This document shows positions 1 through 64,000 of a stretch of 64,000 nt of DNA, in pieces; the first letter of the stretch is position 1, and each line of letters opens with the position of its first letter. The DNA comes from an uncultured Bacteroidales bacterium (GTDB taxonomy: Bacteria; Bacteroidota; Bacteroidia; Bacteroidales; Muribaculaceae). A program made the translations under genes and the position numbers. The notes below the pieces were generated by a model. The model made no database searches. It worked only from the letters and a program-made list of their open reading frames with translations, and had not been told where the DNA came from. Location of the stretch: contig CASENC010000048.1 in the NCBI GenBank assembly GCA_949289215.1, positions 1 to 64,000 of the forward strand, given 5' to 3'.

Positions 1-2
1 AA

Positions 3-272
3 CAGAACTTCCCGCTGAGGTATTTCTACGGAGAAAGCGCCAACGCCATAAAGATACAGGTCTGGGTGACGCTCATCGCAAACCTGCTGCTGATGGTGCT
101 GCAGAGGCGCATCAGACGCACGTGGAGCTTCTCAGGGCTGGCCACAATGGTCAGAATCATGCTCATGTATTACGTCAACTGCTACACTTTCTTCGAGAAT
201 CCGGGAAAGGACTGGGCCGAAATGCTTGAACAGGCAAGGGAACACCCTCCGGAACCCTCACTTTTTGACTGA
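3..272 (+). CDS. IS4-family transposase, C-terminal fragment (cut by window start)
   Basis: The frame is open from the first bases of the window and ends at TGA 270-272, giving the last 89 or so residues of a longer protein. The opening residues (QNFPLRYFYGESANAIKIQ) followed by VWVTLIANLLLM resemble the C-terminal end of the large IS4-type DDE transposases common in Bacteroidales, where this stretch follows the catalytic core. The catalytic residues lie outside the window, so activity cannot be judged. A hairpin follows at once, and the element end probably lies before about 380. Family assignment is from recalled sequence similarity. Confidence 0.72.
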   Translation, partial: QNFPLRYFYGESANAIKIQVWVTLIANLLLMVLQRRIRRTWSFSGLATMVRIMLMYYVNCYTFFENPGKDWAEMLEQAREHPPEPSLFD

Positions 273-298
273 CGGGGGGCTTGGTTTTCAAAAAAAGT

Positions 299-341
299 AT
301 CCGCAACGCCTGTTTGTGGGCATTGCGGACATGAATTTTTT
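299..341 (+). terminator. Hairpin terminator after the transposase
   Basis: CCGCAACGCC (301-310) pairs with GGCATTGCGG (319-328) with one G-T wobble and an 8-nt loop. A T-rich tract follows at 335-341. It lies 29 nt after the transposase stop. Confidence 0.6.
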
Positions 342-449
342 GCCTTAATGTTTTTTACCGGACACCAATAATTTTGTATTCAGATTTATTGAAAAAATCA
401 GGTGTGACAAAATAGGAATGTTTTTGATGCTTGTTTGTCGAGATTTTAT

Positions 450-457
450 TACATTTG
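450..457 (+). promoter_or_regulatory. Bacteroidota-type -7 element upstream of the OmpA lipoprotein
   Basis: TACATTTG matches the TAnnTTTG -7 consensus and lies 44 nt before the ATG at 501. A -33 TTTG at the usual spacing is not clear, so this rests on the -7 element and position. Confidence 0.5.
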
Positions 458-500
458 TAAATGAGAAAATGGTTGTGAAACATTCTTAAAATGGAATAAT

Positions 501-1202
501 ATGAAAATTAAGAATTTATTATGTTTGGCTTTGAGCGGGATATTGCTTATGGGTACAACAGGGTGTTCCTCGTTTACAATGAATAATACCACTAAGGGTG
601 CATTAATAGGCACGGGTGGTGGCGCAGCACTTGGTGCCGGTGTCGGAGCATTGGCCGGAGGAGGTAAAGGAGCCGCCATCGGTGCTGTAATAGGTACAGC
701 CATCGGTGCCACTGCAGGTACGCTAATAGGGCGCAAGATGGATAAACAGCAGCAGGAACTTGAATTGATAGAAGGTGCCGAAGTGGAAGAGGTTGTGGAT
801 CAAAATAATTTACAGGCCATAAAAGTAACATTTAATGGCGGTATTTTGTTTGCAACCAATAAAAGCGACCTTAGTGCAACGGCAAAACAATCGTTGAGCG
901 AATTTGCCGTTTCTTTGATGAATAACCCGCAAACGGATGTTGTGATAAACGGTCATACCGACAACACGGGAACCCGTGCGGTTAATGACCGTTTGTCGAA
1001 AGAACGTGCCCAGGCTGTGGCCAATTATCTTATAGGGTCGGGAGTGTCGAGCAGTCGCTTGACAACAAACGGGTTGGCATATGATTTTCCTATTGCCGAC
1101 AATTCAACAGAGGCCGGCCGTGCGCAAAATCGCCGTGTCGAAATTTATATTACGGCAAATGCGGACATGATAAATGCGGCCAATCAAGGAACATTGCAAT
1201 AG
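501..1202 (+). CDS. OmpA-family outer-membrane lipoprotein with glycine zipper
   Basis: 233 residues. A lipoprotein signal peptide ends at LMGTTGC with the acylated Cys at residue 22. A Gly/Ala-rich glycine-zipper stretch (about 33-80) could insert in or lie against the membrane. An OmpA C-terminal domain follows (about 105-220) with the peptidoglycan-contacting pattern NGHTDNTG...N..LS..RA and a closing NRRVEIYI. The architecture matches YiaD-like lipoproteins that tie the outer membrane to peptidoglycan. It is monocistronic: promoter at 450, terminator at 1228. The family call is firm; the exact role in envelope stability is inferred. Confidence 0.9.
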   Translation: MKIKNLLCLALSGILLMGTTGCSSFTMNNTTKGALIGTGGGAALGAGVGALAGGGKGAAIGAVIGTAIGATAGTLIGRKMDKQQQELELIEGAEVEEVVDQNNLQAIKVTFNGGILFATNKSDLSATAKQSLSEFAVSLMNNPQTDVVINGHTDNTGTRAVNDRLSKERAQAVANYLIGSGVSSSRLTTNGLAYDFPIADNSTEAGRAQNRRVEIYITANADMINAANQGTLQ

Positions 1203-1227
1203 AACGAGTATTATATGAAGCTACGAG

Positions 1228-1262
1228 AAGGCATGGAGTGCTTTTCTGCTCCATGCCTTTAT
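1228..1262 (+). terminator. Rho-independent terminator of the OmpA lipoprotein gene
   Basis: Perfect 11-bp stem AAGGCATGGAG (1228-1238) with CTCCATGCCTT (1249-1259), a 10-nt loop and a short T-rich tail. Confidence 0.8.
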
Positions 1263-1317
1263 TATATGGTGAAGGACTTCCGATTTTTGTTTCATTGCGC
1301 TGTATTTAGCTGTGAAA

Positions 1318-1349
1318 TTTCGGGTCGCTCAAAATTTGTTGTAAATTTG
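1318..1349 (+). promoter_or_regulatory. Promoter of the lgt operon
   Basis: -7 element TAAATTTG at 1342-1349 with TTTC at 1318-1321 twenty nt upstream as a degenerate -33. It precedes lgt by 74 nt and follows the OmpA terminator. Confidence 0.6.
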
Positions 1350-1423
1350 CAGTTGCGGAAAAATGCGCACCTTGGTGTATTTTTTCTGTGATTTAATTCT
1401 TTTTTATATCATAATTGTAAGTT

Positions 1424-2314
1424 ATGCTTGATTTTATCACATGGACAGCCAATCCCAATTTTATCGACAGTTTCGTTACCATAAGGTGGTATGGATTGGC
1501 TTTCGCGATTGGCTTTTGGGTTGGATATGAGATTATAAACCGCATATTCAGGCACGAGGGGGTGCCTGAAAAGTGGGTAGGTGCCTTACTTATATATGTG
1601 GTGCTTGGAACCATTATCGGGTCGCGGCTCGGTCATGTGTTTTTCTATGATTGGGATTATTATTCACAGCATCCCGAGGATATAATAAAAATATGGGAAG
1701 GAGGCCTTGCGAGCCATGGAGGCGCGATTGGTATTATAATAGCGGTATTGTTTTATGCACGTTATGTGACACATCGCAGTGCGCTATGGACATTTGACCG
1801 CCTGGTAATACCTATTCCGTTTGTGGGTGCGCTCATACGCTTTGGCAATTTGATGAACCATGAGATATACGGAGGCTCTACCGGCTTGCCGTGGGCTTTT
1901 CGTTTTGTGGAGAACCTGAATTCGTGGATGACCGGTGCACAACCCATTTTCAGTGAGCCTTCACATCCCACACAAATTTATGAGGCATTGGCATACTTGT
2001 TGCTTTTCGGATTGCTCATGTGGCTTTACTGGAAACGTAATGCAGAGTGCAGGCCCGGATTATTGTTTGGCATATTTTTCACATGGTTGTTTGTCGCACG
2101 TTTCTTTATCGAATATCTGAAGAATGTGCAAGAGCCTTGGGAATACGACCTTATAGAAAGTTGTGGAATGAACATGGGGCAACTGCTGAGTGTCCCGTTT
2201 ATCATTATAGGTATATGGTTGATAATATATGCAATGCGTCACAAACCGGTGCATATAGATTTTCCAAATAGATTTGCCGACGAACCGACGTTGAAACAAC
2301 AAAAGAAAAAATAA
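1424..2314 (+). CDS. lgt: Prolipoprotein diacylglyceryl transferase Lgt
   Basis: 296 residues, multi-pass inner-membrane enzyme. It transfers diacylglycerol from phosphatidylglycerol to the lipobox Cys of prolipoproteins, the first step of lipoprotein maturation. Visible family landmarks in order are an N-terminal RWYGL, GSRLGHVFFYDW, WEGGLASHGG, the Lgt signature RFGN starting at residue 139 followed by NHEIYG, and HPTQIYE. The C-terminus ends in a lysine-rich tail. It is first in an operon with the lipoprotein gene at 2331 (16-nt gap) and the M3 peptidase at 3460. The many lipoproteins in this window are its natural clients. Confidence 0.97.
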   Translation: MLDFITWTANPNFIDSFVTIRWYGLAFAIGFWVGYEIINRIFRHEGVPEKWVGALLIYVVLGTIIGSRLGHVFFYDWDYYSQHPEDIIKIWEGGLASHGGAIGIIIAVLFYARYVTHRSALWTFDRLVIPIPFVGALIRFGNLMNHEIYGGSTGLPWAFRFVENLNSWMTGAQPIFSEPSHPTQIYEALAYLLLFGLLMWLYWKRNAECRPGLLFGIFFTWLFVARFFIEYLKNVQEPWEYDLIESCGMNMGQLLSVPFIIIGIWLIIYAMRHKPVHIDFPNRFADEPTLKQQKKK

Positions 2315-2330
2315 AAATATAAGATACGAC

Positions 2331-3437
2331 ATGAAGAAAAACAGATCTATCCTTATTGCAGCTGCGACTGCATCGCTGATGGCAGTTTCGTGTGGCGGAG
2401 ACAATGAATTTAAGGTGAGTGGAGTGGTTGATGGCGGTAGCGACACCGTGAAAATGGTGGTTGAGTTGTCGTCGAACGGGCGATGGTTGATTGCCGACTC
2501 GGTAATGACAACCGGTAATGGCAAATTTTCGGTAGGCATACCTGCTCCATCTTATCCCGAAATATACCGTCTGCGATATGGAAAAAATATGATTTATTTT
2601 CCAATCGACAGTCTTGAACATATCACAATAAATACCGATGTGAAGGAATTTGCAACTCGGTTCACTGTAAGTGGCAGTAATGATGCCGTGAGCATGATGA
2701 ACATAGACAAGCGAGCCATAGAGATTGGTGCATTGCAAGGCGACAAGCGAGCCGAGGCTGTATCGGCATGGAAAAAAGAACTCGTGGACACAATACTTGC
2801 CAATCCATCGGGTATCGTATCTTATTATATAATAAATAAGTATATTGGAAACGATCCGCTTTTCGATCCGCTTGTGAAAGATGATTTGCGCATAATAGGA
2901 GCCGTTGCAAACGGATATTATACTTTTAGGCCGAACGACCCTCGCACGGCTTATCTTGTGAATGTGTTGCGTAACGGCAGGCTATACCACAATCCCAATA
3001 CTGCAGTAAGCGATACATTGCAGGTAGATGAAACTTCGTTGCTCGACATAACACTACAGGACAATGACGGTGTGGAGCATTCGCTTGCCGCACTTGCCAA
3101 AGAGCGCAAAGTGATATTGTTAAGTTTTACGGTTTATACGGCTGAATTTTCTCCTTCTTACAATGCAATTCTTGCCGATGTGTATAGCAAGAATAAAAAC
3201 AAAGGGCTTGAAATATTCCAGTTGAGTTTTGATGGCGATGAATTTCAGTGGCGTCAATCTGCAGTCAATTTGCCGTGGATAACAGTGTATGATCCTGCCG
3301 GTGTGCAGTCGGCCAACTTGTCGAGATATAATGTGACACAGTTGCCGCTTACATATGTAATAGATCGTAACGGCGAGATTGTGGAGCGTGTGAGTGACCC
3401 CACACAGCTCGCGAATGTTGTAAGACGCTATTTGTAG
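2331..3437 (+). CDS. DUF4369/thioredoxin-fold lipoprotein lacking the CxxC motif
   Basis: 368 residues. The signal peptide has a lipobox SLMAVSC, Cys 21. The N-terminal half looks like the DUF4369 domain of Bacteroidota thiol-disulfide proteins (GxVxGGSDTVKM..., then a region with ITINTDVKEF). The C-terminal part (about 240-368) has the AhpC/TSA-thioredoxin layout: LxDNDGVEHSLAAL, VILLSF, then QLPLTYVIDRNGEIV with the cis-Pro loop. The usual WCxxC after the first strand is replaced by SFTVYTAEFS (residues 265-274), so it cannot do normal dithiol redox chemistry. The only Cys is the lipobox one. Co-transcribed with lgt; role unknown, possibly a scaffold or a binding protein. Confidence 0.85.
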   Translation: MKKNRSILIAAATASLMAVSCGGDNEFKVSGVVDGGSDTVKMVVELSSNGRWLIADSVMTTGNGKFSVGIPAPSYPEIYRLRYGKNMIYFPIDSLEHITINTDVKEFATRFTVSGSNDAVSMMNIDKRAIEIGALQGDKRAEAVSAWKKELVDTILANPSGIVSYYIINKYIGNDPLFDPLVKDDLRIIGAVANGYYTFRPNDPRTAYLVNVLRNGRLYHNPNTAVSDTLQVDETSLLDITLQDNDGVEHSLAALAKERKVILLSFTVYTAEFSPSYNAILADVYSKNKNKGLEIFQLSFDGDEFQWRQSAVNLPWITVYDPAGVQSANLSRYNVTQLPLTYVIDRNGEIVERVSDPTQLANVVRRYL

Positions 3438-3459
3438 AATACAATAAATCAAATATATA

Positions 3460-5583
3460 ATGAAGAAAGTCACTATTTTATCGTTAATTATGATGTTGCT
3501 GGTTGCGTTACCGGCGGCATATGCCAAGAAAATGGAAAAAACAAGCAAAAATCCGTTTTTGGAACCATACACCAACAAGTATGAGATTCCTCCGTTTGAC
3601 AAAATCACTTATGACGATTATCTGCCTGCGATAGAAGCCGGTATTGCCGAACAACGACAAGAAATCAATGCCATTGTCAGAAATCGAGCCGTTCCCGATT
3701 TTGACAACACGATTCTTGCTCTTGATAATTCCGGGCAAACACTCAACAAGGTGTGTTATGTGTTGTTTGCCTTAACCGAGTCGGATAATACACCGGAATT
3801 TGAAGCAATTGCAGCAAAGGCTATGCCTATGGTTTCGGCCGCAAGTGATGAAATAAGCATGAATGAGGCTTTGTTCCAACGTGTAAAACAGGTATATGAC
3901 CGTCGTGCCGAGTTTAACCTTGATGTGGCGCAAACTCGCCTGCTTGAACATTATTATAAGGATTTTGTTCGGGGAGGAGCGTTGCTTTCGGCTGCCGACA
4001 AGGATTCGCTCAAGCTCATTAACCAGGAAATATCTAACTTGTTTCTTGATTTCAGTTCAAATGTGTTGAAGGAAACAAATGCCATACAGATTGTGGTTGA
4101 CAGTGAAACCGAATTGTCGGGGTTGCCGGCCAATACCATTGCGCAAGCTGCCGAGGAAGCTGCCAAGCGCGGAATGGAAGGCAAGTGGGTATTCACTGTT
4201 CATGGAGCAGTGCGCCTGCCGGTACTTACGTATGCCGATAACCGAGATTTGCGCCGCAAGATGTATGAGGCTTATACACACCTTGCAATGAACGACAATG
4301 AGTATAACAATTTCGATATCATTAACCGCCTCATCAAGTTGCGTACTCGTAAAGCCAATTTGCTTGGATTTGATACGTTTGCCGATTATCAAATTGATAA
4401 CGTAATGGCAAAGACCGTTGAGAATGCTGAGAAGTTGCTCTATCAAATATGGGTTCCGGCTGTGGCAAAAGCAAAAGAAGAAGTTGCCGATATGCAGGCA
4501 TACGCAACATCTCATGGCGACAACATTACAATCGAACCGTGGGATTACTATTATTATGCCGAAAAGGTAAAGAAAGAAAAATTCAACTTCAGTGAAGATG
4601 AAGTACGCCCATATTTCAGCCTTGATAACGTGGTGAAAGGAGTGTTCTTGATGGCCAACAAATTGTATGGCATCACGTTCACCGAAATGAAGAAAGTGCC
4701 TAAGTATAATCCCGAAGTCAAGGTTTATGACGTGAAAGATGCCGATGGCAAGCATCTTGCCGTGTTCATGACCGATTACCTCCCGCGCGCCTCTAAGCGT
4801 CAGGGTGCATGGATGAGTGAATTTAAAGGTGAATATAATTATGAAGGCGTAAGCGAGCGCCCCATTATCTTTAATGTTGCCAGCCTGACGGCACCTACCA
4901 AGGATACCCCGTCGCTGTTGACAATTGATGAGGTTAAGACGGTGTTCCATGAGTTTGGCCACGCATTGCAAGGTATGCTCACCACGGCATCGTTCCGTGG
5001 CCAGGCCGGAACCAATGTCGATCGAGACTTTGTGGAACTTGCTTCACAAATCGATGAACATTGGGCTGTAGCACCAGAGTTCTTGAAAGAGTATGCATTC
5101 CATTACAAGACCGGAGAACCCATTCCCGATAATCTTATTGCTAAAATCGATGAAACCGGCAAGTTCAATCAGGGCTTCATGACGGTGGAATTAGTGGGTG
5201 CAGCACTTCTCGACCTTGAATGGCACAAAGTAAACTATTGCAAGGGAGACATCGATGTGATGAAATTCGAGCAGTCGGTAGCCCGTCGCATAGGTTTGCC
5301 GCGCGAGATACAGTTCCGCTACCGTAGCACCTATTTCAATCACATTTTTGGCAGTGATGGTTATGCAGCAGGCTATTATACTTATTTGTGGGCCGAGGTG
5401 CTTGAGGCTGATGCATTTGAAATGTTCCGTCAGCATGGTATTTTCGACCCGGCAACTGCCAAATTGTATAGGCAAAACATTCTTGAACCCGGCGGTAGCG
5501 AAGACCCGATGATACTGTTCGAGCGTTTCCGCGGTCAAGCACCCACAGTCGATGCTCTGCTTGAAAATCGTGGACTGAAATAA
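3460..5583 (+). CDS. dcp: M3-family zinc metallopeptidase (peptidyl-dipeptidase Dcp type), exported
   Basis: 707 residues, typical of the family. A Sec signal peptide ends near YAKK (residues 1-22), so the enzyme acts in the periplasm. The thermolysin-like zinc site is HEFGH at 497-501 with the third ligand Glu 526, exactly 25 residues later as in M3 enzymes. The C-terminal region has YLWAEVLEADAFEMF and GGSEDPM, typical of the Dcp branch. It removes C-terminal dipeptides from peptides. Last gene of the lgt operon (22-nt gap); a strong hairpin follows at 5638. The Dcp-versus-oligopeptidase A choice rests on the export signal and these motifs. Confidence 0.92.
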   Translation: MKKVTILSLIMMLLVALPAAYAKKMEKTSKNPFLEPYTNKYEIPPFDKITYDDYLPAIEAGIAEQRQEINAIVRNRAVPDFDNTILALDNSGQTLNKVCYVLFALTESDNTPEFEAIAAKAMPMVSAASDEISMNEALFQRVKQVYDRRAEFNLDVAQTRLLEHYYKDFVRGGALLSAADKDSLKLINQEISNLFLDFSSNVLKETNAIQIVVDSETELSGLPANTIAQAAEEAAKRGMEGKWVFTVHGAVRLPVLTYADNRDLRRKMYEAYTHLAMNDNEYNNFDIINRLIKLRTRKANLLGFDTFADYQIDNVMAKTVENAEKLLYQIWVPAVAKAKEEVADMQAYATSHGDNITIEPWDYYYYAEKVKKEKFNFSEDEVRPYFSLDNVVKGVFLMANKLYGITFTEMKKVPKYNPEVKVYDVKDADGKHLAVFMTDYLPRASKRQGAWMSEFKGEYNYEGVSERPIIFNVASLTAPTKDTPSLLTIDEVKTVFHEFGHALQGMLTTASFRGQAGTNVDRDFVELASQIDEHWAVAPEFLKEYAFHYKTGEPIPDNLIAKIDETGKFNQGFMTVELVGAALLDLEWHKVNYCKGDIDVMKFEQSVARRIGLPREIQFRYRSTYFNHIFGSDGYAAGYYTYLWAEVLEADAFEMFRQHGIFDPATAKLYRQNILEPGGSEDPMILFERFRGQAPTVDALLENRGLK

Positions 5584-5637
5584 ATGATTTTATAAAATAT
5601 AATTTTTCGTTTAAGGGCATTATTTTTTTTAATCATC

Positions 5638-5700
5638 AGCAAGAAATCCATTTTATTGATGGAAAATATTTTCCGTTATAAAATGGATTTCTTGCTTTTG
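5638..5700 (+). terminator. Long hairpin terminator after the M3 peptidase
   Basis: Perfect 19-bp stem: 5638-5656 pairs with 5678-5696 (AGCAAGAAATCC.../...GGATTTCTTGCT). The loop holds a second palindrome, GGAAAATATTTTCC (5661-5674). T-rich on the + side. Confidence 0.8.
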
Positions 5701-5728
5701 TTTTTGTGGAATTAAAAGGTTATATTTG
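5696..5728 (+). promoter_or_regulatory. Promoter of the BspA-like surface protein
   Basis: -33 TTTTG at 5696-5700, exactly 20 nt, then -7 TATATTTG at 5721-5728. This is a near-perfect Bacteroidota promoter, giving a leader of roughly 33 nt before the ATG at 5768. It overlaps the distal end of the preceding terminator stem. Confidence 0.75.
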
Positions 5729-5767
5729 GAGTCGTAACTTGTTAAGAATTAAAAAAAAAGAAGTAGT

Positions 5768-8590
5768 ATGAAAAGATTATTGATGTTGTTTTTGATGGTG
5801 ATTACAGCTGTAACCGGTGTCCATGCCGAAATAATGACCGGTAAGGAAAGAGGCATTAATTATGCATATAATACAGACACTTATACTATGACATTTTGGG
5901 GTAATGGCAAAATGGGCGATTACGGCGGCTATGATTATGGTACTGTAAGTCCTTTTGATGTTAATGGTATATTTGATATCAGGGTGGCAATATTCGAAGA
6001 AGGTATAACAAGGATAGGGGGGTATAGTTTAATGGGACAGAATTTGCGTAAAGTAGTTTTACCGGAAGGGTTGATAGAAATAGGCGGTTATGCATTTAGT
6101 GGTTGTGACATTGATTCGTTGATAATTCCTAATACTGTTACATCGATAGAAGAAAAAGCATTTAGAAATAATACAAATCTTGTCGATGTCATTTTGTCCG
6201 ACAATTTGGAAACAATTGGGAATGAGGCTTTCTCTGGTTGCGGAATTCATTCTATAGTGATACCGAATTCAGTTTCTAATATAGGATACTCGGCATTTGC
6301 TGAGAATAGAAATCTTACAAATGTAAAATGCGACCGAAATAAGAAATTTGATGATATTGGCCGAGGAATATTTCGCAATTGTCCATTGTCGCATGAAATA
6401 ATATTTTTTGACGAACGGGTGTTTGTTCCTAACGATGTAAGTGAATATATAGTACCAGATTATGTTACAAGCATAAATGATGCATTTTATAAGAATACCA
6501 ACTTGAAGAGCGTTAAACTGCCGGAGTCAATAATGACTTTGAAAGATTACTGTTTCTCCGGTTGTACGTCTTTGCAAAGCCTTGATATACCTGAGTCGGT
6601 CTCAGTCATTGGCTCGAATTGTTTCTCCGGTTGTACATCTTTGCAAAGTGTCAATATCCCCAAATCGATTTCCGACATTAAGTCGGATTGTTTTTCCGGA
6701 TGTTCTTCGTTGGAGAAAATCGATTTGCCTGAAGGCTTGACCACAATATCATCATATGCATTTTATAATACATCAATCGACACTATTACGATTCTTCCCG
6801 TCGTGACGAGTATTGGTAAGAAAGCTTTAGCTACCAATAAGGAAACAACGATATTTTTTTGGCCATTATTGGAAAGTGGAAATTATGATGGAGAATTTTG
6901 TAATGAGAATGCAAAATTATATTTGCAAGAAGCCGACATGGAAACTTATCCCGGAGCATTGTCATTGAACAAATGCTACATCGATGCGAATTTTGATATT
7001 GAGTTTGGTAAAGTCGAATTTACGTTAGACCCTAAAATTCCAAGTGTTGAGATTAAAGAAGTGTTTTATCGTAAAGAAGATGCCGATGATTATGTTATGA
7101 TTAGCTCTGATGCAAATGGAGCATATGCTTTCCCTGTAGATATGGGATTGCCATATTTAATAAAAGTGGATATGACAATTGATGGTTTGGACAGAACACT
7201 TTATTACAAAGTTCCAACTGTCTTTTATCCGTCATATTCATTTGAAGAGGCTACGCAAACGTCGATTTCATTTAAACTGACATCGTTGTTTGCAGACATA
7301 TTAGATGGTTATGGCATACATCGTTCGTCGATTTATTACCCGGCAGATGCAGAAGGAAATGTGGTGGTTGACAATTTGCGACCGGGAAATACATATGAAT
7401 TTCACACATACGGAATTTATAAAGGAGAAATATACTCTTCGCCTGACGAATATGTACTTCCTATTACAACCGGGCAAATTTCGCCATCGATTTCTGCCGA
7501 AGTTTCGCCTACGACAATAAAAGCAACAGGCAGCTATATTCATGGTGATGCGACAATAATTAATTCTGGATTTGAGCACAATGCAGAATTTTTCGGTGAA
7601 GACAGTATCTTAATCACCGGACTGGTGCCCGGATATAATTATTATCTGTATTATGTTGTTAATACTGAAGAAGGGGGCTCTTATCGCGTAGATAAGAGTA
7701 TAACAATGTCAAATCTCAGGTTAGAAACAGGAACTGCCAAACCCACTTCTAAAACGAGTGTATTGCTTGTTGCCGCAACCAACATTGATAATGCCGAGAC
7801 TAATGTGGGATTTCAGTGGCGACGACATGATGCCCCTGAAGATATGCCATCGGATTATATTAAATGTCCGGTTATTGACGGTGTTATGGAATGTTCAATC
7901 AGGAATCTAAATCCTGAGGTTTATTATCAATTTCGACCTTATTACAGATCTTCAAACGGCAGTGAATACTTTGGGGAGTGGATGGTATTCTTTACGGGTG
8001 ATGCCACAGCATATGTCGATCCAAATGTGCACACGATGGGAGCCACTAATGTAACCGTTAATGGTGCAACGTTGACGGGATATGTGCTTCAAGGCAGTGA
8101 TGAAATAATAAGACAAGGATTTGAGTATTGGCCAGTCTTGGATTTGGAAGAAGATGTGACGGAACGGAAAACTGTGCTGGCTTCGGGCTTAAACATGAAG
8201 GCTGATATTACCGGACTTACGCCGGCTACCACTTATGCATTCCGAGCCTTTGTTTCTACTGAAAAAGGTACGACGTATGGCAGTGAAATGCAATTTACCA
8301 CCATACAGCAAGCAAGTGGTATAGATGAAGTCAACTCGCAGTCACGATTTACGGTGGTTCTGCGCAATAATCCTGTGTATGGCGGTTCGGCTTGGGTCAA
8401 GGTAATGGGTGCATCAAAGCGGGAACTTCGTTACACGGTAACGACATTAAGCGGAATGCGAGTAGGGGATGGTACATTATTGGCTGAAGATGATTGGAAT
8501 TCGGTAGATGTGTCTTTGTCCGCAGGTTTGTATTTGTTTATGGTGAGTGATGGAGTTAATTCATCAACTACAAAATTGATTGTTCGTTGA
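5768..8590 (+). CDS. BspA-like leucine-rich-repeat surface protein with type IX sorting domain
   Basis: 940 residues. A Sec signal peptide ends at VHAE (about residue 20). Residues about 60-380 hold roughly nine BspA/LRR_5 repeats of 23 residues (pattern IP.SV..IG...FSGC.SLQS..), three of them almost identical. A long beta-rich region follows with several fibronectin-III-like units (GLVPGYNYYLYYVVNTEEGGS, GLTPATTYAFRAFVSTEKGTTY). The last 80 or so residues look like a type A type IX secretion sorting domain: YTVTTLSGMRVGDGT, VDVSLSAGLYLFMV and the closing TTKLIVR. It is therefore predicted to cross the outer membrane by T9SS and be anchored or released as a binding or adhesion protein. T9SS genes themselves are not in the window. 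Confidence 0.85.
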   Translation: MKRLLMLFLMVITAVTGVHAEIMTGKERGINYAYNTDTYTMTFWGNGKMGDYGGYDYGTVSPFDVNGIFDIRVAIFEEGITRIGGYSLMGQNLRKVVLPEGLIEIGGYAFSGCDIDSLIIPNTVTSIEEKAFRNNTNLVDVILSDNLETIGNEAFSGCGIHSIVIPNSVSNIGYSAFAENRNLTNVKCDRNKKFDDIGRGIFRNCPLSHEIIFFDERVFVPNDVSEYIVPDYVTSINDAFYKNTNLKSVKLPESIMTLKDYCFSGCTSLQSLDIPESVSVIGSNCFSGCTSLQSVNIPKSISDIKSDCFSGCSSLEKIDLPEGLTTISSYAFYNTSIDTITILPVVTSIGKKALATNKETTIFFWPLLESGNYDGEFCNENAKLYLQEADMETYPGALSLNKCYIDANFDIEFGKVEFTLDPKIPSVEIKEVFYRKEDADDYVMISSDANGAYAFPVDMGLPYLIKVDMTIDGLDRTLYYKVPTVFYPSYSFEEATQTSISFKLTSLFADILDGYGIHRSSIYYPADAEGNVVVDNLRPGNTYEFHTYGIYKGEIYSSPDEYVLPITTGQISPSISAEVSPTTIKATGSYIHGDATIINSGFEHNAEFFGEDSILITGLVPGYNYYLYYVVNTEEGGSYRVDKSITMSNLRLETGTAKPTSKTSVLLVAATNIDNAETNVGFQWRRHDAPEDMPSDYIKCPVIDGVMECSIRNLNPEVYYQFRPYYRSSNGSEYFGEWMVFFTGDATAYVDPNVHTMGATNVTVNGATLTGYVLQGSDEIIRQGFEYWPVLDLEEDVTERKTVLASGLNMKADITGLTPATTYAFRAFVSTEKGTTYGSEMQFTTIQQASGIDEVNSQSRFTVVLRNNPVYGGSAWVKVMGASKRELRYTVTTLSGMRVGDGTLLAEDDWNSVDVSLSAGLYLFMVSDGVNSSTTKLIVR
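6551..6757 (+). repeat. Three 69-bp in-frame tandem repeats in the LRR region
   Basis: Units begin at 6551, 6620 and 6689, each starting TGTTTYTCCGG and 69 bp (23 codons) long. The first two are nearly identical in their first 29 bases; the third is more diverged. Such repeats allow gain or loss of LRR units by slippage or recombination. Confidence 0.85.
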
Positions 8591-8618
8591 TAGAATAGTG
8601 AAACATTGAATGGATAAA

Positions 8619-8660
8619 CAAAGAGAGTGGCAAGTTCTATCTTCGTTGCCATTCTCTTTG
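8619..8660. terminator. Bidirectional terminator between convergent genes
   Basis: 15-bp stem 8619-8633 with 8646-8660 (CAAAGAGAGTGGCAA / TTGCCATTCTCTTTG, one wobble). It lies between the stop of the BspA-like gene (+) and the stop of the flavin reductase gene (-), so it can serve both. Confidence 0.8.
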
Positions 8661-8682
8661 TAATTTGTCGCTTTTTAGGGAT

Positions 8683-9243
8683 TTACTTCAATTGTTTGCC
8701 TGCGGAGAATGCATCGGCTACCTTTTCGCCAAGTTTCAGGTAGGTGTTGTTGAATGGATCAAATGTGATAGGGCATACTTTGGCCGGATCAACTTTTCCG
8801 TTAGAATCAATGACACGTTCGTCTACACTTACGTTGACTATTTCGCCGCGCAATATACAGGTTTCAGGGTTATAGTCGATGAGACGACACTCAAGTGCCA
8901 CCGATAATTCATCGATGAGCGGGGCATCCACAAATTGTGATTTGGTAGCATGGAAGCCGCTGCGTGCAAACTTGTCGGGAGTATTGTTACCTGAAGTTAT
9001 CCCCACATAATCGCAAGCCACCACGTGAGCTGCTTCGCCCATGCTTACGGTAAATGCGCCACGCTTGAGCAAATTTTTCACAGTTTTGTGTCCTGCACTC
9101 AGGCAGATGCTTATTTGATTTATTTCACTGATGCCTCCCCATGCGGCATTCATTGCGTTGGGAGTGCCGTCTTCATCGTAAGTTGCGATAATCAGCACCG
9201 GTTGCGGATAAGTTAGAGGTTTTGCACCGAAATTCTTTCTCAT
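8683..9243 (-). CDS. Flavin reductase family protein (FMN-binding split barrel)
   Basis: 186 residues from the ATG at 9243. The sequence opens MRKNFGAKPLTYPQPVLII, then GTPNAMNAAWGG, the typical start of flavin reductase-like FMN-binding proteins, followed by SAGHKTVKNL. The frame is open to an ATG at 9264, but that would overlap the upstream flavodoxin gene by 16 nt and add seven residues not seen in the family; the 9243 start leaves a 5-nt gap. Probable function: NAD(P)H-dependent flavin reduction or FMN binding, in the cytoplasm. It shares a transcript with the flavodoxin gene. The physiological substrate is unknown. Confidence 0.88.
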   Translation of the reverse strand: MRKNFGAKPLTYPQPVLIIATYDEDGTPNAMNAAWGGISEINQISICLSAGHKTVKNLLKRGAFTVSMGEAAHVVACDYVGITSGNNTPDKFARSGFHATKSQFVDAPLIDELSVALECRLIDYNPETCILRGEIVNVSVDERVIDSNGKVDPAKVCPITFDPFNNTYLKLGEKVADAFSAGKQLK

Positions 9244-9248
9244 GATGT

Positions 9249-9779
9249 TTATTGTTTGGTCCAAGTTTTTATTTCTTTGATAGTTGCGCGATTAAGCAGT
9301 TTGCCGTTACCCCACTTGATGTTGGGATATGCTTTTTGCAATTCTTTTATCGAGTTGCTTATTGAGCTGCCACCCGATGTGGCGAATGGTATCACTGTTT
9401 TCCCCGATAAATCGTAGGTTTCGAGGAATGTGTTTATCACACGTGGAGCCTGGTTCCACCAAATTGGGTATCCGAGATAAATTACATCATAAGATGCGAC
9501 AGAATCGGGAAGATTGTTCACGATAGCCGGGCGGGCTTTTGTGTCGTTCATCTCCACACTGCTGCGTGACAGGTCGTTGTGCCAGTCAAGGTCGTTGCCA
9601 GAATATGGCGCTTCGGGGATTATTTCAAGTAATGTGCCTCCGGTTGATTCAGCCACCAAGTGTGCAACACGTTCGGTATTTCCTGTAGCCGAGAAATAAG
9701 CAACCAACACTTTGCTTTGTGCCATGGCTGCCGCGCAAGTCATGGCAATGACGGTAAAAAGTAATGTTATTCGTTTCAT
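9249..9779 (-). CDS. Exported flavodoxin-like protein
   Basis: 176 residues. A Sec signal peptide (about 1-20, ending AAAMAQ) is followed by a flavodoxin fold starting VLVAYFSATGNTERVA, whose TGNT loop binds FMN phosphate. The second flavin loop is YPIWWNQAPR and the third FATSGGSSI. It matches the flavodoxin_4 group rather than electron-transfer flavodoxins with photosynthetic or nif roles. The export signal is unusual for a soluble electron carrier but common in Bacteroidales members of this group. First gene of a two-gene unit with the flavin reductase. A weak -7 (TAACTTTA, 9806-9813 on the minus strand) lies upstream. Confidence 0.88.
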   Translation of the reverse strand: MKRITLLFTVIAMTCAAAMAQSKVLVAYFSATGNTERVAHLVAESTGGTLLEIIPEAPYSGNDLDWHNDLSRSSVEMNDTKARPAIVNNLPDSVASYDVIYLGYPIWWNQAPRVINTFLETYDLSGKTVIPFATSGGSSISNSIKELQKAYPNIKWGNGKLLNRATIKEIKTWTKQ

Positions 9780-9870
9780 AGTCGAGATTTATTGATTTTA
9801 CAGTATAAAGTTACGTAACCAGATTGTAATAGCAACTACCAATAATTACTGATATGTGATTATTGTGTAT

Positions 9871-9906
9871 AAAAAAGTGGGGCGCGACTTTTAAATCACG
9901 CCTCAC
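9871..9906 (-). terminator. Terminator of the AspT-type exchanger gene
   Basis: Stem 9877-9887 with 9896-9906 (GTGGGGCGCGA / TCACGCCTCAC, wobbles). On the minus strand it is followed by six T (9876-9871). It lies 29 nt after the exchanger stop. Confidence 0.75.
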
Positions 9907-9934
9907 TACTATGGTATATTATTGTAGCATTACG

Positions 9935-11623
9935 TTATGCTAACGCCAATATCAAAATCTGAGCAGATATTACTCGCAAGAACATAGTTAACGGATAAAC
10001 GGTGGAGTAGGCTACTGCCGGGGCATCGTTATTAGCCGTCTTATTACTGTAAGCAAGGGCCGGTGGATCGGTATAGCTGCCAGATAGAAGACCCATTATA
10101 GAGAAGTAATTAAGCTTGTACTTGCGGCGTGCAATAAATCCGACAATCAACAATGGGAAGAATGTGATGAGGAAACCGTAGAGGACCCAACGCAAACCGG
10201 TAGCATTGAATACCGTTTCGGCAAAGTCGCCGCCTGCTGCAATGCCGACAGATGCAAGGAAGAGGCATATGCCTATTTCGCGTAGCATGAGACTAGCTGC
10301 CGATGACGTATAAGTGACAAGTTTTACTTTGTAGCCGAAGCAACTGATGAGGATAGCCACAATGAGCGGACCGCCCGCCAACCCTAATTTCATCGGCACC
10401 GACATACCAGGGAATGCGATAGGAATTGACCCTAATATAATACCCAATAATATACCAATGAACATTGTAAACATATTGGGCTGGTTAAGGCGTTTCAATG
10501 AGTTACCCATGCGTTCGGCAAGTCGGTTGATATCATCGATGTTGCCAACTACGGTAAGGCGGTCTCCAATTTGCAATGCGAGGTTTGGATTGGCAAGGAG
10601 GTCAACACCGGCACGGTTGACACGGGTGATATTTAATTTGTAACCCATATGCAAGCGCAACGAGCCTATTTTGCGGCCGGAATATTCGCTCTTTGTCACG
10701 AGTATGCGGCGAGATACCGCCGGGCCGTTGTTCATATCCCACTTCATATCCACCTTGTGGCCGATAACCGATTCATATACATGCTCTTCTTGTGCCGAGA
10801 TTACTATGAGCAGCAAATCGTCTTTTTCGATTAAAGTATCGGATTTTGGTATGATGATTTCGCCTGTTGTTGCTTTCTTCATACGCGATATCACATAATT
10901 GCGGTCGATAACGTCGTGTACCTGTTTTACAGTGTGATTGAAGATAAGCGCATTGGTTACTTGCAAAGTGATTACGTGTGGCTGCAATTGACTTTGTTCG
11001 TTCTCATGATTTAAATTCTCCTGTTCTTGGTCAAGGCTGATGCGGAATATAGCCTTAATTAAAATCATCGACAGAATAATTCCCAGCACTCCGAGCGGAT
11101 ATGCGGCGGCATAACCCATGGCCATTCCCTTTATGGCATCGGCTGTTGCAGGCGATGCTCCGGCCACTTCGGTAAGCGTCTGTTGTGCAGCACCAAGTCC
11201 AGGGGTGTTGGTTACGGCACCTGATAGCACACCGACAAGGTTTGAGATGCTGATGTCGCCGAAACCGTAATAAATGGCAATGGCAACGATGATGTTAAGT
11301 AGAATGATTAATACGGCAAGTCCGTTGAGAATAAGTCCTCCTCGCTTGAAAGAGGAGAAAAATCCGGGACCTACTTGCAAACCGATAGAGAAAATGAACA
11401 GTATAAGTCCAAATTCCCTAATGAAGTGAAGGATTTCTGTGTTTACCGTCAATTGGAGATGCCCAACGAGGATACCCACGAAAAGCACGAAAGTGACTCC
11501 GAGCGAGACACCGAAAATTTTAATTTTCCCAAGAATGACACCAAATGCTATTACCAACGCATACAAGAAAATAGCGTGCGCAATAGAGCTGTTGTCCATT
11601 ATTAGTTCAGTCAACCAACTCAT
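9935..11623 (-). CDS. AspT/YidE-type membrane exchanger with two TrkA-C (RCK_C) domains
   Basis: 562 residues, the usual length of the aspartate:alanine exchanger family. It has two blocks of about five membrane segments (roughly 14-190 and 385-562) with the duplicated motif GLGAAQQTL.../GSYTDPPALAYS. Between them lie two TrkA-C ligand-binding domains (about 205-370: VTNALIFNHTVKQVHD and GDRLTVVGNIDDINRLAERMG). Inner-membrane transporter; the true substrate of Bacteroidota members is not known, though aspartate/alanine or other dicarboxylate exchange is possible. Single gene with its own promoter (11666) and terminator (9871). Confidence 0.9.
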   Translation of the reverse strand: MSWLTELIMDNSSIAHAIFLYALVIAFGVILGKIKIFGVSLGVTFVLFVGILVGHLQLTVNTEILHFIREFGLILFIFSIGLQVGPGFFSSFKRGGLILNGLAVLIILLNIIVAIAIYYGFGDISISNLVGVLSGAVTNTPGLGAAQQTLTEVAGASPATADAIKGMAMGYAAAYPLGVLGIILSMILIKAIFRISLDQEQENLNHENEQSQLQPHVITLQVTNALIFNHTVKQVHDVIDRNYVISRMKKATTGEIIIPKSDTLIEKDDLLLIVISAQEEHVYESVIGHKVDMKWDMNNGPAVSRRILVTKSEYSGRKIGSLRLHMGYKLNITRVNRAGVDLLANPNLALQIGDRLTVVGNIDDINRLAERMGNSLKRLNQPNMFTMFIGILLGIILGSIPIAFPGMSVPMKLGLAGGPLIVAILISCFGYKVKLVTYTSSAASLMLREIGICLFLASVGIAAGGDFAETVFNATGLRWVLYGFLITFFPLLIVGFIARRKYKLNYFSIMGLLSGSYTDPPALAYSNKTANNDAPAVAYSTVYPLTMFLRVISAQILILALA

Positions 11624-11665
11624 AAAGTATTTGAAAAAAAGTTATTCGTTCCAAGAAAAACAGCA

Positions 11666-11673
11666 CAAAATTA
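11666..11673 (-). promoter_or_regulatory. -7 element of the AspT-type exchanger gene
   Basis: Minus-strand TAATTTTG (complement of CAAAATTA), matching TAnnTTTG and placing the transcript start about 36 nt before the ATG at 11623. The -33 is only TTTA-like. Confidence 0.5.
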
Positions 11674-11728
11674 CTGCTTTATTTCCAACTAGTAAATAAT
11701 TATAAGGATTATTTTGCAATTATGTGAT

Positions 11729-13090
11729 TTATTCGGTTGAAGGCTTGTAATCAACAGCTAGACATGGCTTATGCCCGATGTTATAATAATCAAGCCCTAC
11801 CGAAGTGAGGTCTTCGGGCTGATAAATATTACGCCCATCGATAACAATGTTGCCTGTCATGGCTTTTTTGATTACTTGCCAAGATGGCAGGCGGAATTCT
11901 TCCCATTCGGTGACAACGATTAACGCATCGGCATCGTTTACGGCATCGTATATGTCTTTGGCATACAATATAGGCTTTCCTGCAAGTCGGCGACGCGCTT
12001 CGTCCATCGCAACGGGATCATATGTTTTCACAATGCAGCCTGCGGCAAGCAGTGAGTCGATTAAAACCAGTGACGGAGCTTCGCGCATGTCGTCGGTCTT
12101 CGGTTTGAATGAAAGCCCCCATACCGATATGGTTTTCCCGGCAAGGGCTTTGGTTCCGCCGAATATTTTGGAAAGTTTGTTAAACAAGACGTGTTTCTGA
12201 CTTTCATTTACGGCTTCTACGGCTTCGATTATGCGCATATGCATTCCATGCTCGATGGCTGTGTGTGCAAGGGCTTTTACATCCTTTGGAAAGCAAGAGC
12301 CCCCATATCCGCAACCAGGATAAAGGAATTTGCTACCGATGCGGCTGTCGGAGCTGATGCCTTTGCGTACCATGCTTACATTTGCCCCAACTAGTTCGCA
12401 CAAGTTGGCAATGTCGTTCATGAAGCTGATGCGTGTCGCAAGCATTGCATTAGCGGCATACTTTGTCATTTCAGCAGATGGAATATCCATAAAAATTACC
12501 CTGAAACTGTTGAGCATGAATGGCCTGTAAAGTCTTGCAAGCAGTTTTTCGGCTTTTTCGGAATCGGTTCCCACCACAACGCGTTCGGGACTCATGAAGT
12601 CTTTTATTGCCACGCCTTCTTTTAAGAATTCGGGATTGGAGGCAACGTCGAAATCTATTTTAACTTCCCGCCGGTCGAGTTCGTGCTGTATTGTCCGGCG
12701 TACTTTTTCGGCAGTGCCCACAGGAACCGTGCTTTTTGTAACCACGACAAGGTATTTGTTCATGTTTTGTCCGATGGTACGAGCCACTTCAAGCACATAT
12801 TTTAAATCGGCACTTCCGTCTTCATCGGCCGGTGTGCCTACTGCCGAGAACACTATTTCCACATCATCAAGAACTTCAGCGAGGTTTGTTGTAAACATCA
12901 ACCGTCCGCTTCGGGCGTTTCGCTCGACTATTTCGCCAAGGCCTGGTTCGTATATAGGCAATATGCCTTTCTTTAAATTGTTAATCTTTTGTTCGTTTAC
13001 ATCGACACAAGTTACTTTTATGCCTGTTTCGGCAAAACAGGCTCCTGTAACCAGCCCAACGTAACCACTTCCAACGACAGCTATATGCAT
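11729..13090 (-). CDS. ugd: UDP-glucose 6-dehydrogenase
   Basis: 453 residues from ATG 13090. It oxidises UDP-glucose to UDP-glucuronate with two NAD+, supplying glycan and capsule synthesis. The N-terminal Rossmann fold is MHIAVVGSGYVGLVTGACF; the catalytic Cys lies in GCGYGGSCFPKD; the C-terminal UDP-binding domain contains WGLSFKPKTDDMREAPS. The frame is open upstream to an ATG at 13132, but that codon overlaps a perfect -7 promoter element (13130-13137), so it cannot be in the mRNA; the family start also fits 13090. No terminator is obvious between its stop and the exchanger promoter. Confidence 0.95.
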   Translation of the reverse strand: MHIAVVGSGYVGLVTGACFAETGIKVTCVDVNEQKINNLKKGILPIYEPGLGEIVERNARSGRLMFTTNLAEVLDDVEIVFSAVGTPADEDGSADLKYVLEVARTIGQNMNKYLVVVTKSTVPVGTAEKVRRTIQHELDRREVKIDFDVASNPEFLKEGVAIKDFMSPERVVVGTDSEKAEKLLARLYRPFMLNSFRVIFMDIPSAEMTKYAANAMLATRISFMNDIANLCELVGANVSMVRKGISSDSRIGSKFLYPGCGYGGSCFPKDVKALAHTAIEHGMHMRIIEAVEAVNESQKHVLFNKLSKIFGGTKALAGKTISVWGLSFKPKTDDMREAPSLVLIDSLLAAGCIVKTYDPVAMDEARRRLAGKPILYAKDIYDAVNDADALIVVTEWEEFRLPSWQVIKKAMTGNIVIDGRNIYQPEDLTSVGLDYYNIGHKPCLAVDYKPSTE

Positions 13091-13129
13091 TTTTATATGT
13101 CTTAAAACGATTTGAAATGAATTGTTTTG

Positions 13130-13137
13130 CAAATATA
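13130..13137 (-). promoter_or_regulatory. -7 element of ugd; fixes its start codon
   Basis: Minus-strand TATATTTG. The expected transcript start near 13122 gives a leader of about 30 nt to the ATG at 13090. No good -33 match is visible at the normal spacing. Confidence 0.6.
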
Positions 13138-13200
13138 ATATGATTGTTCCGAAGTTTATGAAAAAGAGTGCAGCCGGTTAGTAAAAAACAGATTTTTAGT

Positions 13201-13208
13201 TACCTTTG
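13201..13208 (+). promoter_or_regulatory. -7 element upstream of the 13224 gene
   Basis: TACCTTTG followed by C, matching TAnnTTTG. The predicted start near 13215 leaves a short leader to ATG 13224 or ATG 13233. Confidence 0.55.
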
Positions 13209-13223
13209 CAACAATAAAAACAC

Positions 13224-13778
13224 ATGGGAATTATGAAACATATTATTATATCGATGCTGCTATCCATTATGGTTGTATGCAACTGTAATGGAGAACAGTT
13301 TACATGGTCGGGTCATAACCTTACATTTGATGTGCCTGAGGGTGGGGTGGTGACATATAATTCACGGTCGGTGTTTGAAATACAATGGTATGATCTTACG
13401 GTGCTTATAAAGATATATGATAAATCAAAAGCCGAGGACGATTACATGAAACAAGTATTGCGACGTACTGCAGCCGGATATAATATGTTTGATGTGAAAA
13501 TGGGGAAAGCCAAGATAAAGGGCTGCAAGGGGTTTTCGCTTACAGGTATATTGCCCGATGGCTCTCGTGCCAATTTGACAAATGTCAAGGCTAAAAAACA
13601 AGACCTTGCCATGCAGATAGAGATTAATTACATATTGGAAAATGAAGAGTCGGTAAAAAAGATACTTGAAAGTTTCAAGATAGGGGAGAAGCCGAAACAG
13701 AAAATACAAAAGAAGGGAGAACAGGATAAACCCATTAAACCGGGTACGCTTGAAGGAGAACAATTGCATTATATATGA
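13224..13778 (+). CDS. Exported protein of unknown function
   Basis: 184 residues, not recognised. ATG 13224 and ATG 13233 are both possible; the second gives a cleaner signal peptide (MKHIIISMLLSIMVVCNCNG). The mature part starts with a beta-rich segment (FTWSGHNLTFDVPEGGVV) and ends in a very basic Lys/Gln-rich linker (about 153-172). Cys residues near the signal end do not form a good lipobox. The middle resembles small Bacteroidales proteins that may bind a partner in the periplasm, but there is no motif to prove it. It sits alone between ugd and the coiled-coil gene at 13882. Confidence 0.7.
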   Translation: MGIMKHIIISMLLSIMVVCNCNGEQFTWSGHNLTFDVPEGGVVTYNSRSVFEIQWYDLTVLIKIYDKSKAEDDYMKQVLRRTAAGYNMFDVKMGKAKIKGCKGFSLTGILPDGSRANLTNVKAKKQDLAMQIEINYILENEESVKKILESFKIGEKPKQKIQKKGEQDKPIKPGTLEGEQLHYI

Positions 13779-13845
13779 TGCTGCGGTGGTGCTTACATTA
13801 TTCTTTTTTTACAAAGTTTTAGTCTCCATTTCTATTTAGAATGTT

Positions 13846-13853
13846 TAACTTTG
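13846..13853 (+). promoter_or_regulatory. -7 element upstream of the coiled-coil membrane protein; decides its start
   Basis: TAACTTTG followed by C. The transcript should begin near 13860, after a possible TTG start at 13858, which leaves ATG 13882 as the start. Confidence 0.6.
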
Positions 13854-13881
13854 CACCTTGAAAAAATTATCAGAAACAGAT

Positions 13882-14778
13882 ATGGCTCCGTCACAGAAGA
13901 AAGCATTGATTATAGTAGGCGCACTGGTGGCTGTTGCGTTGGTTTCATTCTTTGTGTATTATTCACAAAAACAAATTGCCGACGCACGGGCAGCAAATGA
14001 ACAATTGATGTTGCAAAATGAACAATTGCAACTGAAACAGGAATATGAAAACCTGAGTGCCGAATTCCAGAATTACGAAAGTCAAACGCGATTTTTAAAC
14101 AATGACTCGTTGCTTATAAAATATGGAGAGGCAAAAGATAAAGTTGAAAAATTGCTTACGGAACTTAGAACTCAGCGAATAACGAGTAATAAGCGTATAA
14201 AGGAATTGCAGGATGAAATAGAGACTTTGCGAGGTATCATGCGGCATTATGTGCAGGTTATCGATTCGCTTGGCCGTGAAAATGCCGGGTTAAAGGCCGA
14301 AAATGAAAAAATCCGGTCTCAAAACAGGCAGCTCACAACGCAAGTGAGCCGTGCTACCAAGGAGAATGAAGACTTGTCGAAGCGAATGACGCTTGCCGAA
14401 AAGTTAAATGTCTCGGGGGTGACATTGACTGCGCTGAAAAGCAATGGTAAAAATGAGAAAAAAATCACCAAGGCCAAACAGTTGCGGGTAATGTTTACTA
14501 TTCCGCAAAATAATTCAACTCCGGTAGGAGAAAAGACCATATATATGCGCATTACCGGTCCTGAAGGCTATTTGCTTGGAGAAAATGGTACTTTCTCGTT
14601 TGAAGGAGGCAATGTTGCATATACCGAACGCAAGACATTTGAATATGCAGGGCAGGAAATTCCAGATATGGCTATATATTGGAATGTGAATACTACGCTT
14701 AATGCCGGAACATATACCGTGGAATTGTTCCTGGATGATTATCGCCTTGCTTCGCGTGAATTTACATTTAAAAAGTAG
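13882..14778 (+). CDS. Single-pass membrane protein with periplasmic coiled coil
   Basis: 298 residues from ATG 13882 (MAPSQKKALIIVG). One membrane segment (about residues 7-27) is followed by a long coiled coil (about 30-185) rich in E, Q, L and N, then a compact beta domain (about 200-298) with MFTIPQNNSTPVGEKTIY and AGTYTVELFLDDYRLASREF. Orientation is probably N-in with the bulk in the periplasm. I know similar unnamed Bacteroidales proteins but no function. The frame extends upstream to a TTG at 13858, rejected because it falls at or before the expected transcript start. Confidence 0.75.
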   Translation: MAPSQKKALIIVGALVAVALVSFFVYYSQKQIADARAANEQLMLQNEQLQLKQEYENLSAEFQNYESQTRFLNNDSLLIKYGEAKDKVEKLLTELRTQRITSNKRIKELQDEIETLRGIMRHYVQVIDSLGRENAGLKAENEKIRSQNRQLTTQVSRATKENEDLSKRMTLAEKLNVSGVTLTALKSNGKNEKKITKAKQLRVMFTIPQNNSTPVGEKTIYMRITGPEGYLLGENGTFSFEGGNVAYTERKTFEYAGQEIPDMAIYWNVNTTLNAGTYTVELFLDDYRLASREFTFKK

Positions 14779-14892
14779 TGAAAAAAATATATGATGAGGT
14801 GTTGCGAGTGAAAAAATATTACTAATTTCGCAACATCAAACACAGCATCAAGAAATACATACTAATATTATATAAACATACCGTATAAAGAG

Positions 14893-15453
14893 ATGATTTA
14901 TAAATTTCGTATAGTATCGGATGAAGTTGACAACTTCAAGCGTGAAATAGCCATAGATGCCGATGATACATTTTTGCGTTTGCGCAATGCAATTCTCGAC
15001 TCTGTGGGATATACCAAGGATCAAATGGATTCTTTCTTCATTTGCGACGATGACTGGAGCAAGGAAAAGGAAATCACGTTGGTGGAAATGGATTCTGACT
15101 CCGACCAAGATATATGGCTGATGGAAGATACCCAACTGAGCGAACTCATCGAAGATGAAGGCCAGAAGTTGATTTTTGTGTTTGACTACATGACCGACAG
15201 ATGCTTTTTCATGGAGATGAAAGAATGTGTTCCGGGGAAAAATCTTAAAGACCCTTTATGTCAACGCAAAGAGGGTAAGGCTCCGGCTCAGTTTGTTGAT
15301 ATTGACGAGGTTAATGACAAGGCTGCAGCCAAAGCAGTTGCAATAGGAGACTTGTCGCTTGAAGATATTGATGAAGATTTCTATGGCGAAGACGGTTTTA
15401 ATGAGGATGAACTTGGCGACCTTGCCGATTATGACGATGAAGAAATGCGTTGA
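14893..15453 (+). CDS. Plasmid pRiA4b ORF-3-like protein
   Basis: 186 residues, cytoplasmic. The first 120 residues match the pRiA4b Orf3-like fold: MIYKFRIVSDEVDNFKREI, the FLRLRNAILDSVGY segment, FICDDDWSKEKEI, then LIFVFDYMTDRCFFMEM. The C-terminal third is very acidic (LEDIDEDFYGEDGFNEDELGD) and probably disordered. The family was first seen as a passenger on plasmids and IS1096, but this version is a normal chromosomal gene in Bacteroidales; function is unknown. A degenerate -7 (TAATTTCG, 14823-14830) lies 62 nt upstream. A terminator follows at 15546. Confidence 0.85.
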   Translation: MIYKFRIVSDEVDNFKREIAIDADDTFLRLRNAILDSVGYTKDQMDSFFICDDDWSKEKEITLVEMDSDSDQDIWLMEDTQLSELIEDEGQKLIFVFDYMTDRCFFMEMKECVPGKNLKDPLCQRKEGKAPAQFVDIDEVNDKAAAKAVAIGDLSLEDIDEDFYGEDGFNEDELGDLADYDDEEMR

Positions 15454-15545
15454 TTGGATTGTCTCTCATCTTTTTGTGAGGCCGTCGCTGTAAATTAAAA
15501 ATAGAACACACTGGTTATTCAATAATAAATACATTAAGTTTTTTA

Positions 15546-15592
15546 AGGGTTGCCGACTTTGTGAAAAGTTTGCAACCCTATTTTTATTTTGT
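15546..15592 (+). terminator. Terminator between the pRiA4b-like gene and the AraC gene
   Basis: AGGGTTGC (15546-15553) pairs with GCAACCCT (15572-15579), with an inner ACTTT/AAAGT extension. A T-rich tract (TATTTTTATTTTGTTTT) follows on the + strand. Confidence 0.7.
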
Positions 15593-15602
15593 TTTGCCGA
15601 TG

Positions 15603-16508
15603 TTATGCTTGTGAAGATTGTTTGCGGTATTCGGTTGGAGTAATTCCTACATTTTTCTTGAAGATGCGATTGAAGTGTTGCGAATATTGAAACCCGAGGT
15701 CGTAGGCTATTTCGCTTACCGTTTTTTCTGTACCAAGAATCATTTCTTTTGAAATGTCGATGATTTTGTTTTGTATATATTCTTGTGCGGTTTTCCCGGT
15801 TTCCTTTTTTATCAAGTCTCCAAAATAATTTGGAGACAGGCACACTTTGTCGGCAAAATATCTTACCGTAGGCAAACCTTCTTCTTGTGGCAGGCCGCTT
15901 GTAAAATATTCGTCGAGTAATGCCTCGAAACGTGTAAGCACATCTCGATTGACCTTGGTCCGCGTCTCAAATTGACGTTCATAGAAGCGCATGCAATAAT
16001 CAAGCAATAGTTCTATGTTTCGTATTATTAATCGGTGACTGTGTTTGTCGATAGGACGGCTCAGCTCAGTTCGTATATTGTTTATGCAATCGACAAAGAT
16101 TTTCCGTTCTTCTTCAGACAAGTGTAGAGCTTCGGTCGATTCATAAGAGAAAAAAGAGTATTGTTTGATTTCGCGTCCAAGTGAAGTGCCCTTGATAAAG
16201 TCGGGGTGGAAAAGTATTCCCATGGCCATTGGTTTTGCACCTTCGATCATTTCAACTTCGGCAATTTGCCCTGGAGCAAAACTCACCACTGTCCCTTCTT
16301 GATAGTCATAGGTTTGTCGTCCGTAACGTATGTCACCGCATTTAGTTTCCTTTAAAAATATCGAGTATATTCCATAATTTACTTTGAAATGATTTGGGAA
16401 GTTGCTCGCTTCTTTAAGGTCGATTACGTTTACAAGCGGGTGCATAGTCTCAATACCAAATAATCGACTATAGTCGTCGATATTGTTAAGTTTTATTACC
16501 TCTTCCAT
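15603..16508 (-). CDS. AraC-family transcriptional regulator
   Basis: 301 residues from ATG 16508 (MEEVIKLNNIDDYSRLFG). The N-terminal half (about 1-180) is a cupin-like sensing domain with GTVVSFAPGQIAEV. The C-terminal half carries two helix-turn-helix units: VRYFADKVCLSPNYFGDLIK and SEIAYDLGFQYSQHFNRIFK, followed by the standard GITPTEYRK. The frame is open to an ATG at 16562, but that start lies inside the terminator hairpin of the upstream hydrolase gene, so 16508 is chosen. Target genes are unknown. In Bacteroidales close relatives often sit beside reductases or efflux genes they regulate, but no divergent partner is present here. Confidence 0.9.
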   Translation of the reverse strand: MEEVIKLNNIDDYSRLFGIETMHPLVNVIDLKEASNFPNHFKVNYGIYSIFLKETKCGDIRYGRQTYDYQEGTVVSFAPGQIAEVEMIEGAKPMAMGILFHPDFIKGTSLGREIKQYSFFSYESTEALHLSEEERKIFVDCINNIRTELSRPIDKHSHRLIIRNIELLLDYCMRFYERQFETRTKVNRDVLTRFEALLDEYFTSGLPQEEGLPTVRYFADKVCLSPNYFGDLIKKETGKTAQEYIQNKIIDISKEMILGTEKTVSEIAYDLGFQYSQHFNRIFKKNVGITPTEYRKQSSQA

Positions 16509-16544
16509 TTTGGTTTGATATTCTTTTAGGGGATTGTGTGTGTG

Positions 16545-16590
16545 AAAAAAACGAGGATGCATCGTTATTAAATTAATGATGCACCCTCGT
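16545..16590 (-). terminator. Terminator of the ndk / M23 hydrolase transcript
   Basis: Hairpin 16551-16562 with 16576-16590 (minus strand reads ACGAGGGTGCATC ... GATGCATCCTCGT), followed by at least six T on the minus strand. Confidence 0.75.
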
Positions 16591-16627
16591 TATGATGTTT
16601 TGCATTTTTGGTTTGTGGGAATGATGC

Positions 16628-17551
16628 TTATCTCACGCGTAATGTGCGTCCGGCACGAATTGTAGAATTTCTCGAGATGCCGTTAAGTGCACATAACTTG
16701 CTTACTGTAGTGTGGTAGCGTGCTGCAATTTTGCTGAGTGAATCGCCACGGCGAATTTTATGGTATTGCTTGCCTGCCGAAGCATAGCTTGCGGGAGCGT
16801 AATTACGCGAACGCTTGTAGGTGCGTTTGTTAAACGTATAAACATCGGTGTGCGTTGTCCGGTTCTTGAAATCGAAAATGGCCGTGGGGTTTATTGCGTA
16901 ACCCATGAAGCGTGTCTCAAAGTGCAAATGAGGACCCGTGCTTCGACCCGTATTTCCGCTTAGCGCAATTGGATCGCCGGCTTTCACATAGTCGTTTGGT
17001 TTCACAAGGAAACGTGACAAGTGGCCATAAACGGTTTCAAGGCCGTTTTCATGGCGCATGACCACATAATAGCCATAACCACGGCGTTCATACTTGGTGA
17101 GCCTGATTTTTCCGTCGAATGCCGCACGAATGGTGTCTCCGACTTGTGCTCGCAAATCTATGCCTTTGTGCATACGGCCAAAACGGCGACGGTAACCATA
17201 GTTGCTTGTAATTACGTTGCTTGTGCAAGGCATACAATAATCACTCACGTCAATGTCTTGTTTGTCGGGAATTTCGATGCCAGAACCTGCATACGCATCA
17301 ACGTGCTCGCTTTCCCAGCATATTGAAAATACTTCAGATTCAGGTTCGAGGTCTTCATAAAGTTTGCTGGCAAATTCTTGCACTTCGTCAACCTTTATTT
17401 GGTCGAGGATGTGTGACTGAGAAGCCAACAAGTCTTCATGTGCTTGTGAATAATTTGATACCGATTGTATGTTTTGAGCCGAGGCTGAAAATGTAGGTGC
17501 GGCAAAAATCAAACTTATGCTTAGATAACCAAAAATGCTTTTGAATTTCAT
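16628..17551 (-). CDS. M23 (LytM-type) peptidoglycan endopeptidase with C-terminal LysM
   Basis: 307 residues. A signal peptide (1-25, ending FSASAQ) is followed by a helical linker and a LytM zinc-peptidase domain (about 110-225): SNYGYRRRFGRMHKGID supplies the first His and Asp, GHLSRF follows, and SGNTGRSTGPHLHFE supplies the HxH pair. One LysM repeat closes the protein (about 262-307: YHKIRRGDSLSKIAARYHT, ending AGRTLRV). It cleaves or binds peptide cross-links in peptidoglycan. All zinc ligands are present, so it should be active. It lies 33 nt after ndk on the same strand and shares its transcript. Confidence 0.93.
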   Translation of the reverse strand: MKFKSIFGYLSISLIFAAPTFSASAQNIQSVSNYSQAHEDLLASQSHILDQIKVDEVQEFASKLYEDLEPESEVFSICWESEHVDAYAGSGIEIPDKQDIDVSDYCMPCTSNVITSNYGYRRRFGRMHKGIDLRAQVGDTIRAAFDGKIRLTKYERRGYGYYVVMRHENGLETVYGHLSRFLVKPNDYVKAGDPIALSGNTGRSTGPHLHFETRFMGYAINPTAIFDFKNRTTHTDVYTFNKRTYKRSRNYAPASYASAGKQYHKIRRGDSLSKIAARYHTTVSKLCALNGISRNSTIRAGRTLRVR

Positions 17552-17584
17552 CTTTCCGTTAATGTGATAAAGTGGTCGTTTTTA

Positions 17585-18046
17585 TCAGATCTCATCGTTG
17601 GCGTAACGGTAGTTGAGACCTTCGGGGGTATAGTCGAAAATTTCTTCAGGTTTGAAGAATCGGTTAAGTTCAATTTGTGCATTTTCGACCGAGTCGGATG
17701 CGTGCACGATGTTTTCTTGTCCGCTCATGCTGTAGTCGCCACGAATGGTTCCCGGTGCGGCATTTCGCCCATTGGTGACACCTGTCATGGCTCTGACCAC
17801 TTGTACGGCATCTTTACCTTTTATGCACATCACCACTACTGGGGTCGCCATCATGGAAGCTTTAATGCGAGGAAAGAACGGGCGGTCGATAAGATGGGCA
17901 TAATGCTCGTCGAGAATTTCGCTCGTCAATTGTATCATTTTCATGCCTGCTATAATCAGACCTTTTTTCTCGAAGCGGGAAATAACTTCACCCGCAATGG
18001 CCCGGCCTATTGCCGATGGCTTTAGAATTACTAATGTAGCTTCCAC
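17585..18046 (-). CDS. ndk: Nucleoside diphosphate kinase (GTG start)
   Basis: 153 residues if started at GTG 18046 (VEATLVILKPSAIGRA), the normal Ndk length and start. It moves the gamma-phosphate from ATP to NDPs through a phospho-His. The active-site segment is RGDYSMSGQENIVHASDS with the catalytic His. The frame continues 29 codons upstream to an ATG at 18133, but that codon sits inside the -7 element 18131-18138 and the extra residues (Lys/Gln/Ser-rich) are not family-like. The segment after SRFEKKGL has the longer Bacteroidota-type loop. First gene of a unit with the M23 hydrolase. Confidence 0.93.
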   Translation of the reverse strand: MEATLVILKPSAIGRAIAGEVISRFEKKGLIIAGMKMIQLTSEILDEHYAHLIDRPFFPRIKASMMATPVVVMCIKGKDAVQVVRAMTGVTNGRNAAPGTIRGDYSMSGQENIVHASDSVENAQIELNRFFKPEEIFDYTPEGLNYRYANDEI

Positions 18047-18130
18047 GTTTAAATGCGATTTAAATGGTTGAAATGGTTTGTTTTGAGACTTCGATTTGTT
18101 AACAGAAACCTGTTTTTGATTCTCGCGTTT

Positions 18131-18138
18131 CAAATTTA
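18131..18138 (-). promoter_or_regulatory. -7 element of ndk; rules out an upstream ATG
   Basis: Minus-strand TAAATTTG. The start near 18124 gives a leader of about 78 nt before GTG 18046. No convincing -33 is visible. Confidence 0.6.
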
Positions 18139-18246
18139 ATCATTTTTCTTGTCGAAGTGGTTTTTTCTTAGGGTTAAATATTCTAAATATGTATGACTGT
18201 TGTTTTAAGTTTTGATTTAAATTGCTTATACATAACACTTTGTGTG

Positions 18247-18338
18247 AAAATATGTTTTGCAGCATATTTTGTGTTTTGCTCTGATTTTATGATTGATTTT
18301 TGCTTTTCTATTGTTAAAAATGTGAATTTTAACAATAG
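18247..18338. other. Two AT-rich hairpins between ndk and recG
   Basis: Hairpin 1: AAAATATG (18247-18254) / CATATTTT (18263-18270). Hairpin 2: perfect 12-bp stem CTATTGTTAAAA (18308-18319) / TTTTAACAATAG (18327-18338), eleven nt after the recG stop on the minus strand. Neither is followed by a T tract in the recG direction, so they may be mRNA 3' end protectors rather than intrinsic terminators. Confidence 0.4.
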
Positions 18339-18348
18339 TGGAGCTGTG

Positions 18349-20454
18349 TCAACTTATGCGGCTCCAATCTTGACTGTGGCTGTACAAAAATCGCAATTGT
18401 TGTGCCAATTTTATATTTTGAGGCTTTGATAGGGTGGGGTCGTCATCGATAATGTTCATTGCATCATTACGGGCCGCTTGAATTATTTGTCCGTCTTTTG
18501 CAATGTCGGCAATATGCAAGTTGAATGAAATTCCGCTTTGTTGAGTTCCTTCCATGTCGCCGGGTCCGCGCAAGCGCATATCTTCTTCTGCGATTACAAA
18601 TCCGTCGGTAGTCTGTGTCATGACTTCGAGTCGGTGACGTGTTGCTCCCGAAATTTTTACGTGCGACATTAATATGCAATACGAACGGTCGGCACCACGA
18701 CCCACACGTCCGCGCAATTGGTGCAATTGCGACAGTCCGAATCGTTCGGCGTTTTCGATGAGCATGACCGATGCGTTTGGTACGTTTACACCTACTTCTA
18801 TAACAGTTGTTGCTACCATTATCTGTGCTTTGCCTTCTACAAACAGTTGCATTTGATGTTCTTTTTCGCTTGGTTTCATTTTGCCGTGAACAAAACAAAC
18901 GTGGTAATCGGGGAACGTTTCTTGTATTGTTTCATAGCCTTCTTCAAGATTGCGCAGGTCGAGTTTTTCGCTTTCTTGTATCAGGGGGTACACAATGTAA
19001 GCTTGTCGTCCCTCTTTTAATTGAGAACCGATGAAGCGGTAAATTTGCTGCCTGTGGTTGTCATACCGCAGCACCGTCTGTACGGGCTTGCGTCCCGGTG
19101 GCAATTCATCGATAATCGATACATCAAGGTCACCATATACTGTCATGGCAAGTGTGCGCGGTATCGGCGTGGCGGTCATGACAAGTACGTGTGGAGGAAT
19201 CGTGTTTTTTCTCCATAATTTGGCGCGTTGCGCCACACCAAAGCGGTGTTGCTCGTCAATCACTGCCATGCCAAGTCGGGCAAATGTTACGGTGTCTTCT
19301 ATAAGAGCATGAGTTCCGACTGTGATGCCTATTTCTCCATTAAGCAATCCGTTATGTATTGCATCGCGTTCTTTTTTGGGCGTAGATCCGGTGAGCAATG
19401 CCACTTTGACACCCACTTGGGAGGCAAGTGAATTAATGGTTTCATAATGTTGTTGAGCCAGTATCTCGGTGGGAGCCATTATGCAGGCCTGGTAACCGTT
19501 GTCTATGGCAAGCAGCATTGTCATCAGTGCCACAAGTGTTTTGCCGCTTCCCACATCGCCTTGCAGAAGACGGTTCATTTGCCGTCCGCTACCCATGTCG
19601 GCACGAATTTCTTTTATCACGCGTTTTTGGGCACCGGTGAGCGGAAATGGCAATACGTTGTGATAAAAATTGTTGAAATATTCACCTACGCATGTAAAGC
19701 GCAATCCTCCCAGTTTTATAGAGCGGGATTTGGAATAGCGTAGCAGATTGAGTTGAAGGAAGAACAGTTCGTCATATTTCAGGCGGAATTGTGCACGTTG
19801 CAGCATTTGCACAGTTGTGGGCACATGAATGTTGATTAGTGCATCGTGTAAAGGAAGGAATCGGTAACGTGCTATTATTTCTCGGGGCAGCGGGTCGTCA
19901 ATGTGGCGCAGGGTGGCGAGAAGGTTTTGCATGATTTGTTTCATTGTCCGCGCTGTGAATGAACGGTTGCGCATCTTTTCGGTGATATTGTAAACGCCCG
20001 TTAATCCTTGAGAATCCATCCCTGGTTTATATGCGTCAACTTCGGGGTGCGTCATGCTATATCGTGAATTATACAAGGCGGGTTTGCCGAAAATTATGTA
20101 TTCGGTATCGGTGCGTAGGCTTTCTTGTATGATTTTTACTTTGTTAAACCATACTATATCGATTGAACCTGTTCCGTCGTAAAACAATGCGTTAAGCCTT
20201 CGTTTAGCCCCTTCACCATGTGTCGCGAATGCGGCAAACCGGCCTTTGAGTTGCAGGTATGGCATATCACCACTTTCGTCCAAATTACGCAGTTCGTTTA
20301 TTTTATGTATTTTGCTGCGGTCGATGTATCGGAACGGGAAATGGTAAAGCAGATCGTAATATGAGCGTATGCCTAACTCGGCGGCAAGTAATTCGGCGCG
20401 TTTGGGGCCTACGCCATGCAAATATTTTATGTCAAGTTTAGCGAGTTCTTCCAC
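18349..20454 (-). CDS. recG: ATP-dependent DNA helicase RecG
   Basis: 701 residues, full length. It remodels stalled replication forks and branch-migrates Holliday junctions. The N-terminal wedge/OB domain includes GVGPKRAELLAAELGI and the YLQLKGRF strand. The helicase core has Walker A GDVGSGKT, the RecG form of motif II DEQHRFGV, motif III MTATPIPRTLAMTVYG, and motif VI QLRGRVGRG. The C-terminal tail is typical. Its start overlaps the end of ispD by 17 nt, so the two are translationally coupled, with ispD first. Confidence 0.97.
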   Translation of the reverse strand: MEELAKLDIKYLHGVGPKRAELLAAELGIRSYYDLLYHFPFRYIDRSKIHKINELRNLDESGDMPYLQLKGRFAAFATHGEGAKRRLNALFYDGTGSIDIVWFNKVKIIQESLRTDTEYIIFGKPALYNSRYSMTHPEVDAYKPGMDSQGLTGVYNITEKMRNRSFTARTMKQIMQNLLATLRHIDDPLPREIIARYRFLPLHDALINIHVPTTVQMLQRAQFRLKYDELFFLQLNLLRYSKSRSIKLGGLRFTCVGEYFNNFYHNVLPFPLTGAQKRVIKEIRADMGSGRQMNRLLQGDVGSGKTLVALMTMLLAIDNGYQACIMAPTEILAQQHYETINSLASQVGVKVALLTGSTPKKERDAIHNGLLNGEIGITVGTHALIEDTVTFARLGMAVIDEQHRFGVAQRAKLWRKNTIPPHVLVMTATPIPRTLAMTVYGDLDVSIIDELPPGRKPVQTVLRYDNHRQQIYRFIGSQLKEGRQAYIVYPLIQESEKLDLRNLEEGYETIQETFPDYHVCFVHGKMKPSEKEHQMQLFVEGKAQIMVATTVIEVGVNVPNASVMLIENAERFGLSQLHQLRGRVGRGADRSYCILMSHVKISGATRHRLEVMTQTTDGFVIAEEDMRLRGPGDMEGTQQSGISFNLHIADIAKDGQIIQAARNDAMNIIDDDPTLSKPQNIKLAQQLRFLYSHSQDWSRIS

Positions 20455-21121
20455 TTTGTTTGAGCAATATCTCGGCTATCTCAATGTCGCCGGGATTAGT
20501 GATTTTTATGTTCCTGGTGTCACCTTGGATAAGGTGAATGGTGTGTCCGGTATGTTCCACTACCGATGCGTCATCGGTGAATGTGGGGTTGAAATTAACA
20601 TTATAGGCATCTTTGAGCATTTTGGCATCAAATACTTGTGGAGTTTGTACGGCCATAAGGTGTGAACGATCGAGTGCCTTGGATTGTCCGTTGCCAAGGG
20701 TCTCCCTGATGGTGTCGGTAACAGGTATTGCAGGTATTGCATTCCCGTGTAATGCTGCTTCGGTGTATGCGTTTTTGATTATGCTTTGCGGCACAAGCGG
20801 GCGTACGCCATCGTGTATGGCGATAATGTCGCCGGGTGATGTGTTTATGGCTTCAAGGGCGTTTTTTACCGAATGGAAGCGTGTATCACCCCCTGCAACT
20901 ATTTTCAGCGGCGTGGTAAAATCATATTGGCGGCATAGGTCGTGCCAATAGTTGATTTGGGATTGTGGTAATACCAATACTACCGAAGCATTGGCACCGG
21001 TGAACCGGCGAATGGTATGCATGAGTACCGGTTCTCCGGCCAATGGCAGGAATTGTTTGGGTATTGTCGAGCCGAAACGGTTGCCCGAACCTCCGGCAAC
21101 AATTATTGCGTAATAAGTCAT
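20438..21121 (-). CDS. ispD: 2-C-methyl-D-erythritol 4-phosphate cytidylyltransferase
   Basis: 227 residues. It makes CDP-methylerythritol from MEP and CTP in the non-mevalonate isoprenoid pathway. The nucleotide-binding start is AIIVAGGSGNRFGSTIPKQFLPLAG; IAIHDGVRPLV holds the IspD signature (HDxARP form with GVRP here); PVTDTIRE and RSHLMAVQTPQVF follow, all in family order. Located upstream of recG in a two-gene unit. The only strong promoter upstream (21314-21346) has a terminator-like hairpin between it and this gene, suggesting attenuation or a separate small RNA; weaker -7 matches lie nearer. Confidence 0.96.
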   Translation of the reverse strand: MTYYAIIVAGGSGNRFGSTIPKQFLPLAGEPVLMHTIRRFTGANASVVLVLPQSQINYWHDLCRQYDFTTPLKIVAGGDTRFHSVKNALEAINTSPGDIIAIHDGVRPLVPQSIIKNAYTEAALHGNAIPAIPVTDTIRETLGNGQSKALDRSHLMAVQTPQVFDAKMLKDAYNVNFNPTFTDDASVVEHTGHTIHLIQGDTRNIKITNPGDIEIAEILLKQSGRTR

Positions 21122-21225
21122 CTTTTTAATTTGGAATGTTGAATCGGGAATTTTCCTTTATTCGTCGTTATTGCAAAATAAATAAAAAACGATGTGTTGT
21201 GCAAATCTGACATGGTATATAAAGT

Positions 21226-21307
21226 AAAAAGGAACTTTTCTGCAAAGTTCCTTTTTAGGTCTTCAATAGGTATAACTTTTTAAGGTAAAAAAGATTGTTT
21301 TAGGTTT
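21226..21307 (-). ncRNA. Putative small RNA or ispD leader/attenuator (about 82 nt)
   Basis: Predicted from sequence only. A transcript started by the promoter at 21314-21346 would run from about 21307 to the hairpin AAAAAGGAACTTT / AAAGTTCCTTTTT (21226-21256), which ends in five T on the minus strand. Internally CTTTTTTACC...TTAAAAAG can form another hairpin, so pairing alternatives exist. If a farther -7 at 21464-21471 is used, the RNA would be about 230 nt. I do not recognise a named RNA family with certainty. Confidence 0.4.
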
Positions 21308-21313
21308 ATGTTG

Positions 21314-21346
21314 CAAATGTACACCCTTATTTTCGATTGTGGCAAA
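21314..21346 (-). promoter_or_regulatory. Strong promoter upstream of the putative small RNA / ispD
   Basis: Minus strand: -33 TTTG (21346-21343), 21 nt, -7 TACATTTG (21321-21314) followed by C. It is one of the best matches to the Bacteroidota consensus in the window and lies 193 nt from the ispD start. Confidence 0.6.
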
Positions 21347-21496
21347 TAAAAATATATGTTTAAAAACTATGTTTTTCTTTGCCGCTGTTAAGGAGTGTTA
21401 TATGTGATATACGTAACATAGTATCGGTTAAATGATTACTGAATTTGTGTTTTCAAATATTCACAAAGTTAAATATTGTGAAGTTTGTCTTCCTGT

Positions 21497-21539
21497 GCCG
21501 CTGCGATGGAAAAATGTTTCCATCGTGGCTGATTTTTTT
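21497..21539 (+). terminator. Terminator-like hairpin with no assigned gene
   Basis: CGATGGAAA / TTTCCATCG with a 4-nt loop, extended by a GC/GC pair, followed by seven T (21533-21539) on the plus strand. No plus-strand gene ends here; both flanking genes are on the minus strand. Confidence 0.5.
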
Positions 21540-21647
21540 AAGAATACAACGCGAATTTACCGAAAATAATTGGATTTTCAATGCTTGTTGGTTGCAAAAT
21601 GCAATGATGCGGTCGATTAGTAAATTTGTTTAAAATTTGCTAATTGA

Positions 21648-22412
21648 TTAACGATTGCCTTTGCTCTTGAAGTAGCCAATTTCAAGGTCGGTGCCGTTGA
21701 ATGACGCATACGAGAATTTGCTGGTCCAGTCACCGAGTATCACTATGCGGGCGTTGCCCGATTGTAGCCGAATGTCCTCGACGATATGGAAGTGGCCGAA
21801 AATGTAGAAGTCTATTTCGGGGTGCGAGATGGAATATTCCTCGATGTAGCGTATAGTGCCGATACAATCGGGATGCTCTTTGGTTGGTTCGCCCTTGTGT
21901 GAGTGACGGCTGTGGCTCGACCACCCGTGTGCAAACGGCACTGTCCATCGTGGGTGTATGGCCGAGTATAGGCGTTGGCAAAGGCGGTTGCGGAATAGTG
22001 CTCGCAGGAAATGTAGCATACGTGACTGGCGGCCCACGCCGTCGCCGTGTGCTAGGAAGAAACGGCGACCCATGATGTCGCGCACCAAGGTGCCATCGAC
22101 GACTTCTATCCCGAGTTCCTGAGGCAGGTAGTCGAATATCCATATATCGTGGTTGCCAATGAACCAATGCACTTTCACCCCGCTGTCGCTCAGTTCGGCA
22201 AGTTTGCCTAAGAAGCGCACGAAACCGCGCGGCACTACATAACGATATTCATACCAATAGTCGAGTATGTCGCCCATGAGGTACAATTCGGCCATCTCGT
22301 CGCGCACCGAGTCTATCCATTCAATCACACGACGTTCGGCGCGGTGGGTGTCGGCCATGTTGCCTGCGCCAAGGTGCAGGTCGGATATGAAAAATACTTT
22401 CTTTTTGCCCAT
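21648..22412 (-). CDS. lpxH: UDP-2,3-diacylglucosamine diphosphatase (LpxH type)
   Basis: 254 residues, calcineurin-like metallophosphoesterase. It hydrolyses UDP-2,3-diacylglucosamine to lipid X in lipid A synthesis. Metal-binding motifs in order: ISDLHLGAG, GDILDYWYEY, GNHDIW, LAHGDG, and IFGHFH. The GDxxDxW form and the HSHKGEPTKEHPD insert fit the Bacteroidota LpxH branch. It acts at the cytoplasmic face of the inner membrane. It lies 15 nt after the DUF59 gene on the same strand, and no terminator is seen right after its stop. Confidence 0.92.
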   Translation of the reverse strand: MGKKKVFFISDLHLGAGNMADTHRAERRVIEWIDSVRDEMAELYLMGDILDYWYEYRYVVPRGFVRFLGKLAELSDSGVKVHWFIGNHDIWIFDYLPQELGIEVVDGTLVRDIMGRRFFLAHGDGVGRQSRMLHFLRALFRNRLCQRLYSAIHPRWTVPFAHGWSSHSRHSHKGEPTKEHPDCIGTIRYIEEYSISHPEIDFYIFGHFHIVEDIRLQSGNARIVILGDWTSKFSYASFNGTDLEIGYFKSKGNR

Positions 22413-22427
22413 TTTGGCTTAAGGGTG

Positions 22428-22748
22428 TTATAGCAGGCCTAATTCGAGTTTGGCCTCTTCGGTCATCATATCTTGGTTCCACTCAGGTTCAAATACGAGG
22501 CGCACTTCCACGCTTTTAACGCCGTCGATGCTTTCGAGTTTGGTGCGGATATCCTCCATTAGGAAATCCGAGGCAGGACATGACGGTGCAGTCAGCGTCA
22601 TGTCGATTTTCACATTGCCGTTGTCTTCCACGTCGATGCCGTATATCAAGCCAAGGCTGTATATGTCAACCGGTATTTCCGGGTCATATACGGTTTTTAG
22701 TAACATCACTATTTTTTCTTCTATCTGTAATTTGGTATTCTCGTCCAT
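22428..22748 (-). CDS. DUF59/MIP18-family Fe-S assembly factor (SufT-like)
   Basis: 106 residues from ATG 22748 (MDENTKLQIEEKIVMLL). The fold signatures are VYDPEIPVDIYSLGLIYGI and TLTAPSCPASDFLMEDI with the conserved Cys, then VEVRLVFEPEWNQDMMTEEAKLELG, typical of metal-sulfur cluster maturation proteins. Likely role: delivery or assembly of Fe-S clusters in the cytoplasm. The frame is open to an ATG at 22775, but a -7 element at 22757-22764 lies between, so the shorter form is right and its leader is only a few nt. First gene of a unit with lpxH. Confidence 0.92.
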   Translation of the reverse strand: MDENTKLQIEEKIVMLLKTVYDPEIPVDIYSLGLIYGIDVEDNGNVKIDMTLTAPSCPASDFLMEDIRTKLESIDGVKSVEVRLVFEPEWNQDMMTEEAKLELGLL

Positions 22749-22756
22749 AATGAGTG

Positions 22757-22764
22757 CAAAATTA
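22757..22764 (-). promoter_or_regulatory. -7 element of the DUF59-lpxH unit
   Basis: Minus-strand TAATTTTG followed by C, ending 9 nt before ATG 22748, so the mRNA is leaderless or nearly so. Confidence 0.5.
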
Positions 22765-22785
22765 AGATAAATCACGGTTATTTAT

Positions 22786-22793
22786 TAAATTTG
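22786..22793 (+). promoter_or_regulatory. -7 element of the 22798 gene (near-leaderless)
   Basis: TAAATTTG followed by C, ending 5 nt before ATG 22798. It is divergent from the -7 at 22757-22764, with the two regions overlapping. Confidence 0.45.
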
Positions 22794-22797
22794 CGGC

Positions 22798-23049
22798 ATG
22801 AAAAAATTCAAGCGATGGCTTTCAAGCTTGTCATTTCGGACCGGAGTAGCTGTGTTGCTCATGTGCATTCCGTTTTATGTATTATCGGCGGTGCAGTTCT
22901 TTTTGCCTATAAGTATCGAGGCGAAAGGGGTGTTGTGGGTGATGCTTTTCGGGCTTGCCAAGATTGCGCAATATGGAGGTTTGACAATTCTTGGAGTTGA
23001 GGGTTTCCGCAGATTGAAGTTGCAAATAGCTTCGTGGCGTAAAAAATAA
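22798..23049 (+). CDS. Small two-pass membrane protein (transporter-suffix-like)
   Basis: 83 residues. Basic N-terminus (MKKFKRWLSS), membrane segment about 15-38 (TGVAVLLMCIPFYVLSAV), short loop LPISIEAK, second segment about 44-66 and a basic tail. It resembles the small Bacteroidota proteins annotated as transporter suffix domain proteins; that name implies no known function. The gene ends 4 nt before the TIGR02757 gene, so they are co-transcribed. The -7 element just before the ATG suggests a leaderless message. Confidence 0.8.
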   Translation: MKKFKRWLSSLSFRTGVAVLLMCIPFYVLSAVQFFLPISIEAKGVLWVMLFGLAKIAQYGGLTILGVEGFRRLKLQIASWRKK

Positions 23050-23053
23050 TTAT

Positions 23054-23860
23054 ATGGATTTTAACAGTGAAGAATTTATCCGTTTGCGCGATTTCCTTGA
23101 TTCTGAGGCTGAACGGATTAATAATATCGGGTTTATAGCCAATGACCCGGTGCAGTTCCCACGGCGGTTTGAGCAGTTGCAAGATATAGAACTTGTGGCA
23201 TTTTTGTCGGCTACCATAGCTTGGGGTAACCGTAAAATGATATGCAATAATTGTGAAAAGATGCTTGCAATGATGGAAGGAGATCCTTTGGGCTATGTAA
23301 TGGACGAGGCATATGAACAATTGCCTGACGGATTGAATATCCACCGAACGTTTTTCGCACGTAATTTTAAATATATGTTGCGTGGTTTTCGGGCCATATT
23401 TGAGAAATATGGCTCGTTGCATGATTTTGCTGCGCATTTCGACGTTGGCAGCGATGATGCACCATCGTGGAGGCTTGTGGAACTTATGCAACAGCAGTTT
23501 TCGGAGGCTAATGGAGGGTTGGCCGATTCGCGTTGCCTGCCCGGGAAACTTGCCGATACGGCTCTTAAACGCATTAATATGGCTTTGCGTTGGCTTGTGC
23601 GAAATGACGGTATTGTAGATATGGGAGTATGGACGTGCATAAAGCCATCCCGGTTGTTCATTCCGCTTGATGTGCATGTAGGAGATACAGCCCGAGCATT
23701 GGGTTTGGTGACGCGCCGGGCCAATGATCGCCGCACGGTTATGGAATTAACCGGTATATTGCGTCAAATGCGTCCGGGTGATCCGGTGATTTATGATTTT
23801 GCTCTTTTCGGCATTGGCATCGGTGACAAGTATCTTGCACCTTCGTTGAAGAATGTATAA
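23054..23860 (+). CDS. TIGR02757-family protein
   Basis: 268 residues, all-helical, cytoplasmic. Family landmarks: DPVQFPRRF, ELVAFLSATIAWGNRKMI, RTFFARNFKYML, ALKRINMALRWLVR, DMGVWTCIKPSRLFIPLDVHVGDTAR, and the closing FALFGIGI. The central part resembles HhH-GPD-like helical folds in layout, but no DNA glycosylase residues can be claimed; the biochemical role is unknown. Co-transcribed with the small membrane protein just upstream. Ends at a bidirectional terminator shared with ddl. Confidence 0.9.
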   Translation: MDFNSEEFIRLRDFLDSEAERINNIGFIANDPVQFPRRFEQLQDIELVAFLSATIAWGNRKMICNNCEKMLAMMEGDPLGYVMDEAYEQLPDGLNIHRTFFARNFKYMLRGFRAIFEKYGSLHDFAAHFDVGSDDAPSWRLVELMQQQFSEANGGLADSRCLPGKLADTALKRINMALRWLVRNDGIVDMGVWTCIKPSRLFIPLDVHVGDTARALGLVTRRANDRRTVMELTGILRQMRPGDPVIYDFALFGIGIGDKYLAPSLKNV

Positions 23861-23862
23861 AC

Positions 23863-23907
23863 AAAAATAAGATGAGTCACTTTTAGTGAGAAACTCATCT
23901 TATTTTT
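23863..23907. terminator. Bidirectional terminator between the TIGR02757 gene and ddl
   Basis: AATAAGATGAGT (23866-23877) pairs with ACTCATCTTATT (23893-23904). A-run before and T-run after allow use on both strands; the loop has an inner CAC/GTG pair. Confidence 0.85.
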
Positions 23908-23929
23908 TTGGTGTTTATCTTGTTGTTTA

Positions 23930-25108
23930 TTATTTGGTTTTGATACCGCCTTTTATGCCGCCTCCAAGGTTGAAAATATTGTGGTCGTAAGAGACGGTTT
24001 TCATCCCTTGTTCGCGTTTACGCTTTATGGCGAGTTCTACCAGTCGGTCCATCAGTTGTTCGAAGTTGATGCCTGTTGCTTCCCACAGGTAGAACGACAG
24101 CGAACCCGGTATAGTATTTATTTCGTTCACGTAAATATTGCGTGTTTTGCGGTCGATAATCATATCGACACGGCTTACTCCGTGGCACGATAATACACGG
24201 AATGTTTCTCTGGCAAGGAATTGTATGCGCTCGGTTTCTTCCTTTGGCAAGTCGGCAGGAATGCGTTTTTGTGATGCTTGCATGCCTTTGGCACCTTTTG
24301 TTCCACCCACGTATTTGTCTTCGTACGACAAGATTTCACCGCTCTTGATAGGCTCTTCAAGCACCGAAGCTTCACATTCGTCACAATCGCCGAGAACCGA
24401 ACAGTTGATTTCTTGCAATTCTTCTACCATGTCTTCAACGATGATGCGGGTTGTGTAGATTTCGGCTCCGTCAACTTTTTCAATAAGTTCCTCGCGGTTG
24501 CGTGCACGGCCAATGCCTACGCTTGAACCAAGATTGGCCGGTTTGACTATTACAGGATAACCGATTTTTCGCTCAATTTGGGCAATAATTTCATCTCGAC
24601 GAGAAAACCATTCCTTATCGGAAAACCAAACATAATCTACAACAGGAATGTCGCATGACTTAAGAATCATTTTCATTGTGATTTTGTCCATGCCGTTTGC
24701 ACTCGACAATGTGCTGCAGCCTGCATACGGAATGCCTATTGTTTCAAGCACTCCTTCAAATATGCCGTCTTCACCATTCGAACCATGCAACACCGGAATA
24801 ACTACATCAAGATGTTTGAATACTTGAGAGCCAAAGAGACTCCGTTTCTTCTTGTATAAGTTGTAATCGCCGAAAGTCGGCTCCATATACACTTCTTCCA
24901 CTTGAGCAAGCAGGTTGGCAGTGTTGCGATAGTTTTGTATGTCGAGCAAAGCATCGCCGGTGTACCATTTCCCTTGTTTTGAAATATAGATGGGAATAAC
25001 GTCATATTTGTCTTTATTTATGGCGTGCATTGCTTGTGAAGCCGATATCACCGAGATTTCATGTTCGGTAGAGCGTCCTCCGAAAAACACTCCGATAGTT
25101 GTTTTCAT
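23930..25108 (-). CDS. ddl: D-alanine--D-alanine ligase
   Basis: 392 residues, ATP-grasp enzyme that joins two D-Ala for peptidoglycan. N-terminus VFFGGRSTEHEISVISA; HGSNGEDGIFEGVLE; PVIVKPANLGSSVGIG (ATP-binding loop); SRVDMIID and the Mg-binding EINTIPGS near the C-terminus. The segment SYEDKYVGGTKGAKGMQA is the omega-loop region, with a Tyr in place for normal D-Ala specificity as far as I can tell. The C-terminus has a Gly/Lys tail longer than usual. Last gene of the minus-strand operon with the alpha/beta hydrolase and the membrane MurF-like ligase (33-nt gap). Confidence 0.95.
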   Translation of the reverse strand: MKTTIGVFFGGRSTEHEISVISASQAMHAINKDKYDVIPIYISKQGKWYTGDALLDIQNYRNTANLLAQVEEVYMEPTFGDYNLYKKKRSLFGSQVFKHLDVVIPVLHGSNGEDGIFEGVLETIGIPYAGCSTLSSANGMDKITMKMILKSCDIPVVDYVWFSDKEWFSRRDEIIAQIERKIGYPVIVKPANLGSSVGIGRARNREELIEKVDGAEIYTTRIIVEDMVEELQEINCSVLGDCDECEASVLEEPIKSGEILSYEDKYVGGTKGAKGMQASQKRIPADLPKEETERIQFLARETFRVLSCHGVSRVDMIIDRKTRNIYVNEINTIPGSLSFYLWEATGINFEQLMDRLVELAIKRKREQGMKTVSYDHNIFNLGGGIKGGIKTK

Positions 25109-25141
25109 TTTTTAATGAGTTATGTATTATGTGAAATTTTT

Positions 25142-26749
25142 TTATTTGAAAGTGTCGGGCAAGTCGTTCTCATAAAGCACGGTGTCACCCGGACGGGCTA
25201 TGGAGAGTAACGTTTTTTGTGCATCGGCAAATGTAGCTACGGTATGCACTGCAAGTGCTTTCGGCTGCTTGCGCTTGATGCCGGTTGTTATTGCTTCGCG
25301 ATTGTATTCGCCTACGATGATTGCCACGTCGCACGTTTCGGCAATGTGCTCGCCGAATAATTCGTTGTAATGCTCTTGTTTAGAACCAAGTTCAATCATT
25401 CCCGGGGTGATTACAACCCGTTTTCCTCCTGTCATGCCTGCCAATACGTCAAGAGCCATGCGAGAGCCGTCGGGGTTTGAGTTGAAGGCATCGTCGATTA
25501 TGGTGATGCCTGCGGGTGTGCGTTTCACGTTCAGGCGATGTTCCACCTGTTCGATTTTACTCACGGCATATTGTATCTTGCTGTCGGGCACGCCAAGGCG
25601 CATTGCCATGATTACGGCGGCAATCAGGTTGGAAATATTGCATTCTCCCACAAGGCGTGTGGTTAGTTCTATCGATTTGCCTTCGCCCACCACCTTGAAC
25701 GACGTTCCGCGTGCCGAGTATGTTACATCTTCGGCGTGATAGTCGCTGCCATCGGCTGGTTTTACGGTGTAGCGTTTCACTTCCACGTTCTTCACCGGGC
25801 GGTTGGCCACGTATGGGAAATCGTTGTTGAGTACGCCGAAACCGTCGGCGGGCAAGGCATCGATAAGTTCAAACTTGGTGCGCTGCACATTCTCGATGGT
25901 CTTGAACGATTCCAAATGTTGTTCGCCCACGGCTGTCACTATGCCGTACTGGGGGTGCACTATATCGCAAATTTCACGAATGTCGCCAATGTTCTTTGCC
26001 CCCATCTCCACAATGAAAAGGTTGTTGTAGGGCTGTAGCATTTCGCGCACGGTACGCACAACGCCCATGGGCGTATTGAAACTGCCTGGAGTCATCAATA
26101 CCGAGTATTTTTCGCTGAGTATGCGGTACAGGTAGTGCTTGGTGCTCGTTTTGCCATAGCTGCCGGTGATGCCCACTACCGTCATGCCGGGCATTTGGGC
26201 AAGGATGCGGCGTGCGTCGTCGATATAGCGGTTGTTTATGGCTTTTTCCACCGGTTTGAGCAACCAGTTTACCCCAAGCGTTATTGCCGATGACAGTGCC
26301 GTTGCAAGCATCATCACGAGTGCAAAGGTGTGCAATATGCCTATGCTGTCGGCACTGCTGTAAAATATTGCTGCCAGTGCGGCCACCAACCATGTGAGCA
26401 GGTTGACGGAGGCGAAAAGCCTCCACACGCGCTTGGTGAACACGAGCGGTTTCTTCGACTTGCGTGTCATAATCACCACGCACTCGATGGCCATGATTGC
26501 AAGCACTATGCCCACTACGAATATCGATTGGGCAAACATGGAAATCATCAGTATGAATAGTGCCGCATTCAGCAGGCGGCGTGGCGACAGGGTGTCGCCG
26601 CTTGTGGTTATCCACCGCGAGTAACGCTCGTTGCGGTAGGAGTTTTGTTGCAGCATTTGCAAGTCGCGGGTTACGACTGTGCCAAACAGCACCACCGACA
26701 CTGCGGCGAGCAGTGCGTATATTGTGATTATAATTCCGAGTCCTATCAT
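25142..26749 (-). CDS. Membrane-anchored MurF-like ligase
   Basis: 535 residues. The first 190 or so hold four or more hydrophobic segments (IITIYALLAAVSVVLFGTVV, LFILMISMFAQSIFVVGIVL, LLTWLVAALAAIFYS, ALVMMLATALSSAITLGV), absent from classical MurF. A Mur ligase core follows: P-loop GITGSYGKTSTK, FIVEMGAKNIGDI, VGEQHLESF, and the MurF-type DDAFNSNPDG. Catalytic parts look intact. It sits directly before ddl, whose product D-Ala-D-Ala is the MurF substrate. It could be the cell's MurF, or a second ligase modifying another wall precursor. Seven nt separate it from the hydrolase gene. Confidence 0.87.
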   Translation of the reverse strand: MIGLGIIITIYALLAAVSVVLFGTVVTRDLQMLQQNSYRNERYSRWITTSGDTLSPRRLLNAALFILMISMFAQSIFVVGIVLAIMAIECVVIMTRKSKKPLVFTKRVWRLFASVNLLTWLVAALAAIFYSSADSIGILHTFALVMMLATALSSAITLGVNWLLKPVEKAINNRYIDDARRILAQMPGMTVVGITGSYGKTSTKHYLYRILSEKYSVLMTPGSFNTPMGVVRTVREMLQPYNNLFIVEMGAKNIGDIREICDIVHPQYGIVTAVGEQHLESFKTIENVQRTKFELIDALPADGFGVLNNDFPYVANRPVKNVEVKRYTVKPADGSDYHAEDVTYSARGTSFKVVGEGKSIELTTRLVGECNISNLIAAVIMAMRLGVPDSKIQYAVSKIEQVEHRLNVKRTPAGITIIDDAFNSNPDGSRMALDVLAGMTGGKRVVITPGMIELGSKQEHYNELFGEHIAETCDVAIIVGEYNREAITTGIKRKQPKALAVHTVATFADAQKTLLSIARPGDTVLYENDLPDTFK

Positions 26750-26756
26750 ATTAGTG

Positions 26757-27536
26757 TTACGAGTGTTTCATTTCTTCGCTTAAAAAGCTGCGTATTACGG
26801 CGGCAAATTGGTAGGGATTGTCGAGGAAACTGTAGTGCCCCGCGCCGCTGAATGTTACGAGGCCAGCATCGGGAATAAGGTGTTCCATCTTCCGTGCATC
26901 GGCCAGCGGGGTGGCGGTGTCGTTTTCCCCCCATACCAGTAGGGTGGGGCATTTTATCATCGGCATCAGGTGGCATAGGTCTTCGTTGACCACGCGGCTC
27001 ATTATGCGGCGCATCATGGGCGATGCGTTGTTATAGTCGCTTGAACCCACGCGGCGGCGGTAGTTGTCGATTATATTGTCGGCACGGTTGCGCCCCACAA
27101 GTAGTGGCAGCAGGCGGCGGTAGGCTTTGTAACTGTACACCTTGAAGTAATACTTCAGGCTGCGACGTGGTTTCACTCCAGCGGCATCAATCAGTATGAG
27201 TTTTGCCACGTCATTGCGCGAGGCATACATGATGCCCACTCGTCCGCCGAATGAGTGTCCCATCATTATGGGGCGGCTTATGTGCTCGGCTTTCACCATC
27301 TGTTCTATGATGGCTGTGTATTGCTCCATGCCCCATTCAACGGGAGGCTCGGTGCTGTCGCCAAATCCCGGGAAGTCCACGTTATAGACGGTGAAACTGC
27401 CAGTGAGCAACCGCTCGATGCTTGCCAGCGTGGTGTGGTTGCACCCCCAGCCATGCATGAGTATGACGGTCTGGTTGCCAGTGCCTTCCACCGTGTAGCA
27501 AAATTCCACGTCTTGAGCCTTTATAACCTTTTTCAT
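26757..27536 (-). CDS. Alpha/beta hydrolase
   Basis: 259 residues, no signal peptide, cytoplasmic. Alpha/beta-hydrolase fold with oxyanion HGWGCNHTT, nucleophile Ser in GHSFGG, acid Asp in WGENDTATP and catalytic His in GAGHYSFLD, followed by the usual C-terminal helix. Substrate unknown. First gene of a conserved-looking operon with the MurF-like ligase and ddl, driven by an excellent promoter. The setting suggests a link to cell-wall precursor metabolism, but this is inference. Confidence 0.9.
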   Translation of the reverse strand: MKKVIKAQDVEFCYTVEGTGNQTVILMHGWGCNHTTLASIERLLTGSFTVYNVDFPGFGDSTEPPVEWGMEQYTAIIEQMVKAEHISRPIMMGHSFGGRVGIMYASRNDVAKLILIDAAGVKPRRSLKYYFKVYSYKAYRRLLPLLVGRNRADNIIDNYRRRVGSSDYNNASPMMRRIMSRVVNEDLCHLMPMIKCPTLLVWGENDTATPLADARKMEHLIPDAGLVTFSGAGHYSFLDNPYQFAAVIRSFLSEEMKHS

Positions 27537-27557
27537 ATCCTTGCCAAAAACAAGTCA

Positions 27558-27590
27558 CAAAATTAGGAACACTTTTCGGCTTAAGCAAAA
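27558..27590 (-). promoter_or_regulatory. Promoter of the hydrolase / MurF-like / ddl operon
   Basis: Minus strand: -33 TTTTG (27590-27586), exactly 20 nt, -7 TAATTTTG (27565-27558). Leader of about 15 nt to ATG 27536. Confidence 0.75.
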
Positions 27591-27664
27591 AAATCGCCCG
27601 AAACTGCTGATTTGAGTTGCAGCTTGCATTGCGGCCATGTTTAACATTGTTTGTATGGAAATAA

Positions 27665-27695
27665 TTGCGTTTAGTGGGTAAATTCTTTATTTTTG
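27665..27695 (+). promoter_or_regulatory. Promoter of the putative lanthipeptide operon
   Basis: -33 TTG (27665-27667), exactly 20 nt, -7 TATTTTTG (27688-27695). The ATG at 27718 is about 16 nt after the expected start. It is the only clear promoter for the genes 27718-37911 and is divergent from the one at 27558-27590. Confidence 0.7.
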
Positions 27696-27717
27696 AAATT
27701 GATAATTCCATCTGAAT

Positions 27718-30381
27718 ATGAAAAATGTTTTTTCGATATTAATTGCGATGGTGGCAGGTCTTTCTGTTTTTGCGCAAAATATTGCCGATACTTTGGGCTT
27801 GCGGCTCGAAGAGCAGTATTATGAGTATCCGCAGGAGAAAGTTCACTTGACCACCGACCGCAACCACTACATGGGGGGCGACACGATATGGTTCCGTGGA
27901 TTCGTTGTGAGTTCGGCCACGCACGAGCCGGTGTCGGTGAGCAAGTATCTTTACGTGGAGCTGCGGACACCTTATAACACTGTTGACCAGCGCATCAAGG
28001 TGATTGAGCGCGATGGGGTGTATGCCGGGTATGTTCCTCTCGATATGCGGGTGCCGGAGGGGGACTACACGCTTGTTGCATACACCAACTTCATGAACAG
28101 CGCGGGGGAGGCGTATTTCTTCAAAAAACCGGTTAACATACGCAACGCCTATTCGCTTCGTATGGACTTGTTGTCGCAGTTCGAATGGGATGACGGCGGC
28201 GGGCGGCTTGTGTGCCGCATCGACTACCGCGACCGTACCACGGGCGAGGAGCGCGAACGGAAGTTCACCTACCGCACGATAAAGGATGCCGACTGGCGGC
28301 CGAGCTGGCGCAGGAGCGGTACTGAGACGGTGAAGCTCGACCGCGAGGAGTACATGGCGGGGTGGCTGCTGGTGATGTGCGACGACTATGCGAAGTACAT
28401 AAGGTTGCCCAAGAACGAGAGCGAATTCGATGTCACGTTCCACCCCGAAGGTGGCTACTTGGTTCCCGGCGAGGAGTGCCGCGTTGCGTTCAAGGCTATA
28501 GACGGCTACGGCGACGGCATTGAGGTGCAGGGCCGCGTGGTTGATTCGAGTAATAACGAGGTCGTTAAATTTAAGAGTCTGCACGGCGGGATGGGGGTGC
28601 TGACGTTCACTCCACGCCTTGGCGAGGCATACCGCGCGGAATGCGTGGTTCGTGACAGCCTGTCGGCATCGTTCGACCTGCCGGCGGTTAACGGCAGTGC
28701 GGCTGTGGTGTCGGCCGACCTGCGCGGCGACAGCGTGATAGACCTTCGGGTCAAGGGTCGTTGCCCCGGCGATGCGATAGTTGCGATACAAGAACGGGGG
28801 CTGCTAGTGTATGCCGGTAGGCTTGGCGACCGCATGGAAGCGAGCATTGGTTGCAGCGACTTGCAGAGCGGCGTGGTGCAGGTGCTGCTGCTTGACGGCG
28901 GGCTGAATGCCTTGAGCGAGCGGTTGTTGTTTGTCCGTGCCGCCGACACCTGCACTGCGGTGGTAGCACCTGTGCGACCGACCTATGGCAACCGTGATAA
29001 GGTGATACTGAACTTGCGGCTTGACGGTTACGCCGATGCGGAGGGCGACGTAGCCGTGTCGGTTACCGACCGCCTGTTTGGCGATGAGACCGGTGGCGTC
29101 AACATACTGTCGAACCTGCTGTTGCAATCAGAATTGAGGGGATATATAGAAAATCCTGCGTATTACTTTGAAGCCGATGACAGTGTGCGTCGAGCTGCGC
29201 TCGATGCGCTGCTTTTGACGCAGGGTTGGCGACGGTATGACATACCGGCCTCGCTACGTGGTGAGTATCAATATCCGACTGCATCGATAGAGAAGAGTCA
29301 GCAGATAAGCGGCACAGTGAAGAGCCTGTGGCGCGGTAAGCCGCTTGCCGATGCCACGGTGAAGATACTATCGAAGAAGTTAGGCTTTGCCCGTGCAGTG
29401 AAGACCGATAGCGTGGGGCGATTCTGTTTTGAAGGCTTTGATAACAGTGATGGTGCTACTTATGAGTTGGAAGCCGTGAACAAGAAAAGCCGCGCCGAGG
29501 GCAGTGTGGAAATAAATCCTGAATTGTTTCCTTCTGTAAATCCGATAAATGTGACCGCAGGCGATATTGAAACTATGGCAACTTCAGAAGGAGATAACGA
29601 TTTGTCGGCTGAATTAATGCGCTTGTCGGCATCGGGAGTTTACAATGTAATTCTTAATGAAATTGTGATTGAGGGTGCCAAAGTTGCTGAGAGGGAAAAG
29701 TCGGTTATGGATGTTGTGGCACTGAAGTCGCTTGACAGCGATTATATGGAGGGGAAAGGATATACTTCGCTTGAAGAGGCCATTCGTGAAATTCCGGGTG
29801 TCAGGATTACCGGCAATAACGATATTGTATATCGTAACAAGAAAGTGACGGTAGTCATTGACAACGTGCCATATTATAGCGTAAGGCAGAAAGCCGGATC
29901 AACGACATTTGGGTTTGTTGATGACAACAGTGACGGATTGTTGTACAGCGAAGGGTTGTTGACCGAAATCGAATCGTTATATCCTTTTGATATGATAGAG
30001 CGTGTTGACTTTTTGCGGCCTGAAGTTGCTGTAATCTATGGAAATTGCGCCGGTGGTGCATTAGCAATAACTTTGAAAGATGGAACCCAAAAAGTCGATG
30101 AGAAGAGCCAAGGTATTAAATATTTCCGTCCGCTTGGCTACCAGCAACCTGCTGAGTTTTACAGTCCCAAGTATGCCAAGGATTTTGGCAACAACTCTGA
30201 TGGCGGCGACCTGCGCAGCACGGTTTACTGGAACCCCAACGTGAAGATTGATGCCGAGGGCAATGCCATGGTGGAATTTTATGCCAACGACAACCGTAAC
30301 ACCCGTTATGATGTGGTGGTGGAAGGAATAACTCGCGACGGTGAATTGGTGCGAACTACTACGCAAATCCGAAAACGATAA
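27718..30381 (+). CDS. Exported macroglobulin/TonB-plug-like protein, paralog 1
   Basis: 887 residues. Signal peptide ends GLSVFAQ (about 20). An MG2-like domain (about 38-145: EKVHLTTDRNHYMGGDTIWF ... EGDYTLVAYTNFMNSAGE) is followed by further beta domains, a second macroglobulin-like unit near YGNRDKVILNLRL, and a carboxypeptidase-regulatory-like domain (about 525-590). A TonB-plug-like domain follows (about 655-795: LEEAIREIPGVRITGNN, VTVVIDNVPYY) but there is no barrel. The last 80 residues (STVYWNPNVKIDAEGNAMV) resemble the C-terminal unit of such proteins. Predicted periplasmic or surface protein. First gene of the lanthipeptide-like operon. Paralog of the 30957 product; the first 590 residues are strikingly rich in G+C at the DNA level compared with the plug part. 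Confidence 0.82.
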   Translation: MKNVFSILIAMVAGLSVFAQNIADTLGLRLEEQYYEYPQEKVHLTTDRNHYMGGDTIWFRGFVVSSATHEPVSVSKYLYVELRTPYNTVDQRIKVIERDGVYAGYVPLDMRVPEGDYTLVAYTNFMNSAGEAYFFKKPVNIRNAYSLRMDLLSQFEWDDGGGRLVCRIDYRDRTTGEERERKFTYRTIKDADWRPSWRRSGTETVKLDREEYMAGWLLVMCDDYAKYIRLPKNESEFDVTFHPEGGYLVPGEECRVAFKAIDGYGDGIEVQGRVVDSSNNEVVKFKSLHGGMGVLTFTPRLGEAYRAECVVRDSLSASFDLPAVNGSAAVVSADLRGDSVIDLRVKGRCPGDAIVAIQERGLLVYAGRLGDRMEASIGCSDLQSGVVQVLLLDGGLNALSERLLFVRAADTCTAVVAPVRPTYGNRDKVILNLRLDGYADAEGDVAVSVTDRLFGDETGGVNILSNLLLQSELRGYIENPAYYFEADDSVRRAALDALLLTQGWRRYDIPASLRGEYQYPTASIEKSQQISGTVKSLWRGKPLADATVKILSKKLGFARAVKTDSVGRFCFEGFDNSDGATYELEAVNKKSRAEGSVEINPELFPSVNPINVTAGDIETMATSEGDNDLSAELMRLSASGVYNVILNEIVIEGAKVAEREKSVMDVVALKSLDSDYMEGKGYTSLEEAIREIPGVRITGNNDIVYRNKKVTVVIDNVPYYSVRQKAGSTTFGFVDDNSDGLLYSEGLLTEIESLYPFDMIERVDFLRPEVAVIYGNCAGGALAITLKDGTQKVDEKSQGIKYFRPLGYQQPAEFYSPKYAKDFGNNSDGGDLRSTVYWNPNVKIDAEGNAMVEFYANDNRNTRYDVVVEGITRDGELVRTTTQIRKR

Positions 30382-30501
30382 AGTTTGAAAAAAAATAAGC
30401 ATTGCTGTTAAATATGTGCAAATGCAATATTTATTTGCTGTAAAATGTTGCGGTTTTGTGTGAAATCCATATTTTGGAAACAAACATTAAAATGTAGTAT
30501 T

Positions 30502-30945
30502 ATGAAAAAAATCAATAAAAATGACTTGTCGTTGAATAAAGAAACTGTTTCATCTATAAGTGATAATGTCAATTCTGATATGCCTCAAACAAGGCAAGTC
30601 ACCAATTGTTTAGATTGCCGTACTATTTATACTTGCCAAACTAAATGTGAGCAGTTTTCATGCGTAGGCTGTGAAGAGGCAACTTTTCAAAGTAACTGTA
30701 TGTGTTTGAGCGACAATATGCCATGTGAAAGTGATGGATGCAATCCCACGGCATCTCAAGCTCTGTGTTGTGAGCTGCCGCCGGATGTGACAAATAATTG
30801 CGAATATAATTCGCTTAAAGTAGATGAATGTCAAGACACGAATGCATGTACAATTGCTCCCGTAGAAACCATGGCTGCCGGAGAAAATCCTTGTTTGACG
30901 GGAGATGAGTGTCCTGTGATTAGGACTGTTAATTGTGACCAATAA
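30502..30945 (+). CDS. Putative class I lanthipeptide precursor, Cys-rich and acidic
   Basis: 147 residues from ATG 30502 (MKKINKNDLSLNKETVSS). The start resembles Bacteroidota class I lanthipeptide leaders (LSLNKETVSSISD). Residues 34-147 hold 18 Cys (36, 39, 45, 49, 54, 57, 66, 68, 75, 80, 89, 90, 100, 110, 116, 131, 137, 145) and 18 Ser/Thr. Many Ser/Thr sit 1-4 residues before a Cys (TNC, TC, TKC, SC, SNC, TNNC), fitting lanthionine rings. That region has about 18 Asp/Glu against 4 Lys/Arg. There is no Gly-Gly cleavage site. The frame extends upstream to 30445, but those codons are hydrophobic, not leader-like. It lies 11 nt before paralog 2, with lanC and lanB genes downstream. A disulfide-rich or metal-binding protein is the alternative. 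Confidence 0.75.
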   Translation: MKKINKNDLSLNKETVSSISDNVNSDMPQTRQVTNCLDCRTIYTCQTKCEQFSCVGCEEATFQSNCMCLSDNMPCESDGCNPTASQALCCELPPDVTNNCEYNSLKVDECQDTNACTIAPVETMAAGENPCLTGDECPVIRTVNCDQ

Positions 30946-30956
30946 AAAGGTTTAAT

Positions 30957-33695
30957 ATGAAAAAGATATTTACAATATTGGCAGCGGTGTCGATGGTGTT
31001 TGCTGTTTTTGCGCAGGGGCTATCCGATACGTTGCGAATGCGGCTCGAAAAGCAGTATTACGAGTATCCGCAGGAGAAGGTTCACATGACGACCGACCGC
31101 AACCATTATATGGGAGGCGATACTATATGGTTCCGTGGGTTCGTTGTGAGTTCGGCCACGCATGAGCCTGTTTCGGTGAGCAAATATCTGTATGTTGAGC
31201 TGCGAACACCTTACAACACAGTTGACCAACGTATCAAGGTGATTGAGCGTGACGGGGTTTATGCCGGGTATGTTCCGCTTGATATGCGGGTGCCAGAGGG
31301 TGACTACACGCTTGTGGCGTACACCAACTTCATGAACAGCGCAGGGGAGGCATATTTTTTCAAGAAGCCGGTGAACATACGCAACGCCTATTCGCTGCGT
31401 ATGGACTTGTCGTCGCAGTTCGAGTGGGAGGATGGCGGCGAACGGCTTGTGTGCCGCATCGACTACCGCGACCGTGTCACAGGCGAGGAGCGTGAGCGCA
31501 AGTTCACCTACCGCACGATAAAGGATGGAGACTGGCGTGAGAGCTGGCGTAAGAGTGGTACGGAGACGGTGAAGCTCGATCGCGAGGAGTACATGTCGGG
31601 CTGGTTGCTTGTGATGTGCGACGACTATGCCAAGTACATAAGATTGCCCAAGAACGAGGGTGGGTTTGATGTCACGTTCCACCCCGAGGGCGGCTACTTG
31701 GTGCCCGGGGAGGAGTGCCGTGTTGCGTTCAAGGCGATAGACAGTTACGGCGACGGGATTGCAGTGCATGGCCGTGTGATTGATTCAAAAAATAACGAAG
31801 TAGCTATATTTGAGAGCCTGCACGGTGGTATGGGAGTGCTGACGTTCACGCCGCGCCTTGGTGAGGCATACCGTGCTGAATGTGTTGCCCGTGACAGCCT
31901 GACGGCATTGTTTGCCTTGCCGTTGGTGAATGACAGTGCGGTAGTCGTGTCGGCCGACTTGTGCGGTGACGGCATAATAGACCTCCGGGTCAAGGGTCGC
32001 TGCCCCGGTGATGCTATAATTGCGATACAGGAACGAGGACTGCTGGTGTATGCCGGCAGTCTTGACGGCCGCAGGGAAGCGAGCATCGACTGTGGCGGCT
32101 TACAAAGCGGAGTGGTTCAGGTGCTTCTTCTCGACGGCAGTTTGAACGCGCTGAGCGAGCGGTTGTTGTTTGTCAGGGCATCCGACACCGACAGTTGCAC
32201 TGCGACAGTCGCGCCGGCGAGGCCGACCTATGGCAACCGGGACAAGGTTATACTGAACCTGCGGCTTGACGGTTATACCAATGCCGAGGGGGATGTTGCC
32301 GTATCGGTTACCGACCGTTTGTTTGGCGATGAGACGGGCGGCGGCAACATACTGTCGAATCTGTTGCTGCAATCGGAGTTGCGTGGTTATATAGAAAATC
32401 CGGCGTATTATTTTGAGGCGAATGACAGCGCACGGCGAGCCGCGCTCGATGCGCTGCTGCTGACGCAAGGATGGCGGCGTTACGACATACCGGCCTCGCT
32501 GCGCGGCGAGTACCAGTACCCGACTGCAGCGATAGAGAAGAGCCAGCAGATAAGCGGCACGGTCAAGAGCCTGTGGCGCGGCAAGCCGCTTGCCGATGCC
32601 TCGGTGAAGATACTGTCGAAGAAGTTGGGCTTTGCCCGTGCGGTGAAGACCGACAGCGTGGGCAGGTTCTACTTCAAGGGCTTTGACAACGCAGATGGTG
32701 CAACTTATCAGTTGGAGGCCGTGAACAAGAATGGCAACACCGAGAGCAACGTGGAGATAGATTATGACATATATCCGGTCATAGAACCGATAGATGGCAT
32801 TGTAGATTATAAATCGACTGATAATGAAGATGTTGTTAATAATGATGACTCGGTTGAACAAATGCGGCTTTCGGCATCGGGCGTTTATAATATAATATTA
32901 AACGAGCTTGTTGTGGAGGGGCATGCTCCACAATTTGGAGACAAATCCATAACCGAAATAATGGCAAGCAAGACATTCGACGGGGATTATTTTGAAAAAG
33001 AAGGCGTTACCACTTTAGAAGAAATAATAAGGAAATTGCCAGGCGTGATAGTAAAGGGCAACGGAGATGTGGTTTACCGTAACAGGCCGGTAATGTTCTT
33101 GGTCGATGAAATGGTGTTCTCCCTGGCGGGAACTTCCGATGCTGCCGACATAGTTGCGAATTACGGTGAAAACCGCCGCCGCCGTGCCCGTGCTGGCGGT
33201 GGGGCAGTGGCCGAGGCATCATTTGCGGCGGCCATGCGGGCACTTTCTTATCCCACCTCCTCTCGTGGTATGTTGAGGGAGGTGGAAGATGCAATACCCT
33301 TCGACATGATAAAGCAGGTATCATTCTTGCCGCCGAATGCCACCTTGACATTCTCAATGGAAGGCAATGCGGCTATTTCCATAGACCTGAAGGAGGGTGC
33401 TGAAATAGGAGACGAGAAACCTTACGGCATGAAATATATCACTCCGCTCGGCTACCAGCAGCCTGCCGAGTTCTACAGCCCCAAGTATGCCAAGGATTTC
33501 GGCAACAGCTCCGACGGAGGCGACCTGCGTAGCACGGTTTATTGGAATCCCGACGTGAAGATTGATGCCGACGGCAATGCCATGGTGGAATTTTATGCCA
33601 ATGACAACCGTAACACCCGTTACGATGTGGTGGTGGAGGGTGTGACCCGTGGCGGAGAATTGGTGCAAGCCACCACGCAAATACGTAAACGGTAA
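30957..33695 (+). CDS. Exported macroglobulin/TonB-plug-like protein, paralog 2
   Basis: 912 residues with the same layout as the 27718 product. By eye residues 22-587 are nearly the same protein sequence as paralog 1, though the DNA differs at many synonymous sites. Residues about 590-825 are diverged: plug-like LEEIIRKLPGVIVKGNGDVVY and MFLVDEMVF, plus a unique basic Arg/Ala/Gly insert (NRRRRARAGGGAVAEASFAA). From residue 832 (GYQQPAEFYSPKYAKDFG) to the end the two are again almost identical. Signal peptide ends VFAVFAQ. It starts 11 nt after the precursor stop and ends 12 nt before lanC, so it is fixed in the operon. Function unknown; export, binding or immunity are guesses. Confidence 0.82.
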   Translation: MKKIFTILAAVSMVFAVFAQGLSDTLRMRLEKQYYEYPQEKVHMTTDRNHYMGGDTIWFRGFVVSSATHEPVSVSKYLYVELRTPYNTVDQRIKVIERDGVYAGYVPLDMRVPEGDYTLVAYTNFMNSAGEAYFFKKPVNIRNAYSLRMDLSSQFEWEDGGERLVCRIDYRDRVTGEERERKFTYRTIKDGDWRESWRKSGTETVKLDREEYMSGWLLVMCDDYAKYIRLPKNEGGFDVTFHPEGGYLVPGEECRVAFKAIDSYGDGIAVHGRVIDSKNNEVAIFESLHGGMGVLTFTPRLGEAYRAECVARDSLTALFALPLVNDSAVVVSADLCGDGIIDLRVKGRCPGDAIIAIQERGLLVYAGSLDGRREASIDCGGLQSGVVQVLLLDGSLNALSERLLFVRASDTDSCTATVAPARPTYGNRDKVILNLRLDGYTNAEGDVAVSVTDRLFGDETGGGNILSNLLLQSELRGYIENPAYYFEANDSARRAALDALLLTQGWRRYDIPASLRGEYQYPTAAIEKSQQISGTVKSLWRGKPLADASVKILSKKLGFARAVKTDSVGRFYFKGFDNADGATYQLEAVNKNGNTESNVEIDYDIYPVIEPIDGIVDYKSTDNEDVVNNDDSVEQMRLSASGVYNIILNELVVEGHAPQFGDKSITEIMASKTFDGDYFEKEGVTTLEEIIRKLPGVIVKGNGDVVYRNRPVMFLVDEMVFSLAGTSDAADIVANYGENRRRRARAGGGAVAEASFAAAMRALSYPTSSRGMLREVEDAIPFDMIKQVSFLPPNATLTFSMEGNAAISIDLKEGAEIGDEKPYGMKYITPLGYQQPAEFYSPKYAKDFGNSSDGGDLRSTVYWNPDVKIDADGNAMVEFYANDNRNTRYDVVVEGVTRGGELVQATTQIRKR

Positions 33696-33707
33696 AAATG
33701 TGACTCA

Positions 33708-34892
33708 ATGGATGGCATTCGCAATGATATATTGCACGACTTGGCCGGGCAAGTTGCCGGCAGGTTGCAAGCAAAACGGTATTGCAATTACAGTTTGCTT
33801 GGCAGCGACTTCGGGGAAATAATGTTCTTGTATTATTATTCCAAAATTGAAGAACGGTATGAGGCCATAGCCGATGGGTTGCTTGACAAGATGTTTGCCT
33901 CGATTGGCAGCCTGCCCGTTTGGGGAACATATTGTTCAGGATTTGCCGGAATGGGAGTCGGCCTGTCGATATTGGAGGCTGATGGTTTCATTGAAGGGGT
34001 AAGCGAAGCTTTGGCTGAGCTTGACAGCCGCATCGATGCTACATTTGATGAATTTATTGGCGAAGGCAAGATTGATTTCCTGCATGGGTATTCAGGCTAT
34101 GCGCTATATTATTTGCAGCGGTATGCAAATGATGCGGTTTATGCCAAAAGCCGAATAATAGTAATGGTCGATGCATTGCGGAGGCAGGCTATTGAGCAGG
34201 GTGATGCCATAAAATGGCAGTTCAGTGACGAGCCTGAAAAAAAGTTCAACATATCGCTGTCGCATGGAATGTCGAGCGTAGTTGTAGTGCTTTGCAAAAT
34301 CCTCAATTCAATAGCTTTGGATACAGAAGAACGGGAACAGGTAACGTGGTTGATAACCGGTGCCGTGAATTACATTCTCATGCAGCGCATCGACCAAGAA
34401 ATGCATGGCAGTTGGTTTGTATCAACTTCCTTGGAATGCGAGCCGCAAGTGCGGCGCAGCCGCCTTGGCTGGTGCTATGGCGACCTTGGTGTGGCTGTTG
34501 CACTGCTTGATGCAGCCGAGGCGTTGCATCGCGACGATTGGCGGCAAACGGCTATGTCGGTACTTGAATATGCCGCGATCAGCCGACGCAATCCTGCCAT
34601 GAATGCCGTGTATGACGCAGGTTTGTGCCACGGAGCCACGGGAATAGCGCAGGTGTTTAAAACCATGTCGGAACGCACATCGTCTCCAGTTTTGGCCAAT
34701 ACTTGGAAGTATTGGGATAATGTGGTGATTAAAAACGTAAAAAGAGTAGAAGGAAAATATGAATACCGTTTTTACAATTCACTTGAAAATCGGTTTGAAC
34801 ATAGGGTCGGCTTGCTCGATGGCAGTGCAGGAGTGGGTATGTATTTGCTCAAAACAGGGAATGTATTGCCACGGTTGTTGATAATAGATTAG
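33708..34892 (+). CDS. lanC: LanC-like lanthionine synthetase cyclase
   Basis: 394 residues, alpha/alpha-barrel zinc enzyme that adds Cys thiols to dehydrated Ser/Thr. The typical repeated glycine motifs are GTYCSGFAGMGVGL, DFLHGYSGYALYYL, SLSHGMSSVVVVL (catalytic His 186), RLGWCYGDLGVAVALL (zinc ligand Cys 256) and AGLCHGATGIAQVF (zinc ligands Cys 307 and His 308). All zinc ligands and the acid/base His are present, so activity is likely. Located between paralog 2 (12 nt) and the dehydratase gene (11 nt). The predicted substrate is the dehydrated precursor encoded at 30502. Confidence 0.92.
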   Translation: MDGIRNDILHDLAGQVAGRLQAKRYCNYSLLGSDFGEIMFLYYYSKIEERYEAIADGLLDKMFASIGSLPVWGTYCSGFAGMGVGLSILEADGFIEGVSEALAELDSRIDATFDEFIGEGKIDFLHGYSGYALYYLQRYANDAVYAKSRIIVMVDALRRQAIEQGDAIKWQFSDEPEKKFNISLSHGMSSVVVVLCKILNSIALDTEEREQVTWLITGAVNYILMQRIDQEMHGSWFVSTSLECEPQVRRSRLGWCYGDLGVAVALLDAAEALHRDDWRQTAMSVLEYAAISRRNPAMNAVYDAGLCHGATGIAQVFKTMSERTSSPVLANTWKYWDNVVIKNVKRVEGKYEYRFYNSLENRFEHRVGLLDGSAGVGMYLLKTGNVLPRLLIID

Positions 34893-34903
34893 TATAGTGT
34901 ACC

Positions 34904-37069
34904 ATGAAATATGCTTATACCGACCGTATTGTGATGCGAGTTCCTCGTTTTCCCGAAAATTATATCCACAGGGCATTGGCCGATGAAAATTTTTTCGAGT
35001 TGGTGATTGCAAGCGACGATTTCAAGGCGGCAGTTTACCTTGCATCGCCATCGTTGAGCGCAGAGCATGAAAAATACCTTTCCGGGCGATTGTCGGCAAA
35101 AGATAGTGCAAGATTGAAAAACGCATTGCTGAAATACCTTGGCCGTATGTCAACACGTTGCACCCCATTTGCGACCTTTGCCGCGTGTGCCGCCGTGGAA
35201 GTCGGCAATGAAGATAGCATAGTGCTTTCGCAGGAAGTAAAAACCTGCTCGCGCCCCGATATGCTTTACTTGTGTTCGTTGTCACAGGTATTGCAAGTGA
35301 AAATGAGGCGCAGCCTTCGCTACCGTGCAAATTCCACACTTTACCGCATTGGCGGCAGTGTGAGGTATGTGTCGTGCAGGTATTTGCCAAATGGGCGTTC
35401 GTATTCCATTGAGCAGGTCAAAAACTCGGGGTTGCTTGCTTTTGTGCTGAAATTGTGCCAAAATGGATATGTTGGCTATGGTGAAATAGTTAAAAGTGTA
35501 ATCGGCAATTATGATGCAGGTGAAAAGGAAATAGAGCATTATGTTGATGACTTGATTGACAATCAGTTGATTGTAGGCGAAATAGAGCCATTTGTCACGG
35601 GTGATGATTATCTTTTGTTCTTGCAGGCCAATGTTGGTGCGGAGTTTAAGGCCGATATTGATGCAATAGCCGATGCCGTTGCTGCAATCGACAAATGCGA
35701 AGGTGTGGCGACGTATGCAAAGTGCTATGATGAAATAGCCATTATGCTTGGCAAGTATGGCATAAAATGCGACAAGAAATATGTGGTACAGACCGATTCG
35801 TTCAGGCCGCTAAAACATGGTATTGTTTCAAAGCAGATTACCGACCAGCTTGGCGAATGCATGACGCTGATGGCCAAAATAACCTCACGACACGAAGTTG
35901 CCAATATTGTGGATTTCTGTCACAGGTTTGAACAGCGTTACGAGGCTCGCGAAGTGGGGTTGCTTGAGGCTTTGGATCCCGATGTGGGCATAGGGTACAT
36001 CGTCAATAACGACCGCATTCCGAATCCTTTGATTGCAGGGTTGCGCCTGCCACAGGCACAGCAACGGCAAATGGGGCAACTGTCATTGACCCCGATAGTG
36101 AAAATTCTGTTGCAGAAAATAATGGATTTCAACGCTGAAACAGACAATGCCATAGAATTGACCGATGACGATGTGCGTGGGCTTGGTGCCGACTTTGGCG
36201 ACCTGCCATTGTCTATGGCGGCGTTTTTCAGGGTTGTAGGTAAAAATGTCGATGGTACATACAGGCTTGCCGATGTGCATTTCTCGGGAGCATCGGCTGC
36301 CAATATGCTGAGCCGTTTTGCATACGAAGAAACCATAAGACCGATAGTGCAAACTATTGCCCAAAGGGAAGAGGCTGCCGTGAATGGTGTCATAGTCGCT
36401 GAGATTGCCCATATATCGGAGTCACGTACCGGCAACATACTTTTTCGCCCACATATCAGGGATTATGAAATAACCTATCTTACCGGCAGTACACTTGATG
36501 ATGAACACGTGATACCGGCGAGCGACTTGCTAGTGTCGGTGAAAGGACGGAAGGTGGTGCTACGGTCGCGGAGACTGCAAAAGGAGATTATTCCACGGTT
36601 AACGTCAGCTCATAACTACAAGGGTAAAACCACTCCATTGTATCGTTTTCTATGTGATTTGCAAAACCAATCGGGCAGGGCATCGCTATATTTCAGCTGG
36701 GGTGGACTTGAGGCTGTGTATGACTATCTGCCTTGTGTCATATATAAACAAAATATTTTGTCTCCTGCGAGGTGGACTTTGGTAAAAGAGAAGTTCATGG
36801 GGAAGAGGACGGCATCGGTCGATATGGATAAAGTGCGGTCGTGGAGGGCTGCCAAGCGGTTGCCGAGGGAGGTTAATCTTGTCGTGGGTGATAACAAGCT
36901 GTATATCGACCTTGAAAACGTCACGAGTGTCAGCTTGTTGGCCGCGGAGGTGTCGAAGTTAGGCAAATTTGTGCTTGAGGAATATTTTCCTTGCGAGGAT
37001 TATGTGGTTGATGAACAGGGAAACTGTTATGCAAATGAATTCGTAATGCCATACGTGAAAATACCATGA
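34904..37069 (+). CDS. LanB-type dehydratase, glutamylation (N-terminal) part
   Basis: 721 residues covering the lantibiotic dehydratase N-terminal region only. It uses glutamyl-tRNA to glutamylate Ser/Thr of the precursor. Landmarks: YLGRMSTRCTPFATFAACAAVEVG near residue 90, SLTPIVKILLQKI, SESRTGNILFRPHIRDYEI, RLTSAHNYKGKTTPLYRFLCDLQ with the RFLCDLQ signature, and a C-terminal PREVNLVVGDNKLYIDLEN. The C-terminal elimination domain of full NisB-like enzymes is absent and is encoded by the next gene, whose ATG overlaps this stop by 4 nt. This is the split-LanB layout known for pinensin-type and thiopeptide-type clusters. Confidence 0.92.
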   Translation: MKYAYTDRIVMRVPRFPENYIHRALADENFFELVIASDDFKAAVYLASPSLSAEHEKYLSGRLSAKDSARLKNALLKYLGRMSTRCTPFATFAACAAVEVGNEDSIVLSQEVKTCSRPDMLYLCSLSQVLQVKMRRSLRYRANSTLYRIGGSVRYVSCRYLPNGRSYSIEQVKNSGLLAFVLKLCQNGYVGYGEIVKSVIGNYDAGEKEIEHYVDDLIDNQLIVGEIEPFVTGDDYLLFLQANVGAEFKADIDAIADAVAAIDKCEGVATYAKCYDEIAIMLGKYGIKCDKKYVVQTDSFRPLKHGIVSKQITDQLGECMTLMAKITSRHEVANIVDFCHRFEQRYEAREVGLLEALDPDVGIGYIVNNDRIPNPLIAGLRLPQAQQRQMGQLSLTPIVKILLQKIMDFNAETDNAIELTDDDVRGLGADFGDLPLSMAAFFRVVGKNVDGTYRLADVHFSGASAANMLSRFAYEETIRPIVQTIAQREEAAVNGVIVAEIAHISESRTGNILFRPHIRDYEITYLTGSTLDDEHVIPASDLLVSVKGRKVVLRSRRLQKEIIPRLTSAHNYKGKTTPLYRFLCDLQNQSGRASLYFSWGGLEAVYDYLPCVIYKQNILSPARWTLVKEKFMGKRTASVDMDKVRSWRAAKRLPREVNLVVGDNKLYIDLENVTSVSLLAAEVSKLGKFVLEEYFPCEDYVVDEQGNCYANEFVMPYVKIP

Positions 37070-37911
37070 AAGTGAAACGAAATTTTTATCCCGGTGATGA
37101 GTGGCTGTATTTCAAGATATATGGCGGCATAAAGACTTGCGATGACTTGGTGTGCGGCAAATTATATTCGTTGATGAATCGCCTAAAGCGTGAAGGATAC
37201 GTAAGCCAATGGTTCTTTGTTCGTTATAGCGATCCTGACTTTCATATAAGGCTAAGGTTGCGGTTAGTTTCGGATGACTCTTTCGGGAAAGTCGTGCGTG
37301 CGGTGAATAAGTTGTTAAGGCCGATGTGCGACAGTAGTGTATTGCACAAGTTTGTAATTGACACTTATTGCAGGGAAATTGAGCGATATGGCGAAAATGT
37401 TATGCAGTTGACAGAGGACTTGTTTTGCATCGATAGCGAGTGTGTATGTGCTGTTTTGCACAAAATGAGTGGAATGTCGCCCGATTATAGGTGGATTTTG
37501 GCATTTGTTTCAGTTGATGGCTTTTTGTCGGCTTTAGGGCTTGGTGTGAATGAAAAATTAGAACTCATTAGCAAACTGTCTGCCTCTTACCGTGCAGAAT
37601 TTGGCTATAATGAACACAATGGCAAACAACTTAATGATATGTATCGCAGCCGCCGTGATGTGATAGTGAAGGTGTTGCATGGTGTTGATAGTGCTTTTAC
37701 GACGATTGTTCCATATTTCGAGCGGCGTAACTGGTTTGTCGCGTCAAAAACCAAAGGAAAGGTTGCTGCGCTGAATGTTGCATCAATAGTTCATATGATG
37801 ATGAACAGACACTTTGCGAGCCAGAACCGTGTGAATGAATTGTTGTTATATGATTTTTTGAAACGGTTTTACCGTAGCGAAATAGCCCGTGGTGAGGTCG
37901 AGAAATGTTAG
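37066..37911 (+). CDS. LanB elimination-domain protein (thiopeptide-type bacteriocin biosynthesis domain)
   Basis: 281 residues. Family start KVKRNFYPGDEWLYFKIY, then GIKTCDDLVCGKLYSLMNRL, QWFFVRYSDPDFHIRLRLRL, YCREIERYG and a helical C-terminus ending SIVHMMMNRHFASQNRVNELLLYDFL, all typical of standalone Lant_dehydr_C-type proteins. It removes glutamate to leave dehydro amino acids, completing the LanB reaction. Translationally coupled to the glutamylation gene (ATGA overlap at 37066-37069). Last gene of the operon; only a weak hairpin (AAAATCG / CGATTTT, 37963-37987) follows. Confidence 0.9.
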   Translation: MKVKRNFYPGDEWLYFKIYGGIKTCDDLVCGKLYSLMNRLKREGYVSQWFFVRYSDPDFHIRLRLRLVSDDSFGKVVRAVNKLLRPMCDSSVLHKFVIDTYCREIERYGENVMQLTEDLFCIDSECVCAVLHKMSGMSPDYRWILAFVSVDGFLSALGLGVNEKLELISKLSASYRAEFGYNEHNGKQLNDMYRSRRDVIVKVLHGVDSAFTTIVPYFERRNWFVASKTKGKVAALNVASIVHMMMNRHFASQNRVNELLLYDFLKRFYRSEIARGEVEKC

Positions 37912-37970
37912 AGGATTGTAAAAATGGGTAGAAGTCGGGGAAAATGGTGGATATATTGAACTAAAATCGA

Positions 37971-37978
37971 TAACTTTG
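37971..37978 (+). promoter_or_regulatory. -7 element of the ABC-F gene
   Basis: TAACTTTG, 81 nt before ATG 38060. A -33 at normal spacing is not clear. The start near 37984 would put the hairpin 37987-38020 at the very 5' end of the mRNA. Confidence 0.5.
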
Positions 37979-37986
37979 TGCGATTT

Positions 37987-38020
37987 TTTATGTGGCGGTG
38001 TGCATATGCTGCCACATAAA
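37987..38020 (+). promoter_or_regulatory. 5'-terminal stem-loop in the ABC-F leader
   Basis: Perfect 10-bp stem TTTATGTGGC (37987-37996) / GCCACATAAA (38011-38020); the loop contains the palindrome GCATATGC. No T tract follows, so it is not an intrinsic terminator on either strand; an mRNA-stabilising or regulatory leader is more likely. Confidence 0.5.
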
Positions 38021-38059
38021 TTGGTTGTGAAACTTAAGTCAAGCACTATTTTAGTATAG

Positions 38060-40024
38060 ATGATCTCGGTACAAAATCTATCGGTAGAGTTTAATTGCGT
38101 CCCATTGTTTTCAGGGGCGAGCTTTGTCATAAACAAGAAGGATAAGATTGCACTTGTGGGCAAGAACGGGGCCGGTAAGTCAACGATGTTGAAGATTATA
38201 GCAGGGTTACAGTCGCCAACCGGAGGAACTGTTGCAGTACCTGCCGACACGGTTATAGGTTATTTGCCACAGCAGATGGTGCTTGCCGACAGTACTACCG
38301 TGCGAGATGAAGTGAAGAAGGCATTTGACCGTATTTCCCAATTGCAGGCTGAAATAGATGCAGCCAATAATGAGATTGCATCCCGTACCGACTATGACAG
38401 CCCGGCATATGCAAAGCTGATAGAACACGTGACAATGCTTAATGAGCATCTTGCAATGGCAGGTGCCGAGAATTGCGATGCCGAAATGGAAAAGACTTTG
38501 ATCGGACTTGGATTTGAACGGAGCGACTTTGACCGACCAACATCGGAATTCAGCGGCGGTTGGCGTATGCGCATAGAACTTGCCAAGTTGCTGTTGCGCC
38601 ATCCCGATGTACTTTTGCTCGACGAGCCTACCAACCACCTTGACATAGAGTCGATTCAGTGGCTTGAAAATTTCCTCAAGACAAAGGCTAATGCCGTCAT
38701 GCTGGTGTCGCACGACCGTGCGTTTATCGACAATATCACCAACCGTACCATAGAAATATCGTGTGGCAAGATATATGACTACAATGTAAATTACTCGAAA
38801 TTCGTGGAGCTGCGCAAGGAACGTGTGGAGCAGCAGACGCGGGCCTACCTGAACCAACAGAAACAGATACAAGACACCGAGGACTTCATTGAGCGGTTCC
38901 GCTACAAGGCCACCAAGTCGGTGCAGGTGCAGAGCCGCATCAAGCAGCTTGCCAAGATTGAGCGTATAGAGATAGATGAAGTTGACAATTCGCATATCAA
39001 CTTGAAGTTCCCTCCCGCGCCGCGCTCGGGCGACTATCCTGTGATTGCCGACGGCGTGAGCAAAAGCTATGGCGACCACCTTGTGTTCAGTGGGGCGACG
39101 TTCACCATAAAACGTGGAGAAAAAGTAGCTTTCGTTGGCAAGAACGGCGAAGGAAAATCGACGCTTGTGAAGTGTATCATGGGAGAAATCCCGTTTGAGG
39201 GTACGCTCAAGATTGGCCATAATGTGAAAATCGGGTATTTTGCCCAAAATCAAGCGCAACTGCTTGATGGCGAACTGACGGTGTTTGATACCATCGACCG
39301 TGTGGCCGTGGGCGACATTCGTACAAAAATCCGAGATTTGCTTGGTGCTTTCATGTTTGGCGGAGAAGCATCCGACAAGAAAGTGAAAGTGCTATCGGGC
39401 GGTGAGAAGACGCGGCTTGCAATGATAAAGTTGCTTCTTGAGCCTGTCAATTTGTTGATACTCGACGAGCCTACCAACCACTTGGATATGCGCACCAAGG
39501 ATATATTGAAGGCGGCGATAAAGGATTTTAACGGAACGGTGATTGTGGTGTCGCACGACCGTGAGTTCCTTGACGGATTGGTAAGCAAGGTGTATGAATT
39601 CGGTGGCGGAAAGGTGAAGGAACACCTTGGTGGAATATATGATTTTCTTGAGGCAAAAAAGATTGAGTCGTTACGGCAACTTGAAATATCGTCACCCGAC
39701 AAGCCGGCTAATACATCAAAATTTCAATTGAAATCAAATGAAGAAGCACCTGTCGATGGTAAAAGTGCAGCTCGTAGAAGTTATTTTGAACAAAAAGAGC
39801 ATGAACGCGAAGTGAAACGCAGGCAAAAACGCGTTGCCACTTGTGAGGCCGAAATAGGAGATATCGAGGGCCAGATAAAGGCTATAGAAGAACAAATGGC
39901 TGCCGGAGGGGAGTTGCCGGCAGATATATATGACCGCCATGCCGCGCTTAGCAAGAAACTCGAAAACGCCATGAGTGCGTGGGAGTTGGCATGCAACGAA
40001 CTTGAAACCATAACAAACGAATGA
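38060..40024 (+). CDS. ABC-F family ATPase
   Basis: 654 residues, two ABC domains on one chain and no membrane segments. Walker A motifs GKNGAGKST (from residue 34) and GKNGEGKST (from 360); signatures FSGGWRMR and LSGGEKTR; Walker B DEPTNHLD in both halves. A basic inter-domain linker (QTRAYLNQQKQIQDTEDFIERF) is present. The C-terminus is a charged coiled coil (about 560-654, SYFEQKEHEREVKRR onwards), as in Uup/YdiF-type members. ABC-F proteins bind the ribosomal E site and relieve stalled or drug-bound ribosomes. Despite lying next to the lanthipeptide genes it has no transport domain and its own promoter. Confidence 0.95.
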   Translation: MISVQNLSVEFNCVPLFSGASFVINKKDKIALVGKNGAGKSTMLKIIAGLQSPTGGTVAVPADTVIGYLPQQMVLADSTTVRDEVKKAFDRISQLQAEIDAANNEIASRTDYDSPAYAKLIEHVTMLNEHLAMAGAENCDAEMEKTLIGLGFERSDFDRPTSEFSGGWRMRIELAKLLLRHPDVLLLDEPTNHLDIESIQWLENFLKTKANAVMLVSHDRAFIDNITNRTIEISCGKIYDYNVNYSKFVELRKERVEQQTRAYLNQQKQIQDTEDFIERFRYKATKSVQVQSRIKQLAKIERIEIDEVDNSHINLKFPPAPRSGDYPVIADGVSKSYGDHLVFSGATFTIKRGEKVAFVGKNGEGKSTLVKCIMGEIPFEGTLKIGHNVKIGYFAQNQAQLLDGELTVFDTIDRVAVGDIRTKIRDLLGAFMFGGEASDKKVKVLSGGEKTRLAMIKLLLEPVNLLILDEPTNHLDMRTKDILKAAIKDFNGTVIVVSHDREFLDGLVSKVYEFGGGKVKEHLGGIYDFLEAKKIESLRQLEISSPDKPANTSKFQLKSNEEAPVDGKSAARRSYFEQKEHEREVKRRQKRVATCEAEIGDIEGQIKAIEEQMAAGGELPADIYDRHAALSKKLENAMSAWELACNELETITNE

Positions 40025-40030
40025 TAAATA

Positions 40031-40038
40031 TATATTTG
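40031..40038 (+). promoter_or_regulatory. -7 element of the M13 peptidase gene
   Basis: TATATTTG, 16 nt before ATG 40055; it suggests separate transcription from the ABC-F gene, which ends 7 nt upstream. Confidence 0.5.
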
Positions 40039-40054
40039 TTTTAATATATTAATA

Positions 40055-42079
40055 ATGAAAGTGTTAAAGTACATTATTCCGGTATTGGCATTGACTATGA
40101 CTACTAACAACATCAATGCAGAGGAGGTTAAAGGCGTTGATCGCGCAAACCTCGATGAAACAGTATCGCCAGGGCAGGATTTTTATGATTATGCCTGTGG
40201 CGGTTGGATGAAAAACAATCCGCTGCCTGCGCAGTATTCGCGTTTTGGCACTTTTGACCAACTTGCCGAGAACAGCCGCGAGCAGGTGAAGTCGCTTGTG
40301 CAGCATTTAAGCGAGACCAAGCATGCAAATGGCTCGGTAGGCCAAAAGGTTGGCGACTTGTATGAAATGGGAATGGACAGTGTGCGCCTTAATAATGAAG
40401 GTGCAACAGCCTTGCAAGCCGACATCGAGAAAATCAATGGCATGAAGCGAAACGAACTCATCGATGTTATTGCTTGGTTGCATAATGGTATTGCATCGCC
40501 TTTCTTCAGCACCGGCGTGATGGCCGATTTGAAGAATGCCGACCTTAATATAATGTATGTGGCACAAATTTCTGGAGGATTGGGTGACCGCGATTACTAT
40601 CTTGAGAACGATGAGCACACAGTGAATATTCGTAACGAATATGTGAAGTATATCGAAAAAATATTCACACTTGCCGGTTTCAAGAAAAAGGACGCCAAGA
40701 AAGCTGCCAAGAATGTGCTGAAAATAGAAACTGCACTTGCCAATGCAGCCATGACTCGCGAAGAGTCGCGCAACTATGCAATCCAGTACAATATTTACAC
40801 TATCGACCAACTTAAAGCCGAATATCCCAATATTGACTGGATGGCTTATTTCACGGGTATAGGTCTGCCAAATCTTGACCAAGTATGCCTTATGCAGCCA
40901 AAGTTCCTTGCCGAGGTCAATAATTTGATTGGCTCGTTGAGCGACCGTGAAATAAAGGATTATTTATTGTGCAAATATATTTCATCGGCGTCACCTTATT
41001 TGAGCGATGATTTCATTCAAGCCAATTTCGATATGTTCTCGCGTACGATGTCGGGCAAGAAAGAGATGCAACCTCGTTGGAAGCGAGCATTATCAGTACC
41101 CGACGGAATGCTTGGCGAAGCTGTTGGACAACTTTATGTGGAAAAATATTTCCCTGCCGAGTCGAAAGAGCGTATGCTCAAGCTCGTGGGCAACTTGAAG
41201 AAAGCCCTTGCCGAACATATTGCAGGGCTCACTTGGATGAGCGATCAAACCAAGGTGAACGCACTTGTGAAGCTTAACAGCTTTACCGTAAAAATAGGTT
41301 ATCCTGACAAGTGGAAAGATTATAGCGGTGTAACTGTTGATCCGACGAAGACTTATTGGGAAAATGTCAAAGGCATAAGTCTGTTCCTTGCACAAGATAA
41401 TTATCAACGTTGGAACAAGCCCGTTGATCGTGATGAATGGGGCATGACTCCGCAAACCGTGAATGCATATTACAATCCAACCACTAATGAAATATGTTTC
41501 CCGGCTGCCATTCTTCAAGCACCTTATTTCGATATGAATAATGATGATGCAAGCAACTATGGTGCAATAGGTGTGGTTATCGGTCACGAAATGACTCATG
41601 GATTTGACGATCAAGGTCGCAACTTTGATCAAAACGGAAATATGACCGACTGGTGGACTGCCGAAGATGCTGCAAAATTCAAAACTCTTGCCGACAAACT
41701 TGCCGGTCAGTTTGACGCCATTGTGGTTGCCGACGATGTACACGCAAACGGCCAATTTACACTTGGCGAAAACATAGCTGACCAAGGTGGTTTGCGCGTG
41801 GCTTACACCGCATTCAAGAAGACTGAACAAGGAAAGGGTGATGTGGAAATAGACGGTTTTACTCCCGACCAGCGTTTCTACTTGGCATACGCCAACGTTT
41901 GGGCTGCAAATATTACGAAAGAAGAGATTTTACGTCGTACCAAGATTGACCCGCACTCGATAGGCCGCTTGCGTGTAAATGCGACTTTGCGCAATATCGA
42001 TACATTCTTCAATGCTTTTGGTATAAAAGCCGGAGACAATATGTTCCTCCCTGTTGAAGATAGAGTTGTGATTTGGTAA
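40055..42079 (+). CDS. pepO: M13-family (neprilysin/PepO) metallopeptidase, exported
   Basis: 674 residues. A signal peptide (about 1-22) is followed by the M13 N-terminal lobe beginning SPGQDFYDYACGGWMKNNPLP. The catalytic part has NAYYNPTTNEICFPAAIL (the NAYY motif), zinc site HEMTH at 511-515 followed by GFDDQG, and GENIADQGG with the third ligand Glu 572. The C-terminus ends VIW, as usual for M13 enzymes. It cleaves peptides in the periplasm or at the surface. All active-site residues are present. It is followed at once by the duplicated terminator and MITE-like element. Confidence 0.94.
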   Translation: MKVLKYIIPVLALTMTTNNINAEEVKGVDRANLDETVSPGQDFYDYACGGWMKNNPLPAQYSRFGTFDQLAENSREQVKSLVQHLSETKHANGSVGQKVGDLYEMGMDSVRLNNEGATALQADIEKINGMKRNELIDVIAWLHNGIASPFFSTGVMADLKNADLNIMYVAQISGGLGDRDYYLENDEHTVNIRNEYVKYIEKIFTLAGFKKKDAKKAAKNVLKIETALANAAMTREESRNYAIQYNIYTIDQLKAEYPNIDWMAYFTGIGLPNLDQVCLMQPKFLAEVNNLIGSLSDREIKDYLLCKYISSASPYLSDDFIQANFDMFSRTMSGKKEMQPRWKRALSVPDGMLGEAVGQLYVEKYFPAESKERMLKLVGNLKKALAEHIAGLTWMSDQTKVNALVKLNSFTVKIGYPDKWKDYSGVTVDPTKTYWENVKGISLFLAQDNYQRWNKPVDRDEWGMTPQTVNAYYNPTTNEICFPAAILQAPYFDMNNDDASNYGAIGVVIGHEMTHGFDDQGRNFDQNGNMTDWWTAEDAAKFKTLADKLAGQFDAIVVADDVHANGQFTLGENIADQGGLRVAYTAFKKTEQGKGDVEIDGFTPDQRFYLAYANVWAANITKEEILRRTKIDPHSIGRLRVNATLRNIDTFFNAFGIKAGDNMFLPVEDRVVIW

Positions 42080-42137
42080 AAAAAACAGTATATGAAAAAA
42101 AGTTGGCAATCGCTTATGTGGTTGCCAACTTTTTTAT
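42079..42137. repeat. 59-bp direct repeat copy 1 (contains bidirectional terminator)
   Basis: Starts in the last base of the pepO stop codon. It carries the hairpin AAAAAAGTTGGCAA / TTGCCAACTTTTTT, a terminator usable on both strands. By eye the sequence is identical to copy 2 at 42348-42406. Confidence 0.9.
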
Positions 42138-42347
42138 CCTGACTTCGTCATTGCGTCACCTATTTTAATGAATGCAAATAGCTGAATTCATTGAGAATTG
42201 AATATTTGATAAAGCTCCTGTAGGGAGGTACGAGTCTCTAAAATTGAAAGAATTTTTGCGCGCCACCTTAAATAGCCGAATTTGACTTTTTAAATATCTA
42301 ATATTCAATAAATTATGAAAATTAACAAATATTTCGACGAAGTCAGG
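42138..42347. mobile_element. 210-bp MITE-like element with 12-bp terminal inverted repeats
   Basis: Bounded by CCTGACTTCGTC (42138-42149) and its exact inverse GACGAAGTCAGG (42336-42347). The interior is AT-rich and has no credible gene. It lies precisely between the two 59-bp repeats. Its size and ends fit a non-autonomous transposable element, but the flanking repeat is far longer than a normal target duplication. No transposase with matching ends is visible in the window. Confidence 0.65.
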
Positions 42348-42406
42348 AAAAAAACAGTATATGAAAAAAAGTTGGCAATCGCTTATGTGGTTGCCAACTT
42401 TTTTAT
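42348..42406. repeat. 59-bp direct repeat copy 2 (contains bidirectional terminator)
   Basis: Same sequence as 42079-42137, offset 269 bp, ending 29 nt before the tatD stop. It supplies the tatD-side terminator, while copy 1 supplies pepO. Confidence 0.9.
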
Positions 42407-42435
42407 GCAATTAGGTTTTGGTAGAATTCGTATTT

Positions 42436-43206
42436 TCAGGCGTGTTTTAACCTGAAAAGTGTGCAGGCCGATTTGTCGGTTATTGCCGATACTTCTTCAT
42501 CGGTTACACCAAGGTGGGTCGCTATGCAGGCAGCGATGTCGGGAATATAGCCGCTTTCGTTGCGGCGGCCGCGGTGTGGCACAGGTGCAAGATAAGGCGA
42601 GTCGGTTTCAAGTAAAATGCGGTCAAGTCCTATCTCGGGTAAAACGGCAGGCACTTGTGACCGCTTGAACGTAACCACTCCGTTTATGCCGAAATAGAAA
42701 TCGCCATAATGTCGAATACGCCGCACATCATCGATTGTACCACCAAAACTGTGAAACACACCTTGTGGCAATTGCTCAAATCGGTCAAATACTTGTAATA
42801 CTTCGTCAAGCCCGTTACGGCAATGTATTATTATAGGTAAGTCACGTTCTAAAGCCCAACCTATTTGTTCGGCAAAAGCATCCATTTGTTCTGTGCGAAA
42901 CGTCGTGTCCCAATACATATCGATGCCTATTTCACCAATTGCGACTATCGGCCGTTCTTCGATTCGGGCGGCTATGGCATCAAGAGCCTGCTTGTAATCG
43001 TTACCGATTTCGGTAGGGTGCAATCCCATTGCTATAGATGTATAACATGGATATGCGTCATGAAGCTCATACATCGGTTGGACAGTAGTCAAATCGACAT
43101 TTGGCAACACTATGTGACTTATTCCGGCTGCCTGGGCGCGGGATACCACTTGGTCGCGGTCTTCGTCAAATTCGGGCAGGTAGATGTGCGAATGTGTGTC
43201 GATCAT
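42436..43206 (-). CDS. TatD-family metal-dependent hydrolase
   Basis: 256 residues, TIM-barrel metallohydrolase. N-terminal metal site DTHSHIYLPEF, then MGLHPTEIG, IVAIGEIGIDMYW, IIHCRNGLDEV, GVFHSFGG, and LLETDSPYLAPVPHRGRRNE near the end, all in TatD order. Family members act as DNases or related phosphodiesterases in DNA repair or tRNA quality control; which activity applies here is unknown. Its ATG overlaps the end of the prenyl synthase gene by 4 nt. Confidence 0.94.
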   Translation of the reverse strand: MIDTHSHIYLPEFDEDRDQVVSRAQAAGISHIVLPNVDLTTVQPMYELHDAYPCYTSIAMGLHPTEIGNDYKQALDAIAARIEERPIVAIGEIGIDMYWDTTFRTEQMDAFAEQIGWALERDLPIIIHCRNGLDEVLQVFDRFEQLPQGVFHSFGGTIDDVRRIRHYGDFYFGINGVVTFKRSQVPAVLPEIGLDRILLETDSPYLAPVPHRGRRNESGYIPDIAACIATHLGVTDEEVSAITDKSACTLFRLKHA

Positions 43207-44180
43207 TTTTTGCGGCCTACAAGCATTGTTGCTAAATTACGGAAAGCCCGACGTGCATCGTCGTCCATAGGCACATTTTCGAGCCATTCGAGTGATTGCC
43301 ATGTATATTGGGCAATTACTTTTTCGGCTTTTTGTGCAATGCCAAGACGGTCATATATATTGCGTACTGCGGTAATCTTGTCGGCGCGGTGTGCAGGCTC
43401 GTTGTCGGCAAGCCAGCGCTTTAGTTCTATTGCATCATTGCCTGTAGCTTCGGTCATGGCATTTATGAGCATATAAGTTTTTTTGTTGTTGGCAATGTCG
43501 CCACCAAGTTCTTTGCCAAAAGTGGCAGGGTCGCCATATACGTCAAGCAAGTCGTCTTGCAGTTGGAATGCAAGCCCAAGGTCGCACCCGTACCTGTATA
43601 GCGCATCGGTAGCTTTTTCATCGGCACCGCCTATTATCGCACCTATTTTGCAGGCGCAACCAAGCAATACGCTTGTTTTCAAGCGTATCATATCGATATA
43701 TTCACATTCAGTAACATCATCGCGTTGCTCAAAGTCAACATCATATTGCTGTCCTTCATACACTTCCATTGCCGTGCGATTGAATGTGTCAAGCACTCGT
43801 GGAAGCACATCGGCCGATGTGCGTGTTATGAATTGTCCGGCCATTGTGAGCATGGCATCGCCCGAAAGTATTGCCGTGTTGTCGTTCCACTTCACATGAA
43901 CTGTCGGGTGGCCGCGGCGCAAGTCGGCACGGTCCATTACATCGTCGTGCAGCAAAGTGAAATTATGATATAGTTCTATTCCCACTGCGGCATCAAGAGC
44001 TTTGTCACAGTTTCCTGCAAATGCGTCACACGCCATCAGTGCAAGTACCGGGCGCAGGCGTTTGCCCCCGAGCGACATGGTGTAGGCAATAGGTTCGTAT
44101 AATCCGGCCGGTTGTGCGGGATAGTTGATGGCTGCTACAGCTCGGTTTGCCTTGTCAACATATTCTTCAAAATTCAACAT
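43203..44180 (-). CDS. Polyprenyl (farnesyl/geranylgeranyl-type) diphosphate synthase
   Basis: 325 residues, all-helical trans-prenyltransferase. First Asp-rich motif LLHDDVMDRADLRRG; GGKRLRPVLALMACDA upstream; second Asp-rich motif FQLQDDLLDVYGDPATFGKELGGDI. It condenses IPP with allylic diphosphates, using isoprenoid units from the pathway to which ispD (20438) also belongs. Chain length cannot be set from sequence by eye; residues before the first motif (YHNFTL) suggest a short-chain product. Middle gene of the unit small lipoprotein / synthase / tatD. Confidence 0.93.
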   Translation of the reverse strand: MLNFEEYVDKANRAVAAINYPAQPAGLYEPIAYTMSLGGKRLRPVLALMACDAFAGNCDKALDAAVGIELYHNFTLLHDDVMDRADLRRGHPTVHVKWNDNTAILSGDAMLTMAGQFITRTSADVLPRVLDTFNRTAMEVYEGQQYDVDFEQRDDVTECEYIDMIRLKTSVLLGCACKIGAIIGGADEKATDALYRYGCDLGLAFQLQDDLLDVYGDPATFGKELGGDIANNKKTYMLINAMTEATGNDAIELKRWLADNEPAHRADKITAVRNIYDRLGIAQKAEKVIAQYTWQSLEWLENVPMDDDARRAFRNLATMLVGRKK

Positions 44181-44218
44181 AATTTTTTATTCGGATATTA
44201 TTGGGTTATTACCATGGA

Positions 44219-44542
44219 TTAATGTTTGTGAGCGGTTGCGGCATTAAACAGCTCGCTTGCGAGCCTTGGGTTATGCTGTTTCACATATCGGCGAAAAGCT
44301 GCATCGAATGTGTCGGCAGCAGCTGTGTCGCCCAGTAACATATATTCGCTTTGTACCGATTTCGCGTGTAATACGCAGTCTTGCAGATGCATAAGCCCGA
44401 CACTGTCACTTGCTACCACTTTAGCGGCTGCAATTTCGGCACGTTCACGGGCTTCGGCGGTTAATCTGCTTTCTTCTTCACCGGTGGCTCCGCAGCTCGT
44501 GAGGCAAATTGCTGCGATGAGCAACAGCATATGATGTTTCAT
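44219..44542 (-). CDS. Small lipoprotein of unknown function
   Basis: 107 residues. Lipoprotein signal with ICLTSC, acylated Cys 17. The mature part is helical and charged: RLTAEARERAEIAAAKVV, then LGDTAAADTFDAAFRRYV and a His-rich end. No known domain recognised. It lies 38 nt before the prenyl synthase gene on the same strand and is probably co-transcribed with it. Own promoter at 44592. Confidence 0.8.
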   Translation of the reverse strand: MKHHMLLLIAAICLTSCGATGEEESRLTAEARERAEIAAAKVVASDSVGLMHLQDCVLHAKSVQSEYMLLGDTAAADTFDAAFRRYVKQHNPRLASELFNAATAHKH

Positions 44543-44591
44543 AAATCGATATTCTATATTTTAAATTTTTATTCCTGTTTCAAAGGTATTG

Positions 44592-44599
44592 CAAATTTA
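44592..44599 (-). promoter_or_regulatory. -7 element of the lipoprotein / prenyl synthase / tatD unit
   Basis: Minus-strand TAAATTTG followed by C, about 50 nt before ATG 44542. A second -7 match, TACCTTTG (44588-44581), lies just downstream and could be an alternative. Confidence 0.55.
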
Positions 44600-44616
44600 C
44601 GAAGTAATTACGACAT

Positions 44617-44637
44617 AAAAAAAGGCACTTATGTGCC
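44617..44637 (-). terminator. Small terminator-like hairpin upstream of the lipoprotein promoter
   Basis: GGCAC (44624-44628) / GTGCC (44633-44637) followed on the minus strand by seven T (44623-44617). No minus-strand gene ends here. Confidence 0.4.
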
Positions 44638-44698
44638 GCGTGGAGACGACCTAAACATTTTTTAAAGACAACTTTATGGTTTTACCACATTGATGCAC

Positions 44699-44706
44699 TA
44701 ACTTTG
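44699..44706 (+). promoter_or_regulatory. -7 element of rsfS-ftsH
   Basis: TAACTTTG; a degenerate TTTATG lies about 20 nt upstream. Leader of about 20 nt before ATG 44735. Confidence 0.55.
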
Positions 44707-44734
44707 TACGATTAATTGGCACTAAAACAAATAT

Positions 44735-45094
44735 ATGACAGAACAAAAGCAATTATTGGACAGCATTATCGAAGGTATTCAAGAACGTAAAGGAAAGAAA
44801 ATCACATTGGTTGACTTAAGTGGTATTGAGAATGTTGCTACACAGAATTTCATAATCTGCCAAGGCACATCGACGATGCACGTTTCTTCCATAGCCGACA
44901 GCATAAGGGAATATGTAAGGGAAAAAACAGGCGACAAACCGTTTAACTATGACGGGTATGAAAGTTCGCAATGGATTGTAATCGACTATGGCACGATTTA
45001 TGTTCATGTATTTTTACCTGAATATCGTGAACGATATAATTTGGAACAGTTGTGGAGCGACGCGCCGATAACCGAAGTTCCCGACCTTGACTAA
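44735..45094 (+). CDS. rsfS: Ribosome silencing factor RsfS
   Basis: 119 residues. It binds ribosomal protein uL14 on the 50S subunit and blocks subunit joining when nutrients are low. Signatures: KKITLVDLSGIENVATQNFIICQG, then GDKPFNYDGYESSQWIVIDYG and VHVFLPEYRERYNLEQLW. The usual family has DY in the first strand turn; this one has DLSG, a common Bacteroidota variant. Co-transcribed with ftsH (24-nt gap), a pairing often seen in Bacteroidales. Confidence 0.95.
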   Translation: MTEQKQLLDSIIEGIQERKGKKITLVDLSGIENVATQNFIICQGTSTMHVSSIADSIREYVREKTGDKPFNYDGYESSQWIVIDYGTIYVHVFLPEYRERYNLEQLWSDAPITEVPDLD

Positions 45095-45118
45095 CAACGA
45101 CATTCACCTATTTTAGAT

Positions 45119-47185
45119 ATGAACAACCAACCAAGTAACGAGGCTCCTAAAATGAAACTGCCAAAGTTTAACATATTTTGGCTGTATGCCATTATATTGG
45201 CGGTTTTGATAGGGCTTTACATGATAAATAATGACAGTTATACGAAACCGGTCGATTGGACTCAATTCGAGAAATATGTACAGCATGGCGGTGTGACCGA
45301 TATCATTGTGGTAGCCAACAAAAATGTCGCCGAAGGTGTCCTCACCGACTCCCTCGCTCGGAAAATTTTTCCTGAATATCAAAAATCTACAACCGCACAG
45401 GCTCGTATTGTTACCGACATACCATCGACCGACAAAATGCAAGAAAAAATCGACCAATGGGAGGCCGACGGTGTGTTTAGCGGAAATGTGAAATATGAAA
45501 AAGGAAGCGATTTCGGCGGATTCCTGTGGAGCTTGTGGCCTATATTGCTGCTTGTGGTGCTGTGGTACTTTTTCATGCGGCGTATGTCGGGTGGCGTCGG
45601 AGGTTCGGGCGGCGGTGTTTTCAATGTGGGGAAATCGCGAGCTAAATTGTTTGACAAGGATAACAGTACTAATGTTACATTTAACGATGTGGCAGGCTTG
45701 CAAGAAGCGAAAACCGAGGTTGCTGAGATTGTGGATTTCTTGAAAACGCCTCAAAAATATACCGAGCTTGGTGGAAAAATCCCAAAGGGAGCTTTGCTCG
45801 TAGGCCCTCCGGGAACCGGAAAGACGCTACTTGCAAAAGCGGTGGCAGGTGAAGCCAATGTGCCGTTCTTCTCGATGTCGGGTTCCGATTTTGTGGAAAT
45901 GTTTGTCGGTGTGGGCGCATCACGTGTGCGAGACCTTTTTAGGCAAGCCAAGGAGAAAGCTCCTTGCATTGTGTTTATCGACGAAATCGATGCCGTAGGT
46001 CGTGCACGTGGTAAAAATCCAAATATGGGAGCCAACGATGAGCGAGAAAACACGCTTAACCAGTTATTAACCGAAATGGACGGTTTTGGGACCAACAGCG
46101 GTGTAATCATACTTGCGGCCACCAACCGTGCTGACATTCTTGACAAGGCATTGCTGCGTGCCGGGCGTTTCGACCGCCAAATATATGTCGATCTGCCTGA
46201 CCTTAACGGTCGGAAGGAGATTTTCAAGGTGCACCTGAAAAATATAAAGAAAGATGACAGTGTCGATCTTGATTTGCTCGCACGGCAAACACCGGGATTC
46301 TCGGGTGCCGATATTGCCAATGTGTGCAACGAGGCTGCGTTGATAGCCGCCCGTCGTAAGAATAGTTGTGTGCAGAAGCAAGATTTTATGGATGCCGTTG
46401 ACCGCATAGTGGGAGGACTTGAAAAGAAATCGGTCATCACCACCGAGGAAGAACGCCGGTCCATTGCCATACATGAAGCAGGGCATGCCACCATAAGCTG
46501 GCATTTGCAATATGCCAACCCGCTTGTCAAGGTGACAATCGTGCCACGTGGCAAAGCCCTTGGTGCGGCTTGGTATTTGCCTGAAGAACGCCAAATCAGC
46601 ACTTATGAAGCTATGCTTGATGAAATGTGCTCTACACTTGGCGGACGAGCTGCCGAAGAATTATTCCTTGGTCACATATCTTCGGGCGCAGCCAACGACC
46701 TTGAGCGTGTAACCAAACAGGCTTATGCGATGGTTGCATACTTTGGCATGAGCAAGAAGCTGCCCAACTTGTGTTACTATGATTCGACAGGACAATCATA
46801 TGGTTTTACAAAACCTTACAGCGAGGAACGTGCAAAGATTATCGATGAAGAAGTGTCGCGTATTATTTCGGAACAATATGAGCGCGCCAAGGAAATATTG
46901 CACAAATATGCCGACGGGCACGGCAAGCTCACCGAGATGTTGCTGTCGCGTGAGGTCATTTATACCGATGACGTTGAAAATATCTTCGGGAAACGCCCAT
47001 GGGTGTCTCGTACCGATGAGATATTGAAGATTAATGAAGAAATAGAAGAAAAACGCAGGAAAGAAGAGGAAGCCGGGAAGAATGTCGAGCCTCAAAATAA
47101 CGAGGACAAGGACGTTAAGGGAACAGGTAAGCCAGAGACGACACCGCCCCCGTTTTCAAAGCAAGAGGACGACAACATAAAATGA
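45119..47185 (+). CDS. ftsH: ATP-dependent zinc metalloprotease FtsH
   Basis: 688 residues, inner-membrane AAA+ protease for quality control. Two membrane segments (about 18-38 and 137-155) frame a periplasmic domain. Walker A GPPGTGKT (229-236), Walker [17 protein letters not shown], second region of homology with [11 protein letters not shown], zinc site HEAGH (452-456). A charged, Pro-rich tail ([25 protein letters not shown]) extends the C-terminus as in other Bacteroidota. All catalytic residues are present. Follows rsfS in one transcript and ends at the terminator 47215-47247. Confidence 0.98.
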
Positions 47186-47214
47186 AGTTGTGTGAAAAAT
47201 TGAAACGCAATGGT

Positions 47215-47247
47215 AAAAAACGGACGGTAATAACCGTCCGTTTTTTT
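47215..47247. terminator. Bidirectional terminator between ftsH and trpB
   Basis: AAAAAACGGACGGT / ACCGTCCGTTTTTTT stem with a tiny loop, serving ftsH (+) and the TrpB-like gene (-). Confidence 0.9.
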
Positions 47248-47280
47248 ACTGTATGTTACACATGTCGCAGATGATATAAG

Positions 47281-48639
47281 TTACAGGGATTGGAGCGGGG
47301 CGGTGTTACGTGCTATTTCGGAGTCGGGAACTTGATAGTTGTTTAGGTCTCCTGCGAAATAGCTGTCATAGGCACTCATGTCTATGAGTCCGTGGCCTGA
47401 CAAGTTGAACAAGATTACTTGCCGACGGCCTTCTTCACGGGCTTGCAGTGCACAACGTATTGCCGAGGCTATGGCGTGTGAAGATTCGGGTGCGGGAATG
47501 ATACCTTCGGCACGGGCGAAGAGAGTTGCGGCATTGAATGTTTCAAGTTGTGGTATGTCCATAGCTTCGATAAGCCCGTCGTGTTTCAGGCAGCTTATTA
47601 TCGACCCTGCACCGTGGTAACGAAGCCCGCCTGCATGAATGTTGGCCGGAGCGAAATTGTGGCCAAGCGAATACATGGGTATGAGCGGCGTATAACCGGC
47701 TTCGTCGCCATAGTCGTAGCATAGTTTGCCACGGGTTAGCTTGGGGCACGATTCCGGTTCGGCGGCAATGAAGCGGGTTTCGGCATTACCTGCAAGATTA
47801 TGCCGCAGGAACGGGAATGATATTCCCGAGAAATTGCTGCCGCCACCGAAACAACCAATCACCACATCGGGATATTCGCCTGCCATTTGCATTTGCTTTT
47901 CGGCTTCAAGCCCTATTACCGTTTGGTGCAGGGCAACGTGGTTTAGAACAGAGCCAAGCACGTATTTGCAATTAGGCGTGGTCATGGCAAGTTCCACAGC
48001 TTCGGAGATTGCCGTCCCAAGAGAACCTTGGTAGGTGGGGTTCTTGGTGATGATGTCTTTCCCGGCGCGGGTTGACATACTCGGCGAGGCAATCACTTCG
48101 GCACCGTAGGTTTCCATTATTGAACGGCGGTATGGCTTTTGGTTGTAGGATACCTTAACCATATATACTGCCAGTTCGAGCCCGAAGTGCTTTGCTGCCA
48201 TCGACAGTGCTGCGCCCCATTGTCCTGCACCGGTTTCGGTGGTGATGTTGGTCACGCCCTCTTGTTTGCAATAATAGGCTTGTGCTATGGCCGAGTTGAG
48301 TTTGTGTGAACCTACTGGGCTGACACTTTCGTTTTTGAAATATATATGAGCCGGTGTGTCGAGTGCGCGTTCAAGTCCGGTGGCGCGTACAAGTGGAGTA
48401 GGTCTCCATATCTTGTACATTTCACGCACTTCTTCGGGGATTTCTATCCATGCGTCGGTATCGTTCATTTCTTGATGCGACGCTGCACGCGAGAACAGTG
48501 GATACAAGTCTTCTTCTTTCATTGGCTGCCCGGTTTTGGGATTTTTCATCGGCAGAGGTTTATTTTTCATTTCAGCAAGAATGTTGTACCATGCAGTAGG
48601 TATCTCTTGTTCCGGGAGGATAAATTTCTTTGTTTTCAT
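47281..48639 (-). CDS. trpB: TrpB2-type tryptophan synthase beta-like PLP enzyme
   Basis: 452 residues from ATG 48639 (MKTKKFILPEQEIPTAWYN). PLP enzyme of the TrpB2 branch, joining indole and serine. PLP Lys in SPVGSHKLNSA; ETGAGQWG; phosphate loop CFGGGSNF; C-terminal FNLSGHGLIDMSAYD. The opening PTAWYNILAEM and the PMKEEDLYPLF insert are TrpB2-specific. No trpA or other trp gene is nearby, so it may work alone, for example in indole salvage. The frame is open to an ATG at 48732, but those 31 residues are hydrophobic and not in the family. Confidence 0.93.
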   Translation of the reverse strand: MKTKKFILPEQEIPTAWYNILAEMKNKPLPMKNPKTGQPMKEEDLYPLFSRAASHQEMNDTDAWIEIPEEVREMYKIWRPTPLVRATGLERALDTPAHIYFKNESVSPVGSHKLNSAIAQAYYCKQEGVTNITTETGAGQWGAALSMAAKHFGLELAVYMVKVSYNQKPYRRSIMETYGAEVIASPSMSTRAGKDIITKNPTYQGSLGTAISEAVELAMTTPNCKYVLGSVLNHVALHQTVIGLEAEKQMQMAGEYPDVVIGCFGGGSNFSGISFPFLRHNLAGNAETRFIAAEPESCPKLTRGKLCYDYGDEAGYTPLIPMYSLGHNFAPANIHAGGLRYHGAGSIISCLKHDGLIEAMDIPQLETFNAATLFARAEGIIPAPESSHAIASAIRCALQAREEGRRQVILFNLSGHGLIDMSAYDSYFAGDLNNYQVPDSEIARNTAPLQSL

Positions 48640-48871
48640 AATTATACGTTTAAATTGAATGTTAATGCAAAATAAGTGTATGGAAATTAAAAAAACAAGA
48701 GAAGTATAGAATATTTTGTGTATATTATGCAAAAATATCGTTTTTATCGATCTACTACCGTTATAAATATTTCATTTGATATTTTTATCAAGGTTAGTCA
48801 TGTTAAATAATAGTTAAAAGACTAGTAGCAGTTTTGAAATTTGAAGAATAATACAGTTATTTATATTAACA

Positions 48872-48895
48872 ATTTTGTTAGTCAAATTTGTTTAA
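48872..48895 (+). promoter_or_regulatory. Possible promoter/operator of the TetR-efflux operon
   Basis: A degenerate -7 CAAATTTG (48883-48890) lies 21 nt before ATG 48912. It overlaps an imperfect inverted repeat built on AATTTTGTTA and CAAATTTGTTT, a possible site for the TetR protein encoded next. Weak evidence. Confidence 0.3.
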
Positions 48896-48911
48896 TAAAA
48901 AAGTTTGCGAT

Positions 48912-49544
48912 ATGAATAAAAAACATGATCATTCCTATGACACGGAAACAAGAATACTTCAAGCAGCCGAGAAGGAATTCTTTGAAAAAGGATATGCCGG
49001 TGCAAGAACGGCATCTATTGCCGAGGCTGCCGGTGTAACTCATGCCATGCTTCATTATTATTTTCGTACGAAAGACAAACTTTTTGAACGGATTGTGTCG
49101 AAGAAGATAAGTATGTTGGGCGACATTATCTTGTGCGCTATTGGTGAAAACAGTTTGCCACTGGAAGACAGAATCAGGCAAGGGATAGAGCAGCATTTTG
49201 ATTTCATTTCCCTTAATCGTGATTTGCCCAGGTTTGTAGTCAACGAAGTCCTCTCTCACCCTGAGCGGGTAGATATGCTTAAAACAGGAGTACAGAATAT
49301 CGTAAACAACTTGTTGAATAATCTGCAACAAGAGATTGACGAATATGCGGCCAAAGGATTATGCAAGCAGACTGATGCCCGGATGTTGCTCATCGACATT
49401 GTGTCGCTCAACATATTTCCTTTTATAGCGGCTCCCATTGTAAAAGGGGCTATAGGCCATTTATATGCCAGCTATGATGACTTTTTGGTCGCTCGCAAAC
49501 AAGAGAATGTAGAAACTATTTTGAGAAAACTTAAAATTCATTGA
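48912..49544 (+). CDS. TetR-family transcriptional regulator
   Basis: 210 residues from ATG 48912. N-terminal TetR helix-turn-helix: TRILQAAEKEFFEKGYAGARTASIAEAAGVTHAMLHYYFRTKDKLFERIV, a full match to the family layout. The C-terminal ligand domain is diverse, as usual. The stop is 2 nt before the tolC start, so it is in the same operon and probably represses it until a ligand binds. A TTG at 48888 is in frame but coincides with the -7 element. Confidence 0.93.
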   Translation: MNKKHDHSYDTETRILQAAEKEFFEKGYAGARTASIAEAAGVTHAMLHYYFRTKDKLFERIVSKKISMLGDIILCAIGENSLPLEDRIRQGIEQHFDFISLNRDLPRFVVNEVLSHPERVDMLKTGVQNIVNNLLNNLQQEIDEYAAKGLCKQTDARMLLIDIVSLNIFPFIAAPIVKGAIGHLYASYDDFLVARKQENVETILRKLKIH

Positions 49545-49546
49545 TT

Positions 49547-50830
49547 ATGTTGAAACTGTATCTGTTCTTAGCATTGTCACTGTTTACAAGTGTTCATTTG
49601 TTTGCTCAAGTAACATTGGAGGAGTGTATTGCATTTGCGCAAGATAATTATCCGCTTATCCGAAAGTATGATTTGTTAAATCAAATAAAAGAGGTTAATC
49701 TATCGGATATTAATAAAAGTTGGTTACCGCAAATTACTGTATATGGCCAAGGTACCGTGCAGAACGCGACACCTTCATTTCCGGAGTCACTGGCCGAGAT
49801 AATCAGTCATACCGGTACTTCAGTTTCAGGATTGAATGAATGGCAATATAAAATAGGTGCCGACATTAACCAAAACATTTGGGATGGGGGCGCGTCGAAA
49901 ATACAACGTAAGATAGAACGTACCGAGGATGCAGAACGGCAGGCTGCCATGGAAGTCCGGCTTTATGCAATCAGGGAACGGGTCGAAGATTTGTTTTTTG
50001 GAATATTGCTTATCGAGGAACAAGTTAAGCAAACCAAAAATATGCAGACATTATTACAAAGTAATCTTGCCAAGTTGCAAGTGATGTATGAAAACGGCAC
50101 AGCTATGCAAAGCGATGTAGATATGGTGGAGGCGCAATACCTCACTACTGTCCAACAGCTCACTCAGGCAGAAAGCACGGCGAAGAGCTACCGGGAAGTC
50201 CTGGAGATATTTACCGGGAAAAAGCTCGTTGGGCAGGAATTGGTAAAACCAGACGCGTCAGTTCCACAAGATTTAGTACCCGACCGTCCCGAATTAAAGC
50301 ATTTTGGAGCGCAACTGCAAGCCAATGAGGCGAAAATTGCAAGTATTACGGCAAGCACAATGCCTAAAATAGGATTGTTTGCCCAAGCTTATTATGGCTA
50401 TCCGGGATTTGATTATTTTGAAAGCATGATGAATCGTGATCTGTCATTCAATATACTTGCAGGGGTGAGAGTGTCCTGGAACATAGGTGCGTTTTACACG
50501 AAGAAAAATAATCGGCGGAAATTGCGCCTGTCATCAGACGATATTGCAGTGGAACGAGATGTGTTTCTGTTCAATACAAATATGCAGGTACGGTCGCAAC
50601 TTGACCATATTGAAGAACTGAAGGGTGTAATGGAAAAGAATGACCGGATAGTGGAATTGCGGACTAATGTCAGAAAAGCTGCCGAATCCCAATTAGACAA
50701 CGGTGTGATTGACGCAACCGCCTTGCTGACCAAGTTGACGGACGAGAAACAAGCCCGCCTCACAGCTTCGTATCATGAAATACAACTTCTTCAAAGTATT
50801 TATAAACTTAAATATACATTGAACAAATGA
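49547..50830 (+). CDS. TolC-family outer-membrane efflux channel
   Basis: 427 residues from ATG 49547. Signal peptide ends HLFAQ. Two TolC repeats with long helices: VTLEECIAFAQDNYPLIRK start, RVEDLFFGILLIEEQVKQT, GTAMQSDVDMVEAQYL, then the second repeat from DRPELKHFGAQLQANEAKI to NGVIDATALLTKLTDEKQARL. It forms the trimeric outer-membrane duct for the ABC pump encoded by the next five genes. The ATG of the adaptor gene overlaps its stop by 4 nt. Confidence 0.93.
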   Translation: MLKLYLFLALSLFTSVHLFAQVTLEECIAFAQDNYPLIRKYDLLNQIKEVNLSDINKSWLPQITVYGQGTVQNATPSFPESLAEIISHTGTSVSGLNEWQYKIGADINQNIWDGGASKIQRKIERTEDAERQAAMEVRLYAIRERVEDLFFGILLIEEQVKQTKNMQTLLQSNLAKLQVMYENGTAMQSDVDMVEAQYLTTVQQLTQAESTAKSYREVLEIFTGKKLVGQELVKPDASVPQDLVPDRPELKHFGAQLQANEAKIASITASTMPKIGLFAQAYYGYPGFDYFESMMNRDLSFNILAGVRVSWNIGAFYTKKNNRRKLRLSSDDIAVERDVFLFNTNMQVRSQLDHIEELKGVMEKNDRIVELRTNVRKAAESQLDNGVIDATALLTKLTDEKQARLTASYHEIQLLQSIYKLKYTLNK

Positions 50831-51714
50831 AAAAAATAGCATTATTCTTCGCATTCGTTTTGATAATGGTTTCTTGTCGAAACTCAATAGAATATGATGC
50901 TACAGGCATCTTCGAGGCGAATACTGTAACAGTGTCCTCAGAAACCAGTGGGAAACTTGTTTTGTTTGATATTAACGAGGGCGACAGCATTATAGCCGGG
51001 CAACAGGTAGGACTGGTGGATACTATTTTGCTTGCGTTACAGCAGAAACAATTGCACAGCCAGCAGTTGTCCACAGAGAAGTCATCGCCCGATATCGCTG
51101 CACAGGCTGCGGCGTTGAGGTCACAGATAGCCCACCAGCAGAACGAGTGCGACCGCATTGCCCGTCTGTTGGCTAACGGCGCGGCCACACAGAAACAGAG
51201 TGATGATGCTAATGCACAGTTGAGAACATTACGGGGAGAACTGGAAGGTTTGCTTTCCACTTTAGACAATAACCGCAGTTCCATTACCGAAAGTGTTTCA
51301 GCCTTGCAATATCAAAAGGAACAGATTGAAGAACAGATACGCAAGTGTTATATTTCTGCACCGATTACCGGAACTGTTTTACAGAAATATGCCGAGCAAG
51401 GTGAATATGCTACTCCCGGACGTCCACTTTTTAAAATGGCAAATTTAAATGACATATATTTGAGAAGCTATTTCACTGCATCACAGTTGGCCCATATCCG
51501 AATCGGGCAAGAAGTGACCGTAATTGCTGATTTTGGCGGAGATGAACGATATGAATATCCGGGCAGGATTGTTTGGATTGCACAGGAAAGTGAGTTCACG
51601 CCGAAGTCTATCCAAACACAAGACTCAAGAGCAAACCTTGTGTATGCCGTGAAAATAGCGGTAAAAAATGATGGTAGGCTGAAACTCGGGCAATATGGAG
51701 AGGTTCGCCTATGA
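50827..51714 (+). CDS. HlyD-type periplasmic adaptor lipoprotein
   Basis: 295 residues. The signal peptide ends in a lipobox, IMVSC (Cys 17). Lipoyl-like halves SETSGKLVLFDINEGDSIIAGQQVG and CYISAPITGTVLQKYAEQGEYATPG enclose a coiled-coil hairpin (about 75-175). The beta-barrel segment YLRSYFTASQLAHIRIGQEVTVIAD follows. It is similar to YbhG. It links the ABC-2 permeases in the inner membrane with the TolC channel. 4-nt overlaps with both neighbours show translational coupling. Confidence 0.93.
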   Translation: MKKIALFFAFVLIMVSCRNSIEYDATGIFEANTVTVSSETSGKLVLFDINEGDSIIAGQQVGLVDTILLALQQKQLHSQQLSTEKSSPDIAAQAAALRSQIAHQQNECDRIARLLANGAATQKQSDDANAQLRTLRGELEGLLSTLDNNRSSITESVSALQYQKEQIEEQIRKCYISAPITGTVLQKYAEQGEYATPGRPLFKMANLNDIYLRSYFTASQLAHIRIGQEVTVIADFGGDERYEYPGRIVWIAQESEFTPKSIQTQDSRANLVYAVKIAVKNDGRLKLGQYGEVRL

Positions 51715-52625
51715 AAAATGCGGTTGAAATTCAAGGGCTGACGAAATTGTACGGAAAGCTTTTGGCCCTTGATCACGTGAGCTTTTCCGTTTCTGAAGGC
51801 TCTTTATTTGGTCTTATAGGTCCGGATGGTGCAGGGAAGACCACGTTATACCAGATACTGACCACTTTGCTCAATCCTGATGATGGAACTGCCACTGTAG
51901 CCGGCTTGGATGTGGTAAAGGATTACCGAAAACTACGCACCGAGATAGGTTATATGCCGGAGAAGTTTTCCCTTTATCCCGATCTTACCGTGGATGAGAA
52001 CTTGCATTTCTTTGCTTCGCTGTTTGGGGTAGATGTAAAGGAAAATTTTGACTTGATAGCCCCGATATTCGGACAACTGAATAAGTTCCCTAATCGCAGA
52101 GCAGGGGCTTTGTCAGGGGGCATGAAGCAGAAACTTGCGTTGAGTTGCGCGTTGATACATCGTCCTAAAGTGTTGCTGCTGGATGAACCCACTACCGGAG
52201 TGGACGCTGTGTCGAGGAGTGAATTTTGGGATATGTTGGCCGCGTTGAAAGCAAATGGCATTACAATTTTAGTTTCTACATCATATATGGACGAAGCCGA
52301 GCGTTGTGAACGTATCGCTTTAATAAATAGAGGAAGGATTTTAGATGTGAATTCACCCGGCATATTGATTGCAGGCATGGACAAGAACTTATATAATGCT
52401 ACGGCTAAAGATATGTATCCGCTTTTGGAAACTTTGCGTACTTTTCCTGACGTAAAAGATTGCTATACCTTTGGAGCTACATTGCACGTGGTGACAAATG
52501 ACGGTTTCAATTCGGACGATGCTATTGGCAGGCTTCGACATGAAGGTCTGGCAGATGCCCGGATATGGCCGGCAAAAGGAACTATCGAAGATTTATTCAT
52601 TAAATTGGCTGATAAGGATGGATAA
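51711..52625 (+). CDS. ABC transporter ATPase 1 of the efflux pump
   Basis: 304 residues. Walker A GPDGAGKTT, Q-loop YMPEKFSLYPDLTV, signature LSGGMKQKLALS, Walker B VLLLDEPTTGVD, H-loop replaced by STSYMDEAER (Ser/Tyr where His is common), followed by a C-terminal regulatory segment. This corresponds to the N-terminal half of the fused ATPase YbhF. The missing H-loop His suggests this site may be weakly catalytic. The stop overlaps the next ATPase start by 8 nt. Confidence 0.93.
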   Translation: MKNAVEIQGLTKLYGKLLALDHVSFSVSEGSLFGLIGPDGAGKTTLYQILTTLLNPDDGTATVAGLDVVKDYRKLRTEIGYMPEKFSLYPDLTVDENLHFFASLFGVDVKENFDLIAPIFGQLNKFPNRRAGALSGGMKQKLALSCALIHRPKVLLLDEPTTGVDAVSRSEFWDMLAALKANGITILVSTSYMDEAERCERIALINRGRILDVNSPGILIAGMDKNLYNATAKDMYPLLETLRTFPDVKDCYTFGATLHVVTNDGFNSDDAIGRLRHEGLADARIWPAKGTIEDLFIKLADKDG

Positions 52626-53361
52626 GGAAATTGTAATATCGGTAAAAGACCTTACCAAGAAGTTTGGTAATTTTATAGCGGTAGATCACATTACCATACA
52701 AGTCAGTCGTGGTGAAATATTCGGATTCTTGGGTGCGAATGGAGCCGGTAAGACCACAGCCATGCGCATATTGTGCGGGCTTAGTTTCCCGACATCCGGC
52801 ACCGGGACAGTGGCCGGTTATGATATCATTCGACAGGCAGAGGAAATCAAACGGCACATAGGTTACATGAGTCAAAAGTTCTCGCTATATGAGGAATTGA
52901 CTGTATGGGAAAATTTGAATCTTTTTGCTACTATTTATGGTATGTCTGCGAAGGACATCAAGAAGAAGGCAGGCGCCGTGTTCGAAGCATTAGGCATGGA
53001 AAATATGCGAAATGTATTGGTAAAAGAAATTCCTCTTGGGTGGAAACAGAAACTCGCGTTTACGGTTGCCACTTTACATTCACCGGATATTGTTTTTTTG
53101 GATGAGCCTACCGGAGGTGTCGATCCATTCACGCGACGCAAGTTCTGGGAAATGATTTATAGGGCTTCATCAGAAGGCATGACGGTTTTTGTGACGACGC
53201 ATTATTTAGATGAAGCAGAGTATTGCAATCGTGTCTCCATCATGGTGGACGGACATATCAAGGCTTTGGATAGCCCGACAGGATTGAAACAGAGGTATCA
53301 TGCCGAAACAATGGACGAGGTGTTCCGCATTGTGGCGAGAGGTGCGAAAAGGTGGGATTAA
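52618..53361 (+). CDS. ABC transporter ATPase 2 of the efflux pump
   Basis: 247 residues from ATG 52618 (MDKEIVISVKDLTKKFG). Walker A GANGAGKTT, Q-loop YMSQKFSLYEELTV, degenerate signature IPLGWKQKLAFT, Walker B IVFLDEPTGGVDP, H-loop TTHYLDEAEYCNR with the catalytic His. It matches the second half of YbhF. With ATPase 1 it forms a heterodimer with one standard and one degenerate signature. The frame is open to 52498, but that part lies inside the previous gene. Confidence 0.93.
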   Translation: MDKEIVISVKDLTKKFGNFIAVDHITIQVSRGEIFGFLGANGAGKTTAMRILCGLSFPTSGTGTVAGYDIIRQAEEIKRHIGYMSQKFSLYEELTVWENLNLFATIYGMSAKDIKKKAGAVFEALGMENMRNVLVKEIPLGWKQKLAFTVATLHSPDIVFLDEPTGGVDPFTRRKFWEMIYRASSEGMTVFVTTHYLDEAEYCNRVSIMVDGHIKALDSPTGLKQRYHAETMDEVFRIVARGAKRWD

Positions 53362-53387
53362 GTAATCTAAAGAAAAGTCAATGTATT

Positions 53388-54434
53388 ATGTCGGTATTTC
53401 AATCACTTATAAAGAAAGAGATATTACACCTCATGCGCGACTTTCGCACGGTTACAGTGGTGCTGGTCATCCCTGTAGTGTTGCTGTTGCTATTTGGATT
53501 CGCAATATCCACAGGGGTTAACAATGTACGGGTTGTTGCTGTAGTTGAGCAGCATACAGACGAGACTAAACAGATTATAGAGCGTTTCCGTACCAATTCC
53601 TACTTTACATTTGTAGGTGTGGTTACTCGCAATGACATGGAAACCCTTTTAAGGAAAGGGCGGGTTGATGCCGCTGTTACGTTCCGTACGGAAAAAGGGA
53701 AACTGAAACATCAAATCATTGTGGATGCATCCAATACCAATATGGCACAGACCGCTACGGCCTATTTGGAAAGTGTAATTAGCTCCGGAAATAGTATTCC
53801 GGTTGTGATTAATACATTATATAATCCACAATTGCGAAGCGCATACAATTTCGTGCCGGGTATAATGGGTATGATATTCATTATTATCTGTGCTATGATG
53901 ACTTCTGTATCTATTGTCAGTGAAAAGGAGTCAGGCACGATGAATTTGTTGCTTGTTTCTCCTGTGCGTCCTTACATTATCATCTTGGGCAAGTTAGTGC
54001 CTTATTTTATGTTATCGTGCATCATCCTGACTCTAATGCTGATGCTGAGTTATACCGTTTTAGGCATACCATTCTCTTTCAGTGTCATCAATGTAATATG
54101 GGTGACTATTCTATATGTAATTCTTGCATTAGCTTTAGGATTGCTAATTTCCACCATTGCATCCACGCAGGTTTCCGCTTTGCTTGTTTCCGGGGTGATG
54201 TTCATGATTCCTGTCGTCTTGTTATCCGGAATGATTTTCCCTGTGGAGAATATGCCGTTGGTTCTGCAATGGTTCACGTGCATTATTCCTGCGCGCTGGT
54301 ATATTTCAGCCATGCGAATACTGATGATCCAGCAATTACCCGTCGGATATGTATTGACCGAGGTATCAGTCTTATCAGGAATGACATTGGTCGTATTGAT
54401 TTTGGCTATTAAGAAGTTTAATGCTAAAAAATAA
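53388..54434 (+). CDS. ABC-2 type permease 1 (YbhS-like)
   Basis: 348 residues from ATG 53388 (MSVFQSLIKKEILHLMRD). One N-terminal membrane segment (VTVVLVIPVVLLLLFGFAI), a periplasmic domain of about 140 residues, then five more segments with SEKESGTMNLLLVSPVRPYIIILGKLVPYF and the SGMIFPVENMPLVLQWF loop typical of ABC-2 permeases. A GTG at 53352 is in frame but lies inside the preceding gene. Pairs with the next gene product as the membrane part of the pump. Confidence 0.92.
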   Translation: MSVFQSLIKKEILHLMRDFRTVTVVLVIPVVLLLLFGFAISTGVNNVRVVAVVEQHTDETKQIIERFRTNSYFTFVGVVTRNDMETLLRKGRVDAAVTFRTEKGKLKHQIIVDASNTNMAQTATAYLESVISSGNSIPVVINTLYNPQLRSAYNFVPGIMGMIFIIICAMMTSVSIVSEKESGTMNLLLVSPVRPYIIILGKLVPYFMLSCIILTLMLMLSYTVLGIPFSFSVINVIWVTILYVILALALGLLISTIASTQVSALLVSGVMFMIPVVLLSGMIFPVENMPLVLQWFTCIIPARWYISAMRILMIQQLPVGYVLTEVSVLSGMTLVVLILAIKKFNAKK

Positions 54435-54441
54435 ATGACAT

Positions 54442-55551
54442 ATGAATTTAAAGACGTTGAAGATATTATTGAAGAAAGAAATTTCGCTGATTAAACGTAA
54501 TCCCATTATACCACGCCTGATAGTGGGCATGCCGATTCTTGTAATGTTGATAGTTCCTTTAGTGACAACCCTTGATGTGAAAAATGTGGGAGTTGTTGTA
54601 GTGGATAACGACCGGACAGAATTGTCGCGACGGATAGTGGCGGATATGGATGCATCGGAATATTTGTCGGTGTCCGGTTGCTATTTTAATTATGATGAAG
54701 CTTTCCGTCAGATAGAGAACAGCAGTGCGGATGCCATCGTTATTATCCCGAAAGATTATCTGCATGATTTGATAAACGGGAAAAGACCTGAATTGGATTT
54801 GAAAGCAAATGGTGTAAACGCGACAAAAGGAATTTTAGGCGCTCAATATGCTACAATGTCGGTGGCAAATACTGTCACACGATGGCAGAAGGAACAGGGG
54901 ATTGGTTTGCCGTTGTCGGAATCTGTTCCGGTGAATTTATATAACCCGACACTTGATTTCCACAACTACATGATACCGGCGCTTATGGTAGTACTGCTTA
55001 TCATTATTTGTGGTTTTCTACCAACTCTAAATCTGGTCAGTGAGAAGGAAACCGGAACTATCGAGGCGATGAACGTAACCCCGGTTGGAAGATTGGAGTT
55101 TGTCTTGTCAAAACTGATACCCTATTGGGTAGTGGGAATACTGGTTGTAACGGTAGGAATACTTATTGGTTGGCTGGTGTATGGGCTTGTGCCTGAAGGG
55201 AATGTCATGTATATTTATTTGGCTGCCATATTGTTCAGCCTTGTAATGTCGGGCATAGGTGTGTTTATTGCCAATAAATCGGCAACTATTTTGCAAAGCA
55301 TCTTCATGATGTTTGCTTTTATTGTGGTATTTCAACTCATGAGCGGATTGTTTACACCCATAGCTTCGATGCCGCAATGGGCACAATACATAACTTATGC
55401 TATCCCTCCACGATATTTTATCGAGATTATGCGTTCGGTTTATTTGAAGGGAGCCGGTATGGGAGATCTTTGGATGCAGTATGCATTATTGTTTGGTTTT
55501 GCCTTGTTGTTTTGCCTTGTTGCAGCCGTCACGTATAAAAAAAGGGCATAA
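54442..55551 (+). CDS. ABC-2 type permease 2 (YbhR-like)
   Basis: 369 residues with the same layout as permease 1: an N-terminal segment (IPRLIVGMPILVMLIVPLVT), a large periplasmic domain, then five segments with SEKETGTIEAMNVTPVGRLEFVLSKLIPYW and SGLFTPIASMPQWAQYITYAIPPRYFIEIMRS. Starts 7 nt after permease 1. Last gene of the operon; it converges with the bile-acid-symporter-like gene, 11 nt away, with no terminator between. Confidence 0.92.
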   Translation: MNLKTLKILLKKEISLIKRNPIIPRLIVGMPILVMLIVPLVTTLDVKNVGVVVVDNDRTELSRRIVADMDASEYLSVSGCYFNYDEAFRQIENSSADAIVIIPKDYLHDLINGKRPELDLKANGVNATKGILGAQYATMSVANTVTRWQKEQGIGLPLSESVPVNLYNPTLDFHNYMIPALMVVLLIIICGFLPTLNLVSEKETGTIEAMNVTPVGRLEFVLSKLIPYWVVGILVVTVGILIGWLVYGLVPEGNVMYIYLAAILFSLVMSGIGVFIANKSATILQSIFMMFAFIVVFQLMSGLFTPIASMPQWAQYITYAIPPRYFIEIMRSVYLKGAGMGDLWMQYALLFGFALLFCLVAAVTYKKRA

Positions 55552-55562
55552 AAGCAGAATTC

Positions 55563-56495
55563 TTATTTGTGTATTTGGCTTTTGTTGTTGCTTTCACGTT
55601 TTGTTTTGCGATATAATTGCCAACTGTTTATTGTATTTTGCCATACAATATAAGCAGCCGGGGCCACCGATATAATTGGATTAAGATATGTGAGTGTCAT
55701 CCAAAGTCCTAAAATCGTGTTTTTTTGTCCGAGTCCTTGGGCGCCTGAAATTTTATCGCCGAAATGCCGTCCTATTTTTCGTCCGATGAAAAATTGCAGC
55801 CAGCACACAATTAATGCAGTGATTGTAAGGCATATCATTTCAGGTAGTTCTTCAACCGGCTGTTTGATCATGAAACTCACGGCTTGCCCCATGACGATGA
55901 ATAAAGATATTGCCCATATCCAAAACGATATTGACTGGTGTTCAGCAATGGTAGAATGTATGCGAGGAACCGAGAATTTCAATAATATTGCAGTAACAAA
56001 CGGGATTAGCAGCAATGGAATGACTTCGGCACATATGGTTGTAAATGATTCCATGAAATCGATGCCGTCGCCACGTATAAACGACAGGCATGATGGTGCT
56101 GCAACTGCTACTACAAGGTTGCTTAGCAAGGAATATGTTGCAATTTTTGTTACACTTCCCCCGAGCATACCGGTGATAACCGGTGCTGCAGTTGCCGTCG
56201 GCATGAAAAAGCAAATGAATGCTCCGGCGGCAATGTTTGGATTTATGAAATAAAGCCCGGCATAAAACAATGCCCCGCCAATGATTTGTATGCCCAATAG
56301 CGACCATTGGAATTTTGTTATCCTGAACTCACTAATTTTCAGTTTTGTATAAGTGATAGTAAGCATTACAAAAATTAAGTATGGGGTAATGACCGATAAC
56401 TTATCGATATGGTTATGGAATAATATACCACTCAACATGGATATCGGTAGCATCCATGATTTTAGCAGTTGCCTGATGTGAATGTCTTTAAGCAT
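55563..56495 (-). CDS. Bile acid:sodium symporter-like transporter
   Basis: 310 residues, about nine or ten membrane segments. SBF-like features: SWMLPISMLSGILFHNHID start, a CFFMPTATAAPVITGMLGGS crossover-like loop with the conserved TA.AP, and GAQGLGQKNTILGLWMTL with the second N/Q-rich site, ending in a basic tail. Sodium-coupled transport of an organic anion is likely; the substrate is unknown and may not be bile acids. Single gene. Confidence 0.83.
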   Translation of the reverse strand: MLKDIHIRQLLKSWMLPISMLSGILFHNHIDKLSVITPYLIFVMLTITYTKLKISEFRITKFQWSLLGIQIIGGALFYAGLYFINPNIAAGAFICFFMPTATAAPVITGMLGGSVTKIATYSLLSNLVVAVAAPSCLSFIRGDGIDFMESFTTICAEVIPLLLIPFVTAILLKFSVPRIHSTIAEHQSISFWIWAISLFIVMGQAVSFMIKQPVEELPEMICLTITALIVCWLQFFIGRKIGRHFGDKISGAQGLGQKNTILGLWMTLTYLNPIISVAPAAYIVWQNTINSWQLYRKTKRESNNKSQIHK

Positions 56496-56501
56496 AATAT
56501 T

Positions 56502-56535
56502 AATGAAAAGAGCCGCCTTGCATACAGGCGGCTCT
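56502..56535 (-). terminator. Terminator of hisS
   Basis: AGAGCCGCCT (56509-56518) / AGGCGGCTCT (56526-56535), 7-nt loop, T tract on the minus strand; 18 nt after the hisS stop. Confidence 0.8.
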
Positions 56536-56552
56536 AAGCAAGTATTTGGTAA

Positions 56553-57917
56553 TTAATTTTTTAATTTATTGATTAATTGTTCGATTGACACCGTGGATTG
56601 TTCTCCTGTTGCCATATTCTTTAGTGAAATGCAATGGTTGGCAACTTCGGTTTCTCCTACAAGTGCTACGTATGGAATGTGCAATGCATCGGCGTATGAC
56701 ATTTGCTTTTTCATTTTTACGGCGTCGGGATATATTTCGGCGGCGATGCCTGCTTTGCGCAGAGCCATCACGTGTTTCAAGCATTCATTGCATTCTGCAG
56801 CACCGAAATTGATAAATATCACTTTTGTGCCATTTGATGCTCCATCCGGATATAAATTGAGTGCGTTGAGCACGTCGTATATACGGTCGGCACCGAAGCT
56901 TATGCCAACACCGGATACCCCTTGAAGGCCGAATACACCGGTAAGATTGTCGTAGCGACCGCCACCACTTATGCTGCCTATTTCCACGTCACGGGCTTTT
57001 ACTTCGATGATTGTTCCGGTATAGTAATTAAGCCCGCGGGCAAGTGATACGTCCACTTCCACATTAGCTTTGAGTCCCAAATCGGCAATATTGTTGAAAA
57101 TGAAAGACATTTCTTCGATGCCTTTTATGCCGATTTCTGAATGGGCAAGCATTTCCTTGAGTGTGTTTAATTTATCGTTATTGCTACCGCTGAGTTGCAA
57201 TAATGGTTGCAAGGTAGCAATTGCATCATCTCCAATGCCTTTTGAACGTAATTCTTCATTTACGTTATCGATGCCGATTTTGTCGATTTTATCGATGGCT
57301 ACGGTTATATCAACTATCTTGTCGGCAGCACCTATTATTTCTGCTATACCGGTGAGTATTTTGCGATTGTTGACTTTAATGGTCACGTTTATGCCAAAGC
57401 GATTAAATACTTCGTCGAGCATTGTTAGCAGCTCTATTTCGTTAACCAGAGAGTCGCTGCCTACAATGTCGGCATCGCATTGGTAAAATTCACGGTAGCG
57501 TCCTTTTTGTGGACGGTCGGCACGCCACACGGGCTGTATTTGGTAGCGCTTGAACGGGAATTGTATCTCATTGCGGTGTTGAACCACAAATCGTGCGAAT
57601 GGTACTGTTAAATCGTAACGCAAACCCTTTTCGCAGATGTGAGATGTAAGGTGAACCGAATCGCGCTCGGTCAATTCACAATCGGGCGCATCTTTCAAAT
57701 AATCGCCACTGTTCAAGATTTTGAATAGCAGTTTGTCTCCTTCCTCGCCATATTTGCCCATCAATGTGGATAGGCTTTCCATTGCCGGTGTTTCGATTTG
57801 TCGGAATCCGTATAGCAGGAATACTTCTTTAATAGTGTTAAAGATATAATTGCGTTTCGCCATCTCTTCGGGCGAAAAGTCCCTTGTCCCTTTGGGTATG
57901 CATGGTTTTTGTGCCAT
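56553..57917 (-). CDS. hisS: Histidine--tRNA ligase
   Basis: 454 residues, class II synthetase. N-terminal [19 protein letters not shown]; motif 2 in [25 protein letters not shown]; His-specific motifs RGLNYYTG and SGGGRYDNL; motif 3 [16 protein letters not shown]-terminal anticodon-binding domain (about 360-454). It charges tRNA-His in the cytoplasm. A -7 at 57943 gives its own short transcript ending at 56509. Confidence 0.97.
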
Positions 57918-57942
57918 ATTAATCGTAAATTTTTTTGTAGCG

Positions 57943-57950
57943 CAAAATTA
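57943..57950 (-). promoter_or_regulatory. -7 element of hisS
   Basis: Minus-strand TAATTTTG followed by C in the 47-bp gap after the zinc peptidase gene; leader of about 20 nt. Confidence 0.5.
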
Positions 57951-57964
57951 CAAAAAAAGGTTGT

Positions 57965-58645
57965 TTATTCCCGACGGCTACCCAAGAAAATCATTACATA
58001 ATATACAAGAGTGGCCAAAGAACCGAGAGCTGCTACCACATAGGTATAGGCTGCTGAGCGTAAAGCATCGGCGGCATGGTCATGATTTACCCCCATGGTA
58101 ACGCCACTGCGATTAAGCCAGGCAAGTGCACGGCGACTTGCGTCAATTTCAACAGGCAGTGTGACGAAACTGAATAAGGTGGTTATTGCAAACAAAGCTA
58201 TACCGATGAGCAATATTTGTGGCATTGTTTGCACAAGCAATATGCCTGCTAAGAGTACCCATGACATCCATTGTGATGCGAAATTCACAGCAGGTACAAG
58301 TTTGGAACGCATTTGTAAGAAACTGTATTGTGTGGCGTGCTGTACGGCGTGTCCGCATTCGTGTGCCGCTACAGCTGCAGCCGCCACACTGCAACTGCCG
58401 TAAACACCTTCGCTAAGATTTACCGTCTTGTCGGCAGGATTGTAAAAATCGGTCAACATACCTCTGGTGCTGCGCACCTGGACATCATAGATCCCGTTGT
58501 CGTGTAACATTTTCAGGGCTACATCACGACCGGTCATGCCTCCCGGCAAAGGCTCTTGTGAATATCGGTTGAACTTGTTTTTTAATGAAGCCTGTACAAG
58601 ATAGCTTATGACAGCTATTGCAATAAAAATTATAAACGGTGTCAT
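57965..58645 (-). CDS. YugP-like membrane zinc metallopeptidase
   Basis: 226 residues from ATG 58645 (MTPFIIFIAIAVISYLV). N-terminal membrane segment, then GGMTGRDVALKMLHDNGI, NLSEGVYGSCSVAAAAVAAHECGHAVQHA with the zinc site HECGH, two membrane segments (about 115-165), EIDASRRAL, and a final membrane segment. It matches the zinc-dependent peptidase family of YugP; substrate unknown. The frame is open to 58708, but the added residues are basic and not in the family. Confidence 0.92.
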   Translation of the reverse strand: MTPFIIFIAIAVISYLVQASLKNKFNRYSQEPLPGGMTGRDVALKMLHDNGIYDVQVRSTRGMLTDFYNPADKTVNLSEGVYGSCSVAAAAVAAHECGHAVQHATQYSFLQMRSKLVPAVNFASQWMSWVLLAGILLVQTMPQILLIGIALFAITTLFSFVTLPVEIDASRRALAWLNRSGVTMGVNHDHAADALRSAAYTYVVAALGSLATLVYYVMIFLGSRRE

Positions 58646-58810
58646 AATTGTATTCTTAATTTTATTGGTTGGTAAATGTTTTTTTATCTTCAAAAATTGT
58701 GCCACCATGTGGGATTTTGCTTAATTTCTGCTTTTATTGAGTTTTGTTATGATATGGTTTATGTTGTCAAAAAACATATTATAATTTCATGCCTTTTCGG
58801 GAATAATGGT

Positions 58811-58842
58811 TAACTTTGCATAGTGCATCATATGTGTGATGC
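58811..58842 (+). promoter_or_regulatory. -7 element and 5' stem-loop of the nucleotidyltransferase-galE unit
   Basis: -7 TAACTTTG (58811-58818) followed by C. Just after the expected start lies the hairpin GCATCA (58825-58830) / TGATGC (58837-58842). ATG 58879 follows after a leader of about 55 nt. Confidence 0.5.
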
Positions 58843-58878
58843 GAGTTTGACATTTATTTATCGTTACAGTATAAAATA

Positions 58879-59793
58879 ATGAAACCAACATTACTTGTAT
58901 TGGCTGCCGGGATGGGTAGCAGGTATGGCGGATTGAAACAATTGGACGGAATAGGCCCAAACGGGGAAACTATCATGGATTATTCAATATTTGATTCCAT
59001 ACGTGCCGGTTTCGGTAAAGTTGTTTTTGTGATAAGGCACGATTTTGAAAAGGATTTCAGAGAAAAAGTATTGAGTAAATATGAAAATCACATTCCTACA
59101 GAAGTAGTATTCCAGGCAATCGACAAATTGCCCGCCGGATTTAAACCAAATCAGGAACGGACGAAACCGTGGGGAACCAATCATGCCGTGCTTATGGGGT
59201 GTGATGTGATAAATGAACCGTTTGCTGTGATAAATGCCGATGATTTTTACGGACAAGACAGTTTTGTCGTACTTGCAAAGGCTTTACAAGAAATGAATGG
59301 GAAATGCAATGAATATTGCATGATAGGTTTCCATGTTGGCAACACGCTTAGTGAAAGTGGTGAAGTTTCACGTGGAGTATGCAATATTTCAGACATGGGA
59401 TTTCTTACCACTGTTACCGAGAGGCATCATATAATGCGTCGTGAAAATGGTGAGATTTCTTATTTGGACGAAGATGATTCGGCGCATCCGCTTGCCGACA
59501 ACACGTTGGTATCGATGAATATGTGGGGATTTACTCCCGACTATTTTGAATATTCAAAAAAGGAATTAATCGCATTCCTTACGGAACATAGTAATGATTT
59601 AAAAACCGAATTCTATATACCAACGATGGTTAATAAACTGATAACTGAAAATGTGGCTTCGGTTAAGGTTTATGATACTACTTCGTCATGGTTTGGCGTG
59701 ACATACGCTGCCGATAAACCATCGGTGGTGGCCAATATTGCAAAATTGGTAGCTGATGGCACATATCCGAACAGATTGTTTGATTTTAAATAA
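58879..59793 (+). CDS. Sugar-phosphate nucleotidyltransferase-like protein
   Basis: 304 residues, GT-A-like fold. N-terminal nucleotide loop LVLAAGMGSRYGGLKQLDGIGPNGETIMDYSIFD, where the Lys of GLKQ would bind phosphate; WGTNHAVLMG; FAVINADDFYG with the metal-binding Asp pair. The C-terminal half has TLVSMNMWGFTPDYFEY. Substrate cannot be told by eye; the NADD motif and the galE neighbour (12-nt gap) point to nucleotide-sugar metabolism. Confidence 0.88.
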   Translation: MKPTLLVLAAGMGSRYGGLKQLDGIGPNGETIMDYSIFDSIRAGFGKVVFVIRHDFEKDFREKVLSKYENHIPTEVVFQAIDKLPAGFKPNQERTKPWGTNHAVLMGCDVINEPFAVINADDFYGQDSFVVLAKALQEMNGKCNEYCMIGFHVGNTLSESGEVSRGVCNISDMGFLTTVTERHHIMRRENGEISYLDEDDSAHPLADNTLVSMNMWGFTPDYFEYSKKELIAFLTEHSNDLKTEFYIPTMVNKLITENVASVKVYDTTSSWFGVTYAADKPSVVANIAKLVADGTYPNRLFDFK

Positions 59794-59805
59794 AACTAAA
59801 TTATC

Positions 59806-60840
59806 ATGAAAGGTAAAATTTTAGTGACCGGCGGAACCGGATATATCGGTTCTCATACCGTGGTTGAACTTCAGAATGCAGGTTATGACGTTGTTATAAT
59901 CGACAATTTGTCGAACAGTAATATTGAAGTTCTTGATGGAATCGAGAAAATTACAGGTGTACGTCCTGTATTTGTAAAGGGCGATTGCACCGACTTGGCA
60001 ACGTTGACAAAACTTTTTGAAGATAATCCCGGTATAAACGGAATCATCAACTTTGCTGCCAGCAAGGCTGTAGGTGAATCGGTACAAAAACCGTTGTTGT
60101 ATTATTATAACAACCTCACTACTCTTATCAACCTATTGAAATTGATGCCGCAATATGGTACAAAGGGTATTGTTTTCTCTTCATCTTGTACTGTTTATGG
60201 AGAACCAGACAAGAACCCCGTTGATGAAACAGCTCCAATAAAGAAAGCAACTTCTCCTTATGGGAACACCAAACAAATATCGGAAGAAATAATTACTGAT
60301 TATATTAATTCGGGCGCTCCTATAAAGAGTATAATTTTGAGGTATTTCAATCCAGTTGGTGCTCATCCGAGCGCAGAAATCGGCGAATTGCCCAATGGTG
60401 TTCCTCAAAATTTGATTCCTTATTTGACGCAAACCGCTATCGGTATCCGTAAGGAATTGAGTGTATTTGGCGATGACTACAATACTCCCGACGGATCGTG
60501 CATACGAGACTTTATAAATGTGGTTGACCTTGCTAAAGCCCATGTTACGGCACTCGCACGAATGCTTGAAGACAAGAGCGAAGAGAAACTTGAGATTTTC
60601 AATCTTGGAACAGGTGTCGGTTTGTCGGTGCTTGAATTGATTAATTCATTCGAGCGTGCCACAGGTGTAAAAGTACCGCATAAGATTGTGGGTCGCCGCA
60701 GTGGTGATATCGAGAAGGTGTGGGCCGAGCCAAAGAAAGCCAATGAAGTGCTTGGCTGGAAAGCCACAACCTCAATTGATGATACCATGCGCTCGGCTTG
60801 GAACTGGCAATTGAAATTGCGTGAGAGAGGGATTATGTAA
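59806..60840 (+). CDS. galE: UDP-glucose 4-epimerase
   Basis: 344 residues, short-chain dehydrogenase fold. NAD loop ILVTGGTGYIGSHTVVEL, VFSSSCTVYGEP (catalytic Ser/Thr), SPYGNTKQISEEI with the YxxxK pair, LRYFNPVGAHPSAEIGE, and GDDYNTPDGSCIRDFINVVDLAKAH, the last being GalE-specific. It interconverts UDP-Glc and UDP-Gal. Co-transcribed with the nucleotidyltransferase. It ends at the terminator 60865. Confidence 0.95.
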   Translation: MKGKILVTGGTGYIGSHTVVELQNAGYDVVIIDNLSNSNIEVLDGIEKITGVRPVFVKGDCTDLATLTKLFEDNPGINGIINFAASKAVGESVQKPLLYYYNNLTTLINLLKLMPQYGTKGIVFSSSCTVYGEPDKNPVDETAPIKKATSPYGNTKQISEEIITDYINSGAPIKSIILRYFNPVGAHPSAEIGELPNGVPQNLIPYLTQTAIGIRKELSVFGDDYNTPDGSCIRDFINVVDLAKAHVTALARMLEDKSEEKLEIFNLGTGVGLSVLELINSFERATGVKVPHKIVGRRSGDIEKVWAEPKKANEVLGWKATTSIDDTMRSAWNWQLKLRERGIM

Positions 60841-60864
60841 TTTTGAGGTATAAGATAAACGGCC

Positions 60865-60914
60865 GGCGTACATTCGTGAAGAAAAACTGCGAGTGTGCGC
60901 CGCTTTTGTTTTTA
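60865..60914 (+). terminator. Terminator of galE; overlaps an in-frame GTG of the next gene
   Basis: GGCGTACATTCG (60865-60876) / CGAGTGTGCGCC (60890-60901) with two G-T wobbles, then GCTTTTGTTTTTA. Confidence 0.7.
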
Positions 60915-60916
60915 TG

Positions 60917-61933
60917 ATGTTCAATAAGCTATTTTTAAGCGTAATCGCATTGTTGTGCAGCCATATGGCCGGATATGCCCAATTGTGGGCCCCCGATGTT
61001 TTAGGAGACGGCTATTGTTGCAGGGAAATATGGCAGGCCGATGATTATTCAGGGAATGTAAAAGCTACGGTTGTAAGGCTTAAATCACAATGTAGCACAG
61101 GTAGGGCGGTGCTGTATGTGCATGGGTATAACGATTACTTCTTTCAGGCGGAACTGGGTAATAATTTTATCAATAACGGGTATAATTTTTATGCTGTGGA
61201 TTTGCGCAAATACGGACGATCGATGTTGCCCGGGCAAATTCCTTTTGAAGTGAGAGACTTAAAGGAATATTTTGATGATATTAATGCTGCACTTGATATA
61301 ATATTGCAAGACGGGAATAAATCGGTAATTCTGATGGGGCATTCTACCGGAGGACTAATTACGTCATATTACCTGGCTTCAAGCAATCATGAAAAATACC
61401 CGATAAAAGCATTGATTTTGAATAGTCCCTTTTTGGATATGAATCTGGATGTTTTGACAGAAGATTTTATTTTGCCAGTGGCAAGCTTGTGTGGAATATT
61501 CTTCCCCGATTTATCAATAAATCAAGGAGGTGGGAACCAGTATGCCCGGACATTGCTCGCGCATTATGGTGGCGAATGGGAATATGATACACAGTGGAAA
61601 TTTGAATGGCCGCAACCGGTAACTACCGGTTGGCTGCGAGCTATATCTACGGCACAAGATATATTGCATGAGGGGGCGGATATAGAAGTGCCAATATTGT
61701 TGATGCATTCTGATAAAAGTGGAAATGAAGGGGATGTAAACGATGAAGAGGCCGGTAATATAGATATGGTGTTAGATGTGAATGAGATTTCATGTTATGG
61801 CAAGAGGCTTGGGAATGATATAACCGAATATGTAGTAAAAAACGGAATGCACGACTTATTTCTGTCGCACATTCCGGTAAGGTATTCTTTATATTACCAC
61901 ATATTTGAGTGGCTGAGGAATAAAGGATTATGA
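60917..61933 (+). CDS. Exported alpha/beta hydrolase (serine-hydrolase lipase/lysophospholipase type)
   Basis: 338 residues from ATG 60917 (MFNKLFLSVIALLCSHMAGYAQ), giving a signal peptide of about 22 residues. Fold elements: AVLYVHGYNDYFFQ (oxyanion), VDLRKYGRS, nucleophile Ser in LMGHSTGG, VPILLMHSDKSGNEGD with the acid, and NGMHDLFLS with the His. This fits the serine aminopeptidase S33 / monoglyceride lipase type, acting in the periplasm. Substrate unknown. An in-frame GTG at 60893 is inside the galE terminator hairpin and is rejected; ATG 60914 is also possible. The stop overlaps the stop of the gene on the other strand. Confidence 0.85.
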   Translation: MFNKLFLSVIALLCSHMAGYAQLWAPDVLGDGYCCREIWQADDYSGNVKATVVRLKSQCSTGRAVLYVHGYNDYFFQAELGNNFINNGYNFYAVDLRKYGRSMLPGQIPFEVRDLKEYFDDINAALDIILQDGNKSVILMGHSTGGLITSYYLASSNHEKYPIKALILNSPFLDMNLDVLTEDFILPVASLCGIFFPDLSINQGGGNQYARTLLAHYGGEWEYDTQWKFEWPQPVTTGWLRAISTAQDILHEGADIEVPILLMHSDKSGNEGDVNDEEAGNIDMVLDVNEISCYGKRLGNDITEYVVKNGMHDLFLSHIPVRYSLYYHIFEWLRNKGL

Positions 61934-62770
61934 TTGAGGTCGGGTTTGTTCGATTTGTTTCTTTGCAACCTCAAGGCGTTTGTTATAATAAAGTTTCTCG
62001 CTTTCGGCTTTCATGCCTGCTTGTATTGCAACGGAATAAGCGTATGATTGTGCAATAGCTTCTTTCAGTGCCTGTGGCAGTGTCATGTGATAAGTTGATT
62101 TTCCTACAAATTCCAGTTTAAGTTGTTTATCGGCGTTATCGGCAATGAATTCGCAAAATTCATTACATTGGTCAGCGTGGAAAGTAACCATTTCATTGGT
62201 AATTCCGTCATTGGTAAACCTGTAATTTTGTGCATCGTCAAACGGGACCGATGCTGTTTCTGCCGAACTGCCATCGGAAGCTGTAATTCGTAGCATTGTG
62301 TGATTGATGGCGCGACCTTGAAGTAACGATACAAGGTATATATTTCCATTGTCATCGACACGAGGTTCAAGGCCGGTGCGGTTGATGAGCGGATTATTTT
62401 TAAGAGTCTTGTAAATGCGGTAATTTTCCACCAGGTCGGGATTTTTTACTACTATAAAATGTTTTGCAATTTCTTGTACAATTGGTGCATTGACTGCTAT
62501 CACACTGTCGGCTTTTGCTATGCCTGCGATACTAATTTGTTCCTGAGACTGCGCCATTAGGTGCATACCTTGTTTTATTAAATCGGTTTCTGCAGGGTAG
62601 CGTTTATACAAACTGTCGAGAACCGACAATGTGCTGTCATACATATGTGCATTATATAATGCTTCGGCATTTTTATACAATGCAGTTGCTTCTTCTTTTT
62701 GCCCGCTATCGCATGATACAAGCAAAAGAGCGGCACATAATAAGGTGGATTTAATTGCTGCGTTGAACAT
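61928..62770 (-). CDS. Lipoprotein of unknown function with TPR-like N-terminus
   Basis: 280 residues. Lipobox LLLVSC, Cys 20. Residues about 27-75 look like one or two TPR-like helices (ATALYKNAEALYNAHMYDS). The rest is a beta-rich domain (LINRTGLEPRVDDNGNIYLV, TMLRITASDGSS) and a helical C-terminus (LKEAIAQSYAYSVAIQ). Not recognised. Its ATG overlaps the 3' end of the Rel gene by 20 nt, so it is translationally coupled to it. Its stop overlaps the stop of the plus-strand hydrolase by 6 nt. Confidence 0.78.
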   Translation of the reverse strand: MFNAAIKSTLLCAALLLVSCDSGQKEEATALYKNAEALYNAHMYDSTLSVLDSLYKRYPAETDLIKQGMHLMAQSQEQISIAGIAKADSVIAVNAPIVQEIAKHFIVVKNPDLVENYRIYKTLKNNPLINRTGLEPRVDDNGNIYLVSLLQGRAINHTMLRITASDGSSAETASVPFDDAQNYRFTNDGITNEMVTFHADQCNEFCEFIADNADKQLKLEFVGKSTYHMTLPQALKEAIAQSYAYSVAIQAGMKAESEKLYYNKRLEVAKKQIEQTRPQS

Positions 62771-64000
62771 CTTTTACTCCTTTTATTGTTTTAATTTTTT
62801 TCATTAATTCATTCAATGATTTGGTATCGTTGATGCCTATAACAAGGTAACCGCGGAATATGCCATCGTTGGAGTCGATGGAAATGCTTCGCAACGAAGT
62901 GTCTTTTTCTTTGTTTATCAGTGATGTAATATTTGTTACGATGCCTATATCGTCTTGCCCTACAATGCGCAGAGTTACCGCAAACTGTTGCCCGATTTTC
63001 CCCGACCATGCCGCATTGATGCAACGGTAAGGATATTTTTGTATTAAATGCTGTAAATTCTTGCAATCGCTTCGGTGTATTTTGATTGCTCCGTCTGAAG
63101 ATGTAAATCCCATGATTTTGTCGCCTATGATAGGGTTACAGCATTTCGATAAGCGGTAGTTGATACCACGGATATTGTCGCCAATAATAAGCACGTCGCG
63201 CGAGTCGGCACTCTCTTCGAGTTCCGGTTGTTGCAGTGTGAAATTACCGGCTGATTCCGGGGTGTTTTGTTGGTCGGATGGCTCGGCAATTTCCAAATAT
63301 GTGCTTATGACATCATTGACATCAAGCCTGTCGGCAAGGGCAACATAGAAGTCTGTGGCAGTCTTGAAACCCAGTTTTTTTATTGTTTTGGTGAGAATTG
63401 ATTCGTCGATTTCAATCTTGCGATTTTTAAAACGTCGTTGCAACAATTCTTTCCCGAAACCTACATTCTTTGAAGTTTGTTCGTTTAGTGATTGTCGAAT
63501 TTTATTGCGGGCTTTTCCTGTGACTACTATATTGAGCCAATTGGCGTTGGGAACCTGAGACGAAGATGTAAGTATCTCAATTGTGTCTCCGCTTTTTATT
63601 TTGTAAGTAATCTTTTTGTTTCGTCCATTCACTTTGCCGCCGATACAGGTACAACCCACATTGGAGTGAATGGCAAAAGCAAAATCAAGCAGGGTAGCAC
63701 CGGCAGGCAGCCGAAATAGGTCGCCTTTGGGAGTGAATGCAAACACTTCATCATTGTAGATGTCCATTTTCACGTCTCGCATTAACTCTGTGGGCGTGTT
63801 GCTTGTTTCAAGTATGTCGCGAATGTTGTTCATCCAGTTGTCGATGCTTCCCTCGCTTTTTATGCCCTTATACTTCCAGTGGGCGGCAAGACCGCGTTCG
63901 GCAACTTCGTCCATGCGCTTGGTGCGTATTTGTACTTCCACCCATTTTGATTGTGGGCCATAAACTGTTATGTGCAGCGATTCGTATCCGTTTGATTTAG
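62751..64000 (-). CDS. rel: RelA/SpoT-type (p)ppGpp synthetase/hydrolase, 3' part (start beyond window)
   Basis: About 416 C-terminal residues; the frame is open to the window edge (SNGYESLHITVYGPQSKWVEVQIRT). The visible part begins in the end of the synthetase domain (EVQIRTKRMDEVAERGLAAHW), then the TGS domain (VFAFTPKGDLFRLPAGATLLDFAFAIHS with VGCTCIGGKVNG), a helical region, the CC/ZFD-type segment LSKCCNPIIGDKIMGF with Cys-Cys, and a C-terminal ACT domain (TLRIVGQDDIGIVTNITSLI). Bacteroidota usually have one bifunctional Rel that makes and degrades (p)ppGpp; the hydrolase part is outside the window. Confidence 0.95.
   Translation of the reverse strand, partial: KSNGYESLHITVYGPQSKWVEVQIRTKRMDEVAERGLAAHWKYKGIKSEGSIDNWMNNIRDILETSNTPTELMRDVKMDIYNDEVFAFTPKGDLFRLPAGATLLDFAFAIHSNVGCTCIGGKVNGRNKKITYKIKSGDTIEILTSSSQVPNANWLNIVVTGKARNKIRQSLNEQTSKNVGFGKELLQRRFKNRKIEIDESILTKTIKKLGFKTATDFYVALADRLDVNDVISTYLEIAEPSDQQNTPESAGNFTLQQPELEESADSRDVLIIGDNIRGINYRLSKCCNPIIGDKIMGFTSSDGAIKIHRSDCKNLQHLIQKYPYRCINAAWSGKIGQQFAVTLRIVGQDDIGIVTNITSLINKEKDTSLRSISIDSNDGIFRGYLVIGINDTKSLNELMKKIKTIKGVKDVQRSN

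Follow-up and report, generated by a model that had tools for sequence, protein, structure and literature searches.

A split-LanB lanthipeptide-type operon with a long Cys-rich precursor and macroglobulin-like exported proteins in the Muribaculaceae

Gene content of the operon

The window, by which we mean the whole stretch of 64,000 nucleotides that was analysed, comes from an uncultured gut bacterium of the Bacteroidales (Muribaculaceae) and contains a run of six genes, all in one direction (+), encoding in order a large exported-type protein (MGP1), a Cys-rich precursor, a second large protein (MGP2), LanC, and the glutamylation and elimination parts of a split LanB. Successive genes are spaced by 120, 11, 12, 11 and -4 bp, and they are the genes described in the original prediction. 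The six-gene observation is confirmed, and the operon is not a chance arrangement because relatives, too, carry the precursor along with the enzyme genes. The features are as follows.

27665..27695, +: promoter-like sequence of Bacteroides type (TTG-N20-TATTTTTG), ahead of the operon; suggestive only
27718..30381, +: MGP1, 887 aa; macroglobulin-like; MG2, CarboxypepD_reg and Plug matches; putative signal peptide by eye
30502..30945, +: LanA-like precursor of 147 aa with 18 Cys; leader DLSLNKETVSSI; the core has a net charge of -15
30957..33695, +: MGP2, 912 aa; paralogue of MGP1; Plug match not listed
33708..34892, +: LanC cyclase, 394 aa; Pfam LANC_like (PF05147, 8.1e-36) and NisC alignment
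34904..37069, +: LanB glutamylation part, 721 aa; Pfam Lant_dehydr_N (PF04738, 6.1e-133) and NisB alignment
37066..37911, +: LanB elimination part, 281 aa; Pfam Lant_dehydr_C (PF14028, 6.1e-60) and NisB alignment
37987..38020, +: terminator-like hairpin of 15 pairs, after the last operon gene

The sequence TTG-N20-TATTTTTG, which we take to be the Bacteroides-type promoter consensus, has 10 listed matches at 9 places on the window's + strand; the match ahead of the operon is therefore suggestive only. The 120-bp gap 5' of the precursor gene carries only one-mismatch versions of this consensus, so that an internal promoter may exist there; the model behind our sigma-70 promoter scan does not cover Bacteroidales promoters. 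Terminator-like sites in the region (11 found versus 11.4 expected from shuffles) are not in excess. A plasmid search returned 66 records, every one of which was below 60% identity.

The LanB and LanC homology put forward in the original prediction was upheld by the Pfam matches, each of which lies far over its cut-off, and the zinc ligands and LanB motifs that had been read from the sequence align with the corresponding residues of the nisin enzymes. In particular, the WCYG, CHG and SHG motifs of LanC align with the positions of C284, C330/H331 and H212 of NisC, presumably the zinc ligands in that numbering (H212, C284, C330, H331). Residues R81, R85, T87 and D119 of the glutamylation part align with R83, R87, T89 and D121 of NisB, which we take to be the catalytic residues of the glutamylation domain, and these are invariant across the five family LanBs that were aligned. 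In the elimination part, HIRLR and REIERYG align with R784/R786 and E823/R826 of NisB; VHMMMNR is also visible, in a part of the protein where the NisB alignment did not span the H961 region. (Pyridine synthases contrast with LanB elimination parts in the elimination residues, and since these residues are kept, the idea that the small LanB part is a pyridine synthase was rejected.) Of the marks of class I lanthipeptide biosynthesis, those found here are the LanB glutamylation and elimination domains, LanC, and a precursor with a leader and a Ser/Thr/Cys core.

The open reading frame of the precursor opens at 30445; we placed the start at 30502 because the ATG there begins the conserved leader. 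That leader is of the Bacteroidota class I type, and by eye the protein has no signal peptide. With the NCBIfam model for the class I leader L1a (NF038153) the window precursor scored 15.7 bits, below the cut-off of 22, and among 10 precursors 5 gave weak matches and none passed the cut-off. Twenty precursors of the window's type span 92–180 aa, with 10–22 Cys and core net charges of -5 to -27; GG directly follows the leader in two of them, both at locus L110. Relative to shuffles, Ser/Thr are enriched at -5, -3 and +3 of Cys in these 20 mutually related sequences. Across 13 precursor pairs, the core cells kept were 316/347 for Cys, 336/479 for Ser/Thr, 244/430 for Asp/Glu and 406/1152 for all others.

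The description of MGP1 and MGP2 as exported MG/plug proteins needs correction. By fold, on the predicted structure of MGP1, the large proteins look macroglobulin-like: the model matches CD109, C5 and E. coli A2M (best E 3e-19), which is a likeness to the bacterial alpha-2-macroglobulins (ECAM) and the complement C3/C5 fold that the weak MG2 matches share. The TM-scores over the query are, however, low (0.12–0.31 among the 50 matches listed), and the Pfam MG2 (PF01835) scores of both proteins lie under the cut-off (25.9 and 25.4 bits versus 32.8). MGP1 also differs from alpha-2-macroglobulins in its length of 887 aa and in its low-confidence plug-like segment (the model is weak at 603–829); the thioester motif CxEQ occurs in neither MGP1 nor MGP2, and a PDB sequence search with MGP1 gave no match at E up to 1. 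The plug of TonB-dependent receptors (PF07715) was matched just above cut-off by residues 669–780 of MGP1 (24.9 bits versus 23.9), whereas none was listed for MGP2 at E up to 1. MGP1 ends at residue 887 and lacks the plug-then-barrel architecture; a TonB receptor identity for the large proteins was ruled out because no barrel family was listed. The two paralogues are 76–94% identical outside residues 611–800 (MGP1 numbering) and 36–47% identical within them.

Related loci and their exported partners

In a tree of 51 selected LanB rows, from which the pinensin LanB was left out, the 13 precursor-bearing loci form one clade (support 100/99) with Odoribacter laneus as its sister; of 142 relatives found, the best 80 were kept. 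The 13 loci include the close pairs L107/L108, L112/L116 and L105/L106, L107 and L112 carry contig names of one MAG, and the pairs L103/L116 and L104/L166, whose contigs are equally long, were each counted once. The predicted Cys-rich precursor recurs beside LanC and both LanB parts in 12 of the 12 other clade loci, where the gene order is LanC-LanBN-LanBC-precursor; in O. laneus the Lan enzymes are present and a precursor was not recognised. The same six-gene order, for which the original prediction had proposed a search, was not seen among the other loci examined, none of which has all five remaining genes of the window's operon.

The proposed link between the enzymes and the large proteins stands in part. 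An MGP is present in 8 of the 13 clade loci, and an MGP and/or a FISUMP-like lipoprotein in 12, the 13th being cut at a contig end; the predicted structure of the FISUMP-like partner is poor (mean pLDDT 45.7). At three of the eight MGP-bearing loci (L105, L106, L166), however, the MGPs lie on the opposite strand and are thus not co-transcribed with the Lan genes, and other clade loci have a different exported-type partner. Both observations speak for the MGPs being bystanders, that is, for a lanthipeptide module that adjoins tandem surface-protein genes and is incidentally co-transcribed with them, as does the G+C content of the MGP genes (53% versus 39–47% for the Lan genes), although flanking genes span 44.5–54.1%. 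We consider this explanation unlikely. At Sphingobacterium locus L131, LanC and an MGP-like gene have 4 bp in common, which argues against it, and further evidence on both sides comes from the family genomes described below.

At L116 there are four precursor genes, with a separate exported-type gene after every one, and at L110 precursors and exported-type partners alternate, two and two. This one-to-one pairing would fit an antimicrobial lanthipeptide whose product kills competitors and whose exported partners, MGP or lipoprotein, are immunity or docking proteins. Many class I lanthipeptides are antimicrobial, and divergence is more rapid in the precursors than in the enzymes, as an arms race would produce: for G500/G416, dN is 0.68 for the precursor versus 0.055 for LanB-N. 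Precursor dN/dS was unusable in three of four pairs, in which synonymous sites were saturated; in the fourth, L110/L113, it was 0.53, versus 0.16 for LanB-N. The precursor cores are, however, large and acidic, whereas the known lanthipeptides that bind membranes or lipid II are cationic; LanI- or LanFEG-type families were not listed among the neighbours scanned; and a C39-ABC exporter is absent from the 10 loci checked. We regard an antimicrobial role as possible but rather doubtful.

Distribution and export

Among 149 Muribaculaceae genomes LanB is intact in five and a remnant in one. The precursor occurs in seven, comprising all five intact-LanB genomes and 2 of the remaining 144. MGPs are more widespread (28/149): within the window's genus they occur in eight of nine genomes, versus LanC in one of nine (the window's own), and 23 of the 28 MGP-bearing genomes lack an intact LanB, as the bystander explanation would have it. 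Against that explanation, an MGP sits at the LanB locus itself in 5/5 intact-LanB genomes, versus any MGP match in 23/144 others. G001 and G005 keep tandem MGPs with only a broken precursor in between, which speaks for bystanders; yet precursor relics lie next to MGPs in these two genomes and in G523, and precursor and MGP are still adjacent in G002 and G008. In the order, as defined by the sampling tool, LanB-N was detected in 27 of 393 sampled genomes; elsewhere in the order, none of the 27 other regions around LanB (11 of which are shorter than 18 kb) shows an MGP, and 4 of 70 other LanB loci (among the best 80 of 142 relatives) do.

Two genomes bear on whether the precursor-like protein is modified at all. 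G002 retains an intact precursor and MGP with only fragments of LanC and LanB, and in G520 precursor-like ORFs adjoin an MGP in the absence of LanB (the longer of these ORFs was not recovered in our genome search). Such cases would be expected of an unmodified, disulfide-rich protein beside Lan enzymes that are vestigial or act on another substrate. We hold this to be very improbable, given the lanthipeptide-type leader, the lack of a signal peptide by eye, the kept catalytic residues and the presence of the precursor in every intact-LanB genome of the family.

A clustered C39-ABC exporter is usual in Bacteroidota class I loci, and not obligatory. Among the best 80 of 142 relatives, such a PCAT-like exporter was seen at none of 10 precursor-bearing loci (five of which are shorter than 18 kb), versus 39 of 70 other Bacteroidota LanB loci; the contrast drawn in the original prediction with known class I clusters, which pair the precursor with an ABC exporter and a protease, holds as a tendency. 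C39 was not found in 10 of 12 genomes with such precursors, and the search of the window's own genome (85% complete) gave none; it was found in 3/3 GG-type control genomes, and C39 domains are present in G002 (102 bits) and G500 (43 bits).

Proposed function and relation to known systems

Our reading of the sequence evidence, which we judge somewhat more probable than its opposite, is that the operon encodes a class I lanthipeptide-type system with a split LanB, belonging to a Muribaculaceae-like clade; the system would modify a long, acidic, Cys-rich precursor and work with a co-encoded exported protein. Homology and the kept catalytic residues suggest the following steps: the LanB glutamylation part would bind the short leader DLSLNKETVSSI and glutamylate core Ser/Thr via Glu-tRNA, the separate elimination part would generate dehydroamino acids, and LanC would add Cys to these and so form a series of (methyl)lanthionine rings. 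Export from the cytoplasm would take an unclustered route, since the loci have no C39-ABC exporter and none was found in most genomes searched, and outside the cell the product may act with its partner: here MGP1 and MGP2, and among relatives an MGP, a FISUMP-like lipoprotein or both. Because the core is large and acidic and the partners are of surface type, we think an interaction role, at the surface or as a secreted product, more likely than that of a small cationic membrane-active antibiotic. More tentatively, the lanthionine chemistry could serve to staple the protein into a secreted or surface structure with many rings, to which an exported scaffold dedicated to it (a macroglobulin/plug protein or a FISUMP-like lipoprotein) binds; the cores, which change fast, would then be matched to partner modules that vary, as the 611–800 segment does between MGP1 and MGP2.

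Counted against the main reading were the leader score under the NCBIfam cut-off, MGPs that occur without LanB or on the opposite strand, the other LanB regions and loci without an MGP, the G002 and G520 precursors without an intact LanB, O. laneus without a recognised precursor, C39 in G002 and G500, GG at L110, the five short loci in the exporter count, and the relatedness of the sequences behind the Ser/Thr enrichment. Overall, the original prediction is partly supported, being largely right on the chemistry.

These properties suggest a peptide-modifying system of a known kind in a form that has been little described. The window differs from pinensin-type loci in its precursor (147 aa, 18 Cys, acidic), in having no C39-ABC exporter in the locus, and in the macroglobulin-like or FISUMP-like neighbours of its type. 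The pinensin-type class I lanthipeptides of Bacteroidota are alike in having a LanC and a LanB whose glutamylation and elimination parts are separate proteins. The LxLxKx5L-type leader that PMC7268733 reports for Bacteroidetes is shared as well: the window has LSLNKETVSSI, with Ile in the last position. GG-leader class I loci of Bacteroidota (L118, L138, L157) share the LanC-LanBN-LanBC gene families with the window; they have short GG precursors with PCAT and membrane-fusion-like genes, whereas the window's type has no PCAT in view.

Lanthipeptide clusters are reported from rumen MAGs, including those of Muribaculaceae, in PMC8241843, whose passages on them give no architecture, precursor or partner proteins. 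In the open-licence literature we found no paper on an MG2 domain with a TonB plug, or on Muribaculaceae with a lantibiotic dehydratase. A survey from 2023 that covered 1,136 Bacteroidales genomes (PMC10352776), and that cites Caetano et al. 2020 for Bacteroidetes lanthipeptides, states that LanB dehydratases are completely absent from them. The LanB-N genes that we detected in the order stand against this stated absence, and a distinct LanB clade has unusual substrates and exported neighbours. If our reading is true, gut bacteria may use enzymes that form thioethers in the biology of their surface.

Six-gene operon and its encoded proteins

The operon at 27718–37911 consists of six ORFs that run in one direction, with spacings of 120, 11, 12, 11 and −4 bp; MGP denotes a macroglobulin/plug-type large exported protein.

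27718–30381, same direction: MGP1
30502–30945, same direction: precursor, a LanA-like Cys-rich ORF
30957–33695, same direction: MGP2
33708–34892, same direction: LanC
34904–37069, same direction: LanB-N, the LanB glutamylation part
37066–37911, same direction: LanB-C, the LanB elimination part

The original prediction had assigned the last three ORFs to LanC and to the two parts of LanB, a homology that is borne out by strong Pfam scores and by alignment with NisB and NisC. In particular, the catalytic residues of NisB and NisC line up with those of the window enzymes, and in LanB-N the catalytic residues are invariant across five aligned LanBs of the family; we regard the gene order, enzyme families and catalytic residues as established. 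The G+C content is 39–47% for the Lan genes versus 53% for the MGPs, although separate origins are only a possibility because the flanking genes themselves span 44.5–54.1%.

The start of the precursor is best placed at ATG 30502, giving 147 aa with 18 Cys, and its leader resembles the leaders of relatives' precursors. (Note that a second in-frame ATG lies at 30445, 57 bases ahead of the conserved leader start, and automatic annotation may present the precursor as a 166-aa protein from that codon.)

The description of both large proteins as MG/plug proteins held in part: a Pfam Plug match lies barely over the cut-off in MGP1, but there is none in MGP2, and the MG2 matches are below the cut-off in both. 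CarboxypepD_reg scored 33.5 in MGP1 (cut-off 32.3, hence above) and 30.5 in MGP2 (below), and neither protein contains a thioester motif. A moderate AlphaFold model of MGP1 (mean pLDDT 62 from ten sequences, with nearly all of 603–829 below 50) matched macroglobulin and complement protein structures, the lowest E being 3.2e-19 (260 matches at E ≤0.001). Because TM-scores over the query are low (0.12–0.31 among the 50 matches listed), the modeled likeness appears to be one of single domains rather than of one superposable whole. MGP1 and MGP2 share 76–94% identity, falling to 36–47% in the plug-like segment 611–800; similarly, identity between the tandem MGPs of the family genome G001 drops to 54–56% at 661–800. 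MGP2 and its counterpart in a second family genome, G002, are 78–98% identical along their full length. The tandem copies thus carry differing modules set in one shared frame.

Precursor family, its LanB clade and neighbors

A search profile built from ten precursors matched 7 of the 149 family genomes, namely the five with intact LanB, G002 (which has a LanB remnant) and G008, whose contig stops within the MGP that comes after its precursor. At least one precursor ORF occurs in each of the 13 LanB loci of a single clade (the window, L105, L106, L107–L114, L116 and L166; support 100/99), establishing the co-occurrence of precursor and LanB. The Odoribacter laneus LanB is sister to this clade, and no precursor was recognized there (E up to 0.5).

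Of 393 genomes sampled across the order, 27 (source genome counted) have LanB-N, some of them only part of it; within the family it was found in 6/149 genomes, including the 96-position remnant of G002; LanC was found in one of nine genomes of the genus. A survey states that 1,136 Bacteroidales genomes lack LanB completely (PMC10352776). LanB genes are present in the records of O. laneus YIT 12061 (L115), Dysgonomonas sp. HGC4 (L117) and Tannerella forsythia ATCC 43037 (L138), which is at odds with that statement.

Twenty precursors span 92–180 aa, with 10–22 Cys and a core net charge of −5 to −27. Relative to Cys, Ser/Thr are over-represented at −5, −3 and +3 (z 5.7, 3.2 and 8.6), less strongly so at −4 and +4, and under-represented at −2, +1 and +6. 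Across 13 aligned pairs, which overlap and were produced by an aligner biased towards Cys, the cells kept were 316/347 for Cys, 336/479 for Ser/Thr as a class, 244/430 for Asp/Glu as a class and 406/1152 for other residues. The precursors evolve faster than their own enzymes (for example, dN 0.68 versus 0.055 for LanB-N between genomes G500 and G416) and synonymous sites are saturated, which hints at replacement of precursors as cassettes.

An MGP or a FISUMP-like (lipoprotein-type) protein, assigned as exported by eye, adjoins the precursor in 12/13 clade loci; in the thirteenth, L109, the contig ends 241 bp past the precursor. MGPs occur in 8/13, on the same strand in the window, L107, L108, L114 and L116, and on the opposite strand in L105, L106 and L166 (truncated at contig ends in the latter two). 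FISUMP-like proteins occur in L108, L110–L114 and L116, a label resting on four scanned proteins, two with matches below the cut-off and two with none. By eye, a lipoprotein-like TPR protein lies upstream in nine related loci (three scanned, every match below cut-off) and a small exported-type protein lies ahead of LanC in eight of those nine; the window has neither. L116:6505–8780 carries both, and in some relatives the TPR protein is weakly DUF6377-like.

Exporters and MGPs across LanB loci

We scored PCAT-like (C39-ABC) exporters by profile or DCGxxCL motif in the LanB loci among the best 80 of 142 relatives. None was detected in the 10 precursor loci (five under 18 kb), whereas 39 of the 70 remaining LanB loci have one in view (33/55 among those of ≥18 kb). 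A permissive GG-precursor pattern matched 35/70 of the other loci and one precursor locus, L116; by eye, GG directly follows the leader in two of 20 precursors, both from L110. Whole-genome searches detected no C39 in 10 of 12 genomes with such precursors, several of them incomplete; C39 was present in G002 at 102 bits and in G500 at 43 bits, and was recovered in 3/3 control genomes with short GG-leader precursors. The precursor-bearing loci form a single LanB clade with no C39 exporter in view and with exported-type neighbors.

MGPs occur in 28/149 family genomes, comprising 5/5 with intact LanB and 23/144 of the rest. Elsewhere in the order, 27 further LanB regions contained none, whereas they were found in 4/70 other LanB loci among the same best 80 relatives. 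One of these four is L131:5989–9977 from Sphingobacterium corticibacterium, where the MGP-like gene shares 4 bp with the start of LanC; LanB follows, and a PCAT-like gene lies further downstream. In L218:8554–15355 (G454:C23), an MGP-like gene adjoins another RiPP-like locus. That locus encodes a VKOR-thioredoxin protein whose start is C39-like (21.2 bits for C39, narrowly under the cut-off of 22), a partial LanC-like protein that clears its cut-off with 32.2 bits, and a small ORF containing GG.

Decayed loci and the proposed role of the system

G002 has kept the precursor and MGP2, with LanC, LanB-N and LanB-C shrunk to fused fragments. In G001 and G005, a precursor with a disrupted frame sits between tandem MGPs, and in G523 only the precursor end is left, adjoining an MGP. 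In G520, which lacks LanB, two Cys-rich precursor-like ORFs adjoin an MGP (L213:2795–4852, G520:C38). (The longer ORF matched the precursor profile at the locus but was missing from the hits of the genome search.) The precursor/MGP neighborhood can thus outlive the Lan enzymes, which supports an association between precursor and MGP, and the pair may have a role without thioethers.

The window locus is best read as a class I lanthipeptide-type system whose substrates are long and acidic and whose partners are exported proteins. In such a system the precursor would undergo dehydration and then ring formation, and its product would be exported and act together with an MGP.
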